From Citrus sinensis (lineage: Eukaryota > Streptophyta > Magnoliopsida > Sapindales > Rutaceae): a stretch of 64,000 bases of DNA. The position numbers and the translations under genes were made by a program. The stretch covers positions 29,981,001-30,045,000 of the forward strand of contig NC_068563.1 of NCBI RefSeq assembly GCF_022201045.2, written 5' to 3'. Under the pieces are notes generated by a model. That model had not been told where the DNA came from. It made no database searches and saw only the letters and a program-made list of their open reading frames with translations. Positions 1-64,000 of this stretch are shown here, piece after piece (the first letter of the stretch is position 1; each line of letters begins with the position of its first letter).

Positions 1-1604
1 CCTCTTTCGTTTTTATTTTCTTGATCTTGACATTTCTGCCAGATTCTTCAACTTAGATCTTTTTGGTATTTGAAAATTTAACGGAAACGAAAGATAGCAA
101 CGGTAATAAAACTTTTGGCGGGAAAGATAACTGATCGTCAACAGTCTGAAGCTCGCGAAGAAATCTTGGCGGGAGCTAACACCTTTAGAAACCCAAACCT
201 TTCTTGTGGGCCTTGGGCCCAATTCTCTGTGTTCAGCATTTCCCAAGTTTTCTCTTATGTATCCCCAACTTTTTGTCTTCTCAAACCCTCCTGGCACCAA
301 AATTAGTTTATCAAGTGTTTTTTTCCCCCTTTTTCCGTCCTATTAGTAGTACTATTACTATATAATTTATATTAATCCACAACCTTTATGACATGAAAGC
401 AAGAAAATAGTGGATTTTATTCTAGGCACGTAAAGTATAAAACCAAACCCTAGATTTTATAAGAGCAACTACAAGCTTAATCTCTCAAATAAATCATTAG
501 GCTAAGTGTCTTATTTTGTTATAAAATACAAAATAAGGAATTTAATCTGATTGTTTTGTTTACTTGTCAATTTTTATGGTTTTATTCTTTTATTTTGTAT
601 TTAAAGCATGAGTATTAATGAAGCTCAAACATTTAGACTTGAGTACTAGGAAGATCACTCCTTACCGCCATAACTAAACCTTAGTCTCAAAGTTTATGAT
701 TTTATTTGATTTTAAAGTATGTTCGTAATTAATTAATATAAAATACCTTAATGCTTTTCAAAATTAAATTGAAATGCAACAGTTACAGAATACAAATGAA
801 TCAATAACATTTTAAAATTTTCGTTTTGAAGAAATTTATAAGAGTAACAACTAACCAACGCACATATTTAGATGAGCGTCGGGTCGGGTCAGAGAGGCTC
901 CAGACCCTGAACTAGATGGCCGGTGGTGTGGACCACCCACTGCCGCACTGACCCAGCTTCTTTCTTGGAAAATTTACAGAAAAAGAGAAAAGCTAGCAAG
1001 ACTTTTCTAAGTTAATTTTATTGGCTTTTCGTGTGTGGGTTGGCTTCATTCATGACTCATCATCGGTCAATGCTCTCTTTAAGTTTCTTTGCCCAACCAT
1101 TCCATGATCGTTTTCGCGGTCATCAGTTCACATTTACTTCTTCTCCTGCTTTAAATTTTTGGAGAAAAGCAAATATTTATGGCGGTTTTGCAATTGTTTA
1201 AAGTGATTTCTATTCTATCAAAAAACAGTAAGAATCATCTTTTTCTTTTTCTTTTTTCCAAAATCATTTTAAAGTGTTTTGTTTGAAAATAATTTTTTTT
1301 TCCTGAATGATGTTTAGAAATAAATTTAAATGCATTCTTGGTGTTTAAGAAAAGAAAAAAGAAAAACGAGAGAAAGTGAAAGGAAGAAAGGAAAATATTT
1401 TTCTTTTTATTTAGTTATGAAAAAGTAACTTGGAAGGGGATGATAATGGAGATAATAAAATAAACCTTTCTTGATTGCATGAACTCTTATCTCATAGATC
1501 GAATGAAGAATTGTTAAATCTTAACCGATCAATCTTTAGTCATCTTTTTATATTTTTTTGCAAATTTAAAAATATGTAATTAAAAAAAAAATCAAAGCCT
1601 TGAA
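1..1604. other. left-edge intergenic/promoter-like DNA
   Basis: No convincing coding region. The first 300 bases have higher complexity and GC content than the AT-rich DNA that follows. They carry two E2F-like motifs (separate entry), so this may be the promoter or 5' end of a gene reading leftwards out of the window. An open frame on the minus strand (300 to 13) has no recognisable domain and I do not call it a gene. From about 310 to 1600 the DNA is AT-rich with homopolymer runs and I see nothing functional in it. Confidence 0.5.
113..174. promoter_or_regulatory. pair of E2F-like sites
   Basis: TTTTGGCGGGAAA lies at 113-125 and CTTGGCGGGAG at 165-174. Both match the plant E2F/DP consensus (TTTSSCGC family, core GGCGGGAA), which is typical of promoters of S-phase and DNA-repair genes. 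Two copies 50 bp apart make a chance match less likely. The target gene is not visible; a minus-strand gene to the left of the window is the best guess. Confidence 0.45.
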
Positions 1605-1612
1605 CATATAAA

Positions 1613-2037
1613 TAGGATTGGTAATGAGACGGGATGTGTTGAGATTTATCAATATCAGTCCCGTCCTATATATGTAAATGAGATTAAAAAAAAAATCACA
1701 CTTTCATTCTTATATATATATATTAATAAAAATACGTCTCAATCTCGTTCCAAAAGAGATGAGATTCTACGGGATCCCATTTCAATTGAAAAAATTCTCA
1801 TCATTAGTCGATAATGAGACGGGATGGGACGAGATTTGTCAATCTCAACCACATCCCATACATACAGGTGGGATAAAAAAATATCTCACTCTTGTCCTTA
1901 TATTTTTTTGTGGGACAAAAATATGTTTCACTCTCGTCCTTATATTTTTTTATGGAATAAAAATATGTCCCAATCCCGTCCCAAATGAGATAAGATCCCA
2001 CAATATCTTATCTCATCAAGAAAAATTGTCATCCCTA
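1613..2037. mobile_element. hAT-like non-autonomous element
   Basis: A 425-bp element flanked by an exact 8-bp direct repeat, CATATAAA (1605-1612 and 2038-2045), as expected for hAT transposition. It begins TAGGATTGGTAATGAG and ends in the complement of TAGGGATGACAATTTT, imperfect termini of the hAT TAGGGATGGCAA type. The interior holds GAGACGGGATG-type repeats in two tandem-like blocks and has no transposase coding capacity. The open frames across it look fortuitous. Confidence 0.65.
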
Positions 2038-2045
2038 CATATAAA

Positions 2046-2550
2046 TAACTCTCTTACTTTTAATGTAAGTGGAATTTGATTCAAACCTCTTATCCAATCT
2101 AAGATATTTGATTAACTGAACCAGCTAATATCTATAATAAATATTATTTTTTGTGTTATTTAATTTTATGCCCTTAGCATCTACATTAGGAACAATAAAT
2201 TGATGTTGACCAATAATCGACTAAAAAAAGAAAATTCTTTGTTTCTCAATACACAGATTACAATAGGAACCAACACATTTGCACAAAAAAAATTTCCATC
2301 ATCTTCAGTGAATGATCACATACGGCGACTGCAGCATCAGACGCAGCTTTCCGCCCTTCGATCATGATATGAAATGCCTCTCAGCCGCTTTCATGGGTCC
2401 CGCTTTTCTGAATCTGTTGTGTAATCATTGATTGTCGTTTGTGTTCAGTGGGCCCGCCAACGGACTTTTCTCATTGTTGACGAATTCAAGCGTAGACTAG
2501 CAATCTCTGAAACGAAATCTAAACCGTTCAAATTGTTGGACCGATTTGAT
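2046..2550. other. intergenic, nothing recognised
   Basis: AT-rich to about 2320, then a more balanced stretch to 2550 without a supported open frame, RNA gene or repeat. Confidence 0.4.
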
Positions 2551-2562
2551 TGCGATTTTTAA

Positions 2563-2889
2563 GAGTAACGCTACACATCTCAAATTTTTTATCCCAAAAA
2601 ATTATCTTAAATGATGTTTCATTTATCAATTATTTAGTGAGATAATACAATTAATTCACTTGGATTTTGTAAAAAATTATTAACCACTCAATTAATGAGA
2701 TCAGGCTACGGTGCAACTGTAGTACCGTGTCACAGTTACATCCAGTCGTTAGATGTACTTAGATTAGTGGGGTCTACTGACATCCAACGGCTAAATGCAA
2801 CAATGGCACGGTACCACAGTTGCACCATAAATTTTTCCCAATTAATGATACATCATTTAAGATAACTTTTTGGGATAAAAAATTTGGGA
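2563..2889. mobile_element. outer foldback MITE, split by an inner MITE
   Basis: The arms are inverted copies. CATCTCAAATTTTTTATCCC with the following ATCTTAAATGATG sits near 2575-2625, and its complement, ending GATAAAAAATTTGGGATG, sits at 2850-2891. TGCGATTTTTAA occurs at 2551-2562 and again at 2890-2901, and could be the target-site duplication, although 12 bp is long for one. The right end lacks the GAGTAACGCTACA seen at the left end, so the outer boundary is less certain. The right arm is displaced by a nested element at 2699-2838. Confidence 0.6.
2699..2838. mobile_element. inner MITE nested in another MITE
   Basis: A 140-bp foldback flanked by the exact 10-bp repeat CAATTAATGA (2689-2698 and 2839-2848). 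The inverted arms are GGTGCAACTGTAGTACCGTG (left) and the complement of GGTGCAACTGTGGTACCGTG (right), followed by related CATCCAGTCGTTAGATGT and GTTGGATGT segments. A TSD of 9-10 bp suggests Mutator-type mobilisation. Removing this segment and one TSD copy restores the outer foldback, so this insertion is the younger one. Confidence 0.75.
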
Positions 2890-3625
2890 TGCGATTTTTA
2901 ATTGCATAAACGCTACGTGAATCCTGAGCCGTTGATTGGCAATCATGATCAAATGAGCTGTCTTTTTTTGTGGAATTTATAAGGTTTCCTATTGGAAAGG
3001 CGCCACTCTTTAAAGCATGATCTTTAAACTTTATGCTTATCAATTTGGAATGAAATGTCCTTTGTCACTTGTCTCTAAGCTACAATTCGATATTCCTTTA
3101 ATTTAAATCCTAAAGTTCTATTTTTTAAGGGAAAAAAAACCCCGAAAATCTAAAGATTCTCCTGCCCGCAATCTTCTCCTCATACAATCAAAGTTATAAT
3201 ATTTATTTGATTTATACAGATTAAGAGATCAAATTTTGCTTATGTATGGGTAATATTGACATATTAAATTTGTCTTTATCCTACAAAAATTAAATATACG
3301 ATTTTGGCTATCATATAAAGAAAAAAACAGTTGACTCGTTACACATTACAATTGTTTAAAGACACACATTATTGTACAAGACAATTTGATTGAAAAAGAA
3401 AACATAATCACGAGTAAAATAATTGATATTTGAAAATTATTTAAACGTATTTGAAATGGTATTTTAAAAACTTACTCTTTCAATATTAAGGAGACTCCAA
3501 CTATTCAAGATATGTAAATACGAGGAAGAGAAAACAATAAACTCCATTAGAATATGGTGAGACCCTTTAATTATTTTATTTAAAATAATTTACTATTTGA
3601 GATACTCATGAATAAGCTTAAGCCA

Positions 3626-4255
3626 TTTGAGATTGCTTTTGGGAGGCTCATAAATTATTTGAAAAAGTTAAAATTTAATTTTGGATTTTAGTAATTTTTT
3701 TTTTGAATTTGCTTTTGATAAAAGCACTCAATCCCACATTAGATTTTGAAAAGTAGAGAAAAAAATAGTCTTTCAAAATCATATTTTGAGAATTATTTTT
3801 ATATCTTACACAATTCTATATATATCCTCATATGCATTATAAAAATTCAAAATCATCCTTATTAATTAAGAAATAAAATCATTAACTTTGAACAGATTAT
3901 TATTATTATTATTATTATCATTTATGTTGAGATAACAAAGTAAAAAATAAAATTCATAATATAAAATATTTATTTTAATTATCAATTATTATATGTACAC
4001 AATAAAAAATATTTTATATTTATATTTTTAAATGTTTAAATAAATTTTATTCAACACTATGTCAAATTCAATCATTGACATTCTTATAGTAATTTAATAA
4101 TAAGATTTACTAAATACATATAACTACTTTTAAAACTCATAATATTCCTAAAAAATAATTTTACCAATCATTTGATTCTTCTCATATTTGATTATTTTTA
4201 CTGTACAACTAATAATAATCATTTTAAAATTTACAGTATTACCAAACCAACCCTT
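3626..4255. repeat. AT-rich dispersed repeat, family 1 copy a
   Basis: An AT-rich element beginning TTTGAGATTGCTTTTGGGAG and ending in ACAGTATTACCAAACCAACC, whose complement (GGTTTGGTAATACTGT) resembles the start. Long stretches match 49400-50025 (for example TATAAAAATTCAAAATCATC, ACTTTTAAAACTCATAAT), and shorter ones match 16600-16940. It is probably a non-autonomous DNA transposon; no clear target-site duplication or coding capacity is seen. Confidence 0.55.
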
Positions 4256-5350
4256 AACTTACTCGAGATACAAAATGAAAATATCTAAAACAATTTCATC
4301 TGAAGACTTTTAGAAAATTAATTCACACTACTTAAGAATCAGCATCCTAAAAATAAAAGTAATTAGATTTTAACTATACACTAATATTAAAAAAAACATG
4401 CGGTACAAAACCTTTAAAAGTTAATTGAACAAAAGTAGGAGAACTGGGTATTATAGTCTATTGCCCAAGTCCACAACACAATGATATAAAAAGAAAATGT
4501 TATTTCAAAATATTTTCTTCTGGGCCGAAAAGTATACTTCTAGAAACCACCGAAATTGCACTAATTCCTCGATGGGTTCAAGAAAATCCTTTGCATAAAA
4601 TAATTTCTATTTCGGACTGGTTATTTCCACTAGAACCAAACCACCACAATATTCACGGACTAATTAGATTACATTTGAGATGACACTTGTCCTTGTCGCA
4701 CACGTTTGTCATGTATTTCAAAGTCACAGACAGTTACTTTGATTTAGTTTTTTTATCATTAAAACTTTAAAAACATAATGACGGTACATGGAGGTCCACG
4801 TCATACGGCAAGGCCCAAAACGTGTAAAGCGTGACAATCCGGAATCTCGATACGGTCACCTTTTGGTGAGGCCGTTTCTATTGGATGTGCGACACGCGGC
4901 ATTTCATCACTTGATGATGCTTCAGATATTAAAATTTGGATGGACCCCGCCATTTTCAATTTTTTTTCCTTTTTAAAGAATTTTTTTTTTTTTACATGAT
5001 TCTGTATTTGCATTTCATTTGCATTTGCATTTGGATTTGGATTCAAATTTCTGTCCAGCTACAACATAAAAAATAAAAAATAAAATAGAAAAGAAGCAAG
5101 AAAGAAAGCTGTAGTCGCAAATTGTATTGGCTTTTGGTTCATAAAGCTGGCCTTTTTGACCCAACAAAAACACATGAAAGGAGACCAAACCAAAAGTCCT
5201 TGAATTTCTCTCTCTTTATAATTACAATATTATAGCTTTGTAATTGTAGGCATTGTGTTGAAAATAAAGCTCAAACCTTTTAAGGCCTGCTAATTGCCAA
5301 GCCGAAGTGCAGTTTGGAAATTCTTTTTTTTTCCCTTCGCCAACTTAAAG
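4256..5350 (+). promoter_or_regulatory. upstream region and 5' UTR of the TZF9-like gene
   Basis: The stretch upstream of the CCCH gene. A TATA-like CTTTATAATTA near 5213 precedes the probable leader. The leader ends in a 5' splice site (AAAG|GTGAG) at 5350/5351, paired with an acceptor TTTTGCAG at 5925, giving a 575-base intron in the 5' UTR. The transcription start is inferred, not seen. Confidence 0.45.
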
Positions 5351-5970
5351 GTGAGTTTTTATGTGATGATATTATTGCATGGTGACGGTTTCTGTTTGTT
5401 TGCTGAGAAAATGTGAGAAAAGAATGGATTTTGAGATGGTGGGGTGTTGTATATTGGTGGGAATTTCAAGACAAAGCAACAGTTTTGTTGGTGGGGAGTT
5501 GAGTTTAGTTATTTCTTGTGTGATAGAACCTAATAAGAAGGTCTGTCATGTTGTTATGTTTGTTAAGTTCTGCAACTGATTCTGTTTCAGTTTAGGTGTT
5601 TATTTTGTGGCTACCAAATTATGTTTTAATGGTTAGTTAAAGATTGTTAATTATTTTTACCTCCAAATTTAATTCTTGTAACATGGTTTAGTTTTAGTTT
5701 CTTCTTGTATGATTTTAATGGCATTAATTTTTCATTTGTGCTGCCCCATGGCCATCTCTTTGTTTGTTATTATCAGTTCTTGTTATTCTTTTACTATTTT
5801 TTTTTTTTTTTGGTTCCTTCTTTACTTATAATTCTTGCCATAAGCTGTCGTGTCACTTGTCCATGTTTCTCATTCTTGTAGTTGTAATAGCATTTGTAAA
5901 TATGGTTTCTGTTATTATTTTGCAGAGAGGTGAAACTTTTAATTGGAGGTCTGAGAAGAAAGAGATTTCC

Positions 5971-8088
5971 ATGTGCAGTGGTTTAAAGAGGAAACCAACA
6001 CAAACGGGTTTCATCATGGATACTGATTCTCAGAAGCAAGATGGTTTGTGTTATAATTTTTCAATTTTGCTTGAACTGACTGCCTCAGATGATTTAGATG
6101 GGTTTAGAAAGGCAATTGAAGAAGATGGTCATGATATTGATGAGTCGGGTTTGTGGTATGGTAGGATTATTGGTTCGAGAAAGATGGGGTTTGAGGAAAG
6201 AACGCCCCTCATGATTGCTTCTATGTTTGGAAGCAAAGATGTGGTTAGTTATGTCATTAAATCTGGCCATGTTGATGTTAATAGGGCTTGTGGTTCGGAT
6301 GGGGTCACGGCTTTGCACTGTGCTGCATCCGGTGGCTCTGCTAATTCAGTTGAAGTTGTCAAACTCTTGCTTGATGCTTCTGCTGACGTCAATTCTGTTG
6401 ATGCTTATGGAAACCGGCCTGCCGATTTGATTGCCAAGAATTGTAATTTGGGTTTCAATTCAAGGAAGAAGGTTTTGCAGGCTTTGTTGAAAGGCAGTGG
6501 TACTGGTTGTGTTGAAGAAATCGACAATCTGTGTGATCAAGTAGTTTATAAAATGGAGGAGCAAGAACAGCCAGAGATTTCAACACCTCGGGTATTGAAA
6601 GATGGAGCTGAGAAGAAAGAGTATCCAGTTGATCTCACTCTTCCAGATATTAAGAATGGGATATACGGGACAGACGAATTTCGGATGTATACTTTCAAGG
6701 TCAAGCCTTGCTCAAGAGCTTACTCACATGATTGGACAGAGTGCCCATTTGTTCATCCTGGGGAGAACGCTAGGCGTCGTGATCCTAGGAAGTACCATTA
6801 TAGCTGTGTCCCATGTCCTGAGTTTCGAAAAGGTTCATGTAGGCAGGGGGATGCCTGTGAATATGCACATGGTATTTTTGAGTGCTGGCTTCACCCCGCT
6901 CAGTATCGGACCCGTCTATGCAAGGATGAGACTAACTGCAACAGGAGGGTGTGTTTCTTTGCCCACAAGCCTGAAGAGCTCCGTCCCTTGTATGCCTCAA
7001 CAGGTTCAGCAGTACCTTCCCCAAGATCATTCTCGGCAAATGGTTCTTCTTTCGACATGTTGTCAATAAGCCCGCTTGCTCTTGGTTCTCCATCAGCTAT
7101 GATACCACCTACTTCAACACCTCCCTTGACTCCCTCTGGGGCCTCGTCTCCTATGGGTGGAACCATGTGGAACCAGCCTAATATTGCCCCTCCTACATTG
7201 CAGCTTCCTGGTAGCAGGCTGAAATCTGCACGTAATGCTAGAGACATGGAATTTGACATGGAATTACTCGGGCTAGAAAATCGACGTAGACAACAACAGT
7301 TAATTGATGAGATATCAAGTCTCTCGTCACCATCTGGCTGGGCCAATTCCTTGTCTTCGGCAGCACCCTTTTCTTCCTCTGCTGATCGAACTGGGGATAT
7401 GAATAGGATTGGTGGAGTGAAACCAACTAACCTTGATGATATTTTTGGATCTCTTAATCCTACACTTATGCCTCAATTGCAGGGAACCTCATTGGATGCA
7501 TCGGCATCCCAGTTGCAGAGTCCTACAGGCATCCAAATGCGACAGAACATGAACCAGCAGCTTCGCTCTAGCTACCCTGCATCTTCCTCTCCTGTGAGAC
7601 CATCTCAATCCTTTGGGATTGATACCTCTGGGGCCATTGCAGCTGCAGTTTTGAGTTCTAGATCAGCTGCCTTTGCAAAGCGGAGTCAGAGCTTCATCGA
7701 GCGAAATACTGTCAGTCGTCATTCTGGGTTTTCTTCACCAGATTCAACAGCTGCTGTAATGCCCTCTAACCTGGCTGATTGGGGTTCCCCTGATGGTAAG
7801 TTGGACTGGGGCGTCCAGCGAGAGGATCTGAACAAGCTGCGGAAATCTGCATCTTTTGGTATTAGAAGCAATGGTGGCAGTGTGGCAACATCTGAAACCT
7901 CAACACCAGCAACTGCGGATGAGCCTGATGTGTCTTGGGTTCAGTCCCTGGTCAGGGACAGCCCATCCATAAGGTCTGGTCAATTTGGCTTTGAGGAGCA
8001 GCAGTGTCATCTTAACTCTGGGGGTTCAGAGATGCTTCCAGCTTGGGTGGAGCAATTGTACATGGAGCAGGAGCAGTTGGTGGCCTAG
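5971..8088 (+). CDS. TZF9: RR-TZF CCCH zinc finger protein with ankyrin repeats (TZF9-like)
   Basis: An intronless 705-residue coding region; its intron lies in the leader (5351-5925). I start at MCSGLKRK, the conserved family start, because the frame upstream is intronic. Residues 77-150 form ankyrin repeats (RTPLMIASMFG, GVTALHCAASGG). An Arg-rich region (about 235-280, KVKPCSRAYSHDWTECPFVH) precedes two CCCH fingers: C282-x7-C290-x5-C296-x3-H300 and C317-x5-C323-x4-C328-x3-H332. The C-terminal half is Ser/Pro-rich and likely disordered. Plant RR-TZF proteins bind RNA, move between nucleus and cytoplasmic granules, and act in stress and immune responses. The family assignment is certain. 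The TZF9 (At5g58620) orthology rests on the neighbours (TRM, SelT, PSY and 2OG genes) recalled from Arabidopsis. Confidence 0.93.
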   Translation: MCSGLKRKPTQTGFIMDTDSQKQDGLCYNFSILLELTASDDLDGFRKAIEEDGHDIDESGLWYGRIIGSRKMGFEERTPLMIASMFGSKDVVSYVIKSGHVDVNRACGSDGVTALHCAASGGSANSVEVVKLLLDASADVNSVDAYGNRPADLIAKNCNLGFNSRKKVLQALLKGSGTGCVEEIDNLCDQVVYKMEEQEQPEISTPRVLKDGAEKKEYPVDLTLPDIKNGIYGTDEFRMYTFKVKPCSRAYSHDWTECPFVHPGENARRRDPRKYHYSCVPCPEFRKGSCRQGDACEYAHGIFECWLHPAQYRTRLCKDETNCNRRVCFFAHKPEELRPLYASTGSAVPSPRSFSANGSSFDMLSISPLALGSPSAMIPPTSTPPLTPSGASSPMGGTMWNQPNIAPPTLQLPGSRLKSARNARDMEFDMELLGLENRRRQQQLIDEISSLSSPSGWANSLSSAAPFSSSADRTGDMNRIGGVKPTNLDDIFGSLNPTLMPQLQGTSLDASASQLQSPTGIQMRQNMNQQLRSSYPASSSPVRPSQSFGIDTSGAIAAAVLSSRSAAFAKRSQSFIERNTVSRHSGFSSPDSTAAVMPSNLADWGSPDGKLDWGVQREDLNKLRKSASFGIRSNGGSVATSETSTPATADEPDVSWVQSLVRDSPSIRSGQFGFEEQQCHLNSGGSEMLPAWVEQLYMEQEQLVA

Positions 8089-9910
8089 TACCAAACTTAG
8101 CCCCTATATAGTTATAAATTTAACTTTTAACTAGATTTTGCCATTTTTTGAATTGTTATTAGTAATCATCAGCTGTAAGTGAAAGGAAACGGTGAAGGAA
8201 AAGAAGTATAGCCCAATGGAGAAAACAAGTCGAGCAGTATCTAAGGTATTGCTCAAACTGCTGTTAGGTTAAGAATAATAGTTTACTTATTGTCCTTGTC
8301 ATTTGTTCATCGTTTTTGTTTGAGTTCTCCAATTCATCTCAAGTGGGAAGATGCGGTAAAGAATGATCTTTCTGCTGAAGAGAGTAGGGAGGCAGATTAG
8401 TTCGAACTGCGTGAGATCAATCATTTCAATCTGAAAAAGGGGGAGAGGCATACAGATTTATTGGTTTATTGTTCATTATGATATGTATCAAAAGTTGTAC
8501 AAGTAAACAACGTAATAAAATTAGTTCAGTATTAATGTCTCTTTGCGGCCCCCCACCCCCCCTCCCCCCCTCCTCTTCCCCTGTGTTTGTATCATTGAAT
8601 TAGTATTGCTTTTATGTTCCTGATAAAAAACGGCCCAACTCTTTGTTTTTTTTTTCCTGGGTACGTGTACTCAGCTTCTAAATTCTAGGCATTAGCCATT
8701 AGGATATTGTACCGCATTGTCCTTGTGACAATTTAGAATTGCCCTGCGGCATGCAGCATATAACGCAATATCATTAGATGAGTATATTACTGCAAAGATG
8801 TTTTAGACTTCTAGATTGGATGTAATTTTGGAGCTTTCAGTCATTGCAATTAAGTACCTCTACTTTTCTTTTTTAACCTTTCTTTAATTGTCATCCACCT
8901 GTCTTCTTTTGGGATTCTGCATTTTGCTTTCGGCAAGGAAAAGTTGATGGTGAGATTCGTGGATTCCCATTCCACGATTCTCAAATTGGATGACTGTTGA
9001 GCACTAGACAAAAGCAGCCTCGCTCATGTTTAACTTATTTTGTGTCTTTTGATCAACCTTTTTCTGTTCGGTAAATTTAAGTGGCATGAGCACTAGAAGA
9101 AGAAAGGTGAAAATAAGAGGCTATCAGCCTATCCTTTAGATGACGCGTGTCCTGTAATGTTTTTGGTCTTCAGTCGCCATCTATCACCTATTGCTGCAGA
9201 AACCTAAAGCTTAATAGAGTAAAATTAGCTTACGATGACTTTATGTTACAATGGTTTCAACTTATCTCTTAATCTAAGATGTGAACGCAAAACTTTGGAA
9301 GTGTAGGGCGCTCTCTTGACGGCCGCCATCGCGTGCCGGCTTGCCTATGAAGAAAGGATGATAATGCTATTCTATTGGTATGATGTTGGTTGCTTAAATA
9401 CCAGAGGATAAAACAATTAAATAATATGCAACATCCTTCCAAGTTTGCCGGTTGAAAAATATTCTTATTTCCTCAAATTTTGGCTTAGTCAAGTTTGACT
9501 TGGCATATTAAATTGCTTCTCAGTTCTCAGGGTGAAAACACAGAGAATTTGTCATACACGCCGGTTTCTAGATATTACATTGGTGGTTAATAAACACTTG
9601 TAATCTCAATATTTCTTCATCGGAAAGAAAGTGGCAGCTAAAGATCCGGCAGGTGCTTTTGAATATTGTCGTTTTCAACATAACCTTCCATTATTTGGTA
9701 ATATAGAAGGAGGATGGATACCTTATCCCAATACCAATGCCTAATATGATAGTATGCATTGAAGAATCATCAAAATGAGAAATTTTTTTTTTGCTAGTGG
9801 GTCTATTGATTATACAGCTAAACAAGAAATGAAATTAAAAAGGGGTTCAAACGTTGTTTTCTTTAGTTAATGGTTATGCCAAAAATTTACAGAGGAAGTC
9901 CTACCATAAG
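8089..9910. other. 3' UTR and convergent intergenic spacer
   Basis: Lies between the stop of the TZF gene and the stop of the minus-strand TRM-like gene, so it holds both 3' ends. A C-rich tract (about 8549-8582) and short T runs are the only marked features. I see no further gene. Confidence 0.5.
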
Positions 9911-11240
9911 TTAAAGTACCAGCTCATGCAATAATCGTTCAAGAATTTGAGACTCAAAATCTGCAAAAATGTCTTCAAAGTCTTGATGCCTCAAAAAGTT
10001 GCCTCTGGCTGGCCAATTTGAATCAAGAATCTCGGCTTCAACCATCTTGCAAATTTGATCACACGTGTTTATGTAATCTTGGTTGCGGCAATCTTTCTTT
10101 CTTGATCCCACGCATTTGCCTTCAGCTTTCTTTCTCTTCGGATCATCAAGAATCATCAAATTGTCGTCATTACGCTGTTGCGATTGGCACTCATTACGTT
10201 CAGGCTCTGGTGATAATTTCCTTCTCGAATTTGAATCCATCACTGAATCTGAAACAAGATTAATTTTGTGTAATGAAACGCTTAATTGAAATGAATACGA
10301 GCACTTGATGCCAAAGTGAAAAGAAAAATGAAAAGGGGCACTAACCTGCCGAAGTGGTAACTTCGTGATCTATAATGAATTGATCAAAATCAAGAACCGA
10401 AACAGGGCTTGATTCTTCTGAGCTGCATTCAAGTTCCACATTTGTAAGTTTCATCTTCTTCTTCTTCTTCCTTGACTTGGCTCCATGACAAGACACTTGT
10501 TTACGAATGTTTGGTGTTGAAAACTCCAAAAAATCCGAGCTTTGCTTCAATTCTCCAAAACCCTTTTCACGTATCTTCTCTTTTAACCTTTTCTCCTTCT
10601 TATGATCGCTTCCTTTTTCAAAGCTCAGCACAAAGAAATCCTCATCTTCGAGCTCAAAAAACGTTGGCATTGGCATGTCTCTGAATGACAATGTACCCTT
10701 GACTCTTCTACGTTCAGCTTGCAATCGGTCGTGATCATTACAAATTCCCTTACAATAATCAATTGAATTCATCGAACGGCTCCTTGTAATTGAAGTAGGA
10801 GTAGCTATTATGACACTGGGCATCGAATCCAACCCCATTAGCTTAGCCACGACACTCGGCGCAGCTTTGTCGTCACAAGCGGCAGCAATTGAACTGACAG
10901 ATTCCGTAATGTGATCAGTAGGATGAGTAGGGAGGCTGCGAGAGCAAAGCATTCGACGCAAAATACCAGCAAGACGCCTTACGGTTGTACTAGTAGAAGA
11001 AGATGAAGCTGATGATGATGATGATGGTGACGACGACATCGATGAATTGCGTGACAGCAACAATTTTCTTGATTCTGTAGAATTCAAAAGACTCGAGGTT
11101 AGTGGGCATGCAGGCTTTCTTTACCAAAACAAAAAAAGAATGATGATTTGAAACCGTTGTAAATAACGAATTAAGTAACAAAAAGAACTAGTGGCGGGCT
11201 TTGTGTTTGAATGAATACTGTGGACTAAGGCACTTTTCAT
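9911..11240 (-). CDS. TRM / DUF3741-type protein
   Basis: Likely a TON1-recruiting-motif protein, a plant family linked to microtubule arrays and organ shape. The coding exons proposed are 11240-11234, 11074-10346 and 10248-9911, giving 357 residues. The two large exons join in frame across a canonical GT-AG intron. The 7-nt first exon (ATGAAAA) is inferred. The main exon has no in-frame ATG before codon 11039, but it does have an acceptor (CTACAG) at 11080-11075 with a CTAAC branch point upstream, and this splice gives MKKSRKLLLSRNSS. Translation from 11039 (MSSSPSSS) is the alternative. VVAKLMGLDSMP matches the family's V-A-[RK]-LMGL motif, and the acidic C-terminus FADFESQILERLLHELVL resembles the terminal TON1-recruitment motif. 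Ser-rich and Lys-rich stretches fill the rest. It sits tail to tail with the TZF gene, as At5g58630 does with At5g58620 in my recollection. Confidence 0.8.
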
Positions 11241-11838
11241 TTTGTTGCAGGAAACATGTTGCCACGCGCGTTGACAAGTCAATTTGATTTCTGCAATTTG
11301 TTGGGTGGCCAATTGGGCAAGGACTCGTTGTGGTTTTGCAAATGTTTTTTTTTTTTTTTTTTTTCATAATCTCTCTGAGCGCGTTGCGGGTACTTGCGTC
11401 ATGTACTTGTATAAGCTTATTGCAAATTATTCACGCCAGCATCTTTTTCAAATTAGAGAGATAAAAAGTTAGATTGGCTTTAGATTTTGGTCACATCGCG
11501 TTGTCCGTAGGCTCAAGGGGCCATCGTTAATGAGCGGTAGTCATTTTTTTCAATTAGGTTAAAAACTTAAAAAGTGCTTGTAGAGCAGCAGTCACTTTGC
11601 ATTTTTCAATTTTTCCTTAGTAGACGTGAAGTATACCCAACGTAATTAACGATGTGTCTCTATAGGATTGAACCCAAACGGAAAAGGAAAAAAAGAAAGA
11701 AAAAAAAATTCATTTTTTTTAAAATTTATTTGTGTTGAAAATTAGGAACATTTCAGTGGTGATAACGCTGTTATAATTTATATACACATGCCGCTTGAGT
11801 ACTTGAGTGACAAGTTATTTATCAATAATTTTATAAGC
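11241..11838. other. upstream of the TRM-like gene, low complexity
   Basis: A poly-T run (11346-11364), an A-rich tract near 11690-11720 and AT-rich sequence. This is presumably the promoter of the minus-strand TRM-like gene. No motif stands out. Confidence 0.4.
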
Positions 11839-11847
11839 ATAACAAAA

Positions 11848-12021
11848 GGATTATGATCTTCTCCTGATCTGAGCACTTTTGATCTTTTATAAATTTTGTG
11901 TCATCTATCTTTTTAGTATTAATGTATGATTATGATTTAATTATTTTTTTTAATTTATTAACCAACAATCATATTAATAAAATTTATTCAAGATAAGATA
12001 AGATCAAGAGAATCTTGATCT
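11848..12021. mobile_element. Mutator-like MITE, family 2 copy a
   Basis: A 174-bp element flanked by the exact 9-bp repeat ATAACAAAA (11839-11847, 12022-12030). The ends are GGATTATGATCTTC and the complement of AGATCAAGATTC. It aligns over its length with 17571-17735 (same orientation) and 36250-36421 (opposite orientation), sharing GATCTTTTATAAATTTTGTG and a central AATTATTTTTTTTAATTTAT. A 9-bp TSD is typical of Mutator-like elements. No coding capacity. Confidence 0.7.
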
Positions 12022-12180
12022 ATAACAAAAACCATGGAAGAATATAAAAATTTTGGTGTTGGGTAAAGTTACAACCACCAAAGCAGATTTAACCGAAGCC
12101 ATCACATTTTTCATAAAAAATTACTGATTCTACATGCATCTCCAAAATCCACAAAATGGTAGAAATTTTGTCTTGAAAAA

Positions 12181-12200
12181 ACACACACACACACACACAC
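12181..12200. repeat. (AC)10 microsatellite
   Basis: An uninterrupted AC dinucleotide run; no other feature associated. Confidence 0.9.
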
Positions 12201-12306
12201 TAAACCAAACCCACACCAAAAGCAAACGAGTTAGCAGTTAGCCAATAGCGAACATAAACATAGATTTGCGTGCTGTGAGACAAGACATGTTAGATCACTA
12301 GATGTG

Positions 12307-12458
12307 GGAGAAGTCTATCTTACAGATTCTGTAACATACATCCCCCGCTCCATGCACTCCACGTGTCCCACCATGTGAAAACAAAGCAAGCAAATGGCAC
12401 CACTGGGGGCTGGTTAACCGGGTCTGTATGTTACAGAATCTGTACCGTAGCTAGCTCC
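12307..12458. mobile_element. Mutator-like MITE with 20-bp perfect inner inverted repeat
   Basis: A 152-bp element flanked by the exact 9-bp repeat CTAGATGTG (12298-12306, 12459-12467). Both ends start GGAG. After a diverged stretch the arms share a perfect 20-bp inverted repeat, TACAGATTCTGTAACATACA. No coding capacity. The TSD length points to a Mutator-like transposase acting in trans. Confidence 0.75.
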
Positions 12459-12467
12459 CTAGATGTG

Positions 12468-13319
12468 TCGTGCAAAGCAGAGTGAGAGTGTACTCGTCAT
12501 TAAGGGTTGAACAAACAAAACACTTGTTTTTGGGTCTGCAGCCGAAGTTGCTGACTGACACGCTCACCTTACTGGTTTTTTTCAAACCAAAAGCCACGTA
12601 AATCTCGCTCCAGAGACAAAAGTGGGTTGATGATGTAATGCCACATACCGACCAAACTCTATTCTATACTTTTGCTTTTCCAATTTCCATCTCCACTTCT
12701 TTTTTTTTCCCACTTTAACGCCAGATGAATCTCTAAATGTCGTATCATTCGATGTTTTTAACCGGAGAAAATCGAATAGAAGGAGTATTATTCTTTGTGA
12801 GTTATATGCTAATTAAACATTAAAGAACTTTCAGTGCCAAGGGTCCCATGCCCACTTCGCCATTTTTCTCTCCATTTAATTCACGTTCTTGACTTTTAAT
12901 CTCTATAATAAAGTTTCTAATGGACCACATTGGAGTTTGCAGTTGTGTTTTGCCGGTTTTGGTTCAACTTTTTGATATTTTGAACTCATCAATCAACTTA
13001 TCATTACTGTAAAAAGAACAGAGCGAAATGGGGTTTTGAGTTGGGTTCATAATTGTGGGTCTCTTTTCATAAATTTGAAGTTTGATACTGTATTTGGGCC
13101 TGGACTTCTTTTTTAATTAGTCCAATTTAGGCCTTCTGAGTTTTGGTTCAATTTGAAATGAATGCTTGGAAACTGGCAAATTTTGGTAGCAAAAGTTGAT
13201 GCTGCAGAGATAATAATAAGCTTTAAGAGCAGAATTTAAACTTCATAAAGCAAAGGAGTTATTGGAAGTACATTATATAGGCTATGTGCCCTGGCTTAGG
13301 AAGACTAATAACGTAAGCT
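12468..13319. other. intergenic and FAD3 3' region
   Basis: The part next to 13320 contains the 3' UTR of the minus-strand FAD3 gene. No ORF or RNA gene is supported in the rest. Confidence 0.4.
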
Positions 13320-15177
13320 CTAAAAGTATTTTTCAAACTTGGTTGCTAAAAATTTCTTCAGCTCAGGGTCCGTCTCATAGTACACAATTTCTCCAGTGTC
13401 ACTCACAAAGTGGTCTTCGCCAATGCTTTTCACCAAATTCTTGATCAAGTGGACTGGAATTGGCCCTGATTTATTCGGCTCACGGTAGTACTTTCCCAGC
13501 ACTGGCTTTGCTGCCTTTGTCTGCAGAGCAAGAGCAACAACAATCAAACTCAAAACATTAAACAAACCTGCATATGTTTGATGCAATTCAGTTTTAATGA
13601 GATCGCGATCGTACAGCCTCTACTAAGTGATAATGTGGGATTTGAGGGAACAGATGATGAATGACATGAGTGCCGATATCATGGTGAATGTTGTTGAAGA
13701 TTCCATAATCTCTATCCACTGTTGTTAGCCCTCCTCTCAAATAATTCCATTCCTGCCAAAAACCAGATTCATTTTCTCAGCTATGCCTAAATCTGCAAGC
13801 CTTTCCCGAAATGGGAAAATGAATTGATTTTTCGCATTACCTTGCCACGGTACCAAGGTAGTTTGTGCTCATCATCACCATGGTGATGCAAATAGGTAAC
13901 AAAGTCCAACCACATAACGAAAATCTGCCGCAAAATTTGAGCAACATCAGGATTCTCGTACGAATCAAATCAAAGAAAGAAATGATACAAGTGATGAAAG
14001 ATTGTACCCACCAAGTAAGGAACACCATAAAGCTTAAACATTGTGATAGGACCAAATACAAAGGATAAATACACCAGCAAGCCAAACATGAAAGTCCAAC
14101 AAGCAGTTGAAATCACCACTGCTTTTCTCTCCCCTGGCGAAAACAAACTGCTGTAAGGATTGAAATGAGATCCATCCTTTCCAGGACTTCGGTACCACTG
14201 TCATCATCAGAGCGCGGAAATTAAATATGTTCATCTGCTTAAATCATAACGAAAAGAAGCAATGTAATTGTAGCTTCAGGTTTAGCTTCATGCTCACCAG
14301 ATATGCAGGGTATGCTAACATGGGTAAAGGCAATGAGAATCTCAGAATCCTTGTACTAGAATCCAATTTACTGTAAATCTTCTCAGGCATCTGAAATTAT
14401 TAATAATAAATTGTAAAGAGTGACAATAATCAACAAATAAATGTACATAATTTGTGCCATGAAATCAGTAAAGCGGTTACCGGCACCCAAGATTCATCAT
14501 GTTCAACGTTGCCATGGTTTTGGTGATGTGTTCTGTGGCTAATTCTCCTGTAGAAAAGATTTTTTCAAGAATCTTTAATTTATTGCACGAGACAAATTTG
14601 AAAGAAAGTAAGGAAAAAAGAGAGAGAGAGAGAGAAAAGAAAATGGAAGTTACAAGGATCTTAAAAAAAGCTCACCATCCGTTGTAAGGTACAAGAATTG
14701 ACGAATGCAGGATGTGTCCCACAAAGCTGTTCAGCAAAGGACTTTCCGAAAAGCTTCCATGGCCACTGTTAAAAGAATCCAAAAACAGAATCACGAACTC
14801 ATCTCTACATCAAACAAACAAAAAATGCAGCAAACAGACCGAAGGAAAGACAGAGATTTTTGGAATATATATGCATACCAGTCATGGCCAAGAACAAAGA
14901 TAGCCCAGAACATGGTTCCTTGAGCAACCCAATAGAGAGGCCAAAAGAACCAAGTGTTGAAGTGAGTAGCAGCAGCTAGCAATGCAAGAACCACAAGCAA
15001 ATCTCTGAGTACATAGCTCAAAGACCTCCATGGATTCTTGACCCAGCAATGCTTTGGAATGGCAGCACGGATCTCGCCAATCTTGAATGGAGGAGGAGCT
15101 GCTGGGTCAAAGGAATCTCCTTTCTCAACAACCCCATTGGCATTCACTTCATTCTTGAGCTTTCTTTCTTTCTCCAT
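13320..15177 (-). CDS. FAD3: microsomal omega-3 fatty acid desaturase
   Basis: Converts linoleoyl to alpha-linolenoyl groups on ER phospholipids. There are eight exons: 15177-14879, 14765-14676, 14547-14481, 14390-14298, 14197-14012, 13924-13841, 13752-13615 and 13520-13320. All introns are GT-AG and the exons join to 385 residues, the usual length. The di-iron histidine boxes are complete: HDCGH (98-102, split by intron 1), HRTHH (134-138) and HVIHH (302-306). Hydrophobic segments lie at about 55-85, 165-180 and 205-250. There is no plastid transit peptide (MEKERKLK start), so this is FAD3 and not FAD7/8. Exon sizes of 67, 93, 186 and 138 fit those I recall for the family. Exon 6 is 84 nt and encodes [12 protein letters not shown] where homologues have HHHGHDEKLPW. 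A TATA-like TATATATA (15308-15316) lies upstream of the ATG. A GA microsatellite lies in intron 2. Confidence 0.96.
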
Positions 15178-15585
15178 TGCAGCAGCAAGCAAAGAAACCG
15201 AGAAGTGAAATGAGCTTTCTCTCTCAGTCTCAGCCGCTGCTAGCTGTTGTTGTGTAGTAAAATAAAATGTTGATATAGGAGCAAAGCAAAGGCCAGCTAA
15301 ATGCGAATATATATATGCAAAGGCCAAAGATTCTGCCAATGCTCATCACTGCTCAACATAATTTTGTATATAAGTATGTGTGTGCCTCCCTCTGTTTCAA
15401 ATCTCAAAAACCTAGACACGTACAAGTGGACCAGATCAACGTGTGGGCTGCCGAACGTTTCGGTCACTCGAACATTTTCACCGTTTCCACTTTTCGGTTT
15501 CCACCGCAGGAAACGTGTTGTACTTTGCCACAACTTATTAGCGTCTCAAGGTAACTCTCCTGCAAGCAATGAGACCTAATTTGTC

Positions 15586-15766
15586 GAAAAATTTCAGAAT
15601 GCATCTTAGATATTATGTCGATCATATAATAAATAAATAATGTCATGATATGTATGTATTTATTTTAAAAAATCATCATGTAAGTGGTGGTTATATTAAA
15701 CTCAACTACACATGTCATTTATATATCAATTAGTTGTAATATATCTTAGGTATTCAAAAATTTCTC
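15586..15766. mobile_element. MITE, family 3 copy a
   Basis: The arms GAAAAATTTCAGAATGCATC and the complement of GAGAAATTTTTGAATACC continue as CTTAGATATTA and CTAAGATATAT. It is flanked by a degenerate 9-bp repeat (TAATTTGTC, ATATTTGTC; 7 of 9 match). The interior shares ATGTAAGTGGTGGTTATA with 46814-46977 (ATGTAAGTGATGATTATA), so the two belong to one family. It lies upstream of FAD3. Confidence 0.55.
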
Positions 15767-15775
15767 ATATTTGTC

Positions 15776-16599
15776 AAGTAATATATTTCAAGGATAAAAT
15801 AACTCGGTGCCTTACTGCATGATAAATAATCTCATTAACTGCTTAGTAAGTTGAACTGGTTGATTTTCAAATAGTTATTTTTTTTTTAAAATTAGTTACT
15901 CGATTTGTAAAAAAAAATAAAAAATTAAAAAAAATCGATTTAAAGTGAACATATAATAAGTATGACAATCTACGTATTCAATATCAATTGTTTTTATAAC
16001 AAAGAAATAATATAATTATTTCTATCTTTTTCAAACAGAAACAGTATTCATAGACTGCCATGATTATATTAAACAATCACAAAAACTTCAAACATGAAAT
16101 TCTCTGTATTTTTCCCCTTCTATGTTGGTCTACTTAAAAAGATGGACGGCGTTAAATCAAACATGAGTTATTCATGTATATGAAATGATATTGATATTAA
16201 TCAAGTCGTGCAAATCATTGAAGATTTGAAAAATGTGAAAATTGAGTGTTATAGTTTTTTTTTTTAATAATCTTTTCTTCTTCTTTTTTTCCCTGCCGTG
16301 GAAGGAATTGGAAACCACCAAACCTCATTAATTGTCAAATTCATAAGAGATTAATAAATTGGTATATCGAGAGAGATGATGTACCACACTATCTTGCTTA
16401 TATTGTGGTGAGCGATATTATTAACGTCACTGATCAAATTAAACAATCACAGAGACCTATATTTATTTCTGTTTGTCTGAGTGTGCTTAATATAAAGTGT
16501 GTAACATATTCTAAGAATTTTTTTTTTAATTTTGTACTTCAAATATATAACTGTCGTAGGAAGAAGTTAGAATTAGTGGAATATTTATCCAAGAGTCAT
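15776..16599. other. AT-rich intergenic DNA
   Basis: Long A/T runs without coding signal, RNA gene or clear repeat boundary. Confidence 0.4.
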
Positions 16600-16940
16600 C
16601 CATTTTGTGATTGTTTTTGGAATATTTAAAAATAATTTTGAAAAGTTAAAGCCAATTTTTGTATTTTGTAATTTTTTTAAGAAATTACTTTTGTTAAAAT
16701 TACTCAATCTTTCAGAGAAAAACTGAGAAGGAATGTCTTTTTGAATTAAGTTATTTATATTTTTACAGTATTTTAACAGTAAAATTTATCAAACGAAAAC
16801 GACTATTCTTAAAACTCATAGGACTTATAAAAATAAATTTTATCAAACGTTTAATTAATTTTTTTTCATATCTGATTAATTTTACAGCATATCTAGTAAT
16901 AATTATTTTAAAAGTTACAGTATTATTAAACTAGCATGAA
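16600..16940. repeat. AT-rich dispersed repeat, family 1 copy b (shorter)
   Basis: Shares ordered blocks with 3626-4255 and 49400-50025: AATTTTGAAAAGTTAAAGCC near the start, AGTAAAATTTATCAAACG in the middle, and TAATAATTATTTTAAAAGTTACAGTATTA at the end (quoted here in overlapping parts). About half the length of the other copies, consistent with an internal deletion. No coding capacity. Confidence 0.5.
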
Positions 16941-17570
16941 GTTACATTGGATGCACAATGTTGAATTAATAACATATGCCTATCAATCGACATCGTGTAC
17001 GTGTAGATATCTCATCGACCAGGTTACATAATCGTTCAAGATTTGACAATGTGGAAAGTTGGTTCCCTAATGTTTCTTGTTCTATTGCAAAAGAAGAAAT
17101 GGAAGGCAAAAACAGTGAGTTCATTTTTAAATTCAAAAGGGAGTATAAATTATTGAGATGAATAATTCAACAGGCAACATCACTTATACTGTAGTGAAAA
17201 ATATTAGTTAATTCTATTCGGAAGAAGACATTATGTATTTTCGTGCTTTTGTTTGAGTGTTTTTTACTATGAAGACAATTGAATGTAAGACAAATAAATA
17301 ACATAAAATATCAGACTGATAACATATATCAGTCAGAGAGGAGACATATACCTTTTTTTTTTTTTAAATTACTGAATAGACTCGAATTTTAACTGGTTTT
17401 GAAATTAACGTGACTTCAATTTAAACACCGCAATGTAAATGTTTAGATGGGAAGATGATCTCATTTTCTTGAGTCTCTTTTAATTTGCTTCTTCCATTTA
17501 ACGCACGTCATTGTTTATTATTATTCTTGATTAATTGTACAATCAATGAATCTACGACGTTTTCGTAATA
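16941..17570. other. AT-rich intergenic DNA
   Basis: A 61-codon open frame at 16976-17161 has no recognisable domain and I do not call it. Nothing else is seen. Confidence 0.35.
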
Positions 17571-17735
17571 GATCATGATTCTCTTATATTCTTGGTCTTT
17601 TATAGATTTTGTGTTATTTATGTTTTAGTGTTAATGGATAATTAAGATTTAATAATTTTTTTTAATTTATTAATTACTAATCATGTTACTAAAATTTACT
17701 CACATAAAAATAAGATCATAAAAAAATCATAATCC
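17571..17735. mobile_element. Mutator-like MITE, family 2 copy b
   Basis: Starts GATCATGATTCTC and ends in the complement of GGATTATGATTTT. Flanks TTCGTAATA and TTCGGTAATA agree apart from one inserted base. Aligns with the copies at 11848-12021 and 36250-36421. Confidence 0.6.
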
Positions 17736-18430
17736 TTCGGTAATATCTACGGCATTATTAGTATATTTTGAGTTTGTTGCTTTTTACTTTTACTTTCTTC
17801 ACACAATGAGTTGTTTGCATTTAAATATCATGACGTGACTCCTCAGTTGGTAGGTTTTGCACGTGCACGTTATAATTAACCCAAAAAACAAAGGCGTAAT
17901 ATTTTTCTAATTGCAAGCAAAGAGTAAAAATGGTTTTTGTTTTGTCTTAATACGATGAACGTGGCAAGCAGCCTGACCACCCACGTCGGATAAATGGAAG
18001 ACCAACCAAACCAACCCAGCAAACAAACAAGGTCTTGACCCGAGGCTGCTGTTTTTTTTCAATACAATAACAGTTTGTGTTCGAGCAGAGCAAAAGCATC
18101 TTCCAGGCATCACAAATCTGGCTTTCGGAGAAAGCTAGAAAAGAATGATGAAAAAACCAAAAAAAGAAAAAAACACCCACTAATTTCTCTTTTAAAGCGT
18201 GTGAAGTCGGCTTTTTTCGCTCCCTCCTTTTGGGGACCGAAGGCAAACAAAGGCATAAAGAGTAAGAGTTTAAAGGGGAACAAAGTGAGGATTTTGTTGG
18301 GACCATCAAGCTTTTGATTAACACTCCTTATATTTATAATTGATGACTGATGATTTTATTTTAATGCACTATTCTATTCTACTCGTGAAACGCCAATAAC
18401 AATACTTTCCAATTATTATATATATATATA
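17736..18430. other. intergenic, GC-richer patch with no gene recognised
   Basis: Between about 17940 and 18310 the base composition is more balanced and two opposite open frames exist (17947-18324 minus, 18075-18317 plus). Neither shows a domain, signal peptide or plausible start context. It could be a decayed gene or transposon fragment. An AT microsatellite follows at 18414-18431. Confidence 0.35.
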
Positions 18431-18431
18431 T

Positions 18432-18555
18432 GGATCACCCTATGTTACGTTGAACGTAACATACACACACTCACAGCAATAGTAACAAGCCCCACCATTA
18501 ATATTGTTGCTGTGAGTGTGTGTATATTACGTTCAACGTAACATAGCACTGGCCT
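18432..18555. mobile_element. foldback MITE / long hairpin
   Basis: The arms at about 18440-18483 and 18504-18546 are nearly perfect inverted copies of about 42 bp, starting CTATGTTACGTTGAACGTAA and continuing through ACACACACTCACAGCAA, with a loop of about 20 bases. The outer part of each arm (TGTTACGTTgAACGTAACA) is itself nearly palindromic. TATATATAT runs on both sides could mask a 9-bp TSD in an AT microsatellite. No coding capacity. Confidence 0.65.
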
Positions 18556-18803
18556 CTATATATATATATATATATTCGGACTTTTTTAGATTTAAGACCA
18601 CTTACCTATTCACAAAAACGCCATAACACTTTATTCCATAAGGTAATATATGAGAATAACATTTGAGATGTATATTTATCTTAATTCTTTGGAGCTTTTA
18701 ATACCCTGGCCCTACGCAAATGCAGATCTATTTACAAGGGTGACTATATATTCAACTCTTGTCATTGTTTTGTGGCAAGTTTAGACTTTAGTTAATTGGA
18801 TAT

Positions 18804-19005
18804 GAGTAATGATAGAACCACAAACTCTTGTACAAATTTATTTTGTACAAACTGACGTGGCATTAATTCATTGGTTGAATGAAAATATAAATTAATAAAA
18901 ACAAATCATGTGGGCCAAGTGATATTTAATTCAACCAATCTTATCATGCCACATCAGTTTGTACAAAATAAGTTTGTACAAGAGTTTGTGGCTGTATCAT
19001 TACTC
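18804..19005. mobile_element. Mutator-like MITE with exact 9-bp TSD
   Basis: A 202-bp element flanked by the exact 9-bp repeat ATTGGATAT (18795-18803, 19006-19014). The terminal inverted repeats run about 58 bp, starting GAGTAATGATAGAACCACAA on the left and GAGTAATGATACAGCCACAA on the right arm read inwards, and continuing through TTTTGTACAAACTGA. The very similar arms and intact TSD suggest a fairly recent insertion. Confidence 0.8.
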
Positions 19006-19014
19006 ATTGGATAT

Positions 19015-20035
19015 ATATATATTAATTTAGTTACTTAAACGTGTTGACTAACCACACAGTAATTTTAAGACTCGTCATTTCTTCAAAAATGGAAGTCGTA
19101 TTTAATTCTTTTTTTTTTATTTAGACGTATTTAGAATTTGGAAAATCTACTCACCAAGAGTCCAAGACGTATGCATGGCTCTACAATTGGCAAGTTAAAC
19201 CTAATCATATTAATTAACTTAAGAATATATATATATATATATATATATCTTATAGTTTTTTGAGAGATTTGTTGTGATTGATAATTAAAAAAAGAAAATC
19301 TAATAAGGAGAAATTTAAGACTCCCCTAAAAAACCCAAGCAATCGATAACATGGGAAAGAGTTTGATAAACTCCTCATTAAAAGGGTCTAAAAGTTGTTA
19401 AGGCCTTGATTAAACTAACTGCAAAGATATTAATCTAGTGCTTAACTGGAGGCTTTTAACAGAATATTCCAATAGGAACAAAAAGAATATGTTCCAAATC
19501 TGTCGGCATATATGATTCAACATAATCAAATTCTAAGTTATAAATCCTTGAAATAATCATGATCCAATGATATATGAAACTATCAAATATATAAAAGTCC
19601 GAAACTTACCTCAAGAATGAAAGAAACTAGCCCAAAAATTCCACCATCTGCAGAAATTTGATTGAGGGAGGAGAAAAAAATTTAAAAAAAAAGGGCTGAA
19701 ATTTAATGTAAAAAGAGGACTTGAAAATATAAAAGAGAGTGAGGAAGTAGTGTTTGAAGTTTGAAAAGTTATTGGCAAGACTCAGCTACTCTAGCTAGGA
19801 GTATTTATAGTAATCTACTACTCTGAAAAAAGTACGGGCAAGTAAATGAAATTAGGGAGAAGCAGTTTTTGTAGCATTTATTAATTATTTTAAACATTTT
19901 TAATTAGAAAAACAAAACGATATTCCTTCAAGAATATATATATATATATATATATATATAAGAAATGATTAATTGATAAAATAAAACAAGCAATACATGC
20001 AGATGCAATGCAAGCTGATTTTAAGTTTGGTGAAG
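19015..20035. other. AT-rich intergenic DNA with two AT microsatellites
   Basis: (AT)n runs at 19226-19248 and 19936-19960. No gene recognised. Confidence 0.45.
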
Positions 20036-20047
20036 AATAACAGAAGA

Positions 20048-20273
20048 ACCAACAAAGTGTTGGCTCCACTGGTAATGAAGTTCCTTTAAGTGGCTTGATT
20101 GGATTTACTTTTCAGTTCGAGTCGCAGGGAAGTCGCCTTTATTGGGAGAACCTGTGCCTCCCGGTTTGAGCGGTGACTTCTAGTCTGGGTTGTGGTACAG
20201 GCTTAAAAGTGCCTCTCATAGTTGATGCTCTCCTCAAGATACCTCGTGATTAAGACAAAAAAATAAAAATAAA
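20048..20273 (+). mobile_element. tRNA-derived SINE
   Basis: A 226-bp element with an RNA polymerase III promoter layout: A-box-like TGGCTCCACTGG at 20061-20072 and B-box AGTTCGAGTC at 20114-20123. It ends in an A-rich tail (about 20255-20273). It is flanked by the exact 12-bp repeat AATAACAGAAGA (20036-20047, 20274-20285), consistent with target-primed reverse transcription. No coding capacity. Confidence 0.75.
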
Positions 20274-20445
20274 AATAACAGAAGATGTTTTGGTTCCAAA
20301 ATTCTACGTAAGCTAAATGGGAACGAATATGAGTTTCGTGAACATCTTTTCCTTAAAAAAAAGAATAACAGAAGATGTTTTGGTTCCAAAATTCTACGTA
20401 AGCTAAATGGGAACGAATATGAGTTTCGTGAACATCTTTTCCTTA
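20274..20445. repeat. exact tandem duplication, 90-bp period
   Basis: 20274-20355 and 20364-20445 are identical over 82 bases (AATAACAGAAGATGTTTTGG to TTTTCCTTA), separated by a short A-rich linker. The first copy begins at the right-hand TSD of the SINE at 20048-20273. Complete identity implies a recent event. Confidence 0.85.
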
Positions 20446-22774
20446 TAATTCTTGTCCATAACAATTCGTCTGAGGTATGAATTCTAAAGAAAAGCCGATA
20501 ATGCAAGAAGCAATTAATAAACACTCTTTTATACGGTATACATTTACCAAATTTTAGTTACCAAATCAGGAAAGACAGGATTAATCCATTACACGAGAGA
20601 GGACCGACTGGCATGTGACCAATTCGGACGTGTATCTTCAGCTTTAAATTCAATCTCTGTCAAGGATTGACAAATGGGATTACAAAATCGTGTTAGTCAA
20701 AATTTCTCATTTAGTGTGGGATTAAAGAATTATGTAACCAATTCAATATAGTATTATTGCACCGTTTGTTCTGCAATCTTTCGTCTCAAAAAATGGCAAC
20801 CACTTAAGTATGACTGGCCCTCGCATTAATATAACTTCAAACGGCAGCCTACCTCTGAATTAAAGGGAAAATCTTGACAATTGTAAGTAATTATTGGTTG
20901 CGAATCCTCAATAATTTTGAAACTGATGGATTCATTAAAAATATCTCGTCCTGTTTACGAATTTGGGTGGCCGTTTTAAATGTTTTCTGATCAAGTTTTC
21001 TGGCAAGCTGCAATGAATAAGAAACAATAATTTGGTTATTTTTGGATGTTTCCACAAGTTGCGTTCTCATATTCAAAGGTTAAATCCCTGTCACAATAAT
21101 TTGGTATTTATATCTCCGCAGCGGCTCATTTATTTGACAGTACAGTACCAAACTTCATTAATTTCAAGACCTCACTTTCAGTTTCAGAAATGGTTTCTCT
21201 TTTGGGTTCTTAAATTAACAGGGCACTCTTTACACAGCCCATGACCACGAACCTACATTTGGTTCACGGGCCTTTAGGCATCACATCCATGCAAACCTTA
21301 TTGGGCTCAATAGATTCATCACGTTCTGCTCAAACTAAGATTATCATTTCCTTTTATAAATAAGTACTAAATTACACAATTCTATGAATATTATAAATTG
21401 AATTAAAAAAGTCACCACACCTCGTTTTGTGTATCAACCAGATACACAAAACTAATCTGATGCTGGTGCAAATTGCTACCCAGTTCAGATAACAAGAACA
21501 AAGACACAAAGTAACTGAAATTTTTTATATTTTACTGCAAATTTGTACCTTTCCAGTTCACGTGACTAATCCATGATGTCTCAGGTGATGCGATCTCATC
21601 TTTTTATAGTAATTTGTTGCGTTGAAGAACAAAAAAAAGAAATGATTCTCAAATGTTGCATCAATTTTAATTTATTTCCAATTGCAATTTGCATTGGGTT
21701 TTGATATTTGCCCAAGTAGTAAACTTAAGCGCATGTTGAGGATCCAAAGAAAAGATCAAAGCGCATGTTGAAGATTTCATGGTAGAATTTTCTGAAACCG
21801 ATAATCAGTTACTATAATTGTGGCATGTAGCGACAGCAGCAGGCAGCGGGCCCCTTGCAAATTGCAACTTGGTCTCTATGATCTCGGTACTGGCTGCAAA
21901 TTGCTCCTGCTACAAATTTAACGTGACCCAATTGGTCGAATTTGTCTGATATCGTGTCTGGGATCAGGCAGGAAAAGTGATTGATAGCAAATATATATAT
22001 TTTAATTTTTTTTTGTCTTCAACGTGACATAAAGTTAATTTCTACTAATTTTTTGTTGACACCACCGACTGTTATGGGTTGCTTTACTTTTTTCACCAAG
22101 GGGGAAAACCCAAGGCTGTGCCTTTTTAGAAAGTTAACTTTCTATTTATGCCGATGGATGTTTAATATTTTAATCTAAAAGAAGAAACTTTCGAGGATTT
22201 CCAAAATAATTGTTCTCATCCATTAGTAGTTGTTTTCTTTTATGGCAGCCATTATCATGCAACGTGGCTCATGCTCAAATGAAATGTGGCGAGGTAACTA
22301 GGGTGAGAGTAAGTTTAACTGGGACTGCTGTGCTTGGCTTAACTTTGAAAGTGCTATCTGTTAAATGTTTGGTAAACACCTGCTTTTACTTGGACAGGTA
22401 ATTAACTAGTGATTCCATCCCGGACAAGCTGCGGATCAAAAGCAAAAAAACCCTCAATCCTGTACATATACATTGGTTGAGCTATTTGATGCATGAATCA
22501 TTATTGACTGCACTGTGTAAATGTGATGAGTTATATCTGTCAGAGCTGATAGGATGGAATACGAACAGAATGGACAGGGATAGGTTTATTCAAAGTTTCA
22601 AACACAAAGCTAATTGCATTTCTAATGTCTATGTATACATCAGGTTCTTTCCGGATAATGTACAACACTTGAACTTACTACTGATTCTTCAATACACAGT
22701 TGTAGTGCAGGAAAAATCCAAGTTGCTGCTGTTACCAATATACATGATTAACTATATCAAAAGCACAACATTAA
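20446..22774. other. intergenic DNA and PUB 3' region
   Basis: Mixed-composition DNA. The part just below 22775 must hold the 3' UTR of the minus-strand U-box gene. Short open frames (for example 22210-22401, 22477-22812) lack recognisable domains. I call no gene. Confidence 0.4.
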
Positions 22775-25700
22775 TTACCTTCGCGCCCGAGCTTGACTTG
22801 CCTTGCCACTGAGCCCAGATATCTGCTTCAGATTGGTAAGAGCTTCCTGGGCATGTCGTTTTGCATTGGCATTTCCGTGCTTAAACGCTTCTACCAAAGC
22901 CCTGACTAGAGACTGATTGAGTGAGTACCGATGGCTGTGACCTTCCACTCGCAGTACTCTCTCTAACATCCAAACTGTTCTCTCTTGAAGAAGTCCAGGA
23001 CGAACTTCTGTGAAAAGATCAACCACGGCATCGAGAGCACCCTCGCGCTCAAGCTCATCAACGCCTCTTTTGAAATTTTTTGAAGTATCTATAATGAGAG
23101 TTGAAAGTGCTTCCACTGCAGCAATTTGAACGTTAGTGTCCTCTTCCGCGAGGAGATCAACCAGGGGTTTGATGCAATTGCTCTTTAGCAGGCATAGCTG
23201 ACTATTGTCTTCACAGGGAGTATTGTGAATAGGACATGTTGTAGGTTCTGGAGGAGGCTTCCCGCAAATGAACACCAATGAGGCACAAAATCTGCGGGGA
23301 GTTGAAGATCCTGTGTCCTGTGCACAAAGCGACCTTCCAGCCTCGGACAGGTTCTTCAATCCATGAGCAGCTAGTTGTTTCACTCTAGCTTTTGAAGGAA
23401 AACTGAGCTGATCACGGAAAATGGTCATGAGGCGGTGCTCTCTGACTGTGCCAAGAGTTTGTGGATTGACACTTCCTGTAAAGTGAAGCAAGAGGCCAAG
23501 AAGCCCTTCGGCAATATTTGATATGGGTCGAGAACTTCTTGTATTAAAGCTACTCTTGTGGGTCTGAAGAGTGATTACTATCCATTTTATGAAAGTAGCT
23601 TCTAAGAGTGTTTTCACTTCTTCCTCCGAGAGTTGAATATTAGCAAGTATGCAAGCAGCATCAGATCTCTCGCAATTAGCTGATTGGTTATCTAGTATTT
23701 TGTCTTTGAACAAAACAAGCTTGTCAAAAGGTTTAAGTGCATAAGCTAAATCTTGACCAATTCTTTCTGAGAGTATCCTTGTCAGCCTAAAAGCGTAAGT
23801 TCTGTGTTCAACTTCTGGGTGTTCAAGAAATTGGATGATGTATTTGATGCCATCACCGGATTTTATATGAGTAGCCACCGACTCTGCAAATTGAACAAAT
23901 TTACAGGAAGAATGGTTATTATAAATTTCATTGCATCTAACTTTTATGCAGCGTCGGTTTTGTACTATCTTATGCAAAATATTGAAGTAATTCACATGAG
24001 CCGTCTTTGTACAGTGCTTACAACCTACTATGCGTGACATTCCAATAGAAATCTAACAGTTTAACTGAAATTCCTGAAAAGTTTATGAAACCAATAAAGA
24101 TTACCAATTTGACATGTTCATGAACATTAGAGCAACTAAATCTAGCATTCTTATACAAAAAGGACGGTATCATGGTTGCAGCAAGAAAATGAATTTTAGA
24201 TGTATTGGTTAACAAGGAATTACCTGCTGCCTGGGGAGATGAAGCAATTCCACATAGGATACGAAGTGTGGACACTTGACACTGAGGAGACACACCAGAT
24301 AAGAGACCCAAAAGGCTGGAAACAATAGATTCTGACTGCATTGAATGCCCTAGTTTGTCTGCCGACGCTAATTCCCAGCACCCTGGATTTGATACTACGT
24401 TTGCAATTGTTGCAGCTGCCAATTCCTTCAGTTCTGGCGAAGCATCATGGCTTTTGAAAAGAATGTCGGTAAGAGCTGGAAGCAGAGCAGAATCGACAAG
24501 GATGGTTGCATTGTCATCCAGTCCTGATAGGTTATACAAAGCCTTCAAGCTTGCTGCTCTTCCAGCCGGCTTAGAAAGCAACTCAACCAGTACTTTAGCA
24601 CATTGCCTAGCAATATGTTCTTTACAGCTATTTGTCAATGTCAACTTTCCCACCAAGAACGCCATCTCAATTTGCACATTATCAGAGCCTGCTAACAGGA
24701 AAATATGCACCGGATTATGCTTTTGTACATAATAATCGAAGGACTTGGAAATTTATCTCTTCCACCTTGGTACACGATTGACAGAGGTAGTTGCGAATGT
24801 TAAAACAGAAACAAGTGCACAACATACCTTGGCATAAACGATTGATCAAAGGTTCAAATCGTCCTGCTGCTGCCAAAGGCTGAACAATTTCCTCAATTCG
24901 TTCCATCTTCTTGAAGACCTCGTCAGCTAGATTGGATAAAGCAGGAAGCTCCAGATTTCCTGTCATACTTGAGAGAAGAACTAATGCTCCTTTCTCTGAT
25001 GCAACTGATTTGCAATAAGCTTCATCGTTACAGAACTCAAGTAATAACTTCACTGCATACTCTTTCTCTTTCTCTGAGTTCCCAATAAGACTATGTATGA
25101 CCGATTTAGTGACACCCTCTTCAAGCATTATTTTCTACAAAAAGTAATCATTTTAGTTAGGAACCACAACATTATCAAAGTAAAATTTGACGATCATGTT
25201 TCAAGAAAAAACTAAAATCAGCTACCTTGCTTTCTTCATCCTTGGCCATGCTAAGCAAAGCCATGAGAGCTTTACTCCTCAATATTGTTCCAACACTCTT
25301 GGAAGAACTCTTGAGCAATTTAACAATAAGCAACACAACACCAGCGTTCCTCACTCTGTACCTATTGGAAGGATGTTCCTCGGAGATCTTAAAAACACTA
25401 TCCAACGCTTTATCAAGACCATCAACCTCAGGATTCTCCTTACGGAGAGTCTCCACCACGGTACTCACCTGAACTTCGACATTCCTATTCACCCACTCCT
25501 CAATAGCTCCAGCCAACCCAATATTAGGTTTCAGCTCCAATGACTTCAAAACCTGGCCGGTAACAGGACAAGTGGGGTCCCTGCCGTCCTCTAAACATCT
25601 TTCAAACCAATACTCAATTGCTTTTCGCTCATAAGCCTGTGCGGACTCCAAAACCACAGGCTCTTTCATAACTTGTTTAGTCAAGGGGCATAAGAAATTC

Positions 25701-26592
25701 TTGAAGGGTAAAACGTGACAATCTTCTTCCAGTTCACTATCCCAGTTGAGAGCTGCAACGTCAGGGACAACGGACCAAGTATCCAAAATTCTTTGTAATG
25801 AAGTCAAGATTCTTCTCTCCGTAACTGAACTAGACTGCGAGAGATCAGACTTTAACTGCTTGATTTGCTTGGTCAGTTCATTATGGTTGTCAGATTCAAT
25901 GCCTAAAGCTCTTGCTAAGTCCATTATTATCCCGCTCTGCACTGCTTTCGTAGTTGGTCTTCCCTGACCTTCCTTCTGTAACGTGCAGTGCACTCTCTCT
26001 TCATTTTCATTCACCTGCATTGCAGTAATTTATAACACTCTCAGACTCAATCTCATATCACATTCACGATTGTGCTAGCTAGCCTATTATTAGCAGTCAG
26101 TGCTTCGCTCACACTTACAGTGAATTGAGCTTGTTTCATGTCGCGAGAAAGATCGGCGATTTTTTTCCTGAGCTCAGGATAAGGATGATGGTGAAGTGAA
26201 GAGTCGATCAACGAGAGCCAACTACCGATAGCTAGCGTGCGCTCCTGGAGATAAGCGGAGAGGGACAAACAATTAATAAGAACAAAAATCTTGCTTCTGT
26301 TTCGGTAAACCGACATGATCTCGTTAGCCTTGGCTAAGTCTCCGGCAATTCCCTTCAGGGCGGTCTGTACGGAGGCAGGGAGAGTGTCGGGAGATGAGCA
26401 GGTGCGCAGGACCGTGTTGAGTACGTTCTGGAGGCGCGTGGCGTAGCCGCTAAAACGGCGTGGATTCTCGAAGAAGCCAATGCCTTTGTTGTCAGTGGCG
26501 GTGGTGGTGAGGTCGGAGAGTGAGCGTTTGATTGAGTCTACGGCGTCTGCCATTGAAAGTAGCGGCGTTGCCGCTGCTGCTGGTGACGTCAT
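22775..26592 (-). CDS. U-box E3 ubiquitin ligase with ARM repeats (PUB43/44-like)
   Basis: Five exons, 26592-26119, 26014-25226, 25134-24828, 24688-24224 and 23883-22775, join in frame through GT-AG introns to 1047 residues. The N-terminal 250 residues are helical, like the UND region of plant U-box proteins. The U-box spans about residues 264-335 (PLTKQVMKEPVVL, YERKAIEYWFERC, CPVTGQVL) and should bind an E2 enzyme. From about 350 to the end the sequence is Armadillo-like repeats (GALVLLSSMTGNLE, ASLKALYNLSGLDDNA, IAAVEALSTLI) that recruit substrates. A Cys/His patch, CPIHNTPCEDNSQLC, sits within the last repeats. The overall layout fits PUB43/44, a group containing SAUL1, a regulator of senescence and cell death. 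The exact orthologue is not determined. Confidence 0.92.
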
Positions 26593-28490
26593 TTGATTTG
26601 ACGGTGGAGATTGGCTTATGAATTGTCTCAGCGTTTTTAGAATTCAGCTATTATGAGGGGAGTGTTTTGTGTTGTGTTCTGTTAATTAACTGCCGCGTTT
26701 TGAGTGAACGTTGGTTTTGGAAGGCGGGGGAAAAGAGTGAAGGCTCCGTTGACTTTGACATAATTGGGCGCGGACTTCGTTGCAGGTAAAATTTGCGGGT
26801 CACGTCCGCAACCCCGGTTTGGAAAAACAGAAAAACGGAAATTTGACTAATTTTTTTCCTGGACTATGGCACTTAACACTTATCTTCTGTCAATTTGAAA
26901 CATCATATTTAATAGTAAAAGATGACACAATTTCTATTAGTTAAGGGGGTTTATTTTGAAATTTAAAGGAACAAGCGTCACATCCAATTTGAGTTTGGTC
27001 GTAAATGTTTCTCACTTGTAATTGAGGGAGGATTCTACATTGATAAATTGATATATTTTTTCATTCAAAAGATAAATGAAATAAAAATAAAAATAAAAAA
27101 GGTAATTAGATGGAACTATTGGTATAATTGTAGACTCATGCACTTAGATTAGGGGATATTTGGGGAATTTGATTTTTTTACTGTTCCCTTGACCACATTT
27201 AAGTCTAAAAAAAATTCAAATTCTATTGTTTTCTTTTAAACTTAAAAAATAATAGTAATAACTTTATATATGTTGAATGCTAAGCTTATTGTAAAAAATA
27301 AAATTATGTGTTGTAGAAATTCAGACCAAGCCTCCAAAGCCATTAAATAACATTTTTATCGTTAAATTAACTAATGGCATTTTGTTTTGAGAGTGGAACT
27401 ATGGTACCCCTTCAAAGTCTTCTTAAATCCTCTACTCTGATTCAGCCGCTGTAGTTTCTTGGGACATTTCAAGTAGTTTCGTGCAATGAGATTTTACTTA
27501 CATCCTTAGGCGTGTTCGGACATTGGCTTCTAAGTCATCCATTATTATCAAGCATGTTTTTCTGAGAAGCTACATTTGCTGTTGACTTTATGGCCAATTG
27601 AGCTTGTATTCATAAGACTTGTTAATGATTTTTCAATCATGGTGATCTTCCAACTGATTTATCAAGTATTTTTCATTTGGATACTCTTGGAATTTCATAC
27701 ATTCGGCATTAATCACCTTGATTTGTATTGATTTTATTTGACTACTAAATTATTTACTTTTCCTGAAAGGTTTGATTTATGTTACCCTTCTTATGTTCTT
27801 TTATTGATTGATTTATTTACAGGTAGGGGTCTAGCCTAACCCCCTACCTTCTTGGTGGATTATCAAAAAAAAAAAAAACATTTATGTACAAATGTAGATA
27901 AAATTAACCTAATTTTTTTCATTTTCTTTAATCTATAATCTGTATGTATTACCAAAACTTAAAACACCTTTTTCTTTTTTTGAGAAGTTAAAGATAACAT
28001 CTTGCAATAGTTGGAACGTCTATCATCATATAAATAAACCCTCATATAATTAACAAGTTTGAAATCTATGCCTAGGTTGAATCATTTGTTGCAACTTGAG
28101 AAATTAAAAAAAAAAAAATTCTGCTTCACTTGTATAATTTGTTTATAAACATTAATTATAATATTCTAATTGTATAATTTATTTATAAAAATTAAATATA
28201 ATATCAGTAACAATTTTATATAACAGTACTTAAAAAAAAAATTAAACTCCTTTGCTCTCCCTTCTATCACCACAGGTACAGAAAGAGAGACCCACGAATT
28301 GAGAAATTGGGAGAGGAGTCTCAATCGTCGAATATGGGTCGCTATTAAATAACCGAGATCCATCTACGAGACTACGACCCCGTGCCAAATTTTAGTCAGT
28401 CACAGTCGATATATTTTCTTCTTCTTCGAATTGTTGTTTTTCTTTCACAGACTCGTAAAATCCCAACAAAATCATAGTTTTAATCTACAA
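26593..28490. promoter_or_regulatory. divergent intergenic region between PUB and SelT-like genes
   Basis: 1.9 kb between two divergently transcribed genes, so it should hold both promoters. The PUB side is GC-richer. The middle is AT-rich and includes a possible retroposon tail (separate entry). No CpG-like or conserved element stands out. Confidence 0.45.
27355..27878 (+). mobile_element. possible poly(A)-ended retroposon fragment
   Basis: A non-coding stretch ends GGATTATC followed by 14 A residues (about 27866-27879). Just before that comes a short GGTAGGGG...CCCCCTACC hairpin, and AACATTT is found on both sides. This looks like the 3' end of a truncated LINE or a SINE. No reverse-transcriptase frame is visible, and the 5' boundary is a guess. 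Confidence 0.3.
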
Positions 28491-30085
28491 ATGGATCGGC
28501 TAAATATCCTTCTTCTGGGTCTCCCTCTCTTTCTTCTCTGCAGCGACCTCTTAAATCTTTTCACTCCTCCGCCGCCGCCGCCGCCAAAATCCGCTTCCCA
28601 CCACCACCATAAACCGCCTATACCTTCGGAAAACCTAACCCCAGACTTTCCTTCACAGGTATTACCTTTTACTCTCTTTGGATTCAAATTGAAACCATAG
28701 CTTCCGTTATGAGAAAATTATTTCTTTTAAATTTTCTCCAAAATTTTCTCCAAGACTCATTAAAAAAATATTTTTTTTTTCAAAGGAGGGCTTTTGTTTA
28801 TAGTATGTTTCTTATTAAGAGTTTCTGATATCGTTGTTTGCAGAAAATTGTCGGAGGAATTGGGTATGGCAGTACTGTTAATATCAACTTTTGTGCTTCT
28901 TGCTCTTATAGGTATGGTTTGTGTCGTTTTTTTTCTTTTTGGGTTTAATGGTCTTGATTATTAGTGTACATTGGGTGCAGTCTCTGTTAATGGTAGATGC
29001 GTTTATGATGTGATCTTTTTTTTTTTTTTGGTCAGAATTGTGATGGGAACTATTATTAAACGAGAGTAACGTGCTTAATTGCCTTGATATTTGCTTAAGA
29101 CTAGTATTGATAAATTTACCAACATTTAGGAATATATACTTATAACCCATTTGGAAGAATTAGACATTAGCTCATACGGTATGGTTATGTCTACACAAGC
29201 ATTTTTGTTATTGTGGGGAAGTATAGAAGCTCAGTAGGGTCATAAGGCAAACCTACTCATTTAGCAGCACGTGATTTTTAAATGCTTTAAGTGTTCATCT
29301 GTGGATGCTCAAGCTCTTTCTTTTTGGTAGGCTAGGCTTTGCAACATCAATATATTCAATCGTTTTAGTTCACTCATCAAGAAACTGAGATAGATTCTAG
29401 AAAAATGCTGTAAAGAAAATTGTAACCTGTTTCAGGGGCACTGCAATAACAATGAAAAGGATGTTGGAGACTCAGTTTCCTGGGATTGATGTGGTCCTTG
29501 CAAATTATCCCCCACCCCTGCCAAAGCGTCTACTTTCTAAAGTGGTGCCTGCTGTTCAGATAGGGGTTATTGGGATCGTAGTGGCAGGCGAACAGATTTT
29601 TCCGATGCTGGGAATGACACCACCTCCATGGTATTATTCGCTGCGTGCCAATAGGTTTGGGTCCATAGCATCTACCTGGCTTATTGGAAACTTTTTGCAG
29701 TCCTTCCTCCAAAGCTCTGGGGCTTTTGAAGTTTACTGTAATGATGACTTGGTCAGTGATCTCTCTATCTAGCTCGCTGTCTTTATATGTCAAAAGTAAC
29801 TGTTGTTACTACTGATGCCTTTTGCTAGTCTATTGATAGTTACTGATCATTGAAATATTAAACAGGAGAATGATGCAAATAAGCTTGCAACCACGTAAAA
29901 ATCACTTTGACTGCATTGGGTATAGTGTTTAGAGGGGCTTCTTATGCTTGATTCTGTTCATTGTGCAGGTCTTCTCTAAACTGAAGGAGGGGAGGTTTCC
30001 AGGCGAGATTGAGCTAAAAGATCTTGTTGCCAAACAATTGGCTTCATCAAGACTTGTGGATGGTGTTGGAAGTGTATGGTCCTAG
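28491..30085 (+). CDS. SelT-like protein (Rdx thioredoxin-fold family, Cys form)
   Basis: Four exons, 28491-28658, 28844-28911, 29436-29751 and 29969-30085, give 222 residues with GT-AG introns. The N-terminus (MDRLNILLLGLPLFLLCSDL) is a signal peptide or membrane anchor, followed by a Pro/His-rich linker (PPPPPPP, HHHHKPP). The Rdx fold follows: the INFCASCSYRG redox motif (C-x2-C), a GTAITMKRMLETQFPGIDV segment, and a hydrophobic helix (VPAVQIGVIGIVVAGEQIF). Animal selenoprotein T has Sec at the second motif position; this one has Cys (TGC), as in land plants. The family is placed in the ER or Golgi and is thought to be an oxidoreductase; the plant substrate is unknown. Corresponds to At5g58640 by memory. 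Confidence 0.92.
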
Positions 30086-31507
30086 TTCATTCACTGGACA
30101 TTGAGGGTTGGAATCAAAGGATTGACTGAGAGCCTTGTACAAGATTTCATTATCTAGGTTGTTATGGCAAATATATAAACAGATTTTGATGCCACTATCA
30201 TAATGAACATTGGCTCTGTAAAACATGTCGACAACAATTACTTTTCCAGCAGGATTGAAATTTCTGATTTTCAGCCCTTATCTTTACTCGATGCTATCAA
30301 GATTTCCCCTTTTCCAATGTAACCCAATATCTCTTTGAAAGCCTGGGATATTTCTTTTAAGAAATCCCATAACTTGCGGCTTTTGAGAATATAAGTCGGA
30401 TGTCGTCGTTCTCTGTTGCTTTTTTCGTTTTTATATTTCAGTCTCTTTGGCGGGCATTTTCTTTCGATGCACCTTTACCGTTTGGAAGATGATGAGTAAA
30501 CCCCCATTGGTGGGCTCACCGTGAAGGAAGATGATGTATTGAGATATCCACTGCCATTAAACCCACAATCTTGACGTCTTAAACTATTTGGTAAGCGTAA
30601 TTTTATTATTGCATTAGTTGGTTATATACAGAAGATTTATGCAATTCGAGGAGCAAGGCCACCCAAAAGTCTAGTCGACGTATCAATGCCGCTGCTACAC
30701 ACCCAACAATAACATAGAACTACCAGCATAAGCAGGAAACGTCGGTGGAGTGTGCCCACCAGGGGAAGAAAACTTCCCAGAAATGAATTTGATTCCACGT
30801 TTATCATCACAGTTTCTGCTTTAACTCAGACGCACAAAGCGACCTCGTAAACCACTGGCCAGCTCATTTCCATTCTCAACTCGCTTGGTTTCCTTCAGAT
30901 GCCCGCACCACAGAGATGCAACACAGTCAAGTGGTTGAAACAGCTTTAAACATAATACACAAAAGTTACTTGATTTTACTAATTGGAAATTCCAACCAAT
31001 CTGCTGTTTTGTTGGCCTAAAACAGTTAAATTATCGGACAATTTTCACCATAAACAAACAGAAGGTCACTGAGCTGAAGGTGAATCTATTTCAAATCAAT
31101 GGCTAGTCAATATACAAAAGACCTTGAATAACATTGGCAGAAGAAAGCATAAATGAAAAAATCACATTTGTTGAGAATAGAATGATGTCAATTTTGTCTC
31201 TAAACAAGCATCCAATGCTATTTTCAATCCATGCATCAAATGCGATCGGTTTAGCCTTTATTTCTTCTCTTGAACTTAGAACTGAGGAAATAGGCAAATG
31301 TCAAATTGTGGAAGCCATGAGTTGCAGTCCGCTCTTCAAAAGCATCACCAGAAGAGCTTCTAGTACAGATAAACCTGCAATTAATATTGACGTCAAAGTG
31401 TTGCGTGTAGTTTCTATCACTGATGCTGGGAAAGTGTATAAACAACCATGACAGCAATGAGAATTTTTAGCTCTTGGACATTAAAAAAATTGCACCTCTC
31501 TTCAAAC
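30086..31507. other. convergent spacer: SelT-like and NDA 3' regions
   Basis: Holds the 3' UTRs of the plus-strand SelT-like gene and the minus-strand NDA gene. A small open frame at 31134-31451 (+) is antisense to the likely NDA 3' UTR and is not supported as a gene. Confidence 0.45.
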
Positions 31508-34500
31508 CTATATTCTGCTGATATCACGACCAAACACAAAAGTTGTAGCCCAGTTGACGGCTACATAGAATCTGTTCCTCCAGCTAACCACCCTAGTTAG
31601 GTATGCTGAGCGCCAGACAAGCCAACTGAGGAATCCTGCCGAAGATAAACCTTTTGATTCCTGTCGAAATTACTCCACAAGTGAGTCCACATTTTGGTTT
31701 ACAGCTCAAGAAAGAAGGGGTTAAAGTGCTTAGAGATTCACCTTATTTTGCCTTAAGTCCACGAGTGCTTTGTAACTGCCAATTGTTGCCATGCTTCCCA
31801 GATGCCTGTAGACAAATGGGTCTCCAAGTTCCATGTCCTTTGCACTATTTGCTCGCCCACCACCAGCTTTGCCAATCCTGTTCAATAGACTAAAAAGGTA
31901 TTTTCCTTGCCTCTCTGCAACCTGTTCAAAATGCTTGTTAAGGAACACACATCGAAGAACCAGCACCAGTTCCTAGCAAGTAAGAAAGATGGCTTCTGGA
32001 AAAGATGAAGCTGTTCGTAGCTTACCTGGGCCAAAGCTGGAAGGACGGTTTTACCGGTACTTTCCAAATACCCACTGCAGTCACCAACTGCAAACACATC
32101 TTGGACAGACGGAACTCGTAGCCATTCATCAATACCAATCCTTTTGGACATACATAAATAAATGAATAATTAGCAGCCTCCATGTAAAATATTCTCTGCC
32201 CCAAAGCACAGATACAAATTTGATAAAGATCCAAAAGATGAAGGATATCTTGAAAGTATGGCATTTGCTGGAAACCACATAAGAAAGCAATGAAAATCCT
32301 TTCTATTGTGTAAACGGTGGCAGTGCTGCATGTTCAAACTTGAATAATTCTAAATGTGAAGAGAATTTTGCAAAACCCAAAGGGTCAACTGAATAAAGAT
32401 CCCACAAATTCAAAAACAGGAAAGTGATTTTTACCTAAGCATTTTCAGATATATCCAAACATTTTTCTGGCTGGCTAACGAAACAAGTTTTCCACAGACA
32501 CACACACACACAAATATTTTCTAGAAAGAATTTTTAGGAACTAAACTTAAAATTTCTACATAACTTGAAAACTTTAAATAGATGCAATTGAGGAAAGTGT
32601 ATTGCAGCAAGCAAAAAAGTATACGTAACCTACCTTCCACCAGGGGACTTGGGTAAATCCAGGGACTTTACAAGAGTTGACGGACCAACACCCGTAGACC
32701 ATACTAACAGCCCATATGGTACCTCTGTGCCATCATTAAGGATTAGCTTCTGGGAATCAACATCCTTGACAATCCCACGCACAAGACGAACTCCTGACTG
32801 AGAAAAACTAGTGAATGAGAAGATGAAATATCCAAATGAATTGTGAGTCAACAATGTCCCAACATGCACTTTTTAAGAATAGAGAAGTGATCTATATTAC
32901 TCAATTGTGAGTAATTCCAAGCTTACAATTGAAATGAATTCTTCACATAATCCTTTATATCAAAAGAATTTTAGTTTACTTATTCTCATTAGTTGCCGTA
33001 CAGGCAATGTATCTCACAAAGCACAGAACTCCACTAGATATTTCAAAATCAGACTAAGAAGAGAGAAATTGACAGCGACCATATGTTTCAGGTACAAACC
33101 GCAGTACCTTTGCATTTATAAAATTTTTCTCACCTTTGACAACTGCGTTGTAGCATAGTGCCTGAGTCGATCGTCAAAGGAAGATAATATCTCATTTGCC
33201 TATGAAGATGACAACAACTCTGGTTAAATCAAATCAGTAAATATTTGGGAACTCTAAATTGGGGACTTCAGTGCAAGAATAACCCTAGATATGCCATAAC
33301 AGCAATTACAGACAATTTCAGCCAAGAAGCTTGAATAGATTGCATTAAATCTGTTAGAACCGTATAACAACAAATACATAGAATGAAGAAGAAGCCATTT
33401 GATTATATTTGATACCAAAATTGTAGTCCGACAAACCTCAATCAATGTAACATGAATATAATCTTTCACATGGGAATATCTTTGCCGAACATCTCTCATA
33501 ATGAAATCACTAAGTTCACCACTGAACTCAACTCCTGTGGGACCACCTCCCACAACAACACAATGTAGGAGTCTGGATTTTTCTTCTTCTGATATCCCTG
33601 CCTCCACACCAAACAAGAAAGTACAATTTACTTTGGAATCTCATATCAAATGATTCTTCAAACAAGATGACCACAACAACTTACCAGGAACATCAGACAG
33701 CATCAAGTTCAGGAGTAGCTTCCTACGAATTTCCTGAGCATGATGAACTTCACGAAGAAAAGTTGCATTTTCTTTCACACCATGGATTCCAAAAGTCGAG
33801 GCCTCTGCTCCCAATGCTATAACCAACTTGTCATATGAGATTTTAAACTTCCACGGCTCCAAGGTCCTTAATTCATCCGTCACAGTCTCGCAGTGCACCT
33901 TCATCACCCAAAACCAATTTTCTTACAATATCGCTCTACATAAGCTAAAATCTTCAACATTTCATAGTTGTAACAAATGCTACATCATTCAGTAAGCGAA
34001 TATTTAACCAGAGAAATAATCAAACTTTAACATACAGAACCCGCATTTCCATCCAATATCATCATAGAACCACAAATAACTCCAATTACTAAGCTAGATC
34101 CATCAAAACCCTGTATTTAACTCATGAATTTAGAACAAAAAGTTACAAAAATTTTTTCAAATTCTTTTCAAAGAGCCACTGCAAACTAAAATTAGCAACA
34201 GTACCCAGAAAAGGGAAAAAAAAAAAGGATAAAACAAATCGAATCATTGAAAAACAAAGAAGCAAAATCACACCACATGATTATCAGTATCGATGCCAGC
34301 GCAATGGGAGAGGAAAAAGTAAGACCCGGGTTCCCTCGAAATAGCAGGCTGAATCCTGGCAATGGGTTCGGCCACAGACCTGAACTCAAGCGTGCCGACG
34401 CAAGTAGAGGCCAAAAGAGGAGTAAACACCATGTGATTCCTCGGGGACACGCAAACGACGTCGTATAAACTCGTATCTATGCCCTTCATCAGCCTGCACC

Positions 34501-34720
34501 CCGCCCAGCCAGAGCCCAGCACCACCACCCTGGGCTTCTCATTTGCCTTAGTGGGCCCCAGACCCGAGTACTGCGTCACCTGCACCGTCGACGGTGACGC
34601 GTCAGTTGTGAAGTGTGAGAGGCAAGTGAGAATCAAGTTGGAGGGCATTATTATTGATGGTGATGAATATGAATACGATTTTGCTGTGGGGTTTCTGAGA
34701 AGATGCTTGAACAAAGACAT
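31508..34720 (-). CDS. NDA2: internal alternative NAD(P)H-ubiquinone oxidoreductase
   Basis: A type II NADH dehydrogenase of the inner mitochondrial membrane, matrix side, that passes electrons to ubiquinone without pumping protons. Eight exons (34720-34274, 33898-33685, 33597-33437, 33199-33134, 32797-32634, 32140-32026, 31921-31742, 31660-31508) give 499 residues in frame. The first about 40 residues look like a mitochondrial presequence. Two dinucleotide folds are visible: [10 protein letters not shown] (65-74, FAD) and [15 protein letters not shown] (from 234, NADH). Family signatures [11 protein letters not shown] and the C-terminal [20 protein letters not shown] membrane-associating stretch are present. 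There is no EF-hand insertion, so this is NDA and not NDB. The C-terminal tripeptide SRI resembles a peroxisomal PTS1. Telling NDA1 from NDA2 depends on the FAD3-NDA2-PHF5 gene order. Confidence 0.95.
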
Positions 34721-35255
34721 AACGGAAGCTGCTTATTTGGTTTTTGCAGAGACACAAGCACCGAACACAACAGAGAGATAAGTAAGTGGTGCTGCTGCTG
34801 CTAAGTGCTAGGCGGTTCCGATAATTTTGGGTGTAGTTTCTCTGCTTCCAGATCGTTGACGCAGACAATTCTGAATTGGTTACGTGGCGAGTCAAGCATG
34901 CGCCAGAGGCTTGATGGCGTCTTCTGCGTTGTCGTATGTTATGCTGCACGTGCAGATGAACGTGCTGCCACGTAAGATGAGCTGTTTTCTTTAGTGAAGA
35001 AATTACAAAGCCTTTGCTTTTAGTTGTTTGTTGTAAGAGTACTTGATGAGCAAAGAAGGATCCGAAACGAATTTGACATAATTCATGTCAGCTCTTTCAG
35101 CTGTTCATTATGTACTTCATGAACACTTGCATTGCGTACATAACAGTATTCTATCAAATACCAATCCGCTCCTTTATTCTCAATAAGTTGTACATGTCTT
35201 GAAGCAAAGTCAAGATTTTATTTCAATGATAATATACATCACATTAATTAACATT
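34721..35255. promoter_or_regulatory. NDA promoter region with palindromic G-box
   Basis: Upstream of the minus-strand NDA gene. A perfect 12-bp palindrome, CTGCACGTGCAG (34944-34955), carries a CACGTG G-box about 225 bases before the NDA ATG, with two more ACGTG cores nearby (34885 and 34960-34972). G-boxes bind bHLH and bZIP factors and would fit the light or ABA response known for NDA genes; that link is inference. Confidence 0.45.
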
Positions 35256-35889
35256 TTAATTGTTGTCCCTTGGTGCGCCAACTTCATTAGGAGGAGCAGG
35301 AGGAGTATGCCCCGGGTTAGGCCCGGGATCATGATAATCCAGCACCTCGGCCGTTAAGGAAACTGAAACTTTGTTCGATGTTGAGCTTCCGCAGCTGTCA
35401 TCAATGTCCATCTTCAAAGATCTTCCATCCATCGCCAACATCTCTTTATTTCCTGAAAAGGTCAATTATTCCGTTACTGATAAAAGGTCATAAACTACCA
35501 ACAGTATTCTCACCACGTTATGTATAATAAATATGAGCATTCTTAGGTGCGGTTGAAATTAATGTATATGAAAAATTTTTAGGTGCAGTTGCTGCACGTT
35601 TTAAATTGCAGACTATCAACCCTTTATGAATGTGAGCGTGTGTGATTAAATCGCATTCTACAATATTTGGACATTCCTGTATGTATGTATTTACACAGAA
35701 ATACATTTCTCCAGACATCTTATGAGCCTCTTCAATGGCACTGAAGTTGTGGATTAATCATTACATGTCCTTAATTTTGTAATTAGGAAACATGCCTGAG
35801 ACCGGAAGTGGAATGGTGTTTCGAGCCGAAGCCATTGCAAAAGCAGACATGCTCAACACACAGAGAATGAGGCGTATCAAAAATCCCAT
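35256..35889 (-). CDS. PSY-type tyrosine-sulfated peptide precursor A
   Basis: Two exons, 35889-35796 and 35452-35256, encode 96 residues. The N-terminus (MGFLIRLILCVLSMSAFAMA) is a signal peptide. The motif DYHDPGPNPGHTPPAPP (residues 70-86) follows the spacing of PSY1 (D-Y-x-D-P-x-x-N-P-x-H-x-P-x-x-P-P), with Tyr71 the expected sulfation site. Proregion residues SARNT and EMLAM-GRSL match the neighbouring gene B, and both have one phase-1 intron. PSY peptides are secreted, sulfated by TPST and perceived by leucine-rich receptor kinases, balancing growth and stress. The donor here reads TCAG|GCATGT, a GC-AG intron. The nearest GT choice (GGCAT|GT) shifts the frame and stops at once. A TATA-like TATATATG lies at about 35960-35968. 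No named symbol is assigned. Confidence 0.82.
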
Positions 35890-36249
35890 TGCTCTTCGCT
35901 TTCTTTGAGGTGTATATTATAGGATTGGGATGTGTAATATTGATAATACTACAGCTCTGCATATATAGGAAAAAATCTGCACCAGAATAACAGAATCTCG
36001 ATCAATGGCCAAGATTGACTGCTGGAAAAACAATAATGATAAGGTTGTGATTGTACCATTGTCGTTATCCCACAATTCACCTCAGCCCTTAATATAGAGA
36101 AAATCACGCGTATCAGCTAGATATGTTCCGGAAGGTTTCATTTGATCCTTTGATGCTGGTGAGCGAGCGTCCAAATTTCAAACTACAGCTTTCCGGCCAA
36201 GACTAAATCCGTCGAGGCATTAAGTCGAACGGTTTGGGGTTTTCATCAA
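35890..36249. other. upstream of PSY precursor A
   Basis: Presumed promoter of the minus-strand PSY-A gene; apart from the TATA-like site no motif stands out. A MITE begins at 36250. Confidence 0.4.
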
Positions 36250-36421
36250 GGATCAGGATCCTGAACTGATTTTCATATGAGCAAATTATGTTAATATAAT
36301 TGATGGTTAATAAATTTAAAAAAAAATAGTTAAATCATAATCATTCACTAATATTAAAACACAAGTGGCACAAGATTTGTAAAAGATCAAAAGTGTTCAG
36401 ATCAGGAGAGGATCATGATTC
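36250..36421. mobile_element. Mutator-like MITE, family 2 copy c (inverted)
   Basis: Inverted relative to the copies at 11848 and 17571. Ends GGATCAGGATCC and the complement of GAATCATGATCC. Flanks TTTCATCAA (36241-36249) and TTTTATCAA (36422-36430) agree at 8 of 9 bases, giving a 9-bp TSD. It sits between the two PSY genes. Confidence 0.65.
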
Positions 36422-36430
36422 TTTTATCAA

Positions 36431-37646
36431 ACATATTTATTTCTATCTTACAAAAATGAGTGGAGAATGTACATTTTTTATGCAAATGTGGCAACTGTTC
36501 CTTAGATCATATTCACCTCCATGTGCACATAAATTATGGGTGGACACATGTCGTTAGATTGAGTGTCCAAAGCAAAATTCTAAATTCATATCACTCATCG
36601 TTTATAAATAGAGACATATCTCTAAGAAAAAAGAGATCTTTAGCCTCCAAAAGTAATGTTCATACTTAGAGAGAGAAACACATTTTCTCCATTTTTCCTC
36701 TTTATTTAATCTTGATTAAACAATAACTTGTGCGTCAAAGTGCTTTTTTTAGATACTCACCCATGTGGATTCGAGGCCAATGATTGTAACAAGTTCTCCA
36801 CAAATCAAAAATACGACTGAAGGTAAATTCCAGCCCCTTCACTCTTGCATTTTATTTAACTTCACGACTCTTTTTGGATACTGATACTGATATGAGAATT
36901 ATTAACCATTAGTGCAAATATATTTACTTCACATATGAAGAAAAAAGCAAATTCTTGGCAAATGGTTTGCAATGAATGAGAAAGTGATTAATATTACCTC
37001 GTAATGGACCTTAAGTAGACAAATTTTTTAAGGATATATTACGTAAAGCACGAGGTAAATTTGTGAAGATAAAAAAGAGTATTTTCAGCTAATCGAATTA
37101 ATTCTTTAAAAAATTTCAAACATAAAAAAGAAATAACTCCTTAAAAGAACTTCAATCTTTACTCCCACAACTCAAAATTCGAATTTTGTTCGATAGAGTA
37201 AAAAATATTTTTTTTTTCACCTCCATAAGTTCAACTTTAAAAGGTAAAATGGCATTAATTAAAAAAGTTATTTCTGGCGGCAGCGTAGTAAAGTCATACC
37301 AAATTAATTGGCACTGAGATGACACTAGTCACATAGATCAAGTCCGCAGAGTGAAGTAAATTTGAATATTGAAGTGCAGCCTTTTAAATTTTAACTATGG
37401 GCACACGACAATTGGTAAACTTACTGATTTATTTTCTTCTCTATGATCGGCATAGTTGGTATTCGATAACACACAAAGAGTTAGAGCGTACGTTTTATTT
37501 GGTACATAAAACGAAGACACTGTGTATCAGCTCCCTTGCACAAGCCAAAACGGGAGCATGTGACTTGTACATTATTTATGCATACATTTTTTTTTTCCCT
37601 ATGATGGTCAAGAAGTAATTAAAGCATGCATCACGAGGCATGTTTC
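36431..37646. other. spacer between the PSY genes
   Basis: AT-rich DNA with short, domain-free open frames (36460-36669, 37397-37618). The part adjoining 37647 is the 3' region of PSY-B. Confidence 0.4.
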
Positions 37647-38730
37647 TCAGCCTTTCCGGCCACCGCCACCTCTGCCGCCCCTCGAGGGAGGATCATGCCC
37701 GTGGTTCGCCGATGGCTCACCGTAATCAGCGAGGTTCGCCGTCAAAGACCTTCTTGATCCCATGGCTACCATCTCATCATGGTTCCCTGTTAATTAGATG
37801 CAACCGGTAATAAGATATTTGTCTCACTAAGCTTAACAATAATATATTTTAGCAGTCCTCATTTTTGTTTTAAAAAAAACAAAATTAAAATATCTCCATA
37901 GTTACTTCTGTTGGAATTAAAATTACCGTCACTTTTTCAAAGGCAAAAGGGTATTATATTTTTACCACCGCTCATCGACAGGTAATCTTTTACACTAACA
38001 CTAACACTAACATACGTAAATGATAGTCAAATTTTTTAAGTCAGTTTTGGAAGCATGAGAACTCTTACGGACTAAAGGGGAATTTTAATTACCCCTTAAT
38101 ATAACAAGAGTTGTTGATGATTTAAAACAAACACCGCAGATTTAATTAAATCATTGAAAAATGAGCTAAACTATGCATTTGTAGATGAAGCAAGGACAGT
38201 CTCTTGTGGAAGTATAATTCAATATAGTAATAGAAAATAGAAAATCTAGGCGACCAAATTGAAAGAATCTAGCTGGCTGGCTTATTGTATCTGCACGCAG
38301 TACAATACAGCCCTCACCAAAACGTTTATGATCATTCACGCATGCACACTTGATTAAAACGCAAATAATTATGCTTAATTAAAGAGGATTAAATGGGCAT
38401 GTAGCTAGAAATAGAAATGTTTAAACACTTCTTTTTAAGATATAAAAGCATTTTTTAATCCTTTTCTGCAACTTTGCAAGTGTTGAACAGGTACACTAAT
38501 GCCAAAAATTATATGGTTCAAACACGAACTTTGAAGGATAGGATACGCATGTGAAAAGAAGAAGAAACAAATAAATGCATGAACTTGTTTCGATGAAACG
38601 ACTAATATCGAGAGCCCTAAAAGGCAAAAGCAGAAGCAAATTACATACCTGAAATGAAAAGAGTGTTTCTTGCAGAAGCAAAAGCAAGCAAAAGATAGAA
38701 ACAAAACCAAACTCCAATTCCACACCCCAT
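37647..38730 (-). CDS. PSY1: PSY-type tyrosine-sulfated peptide precursor B (PSY1-like)
   Basis: Two exons, 38730-38649 and 37786-37647, joined through a GT-AG phase-1 intron of 862 bases, encode 73 residues. Neither exon is obvious as an open frame, so the gene is easy to miss. The N-terminus (MGCGIGVWFCFYLLLAFASA) is a signal peptide. The core DYGEPSANHGHDPPSRG (48-64) is very close to the PSY1 peptide pattern DYGDPSANxxHDP; Tyr49 is the expected sulfation site. A Gly/Arg tail (GGRGGGGRKG) follows. SARNTLFISGNHDEMVAM parallels gene A. A TATA box (CTATAAA, 38806-38800) and a G-box (CACGTGGC, 38842-38849) lie upstream. PSY1 orthology is supported by its place between SelT-like and 2OG-oxygenase genes, as at At5g58650. 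Confidence 0.87.
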
Positions 38731-39441
38731 CTCTGCTTATTAATTTGCTGGTGACTTGTGGTTGTTTATGCGAATGCGGTGGATACAGAAGAGAGGCCAT
38801 TTATAGGCGTGGGGCATGAGCCACAGCCCGGAGCCTAGAAACACGTGGCAGAAATAAAGCCAATTTTAAGAGTTGACGATTGCAAAATAGTGGGTGCACG
38901 TTCGATGCATGAATTGTTCAATTCATATTGGCATCTCAGCCGTCCATTCTTCAGTCAACGAGGGCTCTTCTCGCCTCCTTTTCTTGAAAAGGACAAGGCG
39001 TTGGCTTGTTATACGAAAAAAGTCATCGTGATATAATGTGAAAGCGGAAATTAATATAAAGGAAAGGACACCGGGATCCCCTAGCTTCGTTGTTAAGCTC
39101 TCAAAATACAAGGTTAAATTCTCAAATGAACAAGAAGACCTCCCCTTCTCGTTATGAATTCTATTTATTCGATGAAAATGAGAGCATTAACATAAACGTC
39201 CTCAATGATAATGCACTATCACCCTCAATATAGGTTTGTTCCATTGAACTCTTAGGAAGATAATTGTCTAAAAAATAAACAGTTATATTCATCTTCTCAA
39301 AACAAAAATGAACATCCAAAGTTTCTTTCATTGGTGAATTTTATTTAATAATTAGATGCATATAGGGTTACTGAGGTTAAAGTGCCATACTGCTTTAATG
39401 TCCTCGAATATGAAGTACTTTCCTTATCTAAACACTGTAGG
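38731..39441. other. PSY-B promoter and intergenic DNA
   Basis: Carries the TATA and G-box sites noted for PSY-B. Beyond about 39000 it is AT-rich with nothing recognised. Confidence 0.4.
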
Positions 39442-40189
39442 TAGGGATGCCAAATGATCTTAAATCCTGATCCTGAACTATTTAGGATGATATTAGTTGG
39501 TATTTTATGGCCGAATTTTAAAAGCAGGTGGGATTTGGGACTTAAAAAAATCCCAATTTAATGTGTGGGAAGGGACCAGGATCTAAGTCGCGGGTCCCGT
39601 TTGTCATATGTAATTTTTAGAAAAAATACTATATTAATAAAATTAAAAGTAAGTAAAATTAAACTAATGGTTAATCAATAGTGATTCAAATAGCATTACA
39701 ACAATATACTCTAGGTCTAAGTAACAAACACAATCCCATTTGTTGTATTATTTTTAGTTTAATTAAATAAATTTAAAACAAAAATATTAAACTGGAAACC
39801 TAAAAGTATTTTAACCTAAAACTAAAACACAGCCGCGTGTTGCTCATCCTCAATTTTTGCTCGCCTTCAGCCACCTCATCTGGCATTTCGGTAAGTTTGT
39901 ATTTGACTTCTCTTTCTTTATATTTGAATATAATTGTATTGGAATTTTTATTATTTTTTCAAATAGATTGTATTTGATTCATAAATTAAGTTGATTGTTT
40001 ATTGCTTGCTTTTCGGAAATATCATTGTTTATTATTAATTAAATGGGATATTTAGGACATTCGGGCCATTTGGTCCGGGACGGTATTTTGAGTGGTTTGG
40101 GATTGGCCCAATTTTTTCTCCTATTTTTACTACTTGAGACCGGACCAGGATTGTCAAATCCGGACCATCCTAGATCATTGCCATCTCTA
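39442..40189. mobile_element. probable hAT-like non-autonomous element
   Basis: Begins TAGGGATGCCAAATGATCTT and ends in the complement of TAGAGATGGCAATGATCTAG, termini of the hAT TAGGGATGGCAA type. G-rich GGACCGGGATC-like subterminal repeats occur at both ends. No clear 8-bp TSD remains and there is no transposase frame; the open frame at 40043-40246 is fortuitous. Confidence 0.45.
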
Positions 40190-43167
40190 AACTTAACTAA
40201 TTATAATAAAATAGGGTCTGGATGGTGGAGTCTAATTGTCATTTAAAATAATTTTAAGATTCCGATTGTTCTTCAATAATAAAAATCTGGATTGCCTCTT
40301 ATATATGCTATTGGCAAAATAATACGTAAGAACTTACAATTATGAGTGCTTTTAAATTTAAAGAGATTTGTTTTTGCTTTCTACCTGAACTTTGATCTCT
40401 ACCATCAAAAGTCAGAAACTCTTGACTTTTTTATCACTACAGCTTTGTCCATGATTGTGATGCTTGCCAAACACTAAACACACGGTGGATAAATGATCAT
40501 TTTACTTTGATATCGACTTTCAAGCATGTTGTTTCCTTTTTGGGTAATGGGTTCATCGTATATAGGGGTGTTAAGCCATTGGGAGTCAAAAATAATTATT
40601 GTTTAAAGAGTAATTTAGGAAATTTTAATCCCACCCAAAATCTTACAAGTAAAAAATATCAAATAAATAATAAACAGAAAAATAGATAGAGAATAAAATC
40701 AATCACGGAAAACTTATATCCTGGAAAAAAATCACTGCCGCCAAGGATGATGAAAGAAAAATTTATTATGTGAAAAATTATTACAATCATTTTAGTATTC
40801 TTCTCACGCACAAAATTTCAATAACGCTCAATTTTTCAATGAATCTACTGTTTCTCTCGCATTAAAAATTGTCTATTTGTAGGAGAAGTATTTCTTTTCT
40901 TATATTTGTTGTACTTCTTCTTAAATAAGTCAGATTCCAAAAAAAAAAAATTTATTTCTTAAATAGGAATCCTAATAAATTAAAAAATATTATAAGAAAT
41001 CTTTATTGAAAAATAAACATATTTCCTAAGAGTGATTAAAGAGCCATTAGCTCACACGATGAGCAGTAATATTGTCATAAAAATATACGTGACAGAAGAA
41101 AGAACGTGAAATTACATTATTAAACCCCGCACCTGGCATCGATCAATCAGTTTGGTCAAATAATTTCTTTAAAGGACATAATTATTCTCAATTAAGGTGT
41201 TTGTCATTTCATTAGTTATTTTTTAAGTTTTATTTCTTAATTACATGCATGTTGCGTATTATCTATAATCCAAAAACAAAGACCTTGTGCTGAAATCTTA
41301 GTCTAATTAAACAAGGGTTATGTAGGACGTGAGTATGGTTTGGTTAATGTGGCATAACGTTTGCATACGGTATCAGTTTATTCGTACGCCACTTAAAAGT
41401 TTTTGAAGAGTTTTACAAAACCCATATCTAGATTTTTTTTTTCCTTCCTTTTATCCCCTCACACTTCATGTGTTTCAGTCATTTTGGCCACAACGTTTAT
41501 CTTCTTCTTGTTGGATCTATTTGTCACATATTATGGACTGACATAAATATTTTTATTATTTTTTATGTTTTATCGAATTAATACGTGATTAATGTCAAAT
41601 ATTAATGAATAATTCCGATGGACTCATTTATTAAGTTATCAAATAGTATGTTAATTAGTCCAATTTTATCATACCCTATATAGTAATATTTTAGCTTATA
41701 ATGGGATAGGCAACTTTGTACTAACCTATGAAAGATCTATACACTCAATCATAATATTTGAGTGACTTCAGTCTATTGGGAGTTCATTGTTCACAAATCT
41801 AGAGTAAGAGTACAATGCACCTCTCTCTCACTTTCTTTGGCGATTGAGTGTATGTGCAATGCATGAGGAGCTTGATTTGCAGTTGAGATCGAAGCTAAAA
41901 TTGCTACAAATCAGAAGAAGAAAACACTTGATTCACGGGCAAGAAGCAAGCTGAACAGCAAGCCTTGAATTTATGGCCAATCAAAGTGAATCTGAAATTT
42001 TTGCCTAATGCATGTGTTTACTTGGAAATGCAAGATCAAAGGTCGATTTCAGCACTTCTGTCATTCTGTTCCAATTGCTCGTTTTAAGTATTAAGTGTTT
42101 GGTCTTCTTCAACCTTTCTTTCAAGTCGACCTTTCAATTCACATTCTCGATGGCCTTTGCCAAAGATTTTTTTAGGGGGGAAAAAAAAAAAACCGTCGGT
42201 AGGAGCCTGGAGTGGAGTCTGTACGTTGCAAGTTACTGTTGGCTCCATTCTAAATTGCAATGATCATGACTCGGGACCGAAACCATTTAAGTTTGTCAAC
42301 TTGCTTATTTGTCGTGGACACCATTTTGTAATATGATGATTAGCTACCAAAAGCAACATTTAGATCACAGAACAGACGCTATGTATGCCATCAGCAATAA
42401 ATTTTCTATAAACTAATCATCCGGTGACTGAAAGGCCGGGGTTTGTCAGTTCTAGTTTTGCACCATATTTAGTGACTGATACATTCCATAATGGAATTGT
42501 TTTCCTGTATCAGAGTCAAAACTAATTTGAAGTCTCCCTCAACCCACCAAATATGCTGCTGCCTTTCACGGAAGGCTAGGACTAGAAGCACTATCTTAGT
42601 GCAGTGCTTTCACTAGAGTGAATTGTTACACTGTTTCGCCTTTGATGGCACTTGGCTTGTTCGAGTACCATGAATATGCATTATGCAATCGCAATCATAT
42701 GACTTCACAAGCCTCCAAAAGTGTCAAATAAACAGGGGTTTTGGCGTTTTACCCATCACAATCGACATGCAACCAACCTACTCTTGAACTAAGTCATCAA
42801 ATTTCCTTAATAGCAAAATAAGATTGACCGTGGCCAAACAAAGTACACATAACCATCAACTGATCCACTACTGAGATCACTCATGCTTATTAAACTGAAA
42901 ACCAAGTCCTAATAGAAACAAATGAGGTTACTTAAGCAGAAGTTTCCATTACAGATATGTTCAAATACAATCCGAACCCATTAGAATATAAGCAGGTGCT
43001 TCAGTAATGAATAGAGGTTAAGATAATAAGTCACTCTAATGACTCGTGGTTACAGATGCCACACATCTTAGTTCCAACTTCAAACACCTCAAAATCCATC
43101 ATCGTCAAGAATTGTATATAATGGTAGATAAAATGCTCTTGCTACAAAAACAATTAGCGGGCTATCA
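40190..43167. other. intergenic DNA, no gene recognised
   Basis: AT-rich to about 41800, then more mixed. The stretch just below 43168 is the 3' UTR of the PHF5A gene. Short open frames (40507-40689, 42012-42263) have no domain. I looked for retrotransposon motifs and found none convincing. Confidence 0.4.
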
Positions 43168-43500
43168 TCATCTTTTCTTAAAACCATATTTCTTACGTTC
43201 GTAAAACAGGTCCGTTTTCGCACTGCCCAAATTGACAATTTTTGGACAACCATCCCTGTCCTTCTCTTGCTGTGTGCACTCTTTGCAGTAGTATGCATCA
43301 GAGATTCCCACCCCTCCACAGATGACACATCGACCCTGGAAGGAACCATAATTGCATTCATCACAGACTCGCACAAGGGTGCAAGGACGCACATAGGAAT
43401 CACAAATCACACACTTCCCATCACATTTCTCGCAGAGCCTTCCAATGGCTATCCCTGGTTGCTTCCTGCACATGATCAAATCAGGATGATGCTTGGCCAT
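43168..43500 (-). CDS. PHF5A: PHF5A / SF3b14b splicing factor
   Basis: A 110-residue protein, the fixed length of this family, in a single coding exon from [16 protein letters not shown]. It is a core subunit of the SF3b complex in U2 snRNP, helping to recognise the branch-point adenosine. The conserved Cys pairs that form its zinc knot are visible ([45 protein letters not shown]), as is the C-terminus [11 protein letters not shown] 5' UTR intron runs from 44038 (CAG|GTTAGT) to 43546 (TGCAG); coding exon 2 starts at 43545. The frame continues upstream but its first codons are in the leader, so the start is Met 43500. Corresponds to At2g30000 in my recollection. Confidence 0.97.
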
Positions 43501-44178
43501 GGTTTCTACGACAAAAAGCTGGTAGCTCCTATAAGTTCTTAGGACCTGCAGATATATCCACAATCAACAATGTTATGCTCACCAAATACCCAAACTTAAG
43601 ACGCAAAACGAGAGAGGGGGCTAAATTTATCAGAATTTTGATTCTATCTTGGAAAACAGCAAAAACCGATCACTAATTACGAAATTAAGCAGAAAAAATC
43701 AAACATTAGTAAAACAAACAGAACAGAACAAGATTATGTTCTTGTGGGCTTAAAAGCATTTTCAGGTCCCAACTCCACACCTATTAACTAATTAAGACCA
43801 ATTGTTTACTAAACAAATATGATCTAACTAATCAACTCCCACGCAATAACAAAATTACAAAACGTTTTAGGAACCAAAAGCTAAGTTTTATACTATTCTT
43901 TTATTGTTCTCCGCATCCTCAGCAGCAAAGGTATTACTTTAAATCAATCTACAAACAATTAATTAAAAACCCAAAATCTCACAAACAAAGGAAAATGAAA
44001 CAGAAGATTAACGCCAACAGGGTTTACTGGATACTAACCTGCACAGAAGACTCGAAGTCCAGATGCTAACGTCCGCTTGCTTGGAGAAGAAAATGTTGAG
44101 ATTGCTTCGAATCAGCAAAGAGAGGGTTTTGTAATATGTTGAAAAGAGCATTTTAGGGCTTATCATAAAAAAAAAAAA

Positions 44179-45761
44179 AGGTCATTTTTAGCGAACCCCC
44201 CAAAGGAAACTACTTTTAACACCGTACCCCAAAATCTTTTTCCTTATACCACCGCGCACCCAAATCGGCAAATTCTACCGTTAGCTTTAACGTTTGAGGG
44301 CATTCATGGTATTTCAGGTATTAGATTGAGAAAAATTTCAAAACTACACATATTTTCTTTTGTTCTTTTTTGGATCGCTTCTTCTCTTTATTCACGTAAA
44401 GCAACAAAATCCCAATTTGTTGCCGCCTCCTCTGCCATCACAATGGTTGTCAACGGTGAAGCTATAAGCTACCGCAATCTCTGTCATCACTAACAAAAAC
44501 AACCAACAGTGTGATTGAGTAAACTTTGAAATTTAGATCGACCTCTATAAGTTCGAGTTCTATCAAACACCTTTCTCTTTATAAATACATACTTTTATAT
44601 ATAGAAAGTAACTATTTGAACTCACTAAATTCTTCTCTACACCTATTTTAAAAGATAAATTTATTACTAAAAAATTTTAAAATTTAAAATTATCCTTTAG
44701 TAATATATTTTTCTCTCTACTTTACAATTGTGTATTCTCTCTCTACTCTCTATTTTACAAACTAAACACTCAATTTTGCCTTCTTTTGGATTTATTTTTT
44801 TGGTTTTTTTTAGTATATCATGATCTCTATTTTATACTTTCTATATATAAGAATTTTTTTTCTTGATTTTCATCAGCTTTTATGTTTGGCATAAATTAAT
44901 TTCTATATTTAGTGACTTTCATGGCTGATAAAAATTTGTTAATTTTCATTTTCAAATGACAGATTTTGTTTCTCTTAGTTAGTGATATCAATTATTTATA
45001 GGTAAAAGAATATATCTAAATGAATTAATGAGAATTTGTGAAATTGAGAAGAGAAAAAGAAGAAAAGGGTAATCAAATAAATTTTTAAAAATTATTTATA
45101 TAATAAAATTCTTAATTAAAAAGAGGGCATGGAAAGGAAATTAGTGGGTTCAAATAGTCCTGCTTTTATATATATTAGGATGCGAGTTGATTTTTCTTCC
45201 ACTAATTTATGAATATTGCTATTATTCTTTTAAATTTTATAATTCTTTCATACTAATTTATGGGTGAAGTTATTATTCTTCTAAATTTCTAAAAAATTGA
45301 TAAATATTAAATCAATTTTATTGTATCTCATAATAATAATAATCATCCTCAACTTATAAATAATAGCCCCCACACATAGAATCATATTTTGTGAGTTTGC
45401 ATGGTAATTTTGATAATTGACTTCTCTCCTACTAATTTGTGGATGAAGTTATTATTCTTTTAAATTTTTTATTTCTCTCTAACTAGTTTGTGGGTGGGTT
45501 ATTATTCTTCTTAATTTATAAGAACTTTGTGATTTTGTATGATCTTCGGTAGTTTGAACTACGCAGCGAATTCCAAAAAAGGAAAAAGCAAATGCTGGGC
45601 ATTGCGGACATTTCATTAAATTTGAACCAAGCTCAGTTAACTTGACGGCAAAAATAAACAGAATGGTCGCGCGCGGCGAGATAATGAAAAACTATTGGGG
45701 GCACCTTGGTATTTGTCGTTTCTTTTGGGCGTTATCTAAAAATTACCCAAGAAAGGGCGAG
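44179..45761. mobile_element. possible Mutator-like non-autonomous element
   Basis: The left end GGTCATTTTTAGCGAACCCC and the complement of the right end GGTAATTTTTAGATAACGCC are alike for about 60 bases (shared GTACCCCAAA/GTGCCCCCAA blocks further in). GGTAATTTTTAG-AAC-CCC is a common type of plant MULE terminus. The 1.58 kb interior is AT-rich without a transposase frame. The left edge lies in a poly-A run, which hides any TSD. Confidence 0.45.
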
Positions 45762-46804
45762 TTTTAGGGCGGTGTTAAGCTCGAAATCGAGAACACTCCA
45801 GATATGGACATTGGGCTTGTAAACTTGGCCCCATCAATTTAGGATTTAGTTGGGTCAAGCTGGGCCCTAGCCCAACGTTAAATATTTGTTTAAACATCTG
45901 ATCAGCGTGGAGTTGACCAAATATTTTTTACGAGTACATTTTTCATTTTTAACTTCTTCCCTCCATCAATTTTTGGCTAAAACTGTATTTGATCAAAGAT
46001 TTTAATACTATGTATCATGTTTTCGAAATGTTTAACAATTTTTAGACATTGTGGGTACTAACCAGTTCAATCGACGAGGTGATCATAAATGAGTTTAACA
46101 CCTTAGTCACTTGAATTTGAGTAATAGTATGAGCTAATGAAATTATTTTTCATAAAAGCAATTAGAATAACTAACTATATTTGTCCAATTCTTTGTATTT
46201 ATTTCAAATATTTTTTTATTAAAAAAAAAAAGATATGAAAACTAACAGTATTTTCGCAGTTCTTTGTACATATTCTTTAGTTTTAAAAAAATGTCTGCTC
46301 AATAACTTAATTTCTCAACTTTGGCTCAAAACTTTTATGATTTTTGAATTTAGTGGCTGCTAGTATCCATGGCAGTATGCAATTGAATGGTAATAGCTAG
46401 GAAGATACAGTGGTGGAGAGGTACCATAGAGGACCTTTTTTTTCTTTTTTCTTTTTAGTTATTATTAGAGATGTGTTGTTACTAATCACTCATTATTGAT
46501 TTATAATTCTCTTATGATATAAGTTTCTCTATAATAAATTTTAAGTTTTTATTTAAGTAGTGATTATACGATAAGAAAATAAAAATAATTAAATCTTAAC
46601 TACACGTTATTCTAAATATAAAAATGACACCAAAATCTTAGAAAGTTGAAAAGAGGATCTTAACTTCTTATTATCAAGGCGCCAATTGATCTACATCTCA
46701 TAGTCGTCACTTACCACATGGCGATTACAATCACCAACACCGTGAGCTAGCACCATATCAACGTACTAATTAATAATTCCTTAAAAACTTTAACATGTCA
46801 TATA
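45762..46804. other. AT-rich intergenic DNA
   Basis: No gene, RNA or defined repeat recognised. Confidence 0.4.
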
Positions 46805-46813
46805 TATTACTAA

Positions 46814-46977
46814 GAGAAATTCTATAATATGTTAGAAATACTATGTTAGTCGTATAACAAACAATGATGTTGTAACTTATGTACATTTATTTTGAAAAAT
46901 TACTATGTAAGTGATGATTATATATATCGTATATAATAATTGATTGTATTATCTCTAATATATTATAGAATTCCTCC
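46814..46977. mobile_element. MITE, family 3 copy b
   Basis: A 164-bp element with arms GAGAAATTCTATAATATGTT and the complement of GGAGGAATTCTATAATATAT. The flanks TATTACTAA (46805-46813) and TATTACTGA (46978-46986) match at 8 of 9 positions. The interior matches 15586-15766. Confidence 0.65.
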
Positions 46978-47330
46978 TATTACTGATCGATCAATTAATG
47001 AAGACCTCTTTGCTTGTAACAATTAATAAATGAATATATATAAAAAATAAAATAAAAATTATATGGTGGAGATATCCTCCTTTTATTAAAATGAGGTACA
47101 CACTAAAATATAAAATTTTCTATTAATGGCATGTCGAATTATATATATATATATATATATATGTATAATTTCAGCGCTACAGGCGCTTGTCGGTTGTATT
47201 AATTATTATAGCATGTAGCTGGTTAATAATTCTCAGTACGGGACCTGAAAACCAAGTTTTATTTTGTAGGAAACATCCAACTCCTCCACACCCATGGAAT
47301 GCCATACACAATACACATGAAGTAAATAGA

Positions 47331-47391
47331 GACACGTGTCAACATATGAATAAAAACGGACATAGGCCCTCAACAAGTCTTCTATTTATAC
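47331..47391 (+). promoter_or_regulatory. core promoter of the 2OG dioxygenase gene
   Basis: A perfect 10-bp palindrome, GACACGTGTC (47331-47340), contains a G-box and two overlapping ABRE cores (ACGTGTC). A TATA-like CTATTTATAC follows at about 47382-47391, roughly 75 bases before the ATG at 47463. The spacing fits a short promoter, suggesting bZIP/bHLH or ABA control; this is inference. Confidence 0.55.
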
Positions 47392-47462
47392 ACACCCACA
47401 CAAACACGCTCTCTACGATTTGTCTCTCCGAAAACAAGAACAAGTTTGGAAAGCAAAAGAAA

Positions 47463-50187
47463 ATGCCTAATCTAGAATCTTACCCACCTGTATTTCGCCG
47501 GAAACACAACGATTTTGATCCGGATGAATCTGTACAAGATTTCCAAGAATGTTATCATTCAGATCCTGTGCCAAGCCTCGATCTTGGGAGCCTAAACCTG
47601 GAGAAGCTTGGAGATGCATGCAGAAATTGGGGACTCTTTCGCTTGGTCAGCCATGGGATTCCTGAAACTCTAATGAGCCAACTTCGGAGCCAAGCCAATA
47701 ATCTGTTTTCTTTTTCATTTGAAACCAAGCAGAGGCTGTTCACTAATAAACCTGCTGCTGTCTCTTACTTCTGGGGTACGCCGGCTCTTACTCCATCCGG
47801 GGCTGCCCTAGCTAGAGCTCCCCAAAGTATCAACTGGGTTGAGGGATTCAATGTTCCTCTCACTCAACTCTCTGATCGTAATCAGTACTTTCAAGGTCAA
47901 CAAGACCCCTTGTTTGATTCTTTCAGGTACAGTTTTCACTTCATTAATTTCTTCTTGTCCTTTCTGGTGTCATCATTTGCTTCTCGTGGGTATTTTACAT
48001 TTATTTATTTAGATTGTTTTTTCTTATTTGCCTTATTCTTTGGTCAGCAATTAACCATGATCGTATGGTCAATGATAATCATATCCTGAATGTTTGCGCT
48101 AATGCATAGTCCGGTTCAGGGGCGGCTCAGCCCTTTGTCAGACTTAGGGTTTTAATTAGATCTTTTTTAAAATTTAAAATTAAATATATGTATTAACTTT
48201 ACTATAAAAGTTAATTATTTAAGATCATTTTTTTTTTACATTTTCATGATGTAAAATTATTAATTAATTAATCTTTTTAAATTTTGCTAACATATCTTTC
48301 TCAAATGATAACAAAATGTAGTCTGTCTTAAATAAAATTTTGACAATCTAATTTTGAAAAATTTCTTTTTACAAAAGTATTATTGACAATATTTTTAAAA
48401 CAACTTCCTATGAACAAAGCACACAATTATTTTAAAGAAATAAAAACAACACCCAATGAACATAAAAATATTTTTCACAAAGAAATGAGACAACTAATTA
48501 ACAAAGTAATTAAGCGAAGAATATAAAGATAAAACCTAAAAATTTGAGATGAAATCATAAATTAATTTTAATTGTTTTAAGTTTTAAGCATTAACCAATG
48601 AACATAAAAAAGAAGAAAAAGTAAACAACTGATTTTTTTTTATAAAAAATTATTACCATACTAAAAACAGCAACCGATATAAACAAGCATACAATTATTG
48701 TAAAAATTAAAAACAATACCTGATGAATACAATAATATTTTCACAAAGAAATACGATAGACAAATAGTAAAACTAATTAGGAATAGAGTAGAAAGTTAGA
48801 ACTTTAAGTTTTGATATGAAATCAAAAATTAAATTTGATGATTTGAGACTTTAAGCAATAAGCCGCTAATTCTTTCTCTAAAAATGATTTATTCTGTCAT
48901 TGTTTTAAGAGAAAATATTGTTAACAGATAAGTTCACAAATGATTTTTTTTTTTTTTTAAGAAAAGAGGTTTAAAATGAATAAGTAATGTTTTAATTGAA
49001 ATTTATTAATTTAACGTTACACAGAGATTTTATAGGGATTAAAACTATTAATTCTAAGACTTTGCAGGGATTTTGATAATTTATGTTGCAGAAGATAATT
49101 ACAAAGCAATAATAAAATAAAAATTAATAAATACATAATCATGATTGAGCTAGTTACAAGTTAGAAATTTATATCTTTTTAAATATAAAATAATAGATTT
49201 AACATAAATATGGAGCCTTAAACTATGAGGGACCCTAGGCAACCCCTAACTTGCCTAAGGAAAGAGCCGCTTTTGGTTTCATTTAACTTTAAAAGAACGC
49301 ATCCACATACCTACTTTAATTTATTAGTATTTTTTGTTTATTTTAGAAAAATGGAACATACCTATATATTTTATTTTTTAAATCTAAATGATATTGAGTG
49401 TTTGTTTGGAATTGCTTTTGGGTCCTTTTAAATTGAGAGATTCAAAAGTAATTTTGAAAATTTTAAAGCTATTTTTATTGTTCAGTGATTTTTTTTTTAA
49501 AGTTACTATATCCTACAATAGATTTCTAAAAAAGAGGAAGATGAAACTTTTTAAAATCTAATTTTGAGAACCGGTTTTATATTTAATGCAATTTCATATA
49601 TATTCTTACATGTATTATAAAAATTCAAAATTATCTTTATTCAAGAAGAAAATAAAATTATTAAATTTAAAGAGATTATTATTATCATCAATTATATTTA
49701 GATAATAAAATAAAAAATAAAACTAATAAAAAATATTTATTTTAGTTTTCAATTATATACACAATAAAAAAAATAGTATACATACATCACTATAATGTAT
49801 AAATCAATTCATTCAATATTATATTCGTTTCAGTCATTTATATTTTTGTAATAATTTAACAGTAAAATATATTAAACATGTATGATTACTTTTAAAACTC
49901 ACAATACTTAAAAAAAATAAATTTTACTAAACATTTCACTGATTCTCTACCCAATTAATTATTTTAACAACACACATATAATTATTATTATGTTAATAAC
50001 TCCAATATTAGCAAACTTATGTTAAGATCCATTTCTTGAAACGAGTAACTCGTTGCTGCACATGTGACATTGACTTTAACCGTATAGCAGCTTAATTGAG
50101 AAGAATTTGTGTGTCTATTTTTTCAAATATAGGGGACCTGCCAATGGGTTACTGGAAACGAAATAAATGTCCTTTTCTTCCCATTAT

Positions 50188-50222
<35 letters not shown>

Positions 50223-51977
50223 ATGTGGCAAATACCATCTGCTTTTGATAGGATTGTCTAGAATCTAGATCTTGCTTTTGAATATAAAAAATATTTTGCA
50301 GGGTCACCTTCAACAACCCTTTTAGCGGCGGCTAAAAGCTATTGTGACGAAATAATACAGCCAGTGAGTGGATGTGTTTGGTAGCTAGTTGTCACTCATA
50401 GGTTGGTCGGACAAAATTTTATATGGAAGATTGTTAATCACGTAGTGCAAGTCCATCACCTGCTTGCTTAATTATTGCACAAGTAGCCACATGACAAAGC
50501 GTTTGCATGCCTTTTCATCAGTGGAATACAAATCTATATTTTTAGTACAGCTAGTAGATTCTTGGCTGACACTATCATTTAACCAAAAGAAAATCTTGCT
50601 TTTACATTTTTCAAAATTATTTTCATTAACTGTTAGTTGAGCGATCCAAATCACGATCATAACAAGAACCTAAATATTTTAGTAATTTAATGTCACGCAG
50701 AACTGCCTAATCCTAAATTCTTGTTTTGTTATGTGTGTTAGTATGAACCTCCACAACGAAGAAGGATTTTGCATGAATTTGGATTCAATTCTGATCTTTT
50801 TTTGTGCTTTTACTTTTTTTTTTATAATATATATTTTCTCACACGTATACTTATAACACTGAACAATTCAGATTTATTCATTATGTATATATTGTTATCT
50901 AATAGCGCTATTAATTATATAGTTTTGCTAAAAACTCAACGTAAAAATTATTAGATTAGCATAATTGAATTCAAATCAGCCGACTCCGCGTGGTGCTTGC
51001 CATCTTATGAAATTATCATTTTGAATGATGCAATTCATTAATTAGCTAGTTCTTTTTACTGAACAATAGTTGGGTGTTTGTTTTGATCTTTTACCTGCAG
51101 ACTTTCGTTGGAGGAATACGGGAAGCATATGTCTAGAATCGCTAGAACAATATTTGAAGCAATGGTAAGGAACCTTCATTTGGATTCAACACAATCTCAT
51201 TCTGATCTCTCAGAATCAACTGGGCTTGTACGGGTTTATCGCTACCCAAAATTCTCAAAAGCCGATGAAGCATTGGGCATGGAGGTGCACACAGACAGTT
51301 CTGTGCTGTCCATACTCAATGAAGATCAGGTTGGCGGACTTGAAGTTTTCAAAGACGATAAATGGCTCCTTGTTCAACCAATTCCTGGCTCACTCATAGT
51401 CAATCTTGGAGACATGATGCAGGTCAATTTATTAAATGCTTATTACCTTCTTTGATTTATCATATGTATGTATATATATATATATATATATAAATGTTCT
51501 AATCCGGAATTTTAAAGTGCAGAAAAGTTCAGAAAAATGTATGAACCATGCAATTTAAGTGTTTTTAAGTCTTAAACGTGGGTTTTAAAGTTTTTCTAAA
51601 CTTTTCCCGCACTTTAAAATCTCGGACCAGAAAACTACTATATATAAATATGTGTGTGTAGATTATGTATATTTGGCATTTGCATTCAAGAGTTGACGAT
51701 GATAAAAAGTGTGATAATTAATTAACATGCAAATATATTAATTTAGGCTATAAGCAATGATGAGTATATGAGCGTGATGCATAGAGTGAAGGTGAACAAG
51801 AACGAGGAGAGACACTCCGTTTGCTACTTTGTATTCCCGGGAGAAGGCAGTGTGATTCGAAGCTCCAGGTACAAGCCTTTTACTTACTCTGATTTTCAAG
51901 CACGAGTTCAACATGATATAAAGACTCTGGGTTTTAAAGTTGGCCTTCAAAGGTTCAAGATCTCTGAGGATGCTTGA
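47463..51977 (+). CDS. 2-oxoglutarate/Fe(II)-dependent dioxygenase (gibberellin-oxidase-like)
   Basis: Three exons, 47463-47926, 51101-51422 and 51747-51977, join in frame to 338 residues. The N-terminal DIOX_N part (PSLDLGSLNLEKLGDACRNW, GLFRLVSHGIPETLM) precedes the jelly-roll domain with iron ligands H-T-D (MEVHTDSSVLSIL) and the distal His (SVMHRVKVN). R-H-S (ERHSVCYFVFP) is the 2OG-binding R-x-S. All catalytic residues are present. The best description is a GA2ox8-like enzyme related to At5g58660, which I recall (unverified) as GAS2, acting on gibberellin or ABA metabolism; the substrate cannot be read from sequence. Intron 1 is 3.2 kb, much longer than usual here, and is swollen by transposon-like DNA. 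Intron 2 contains a foldback MITE. Confidence 0.92.
48117..49275. mobile_element. hAT-like non-autonomous element in intron 1
   Basis: Starts CAGGGGCGGCTCAGCCCTTT and ends in the complement of CAAAAGCGGCTCTTTCCTTA. The termini share GCGGCTC and the TTAGGG block further in. CAGGGGCGG is a common hAT end. The interior is AT-rich without coding capacity. Direct repeats at the borders are not recognisable, so the insertion is probably old. Confidence 0.5.
49400..50025. repeat. AT-rich dispersed repeat, family 1 copy c
   Basis: Aligns block by block with 3626-4255: GGAATTGCTTTTGGG, TATAAAAATTCAAAATTATC, TTATACACAATAAAAA-like and ACTTTTAAAACTCACAATAC segments occur in the same order. It lies in intron 1 of the dioxygenase gene. 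Confidence 0.55.
50183..50221. repeat. (ATA)n microsatellite
   Basis: About 12 tandem ATA/AAT trinucleotides inside intron 1 of the dioxygenase gene; likely length-polymorphic. Confidence 0.9.
51493..51645. mobile_element. foldback MITE in intron 2 of the dioxygenase
   Basis: The arms GAATTTTAAAGTGCAGAAAA and the complement of GAGATTTTAAAGTGCGGGAA continue as AAGTTCAGAAAAA and AAGTTTAGAAAAA. TATATATA runs border it on both sides and could be the insertion site. No coding capacity. Confidence 0.6.
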
Positions 51978-53070
51978 AATTAATTTGCTATTTATATTAT
52001 TATTATTATTATTGATTAACCGGAATCTTTGAGTATCAAATTGGGAGATTCAAAGTCACCCGGAGAAGCTTTAAAGATTCGGAGGATATAGGGAAAAGGC
52101 ATATTAATATCTCAAGAGAGATATCTTATGATTAATACTTTCGATTCAGTTGACTTAAAAAAAAAAAGAATGGAAAGTTTATCTAGTTTCCTTAATCATT
52201 TTTGTCTTGCAGAGATATCTTATGATTAATGGTTAGGTTCGGTTGACTTAAAAAAAGAAAAAGAAAAAAAAAGGAATGGAAAGTTTATCTAGTTTCCTTG
52301 ATCATTTTTGTCTTGCATATAAATAACCTTATTAAATTATATTGTATCGTTTTTTTTTTTTGTCACAAATGATAAGCAATGGGTAATAATTAAATATTGA
52401 AAAGTTTCAAGTTTTTAGGGAAAGATTAGGAGGTCAAAATTATTATTTAAAAATCATAATTATTACATATTATCAATTTTTGTTTTATAATTTTAATTTT
52501 TATTCACAATAATTGTGACTTAAAAATCACAACATTTCAATAATAGACACGAGTTAAGATTAATAAAGTGTTTTCAAACCCGAGATTGCCACTTTCTCTT
52601 TTATTGAAATTATAATATACCACTTACCCTTCAATATTTTTGTAATATCCCAATTTCCACCATCATTAAAAACTATGGGTAAAAAAACAAAGTATGAATT
52701 GCATTTATTATAATATCAAACACAGTTTTTTAGATGGAAAAATTTCACGACAAAATTTGGAATGCTCACAATTACTTAATTGATACAAAAATTTTATACC
52801 CAAACATTTGAAATGTTTCATGTTTTTATATTCATGAGATTTGGGACGGAAATTTTTTACGAAAAGGGGAAAAAAATGCTTTACGAAACAAATTCAAAAA
52901 TCTTTGCAATGAATAGAAATGCTTTTCATGTTTTGCATCCACGAAATTAGAAAAATAAAGATATAAACGTTTAATATACGTGCAATTTTCATTATTTCAC
53001 ATGTCATGGGAATGAACCAAAACCGAAACAGTGGAAAGTAAATGAAAAACAAAAGAATTCCAGGAAACTA
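51978..53070. other. 3' region and spacer
   Basis: 3' UTR of the dioxygenase, a tandem repeat at 52117-52317 (separate entry), then AT-rich DNA up to the Helitron. Confidence 0.45.
52117..52317. repeat. tandem duplication, 94-bp period
   Basis: 52117-52210 and 52211-52317 share AGAGATATCTTATGATTAAT, GTTGACTTAAAAAAA, AATGGAAAGTTTATCTAGTT and ATTTTTGTCTTGCA in order. They differ by small indels in the A-rich tract and a few substitutions. Confidence 0.8.
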
Positions 53071-53108
53071 TCTATATATATATATAAAGTTGGGACTTGA
53101 GGAGGTGA

Positions 53109-53910
53109 TGTGGCATCACCATTTCTCATCATTTCATATTCTCTATTATCTAATAAATTGGTTGAAATTAAAAAATAATTACATTACAAAATATTAAAAA
53201 AATAATTATTAGATTATAAATGATTACATGTCTTTTCCTCTTTCTATTTAAATTCAACAATATATAACCATTAATAATAATTAATTATAAGTCTTGAAAC
53301 ATTCATTTATTTTATTATGCAAACAATTAAATTTTAGTGGCTTAAAATACATCAATTAATTAATATAAGAAGGAAGGTTCCTTCATCTTCCCTAAAAAAT
53401 GTCATTAGAGCCTAATTTTAATATCATAATCCCATATTTAATTATGCAACCTTTTGTTTAATGCCTTTTGGCTTCTTTAAACTCTATAAATATTAAGTAG
53501 TTAAGATTTGTGGCATTATTATTTCTCATCTTTTTATATTCTCTATTATCTAATATATTGGTTGAGATTAAAAAATAATTACATTACAAAATATTAAAAA
53601 TAGAAAATAATTAATAGATTACAAAAGATTACATGTCTCTTCCTCTTTCTATTTAAATTCAACAATATGTAACTATTAATAATAAATTAATTATAAGTTT
53701 TGAAACATTCATTTATTTTATTAAGCCAACAACTAAATTTTAGTGGTTTAAAATACATTAACTAATTAATATAGAAAGGAAGGTTCCTTCATCTTCCCTC
53801 ACCAATGCCATTAGGACCTAATTTTAATGTCATAATCCTATATTTAATTATGCAATTTTTTATTTAGTGTCTTTTGGCTTCTTCTAACTCTATAAATATT
53901 AAACATTTAA
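53109..53910. repeat. 400-bp direct duplication inside the Helitron
   Basis: 53109-53508 and 53509-53910 align along their length: TGTGGCAT, TATTCTCTATTATCTAAT, AAAAAATAATTACATTACAA, GGAAGGTTCCTTCATCTTCC and CTCTATAAATATTAA recur in the same order with scattered changes. Internal duplication is frequent in Helitrons. Confidence 0.85.
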
Positions 53911-54017
53911 GATTTGTTATGTTTGGTTTTTTTTTATTATTTAACCAACATCCTCTTTAGAAATGTTGTTGTGTTTTTATTTTTTGACTTATTTAAATTT
54001 TTAGTATTGTGTGCGTC

Positions 54018-54174
54018 ATGCAGTACTCTTTTCTTCATGAGTTAAATAATGATAAAAATAGTTGGATGATAAGGGTTAGGCTTTGTAAGAGGTGGAAGTC
54101 TGTTAATACCAAGAAAAATAGAGAGTTGATTAGTGTGAACATGATTTTTATTGATGAAAAGGTTGTGTACACTT
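54018..54174 (+). pseudogene. captured RPA1-like (DUF223 OB-fold) fragment
   Basis: A frame starting MQYSFLHELNNDKNSWMIRV and continuing CKRWKSVNTKKN and ELISVNMIFIDEK resembles the N-terminal OB-fold segment of replication protein A 70-kDa-like proteins that plant Helitrons often carry. The typical L-N-x-x-K-x-x-W-x-I-R-V-R and E-L-I-S-V-x-M-I-F-I-D-E pattern is visible. It is cut off by a SINE insertion at 54175. Fragmentary and presumably non-functional. Confidence 0.65.
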
Positions 54175-54487
54175 TTTTTTTTTTTTGATTACATGAGACT
54201 ATTGCTCAGATTACAACTCATATTACATGAGAATATAACTGATATGTACAAATCAGACAATAACTGGGACCAACATACATCAAAGCTAATGGAGCGCTGC
54301 CCAGATTTTAACCCTCTCAAATATTCGAGGGATGTCTACTCCTCGCACTGGGGCAAGGAAGCAGATTGTCTTCACTCAATTTTATTTGAGGAAGGAAACA
54401 CCCCCACATGCATTGTGGGGGTTCGAACTGCTGCTCTCCAAGTTGGAGAGCAGCAGCTCTCACCACTCGGCCAAAGGCCGAGTGGCT
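54175..54487 (-). mobile_element. tRNA-derived SINE inserted in the Helitron
   Basis: Read on the minus strand, the element starts at 54487 with a tRNA-like head: A-box TGGCCGAGTGG (complement of 54463-54473), a long-variable-arm-like hairpin (GCTGCTCTCC...GGAGAGCAGC) and B-box GTTCGAACCCC (complement of about 54417-54427). It ends in a poly(A) tail, seen as T residues from 54175. Exact 12-bp TSD TTGTGTACACTT at 54163-54174 and 54488-54499. The head resembles a class II tRNA (Ser or Leu type). Confidence 0.82.
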
Positions 54488-54701
54488 TTGTGTACACTTA
54501 ACTATACACATTAATATATTTTTTTTAATGTTAACAAAAAAATAATTAACTTTAATAAATAACATTAGTTTTATAAGGTTGCGTCATCTTCAAAAAAAAA
54601 AAATTCATATTTTTTATCAGTTTTATCGAGTGCAAAGTAATAAAAAAGAAAATAATAAATTCTTTTTTTAAAACCGCACGAAGTGCGGTTTTATTTCCTA
54701 G

Positions 54702-55490
54702 TATATATATATATATGAGAGAGCACAAATTCCCTCATCTAAAATTTGAATTTTTTATTTATTCTCAAAAGAGATAATTTTAGAATACAATTTCTCATTG
54801 CTTCAAATCGGAACAAATTTTAAATCAACTAATCATCATGATCAAGAGATAGATAATTAGACAAATGTTCAACCACATTAGCGTGTAAAGTGTTATATAC
54901 AGTGAATTAAAATTAAAAAAATTTAGTAATAATTAAGATAGATACTAATAATTTATTAATGTGTGACCGTTGACTTAATTGGAGACAAATTACCAATCGA
55001 GATATAGAAAAATTTCAATTTTCCATTTTCGATCTGCTTTTATGTGTAGAAAATTTTCAATTTTACAACATCACTATTTCCTCAAATGATTGGTTGATTC
55101 ATGTCCAATACACGCCCTAGGATGGATGCGGCAGCATTCGATCCAACTCTCCACGAAAGCTAAATTTTAAATTAATTTTTGTAACAGAACTTATCCTTCG
55201 TAAACTATGCCAGTATAAGTAGAAAAAGAGAAGAAAACAAAAGCAATCTGAGCCATCCGTGCTGCAGGGCCCATAAAGTATTAACGGTCCAGATTCAATA
55301 GCGAGAGATTGAGAGTTTAAGCGTTCAGTTCAGAGGTACAAGTTGACTCTACTCCTTACTTGGTGTCAAAGTATGGTTTCTATCACCTAGGCCGATAATA
55401 TTTTACCTTTTTTCAACTAAGGACAGTTTATCCATTTCTGTTTAATTAGGTCCCTGACTACTAAAAAATCTAAAGAGAGTGAAATACCTT
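54702..55490. other. AT-rich spacer
   Basis: No gene recognised. Confidence 0.4.
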
Positions 55491-56510
55491 TCATTATAAT
55501 TTATTAGTTTTACGGAAACTTATTTCCAGTGGCTACAAATGTTGCGGCCCACAATTTAATTTTGGCAATTTAGGGCTGGTCATTGGATCGAATTCTAATC
55601 AATCTAATCTAGAATAAATATGATTCTATCGAATTTGAATTGAATTCTAAATATGATTGGATTGAAATTTTATAATTATATAATTATATCATATTTGACT
55701 CGGGTTGATTGGATTGCATATATAAAATAAAATTTAAAAAAAATTATGAAGATATAATTAGTAAAACAATAAAATAAAGCTAATTGCAATTGCACTATCC
55801 TCTATTAAATAAACCTCTCAAACTTTATAAATTCGCCTAACTGCACCTGTGAGTGTTGGCAACATCCAACACAACGGCCCTACGTGAAAACCTACTATTA
55901 AGCTACACCATCTCAGATGACAATAGTCACAAGCAAGCCTATCATTACGTCTAAGCCATCAATACCCCATGTTGCACGCGAGCTTAGTCTGAAGACGCTA
56001 CGTCTTCACCACATGCATAGTGGTGAACCCACAAAGTTTGAAATGTTTCTTTTCATAGTTCAATATTTGTTAGTTCGTTATTGTGGTTAATTTTGTTACA
56101 ATCGTTATTGTAGTCATAGGAGCTTTTTTCTTTTTTGTTTATCACATATAGAATATAAATTATAGAAGCTAATGATTTTGTTTAGTTGTTTGGAACAATT
56201 GTTATATGTTAATTGCATCTTCTATAGTGTTATGATACTTGTGCAGGTTATTATAAAGAAGAAAACTCATCAAAAGTTGAATTCAATCTAAACAAATTTA
56301 AAATTTAAATTGACTTTAACTTTTTTTCAGCCCAAATTTAAAGTTTAAATTGACTTCAGACTTTTTTTTTTCAATCTAAAAGTAAATTAGATTGATCTCA
56401 ATATGATTTTACCCATCCTTAACTAAAGGACCAAATACCCCTTATTATAATTTTACGTAAACTACTTTCCGGTGGCCACAAATTGTGTGGCCCGCAAATC
56501 GAATTTGGTA
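55491..56510. repeat. diverged direct repeat around a hAT-like insert
   Basis: About 75-80 bases at 55491-55571 (TTATAATTTATTAG, TTTCCAGTGGCTACAAATG, GCGGCCCACAATT) recur, diverged, at 56439-56510 (TTATAATTTTACG, TTTCCGGTGGCCACAAATTG, GTGGCCCGCAAATC). Between them 55571-56421 starts TAGGGCTGGTCATTGGATC and ends in the complement of TAAGGATGGGTAAAATCA, like a decayed hAT element, without a clear TSD. Confidence 0.5.
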
Positions 56511-56751
56511 ATCAAGAAGGACATAGGACCTATTTGTCATAATTAAATGAAATGTGGAAAACGTGAGAAACGAAAAACAATGGGTACCTTATTGATAATT
56601 TCCCACCAAAGTATCTGAAGAGAGTATATGTCACCTGCTTATATTCTCCCAAATTTGTCAGAATTTTTCGTTTCTTCCTCTCGTGTTTCCTGGCGTTCCG
56701 AAAAAATTGCCATCTCTAAACGTAACACACTACTCAAATTTTTGTTCTTTA
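56511..56751 (+). promoter_or_regulatory. leader and promoter of the PHD/GNAT gene
   Basis: Sequence just upstream of the start codon at 56752. The GC-richer patch TTTCTTCCTCTCGTGTTTCC (56670-56689) may be in the 5' UTR. No TATA box is evident. Confidence 0.35.
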
Positions 56752-59700
56752 ATGGCGTTCGAGCAAGACTTTGTTAGGAAACGAAAGCGCAAAAAGCGTT
56801 GCGGTCAAAGGAAACTTCCTGTTGGTGAAAGAGTGGAGGTAAAGCTAAACGCCCCCCATCAATCATCAATGCAATGTCGTTTTGTATATTTGATGTGGGT
56901 TTATTTTAGTGTCTGTGTTTGAGTTTTGTGATTTCGAAAATTGTTGTCGGTTTGATTTTGTCTACGTTGTATTGTTACTCTGTTTTGCATGGCTTGATTT
57001 TTAATTTTTTTTTAACAGCCTTTTGGTTCTTTCTATTGTTTCTCTTGTTTTGTTTTGATTTAACCTAATTTATTATTACTTTCTTTCGGTGGCTGCTATA
57101 AATTATACTTGCCTTTCATGCATGGCTTAATAAAAAAAGTTTGAAAATTTAACACACATGTTTCTTAAATAAATTTCTGTTCTAGCTTAGTCGTGTTACA
57201 GTTTATGGTGTTTATTTTGCCACGTGAAAATTTAAGTCTGTGTTTTTCTAATCCCATTCATTGAATAGACATTTGCACTTGATTTCCTAATATGTTTAAT
57301 TGGGATTTTGTAGGTGAGGAGTGATGAAGATGGGTTTTTGGGCTCATGGCACGCAGGAACAGTCATTGCAAGTAGCAGTGACTGCCGTACTGTTAAATAT
57401 GATCATCTCCTTACTGATGCTGGAGATGATAATCTTGTCGATATTGTGTGTGTTTCGTCAATTATAAACAGCAGTACTTTTGCCGATGTAACTCAGAGTC
57501 ATAGTCGTGGACACATACGGCCATTGCCACCTCCAGTCAAGTTTGGCAAATGCAGCCTTCCTTTTGGACTCTGTGTGGATGTGTACTACAATGAGGCTTG
57601 GTGGGAAGGTGTGATTTTTGATCTTGAAGATGGTTCTGCAGAGAGGAGGATTTTCTTCCCAGATTTGGGAGATGAAATGACAGTTGGAATTGACTCATTA
57701 AGGATCACTCAGGATTGGGATGAATTCAAAGAGACTTGGCATCATCGGGGTACCTGGTTGTTTCTGGAGTTGATTGAGGAACATGAACGGAACTCATACC
57801 TTGCTGTGTCTGTGAAGCAAATTTGGTATGATTTGAGGGAGAAGAAGGGCTATAAGAAGCTTAAGGACTGGACTTCTTCTGTGAGAGCATTGTGGAATGA
57901 GTTGATTTGGGAGGTGATTTATGATAATATTAAAATTGTCGTAGATAGTTTTCTGGTGGCGGCGGGCATTCCACAGTCCTCTGAACAAGAAGTCCAGCCA
58001 ATATTGGAGTTCTACAGATCTGCAACTAATGTTACAGAAGATCCTCCAATAGAATCGGCTGATTCTCTTGCTGTTGTTCCTGTTGAGAACCTGGGGAATT
58101 CCAATGAAATGAATCTGAACTATACTAGCTTGCAATCTGTTCAAGAGAAGTTTGACCAAGATAAACTAGTATCCATTTCAGAGGATGATGGGCCAAATAA
58201 GAATCTTTTGACTGAATCAGATAGAACTTGTAATGATAAATCTGTATCCCAGGTTTTCCCGGTGCTAACTTCTATTCGAGGGGGAAACTCTGGTGTCATT
58301 TGTGTAATCAGTCACAATGGTGAACAATCTTCTATTAGCAAGACCGTAAGTATCATTGGGGAGTATAGAAGTTCAAAACACAGGAAAAAAGGTTGGAAGT
58401 GGCTACCTTCCAGTCCAGACATAGTTCCTGGAGCTGAGTTTTGTCCAGATGCTATTACCAAATATGCAAAAATTGGTAAGAATAATTATACCGAAAGTTT
58501 AATATTGAGTGTTAAGAAGCATTTGAAACATCAAAACTGGAAACTTGAATGTACAAGGGATGAAAAAGGAACCCTTAGACAGCGTTACATATCACCTGAT
58601 GGGAAGTGTTACCATTCTCTTCGCCAGGTCTGTTTGGATTTAACAGAAACCACAGTAAAGATCCCAACTCCTGATGATTTGGATGCTTCTTGTCCTGAGC
58701 AGCCAGAGGATGACCAGGATATTGATTATCGCCCACCAGCTATGAATTCTCCTAGCACTGAATTGCTTGTTATCAAACCTGAATATAACCCTCAAGCTGT
58801 GGTGGACTGGTACATGGTGGGAGTAGATGAGAGTAGAAAGTTCGACCTTAAAAAATCAGATATGGTACTAAAAGCAAGGCAGCATCTATCTGCTATCGGG
58901 TGGGTATTTAAATACAAGATTGGACCAAATGCAAAGCGTAATTTGTACCACTTTTCACCAGAAGGGAAGAGTTATTTTTCACTTCGGTCAGCCTGCAGAG
59001 CATGTTTAAATGGAGTAAAAGGTTCTGAAAGTAGTGCTTCTACTTGTAAAACTATGGAGAACCTTATTTCGAGTGACAATGCTGAAGATCACTTCGCTAG
59101 TGCGAAACAATCTTATGCTGTAAATGCAATTGGATTCAACAAAAGTGTAATACCATCATATGCTGTGTCCAAAAATTTATCCCCAGGATCTTGTATGCCA
59201 AAGAAAATCAAACTGAAGATGAAGAGGAAAAATAATTCCTCTTGCTTGGTTCAGATGCAGGCCAATTCACATGGTACAGGCCTCCCGATCAAGTTAGGAG
59301 ATGGCATGGAAGATACTCACCATATGTATGTTCTTCGATCAAGAAAAAAAGCGAAGCAGTTGGATATTCCTAGTTTCCCAAACCACAATCCTCGAACTGT
59401 GTTATCTTGGTTGATAGATAACAATATCATTTTGCCTAGGGCTAAAGTAACTTACTGCAGTAGAAAGAAACGACGTCCAAAGGCAGAAGGGCGGATAACT
59501 CGTGATGGAATCAAGTGTAAATGTTGTGGCAAGGTATATACTCTTAGTGGCTTTGAAGATCATGCAGGCAGTACTTACTGCAACCCAGCTAGCCATATTT
59601 TTTTGCAAGATGGAAGATCTCTGTTGGATTGCCAGCTGCAAGTATTGAAAAATGGTAATATAAGAAATTTCACTGGAGAACCGCATAATAGGTTGAAGGG

Positions 59701-62700
59701 CAACCTTCTTCAAGGCGAGAATGACTACAAATGTTCAGTTTGTCACTTTGGCGGTGAACTTCTGTTATGTGATCGATGCCCATCCTCATTCCATCGAAAT
59801 TGTGTTGGTTTAGAGGTAGCTGAGTTTTTTAATTCTCAGTTCCAGTCTATCAAATTTTCTTTTTCTTCTTATTCTTATTCATCCTCTTCATAACTATTTC
59901 TTGCGGTTATGTGATTGAAATATTTCGGGTCTTGGTGTTTGACTAATTCTCTTTTGTGCTTCAACAGGACGTTCCAGATGGAGACTGGTTTTGCCCATCC
60001 TGTTGCTGCAGTATTTGTGGAAATAGCAATTCTAGAGAAGAGGTCGGAGATGTTGTGGATGGAAGTGTTCTCATTTGTCACCAGTGCGAGCTTAAATGTA
60101 CGTCTACTTTTTATTTATTTATTTTTTTCTATGGTACACCAAAATGCACATATGAGGTTCTTCTAACACAGTCCTCATCTCTATGATATAGATCACAGAA
60201 AGTGCCTACAGAATGGAGCAACAGATAAGTTAAAAACTCATGCTAAAGAAACATGGTTTTGCAGCAAGAAGTGTGAAGAGGTATTTCAATCTTGTCTTTG
60301 CTTCTGGTTGTTTTTTTTTCCAGAAGAATTAAAATTTCTTTTACGTCGATTATAATTTATAAACAGGTGTTCCTTTTTCGCTACCTACAGTTTATAGTTG
60401 CATGTTCTTTTATCCTCTTCTTTTTCTTCGTTCTTTCCCAGAATTACTGTGGTTAATCTTTAAATGAAATTAGATGATCTTAAATGAACTTTGTGTAATT
60501 TCCTTTTTAAAATATCTGCATTATTTTATGAGGAAATAATTCTTTCTCCTCTTTTTTGATTCTGTTTTTGCTGGCATGTGAAGCTTTATGTGGTCAGATC
60601 TTAAGAATGAAGCTACTAATTTGATGTGGAAAATGGGTGTAGCTTTCTTTTACTTCACAGGAAAGATTTTCTCAATGGACTAAAGTTATGTGTATGAGAT
60701 GTCTATAGATTAACTTTCCACTCTGTTTCAAAGTGAATATTTTATCATCCAACTTGGGGTTTGACCAAATAAATGTTATGAGACCTATAATAAATTTCAA
60801 ACATTTGTTGAGAGCTTCTGTTGATGGTCAGTTTAATTGTATGCAGTTGGGGATTAACAACCAGTATTACATATGGGACTTCAAAATTTAGGACTTAACT
60901 TCAAAATTTAGGAATTAAATATCAAATGTTAAAAGTTTTTTCATTGCACCAGTATCTGATGCTAACTCTGTAAAATGCATATGAACGTAATTAAATGCAT
61001 TTGATTATTTTGTCCCATAAGATTTTATATTCTGAAATTGTTGCTTCTATTGTGTCCTCTTTTGTAGATATTTTTGGGCCTCCAGAGGCTTCTAGGAAAA
61101 CCAATTCCAATAGGTGTTCCCAATCTAACTTGGACACTGGTAAAGTTTTCGCAACATGATACTTGTAAGCTTGACGCTACTGATATTCAGACATTGAGTA
61201 AGCTGAATATTGCTCATCGTGTGATGCACGAGTGTTTCGAGCCAGTTCATGAACCTTACTCAAGTGGAGATCTTGCTGAAGATGTTTTATTTAGTAGATG
61301 GTGAGTGATTCTTATTTACACTATCTTAACATTCCATTTATAAGGGTTGAACATTGTTAGTTTTGTCGATGCACATTGAAGTACTCTAAAATATTTTTCA
61401 CTCTAACTGCCCTTTTGGCACCTAGCGTTTGATGATCCTAAAATCACCAAAACTAACCTTAAGAGAGTTTTATCTATCTTATACCGTATTTTGTTTCTAA
61501 GAGTTAATGCGTAAAAGGAAAATGGAAATTTTCATTAACTCAAGAGAACTGGTGCTTTCAATGATTTCAAATGCTGAATAAGGAATGTCATGGTTTTTTG
61601 GTGAACAAGTTTAGTTATAAGCAATTTTGGGCATCCTTTGGCTTTACGTCTTGATTGGGTTTAAATTGTAGGTTGTAATTGAACTTATCATATGTGGTTC
61701 ACTAAATAATAGTTATTAGTGATTCAAACATAAATTATGAGCATTCAGGTCCTTGGCCTGTTAATTGTTTAATTGTAGATATCAGGATTTAACAGGTTCA
61801 AGCTCAATCCTTATCCAAATACTTTCAGGTCACTGCTTAACCGTTTGAACTTCCAAGGGTTCTACACAGTTCTTTTGGAGAGAAACGAGGAGTTGGTAAC
61901 TGTTGCAACTGTCAGGTAGACTTCTTAGAATCTGGAAACCGTACAGGGGATTACATAAAATTATTTGTTTATTTATTTTTTTTGGCAATTGGGCTACGTC
62001 AAATAATGGTAATCTAAATAATCTAAAACATCATTTGCCTGTTGAAGGATCTTTGGAGAAAAAGCAGCAGAAATACCCCTTGTTGGTACAAGGTTCCAGT
62101 ATCGTCGGCTAGGAATGTGTCGCATTTTGATGAATGAGCTTGAAAAGGTAAATCTTTTCTGTTGCATGTGTGTGCCAGAAACTTTTTTGTTGTTTTTTTA
62201 AGCATGCTTTATTTGTTGATGTACACAGCATTAGATATGTTTGCTTTTGCCTTCAAACTGAGCGTAATAAACCATTTTGAAGGTCAAGACCCAAATATTT
62301 AGCAATGGTGTGGAAGCTGTGTTCATGGGTCTTAAGACTTTTGTGTTCCACTGATATCTTATGTTCAAGTAATTTTATCATGATTCATATTAATGCGAAT
62401 CAAGTGTGGTCAAATTACTATTCATGATAGATACCCAACATGAACATGCGACGAGCAAAAGAGCTATTGAAATTCAATAATTGTCTCATAGTGAATGGAA
62501 TTCATGCATTAGTATTGTCATTGTCTGAGTTGTTTTCTTCTGAAACAGCCCTTGTGGTGTGGGTGGGTATAGTTATGGTTCCTAAGTGAAGCAGGCAAGA
62601 ATGTTTTTGTTTGTTCCCTTTTAATAGATTGACTCATTCTTGCCATATTCTCGCTGTCTTGTTTGGATTTTTCTTCAGAGGCTCATGGAATTAGGAGTCG

Positions 62701-63528
62701 AGAAGCTGATTTTGCCCGCCATTCCTACTGTGTTAAAGACATGGACAACTTCTTTTGGCTTTAAAAGGATGACGGCTCCTGAAAGAGTACAACTTGTTGA
62801 TTATACTTTTCTGAATTTCCCAGATACTACTATGTGCCTGAAACTTTTACAACCTTCAGCAGAATTGAAGATCTCAAGAGGTATGTTTGGTGTCCTGGCA
62901 GTACAACATGAAGGGAAGTAATTAAATATATCACCATCCTTCCTTGTACAGATTTTCTTACATGGCAATTTAGAGGATCTCAACCTGGACTTGAAAGTAA
63001 TGTATGTGAAAATGGTGATAACATTGATCTTGCTGGGTCCAGTACTGTCTCTGAAGTATCCCAAGCAGAGCAAACTGAAGAGAGTGAGACTGTTGAACAA
63101 AGGCTAGCTGAGTATGTCTCTCTTTCTCTTCATCTAATAAGATAATGGAAAAGCATATCAAGGATTATTTAGTTGTAGTCTTTTAAAGGTTATTACTATG
63201 CCACTACTTACCATCATGAGTTGTATTTCTATTTTTCAAAAAACCCTTATTAGAAGCTTCACGGGGAATCAAGCCGCTTATTGGAGCTTGATGCAGGGCT
63301 ATGGTCTTAAATTTATTTAAGATTCAACAATAATGTATCCAACTGACACAACCAAGTTTTCTTTTTGTATTTTACTGTAGCTAAAATGCCTTACTACTGG
63401 TTTTATGAATCTTTCTTGTTAACCTTTGTATTTTTACACTGAGAGTTTGTTTGTCATTAAGGTGGAGAAAAATCCAGTGTAAATATTATGGAACCAGTTC
63501 AAATTGCCAACTCTACACAGGGTCATAG
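56752..63528 (+). CDS. IDM1-like PHD finger / GNAT acetyltransferase protein
   Basis: A nuclear chromatin protein of the ROS4/IDM1-related group. Exons: 56752-56838, 57314-59815, 59968-60097, 60192-60280, 61068-61300, 61829-61915, 62048-62147, 62679-62880 and 62952-63111, all in frame with GT-AG introns (about 1196 codons). An Agenet/Tudor-like region lies at about 25-150. Two related modules follow (KHLKHQNWKLECTRDEKG... and RQHLSAIGWVFKYKIG...), then the HNPRTVLSWLIDNNIILPRA and GIKCKCCGKVYTLSGFEDHA segment. The C4HC3 PHD finger is CSVCHFGGELLLCDRCPSSF to FCPSC, and the GNAT fold has QYRRLGMCR. The last exon is uncertain: acceptor TTAAG at 63461 leads to a stop at 63526-63528, but other acceptors are possible and the gene might continue past 64000. 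Corresponds to At5g58610 by memory. Confidence 0.88.
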
Positions 63529-64000
63529 AAATAGACCGAAAAAGCATTGGCGGAAACATGGAATTCTTTCTTAATAGACAAATTTTTATTACATATGTAT
63601 TCCTCCGCATATTTCTTTGAGTTTTGCCCCAAGATCAAGATGGAATTCCATTATCGTGTCAAAGTTTTTTTATATTTGGACTTGCATCTATTTGATAAGA
63701 TAGAATTAACTTTCTCCTGTTTATTGGAGCGTGCTTTATACTGCATTTCTTGTTCAAAATTAGCAAACTTTTCTTTCTTCCTGCTCAGAATTTCTGTATA
63801 TGGAGATGGATAACTTTATTGATCATCATGGTTTTTGCCAGTGTTGCGATGAAGAATTACGTTACTGGTAATGAAAGCTCGGTTCATCCGATTGTCATGG
63901 TAATGAAAATGTGTGTTTTGTCTTTTTCAATTTTCCGCCAAATCCCTTGACAAACAAGATTTGATATGTTTCTTCACCATAGGTGAAACGGCCAACCTGT
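63529..64000. other. right edge: downstream of, or last intron of, the PHD/GNAT gene
   Basis: No confident exon. A possible acceptor CACCATAG lies at about 63976-63983, just before the end. Open frames here have no recognisable domain. Confidence 0.3.

Follow-up and report, generated by a model that had tools for sequence, protein, structure and literature searches.

Adjoining PSY peptide precursor genes in Citrus sinensis with cores that resemble two known Arabidopsis subclasses

The genes and their surroundings

The window (the whole 64-kb stretch of Citrus sinensis DNA that was analysed) contains two small two-exon genes on the minus strand, A and B, whose outer ends lie at 35256 and 38730, where a previous reading of this DNA (the sequence-only reading) had placed them (Table 1). 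In both gene models the frame is intact after splicing, yielding precursors of 96 aa (A) and 73 aa (B), and both introns are in phase 1 and interrupt the coding sequence shortly past the signal peptide, at S-G/N (here and below a slash marks an exon boundary). The features that had been ascribed to both genes, namely a signal peptide, SARNT, an E-M-x-A-M proregion, the phase-1 intron and a PSY-type core, were all confirmed.

Without splicing, the frame from the gene A ATG stops at 42 aa, short of the core. When all splice choices that keep the ATG, core and stop of gene A in one frame were listed (38 choices, 18 with GT and 20 with GC donors), the one ranked first by a home-made consensus count had a GC donor, CAG/GCATGT. 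The KEMLAM block, which has a counterpart in B, is kept in two of these 38 choices, both with GC donors, and SARNT is also kept in one of the two. From its sequence, the gene A intron thus appears to be of the GC-AG type, a point that had not been made before. The presence of a GC-AG intron in A and a GT-AG intron in its sister B points to possible splicing control of a hormone precursor.

Gene B, as had been claimed, is invisible as a long open frame, since its pieces are ATG frames of only 29 and 41 aa. A 121-aa open frame (38435-38800, minus strand) overlaps gene B exon 1 in another frame and includes the gene B TATA box; this overlap is probably due to chance. The TATA-like boxes of A and B each lie ~70 bases 5' of the ATG, and these are consensus matches rather than proof of transcription. 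Elsewhere in the window there is a tandem repeat in an AT-rich stretch (53109-53917; a 406-base unit present twice, 88% matching), and a 90-base unit is present in two head-to-tail copies at 20264-20445 (97% matching).

Table 1. Features of the A-B locus and its flanking marker genes (positions within the window).
Feature	Position	Strand	Basis
Gene A exon 1: signal peptide and SARNT, ends in phase 1	35796..35889	-	gene model, hydropathy
Gene A intron, 343 bases, GC-AG (CAG/GCATGT ... CTTTTCAG/G)	35453..35795	-	splice listing
Gene A exon 2: proregion, PSY core, proline-rich tail, stop	35256..35452	-	gene model
Gene A core DYHDPGPNPGHTP, PSY5/7/9 type	35301..35339	-	motif match, core comparison
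Gene B exon 1: signal peptide and SARNT, ends in phase 1	38649..38730	-	gene model, hydropathy
Gene B intron, 862 bases, GT-AG	37787..38648	-	gene model
Gene B exon 2: proregion, PSY core, Gly/Arg-rich tail, stop	37647..37786	-	gene model
Gene B core DYGEPSANHGHDP, PSY1-4 type	37689..37727	-	motif match, core comparison
TATA-like box upstream of gene A	35961..35967	-	consensus match only
AATAAA downstream of gene A	35217..35222	-	consensus match only
TATAAAT box upstream of gene B	38799..38805	-	consensus match only
AATAAA downstream of gene B	37494..37499	-	consensus match only
Type II NAD(P)H dehydrogenase exons, Pyr_redox_2; synteny marker	31885..34732	-	domain and solved-structure matches, no gene model built
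Frame with whole PHF5/SF3b14b domain; synteny marker	43171..43563	-	PF03660 E 1.1e-49

Membership of the PSY family and common descent of A and B

Membership of the PSY family was judged by the published C-terminal motif DYXXXX[AP]NXXHXP (PMC7913133). A six-frame scan of the window gives two strict matches to this motif, one each in A and B, and no match was found across 200 simulated 64-kb windows with the same neighbour-base statistics; together with the shuffle tests described below, this argues that neither gene is a product of chance. All five conserved core residues are present in A, and both genes contain Asp-Tyr, the context for sulfation, as judged from sequence. In addition, both precursors fall inside the range of 60-200 aa used as a criterion for PSY precursors in wheat (PMC11641228). 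The hydrophobic N-terminal 11-mers have mean hydropathies of 2.62 (A) and 2.37 (B), values reached by 12 and 10 of 5000 shuffles, respectively, and the ASA at -3 to -1 before RNT in both proteins is a normal signal-peptidase context, judged without a dedicated predictor. A Pfam search gave no match for precursor A or precursor B, and PSY precursors are described as variable in sequence (PMC7913133); a search of solved structures with the A or B core as query also gave no matches.

The two precursors resemble each other with an E value of 3e-11 (single comparison), and when B was shuffled against A, none of 2000 shuffles reached the real score. Outside the core, this likeness, which goes beyond what the published criterion demands, includes SARNT and SGN...EM-x-AM, and when the proregion was compared by itself, 3 of 2000 shuffles scored as high. 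The similarity of the precursors and the same phase-1 intron support common descent of A and B at the sequence level. Therefore, the proposal that these are two PSY precursors in tandem is supported, both genes having the family motif and the precursors being homologous.

The same motif criterion has been used to define PSY families in wheat (PMC11641228) and tobacco (PMC12153210). Some wheat members have two exons, like A and B, whereas most wheat and tobacco genes are reported to have more introns (PMC11641228; PMC12153210). In contrast to the A-B pair, the wheat survey is reported to have turned up no tandem duplicates (PMC11641228).

Core subclasses

The 13-residue cores of A and B were compared with the published cores of the Arabidopsis PSYs, taken from a table in PMC11534595. 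The A core is identical at 9/13 positions to PSY7, PSY5 and each of two PSY5-like copies in its own genome, at 8/13 to PSY1 and PSY9, at 7/13 to gene B, PSY2, PSY3 and PSY6, and at 6/13 to PSY4 and PSY8. The BLOSUM scores of the A core are highest for PSY7 (56), followed by PSY5 and the own PSY5-like copies (55), PSY9 (53), PSY1 (48) and B (43). For the B core, identity is 10/13 to PSY1 and PSY4, 9/13 to PSY2, 8/13 to PSY3 and PSY7, 7/13 to A and PSY9, and 6/13 to the rest. Each core is thus closer to one of the Arabidopsis subclasses than it is to the core of the adjoining gene. By sequence, the B core is of the PSY1-4 type, and its described closeness to PSY1 holds, with PSY4 equally close.

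The sequence-only reading had also proposed that A acquired a new peptide specificity. This claim was drawn from a comparison of A with B and PSY1, and it weakens sharply once the remaining Arabidopsis PSYs are added. The alignment that it had suggested, made here on the published Arabidopsis cores, shows that A and B both fit the PSY motif and that the core type of A was already known. The PGPNP-x-H of the A core is present in Arabidopsis PSY7 (At3g49305, core DYPEPGPNPIHDP), and PSY5 (At5g53486), which shares both the GPNP-x-H core and VLDY with A, and PSY9 (At3g49300, core DYPEPGPDPKHDP) are similar; A therefore looks like a member of a known PGPNP-x-H core subclass (PSY7/PSY5/PSY9) and not like a fresh specificity. 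In A, unlike PSY7 and PSY9 (compared by their cores alone), DY is followed by His-Asp, the last core Pro is preceded by Thr, and a B-type gene adjoins. PSY7 and PSY9 themselves adjoin each other by locus number, so a side-by-side PSY pair is not new. There are also differences between B and its close relative PSY1 (At5g58650). For example, PSY1 has LMVNVED up to the core, as read from a published primer (PMC7913133), where gene B has LTANLAD, and the 13-residue core is followed by GVPPS in PSY1 (PMC11534595) and by P and then a Gly/Arg-rich tail in gene B. Descent is not settled by 13 residues, since A is equally close to PSY1 and PSY9 and B has 8/13 identity to PSY7, and a tree built from such cores is not robust.

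Other PSY genes in the same genome

Protein searches covered one plant genome, that of the window itself. Two PSY5-like exons were found on contig C3 at 18191368 and 18250460, in the same orientation and with 59 kb between them, with cores DYDDTGPNPKHDP and DYDDAGPNPKHDP and with 100% and 95% identity to the 38-residue query. These nearly identical exons represent a second, younger-looking PSY duplication in this genome. Unlike A, both copies have KDM..MRKRLMLGAVL before the core and a basic, Lys/Gly-rich tail. The same contig also contains one PSY6/8-like gene (core DYPGSGANNRHTP), the sequence of which allows a phase-1 intron to be placed behind the signal peptide. The presence of these genes elsewhere in the genome indicates that core diversity is a family trait and not peculiar to the A-B pair. 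With A and B, the genome has at least five PSY genes; this tally is a lower bound because short queries are insensitive, as is evident from an 18-residue PSY1 query that gave no match in this genome although gene B is present.

Gene order and Arabidopsis counterparts

The type II dehydrogenase exons adjoin A on the same strand, and among solved structures they match rotenone-insensitive NADH dehydrogenases best; we take this gene to be of the NDA type. The order in the window is then NDA-type dehydrogenase, A, B and PHF5. By published Arabidopsis locus tags, NDA2 (At2g29990), PSY3 (At2g29995) and SF3b14b-b (PHF5; At2g30000) are neighbours at one locus, and SF3b14b-a (At1g07170), PSY4 (At1g07175) and NDA1 (At1g07180) at another, adjacency here being read from locus numbers and not from a map. 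On this basis each of the two Arabidopsis loci has a single PSY, of the B type, flanked by NDA and PHF5, whereas two PSY genes are present here, and A is without a counterpart at either locus. The match in NDA-PSY-PHF5 order makes B, by position, the probable counterpart of PSY3/PSY4, to which its core also shows the identity given above.

Two further frames touch on gene order. An N-terminal exon at 14794-15342 (minus strand, Pfam DUF3474) resembles an omega-3 desaturase and is presumably FAD3-like; as we take FAD3 to lie beside NDA2 in Arabidopsis, this exon may extend the gene order held in common with the NDA2 region. In addition, a selenoprotein-T-like (Rdx) frame just above the Pfam cut-off is found near NDA (29401-29769, plus strand), and, on our assumption that selenoprotein-T-like genes are neighbours of Arabidopsis PSY1/PSY2, it is possibly linked to those regions.

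Age of the duplication and alternative explanations

The local duplication that had been proposed is likely, but it looks old: the best non-coding match between the A and B regions (blastn) is just 27 bases long (E 4e-4, 25/26 A/T on each side), nearly pure A/T. Gene A is either a long-standing neighbour that Arabidopsis has lost at both loci or an acquisition in the lineage of this plant.

The A proregion is unlike the short stretch that precedes the own PSY5-like core (1919 of 2000 shuffles scored as high), although A exon 2 as a whole scores 74 against the own PSY5-like exon and 70 against B exon 2. The likeness of A to B outside the core would also be expected from a later duplication in which the A core converged on PGPNP, but an old event fits the core evidence and the absence of convincing common non-coding DNA better.

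A more elaborate version of the old-duplication reading, which we regard as rather unlikely, holds that in a common ancestor of Arabidopsis and this plant the NDA-PHF5 locus had two flavours of PSY gene next to each other, one of the PSY7/5 type and one of the PSY1-4 type, that Arabidopsis lost the A-type at both loci, and that the GC-AG intron gives A separate control. If this were true, output of the A peptide would depend on the splicing efficiency of its intron, and the neighbours would be controlled separately.

Less probable still is a lineage-specific tandem duplication after which the A core changed to a new ligand specificity, as originally suggested. The core type of A is known from Arabidopsis PSY7 and PSY9, both of which it matches better than it matches B, the sole non-coding match of note is A/T-rich, and PSYR1-3 are stated to be the receptors for all nine Arabidopsis PSYs (PMC10629525), all of which argue against this proposal. 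It draws on the position of A and B side by side on one strand, their common proregion, the unlikeness of the A proregion to that of the own PSY5-like gene, and the single PSY at each matching Arabidopsis locus by locus number. Finally, it is very unlikely that A is a decaying copy, with its GC donor and altered core as marks of a pseudogene or poorly expressed relic, for although only a small share of plant introns are GC-AG, the unspliced frame ends before the core and Arabidopsis PSY7 itself is described as barely expressed outside flowers, the frame across both A exons is intact, the five conserved core residues are all kept, the bases around the GC donor form a good context, and gene A has TATA-like and AATAAA matches.

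Proposed function of the pair

PSY precursors are secreted proteins in which TPST sulfates the Tyr of Asp-Tyr and prolines may also carry modifications; subtilases are proposed to free the peptide, which represses PSYR1-3 and so shifts the balance from stress responses towards growth (PMC7913133; PMC10519359). By analogy with the family, A and B would each make a small secreted precursor, with the signal peptide probably cut after ASA. Sulfation of the Asp-Tyr tyrosine by TPST would take place in the Golgi, prolines would possibly be hydroxylated and arabinosylated, and subtilases would free a peptide of ~13-18 residues that starts with DY. This peptide is predicted to act on PSYR-type receptor kinases, lifting a growth-repressing, stress-promoting signal.

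The direct receptor labelling summarised in PMC10519359 is described for PSY5 and PSY6, with PSY7 not among the peptides named, and the expression of Arabidopsis PSY7 is described as nearly limited to flowers or minimal. By analogy, A and B would by default be expected to use the same receptors, the main differences being the place and time of expression. We hold with considerable confidence to a PSY pair in which B is the positional counterpart of PSY3/PSY4 and A has a PSY7/PSY5-type core, probably acts on the same receptors, and would differ from B mainly in expression.

Significance

Genes A and B are real, and the sequence-only reading located them correctly and described them well; they are also ordinary, being two new members of the known PSY family. 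Among the matches listed in searches of the literature on citrus or PSY tandem duplication, and for six core strings (which led to PMC11534595 only), there was no publication on the A-B pair, a result that does not establish that the pair is unpublished.

The A-B pair leaves the picture of PSY signalling unchanged. It illustrates how small split peptide genes like B are easy to overlook in annotation, and the NDA-PSY-PHF5 order provides a landmark by which PSY orthologues in different plants can be named. In addition, the adjoining A and B types offer a natural test of whether the core subclass alters receptor preference, or whether expression alone differs.
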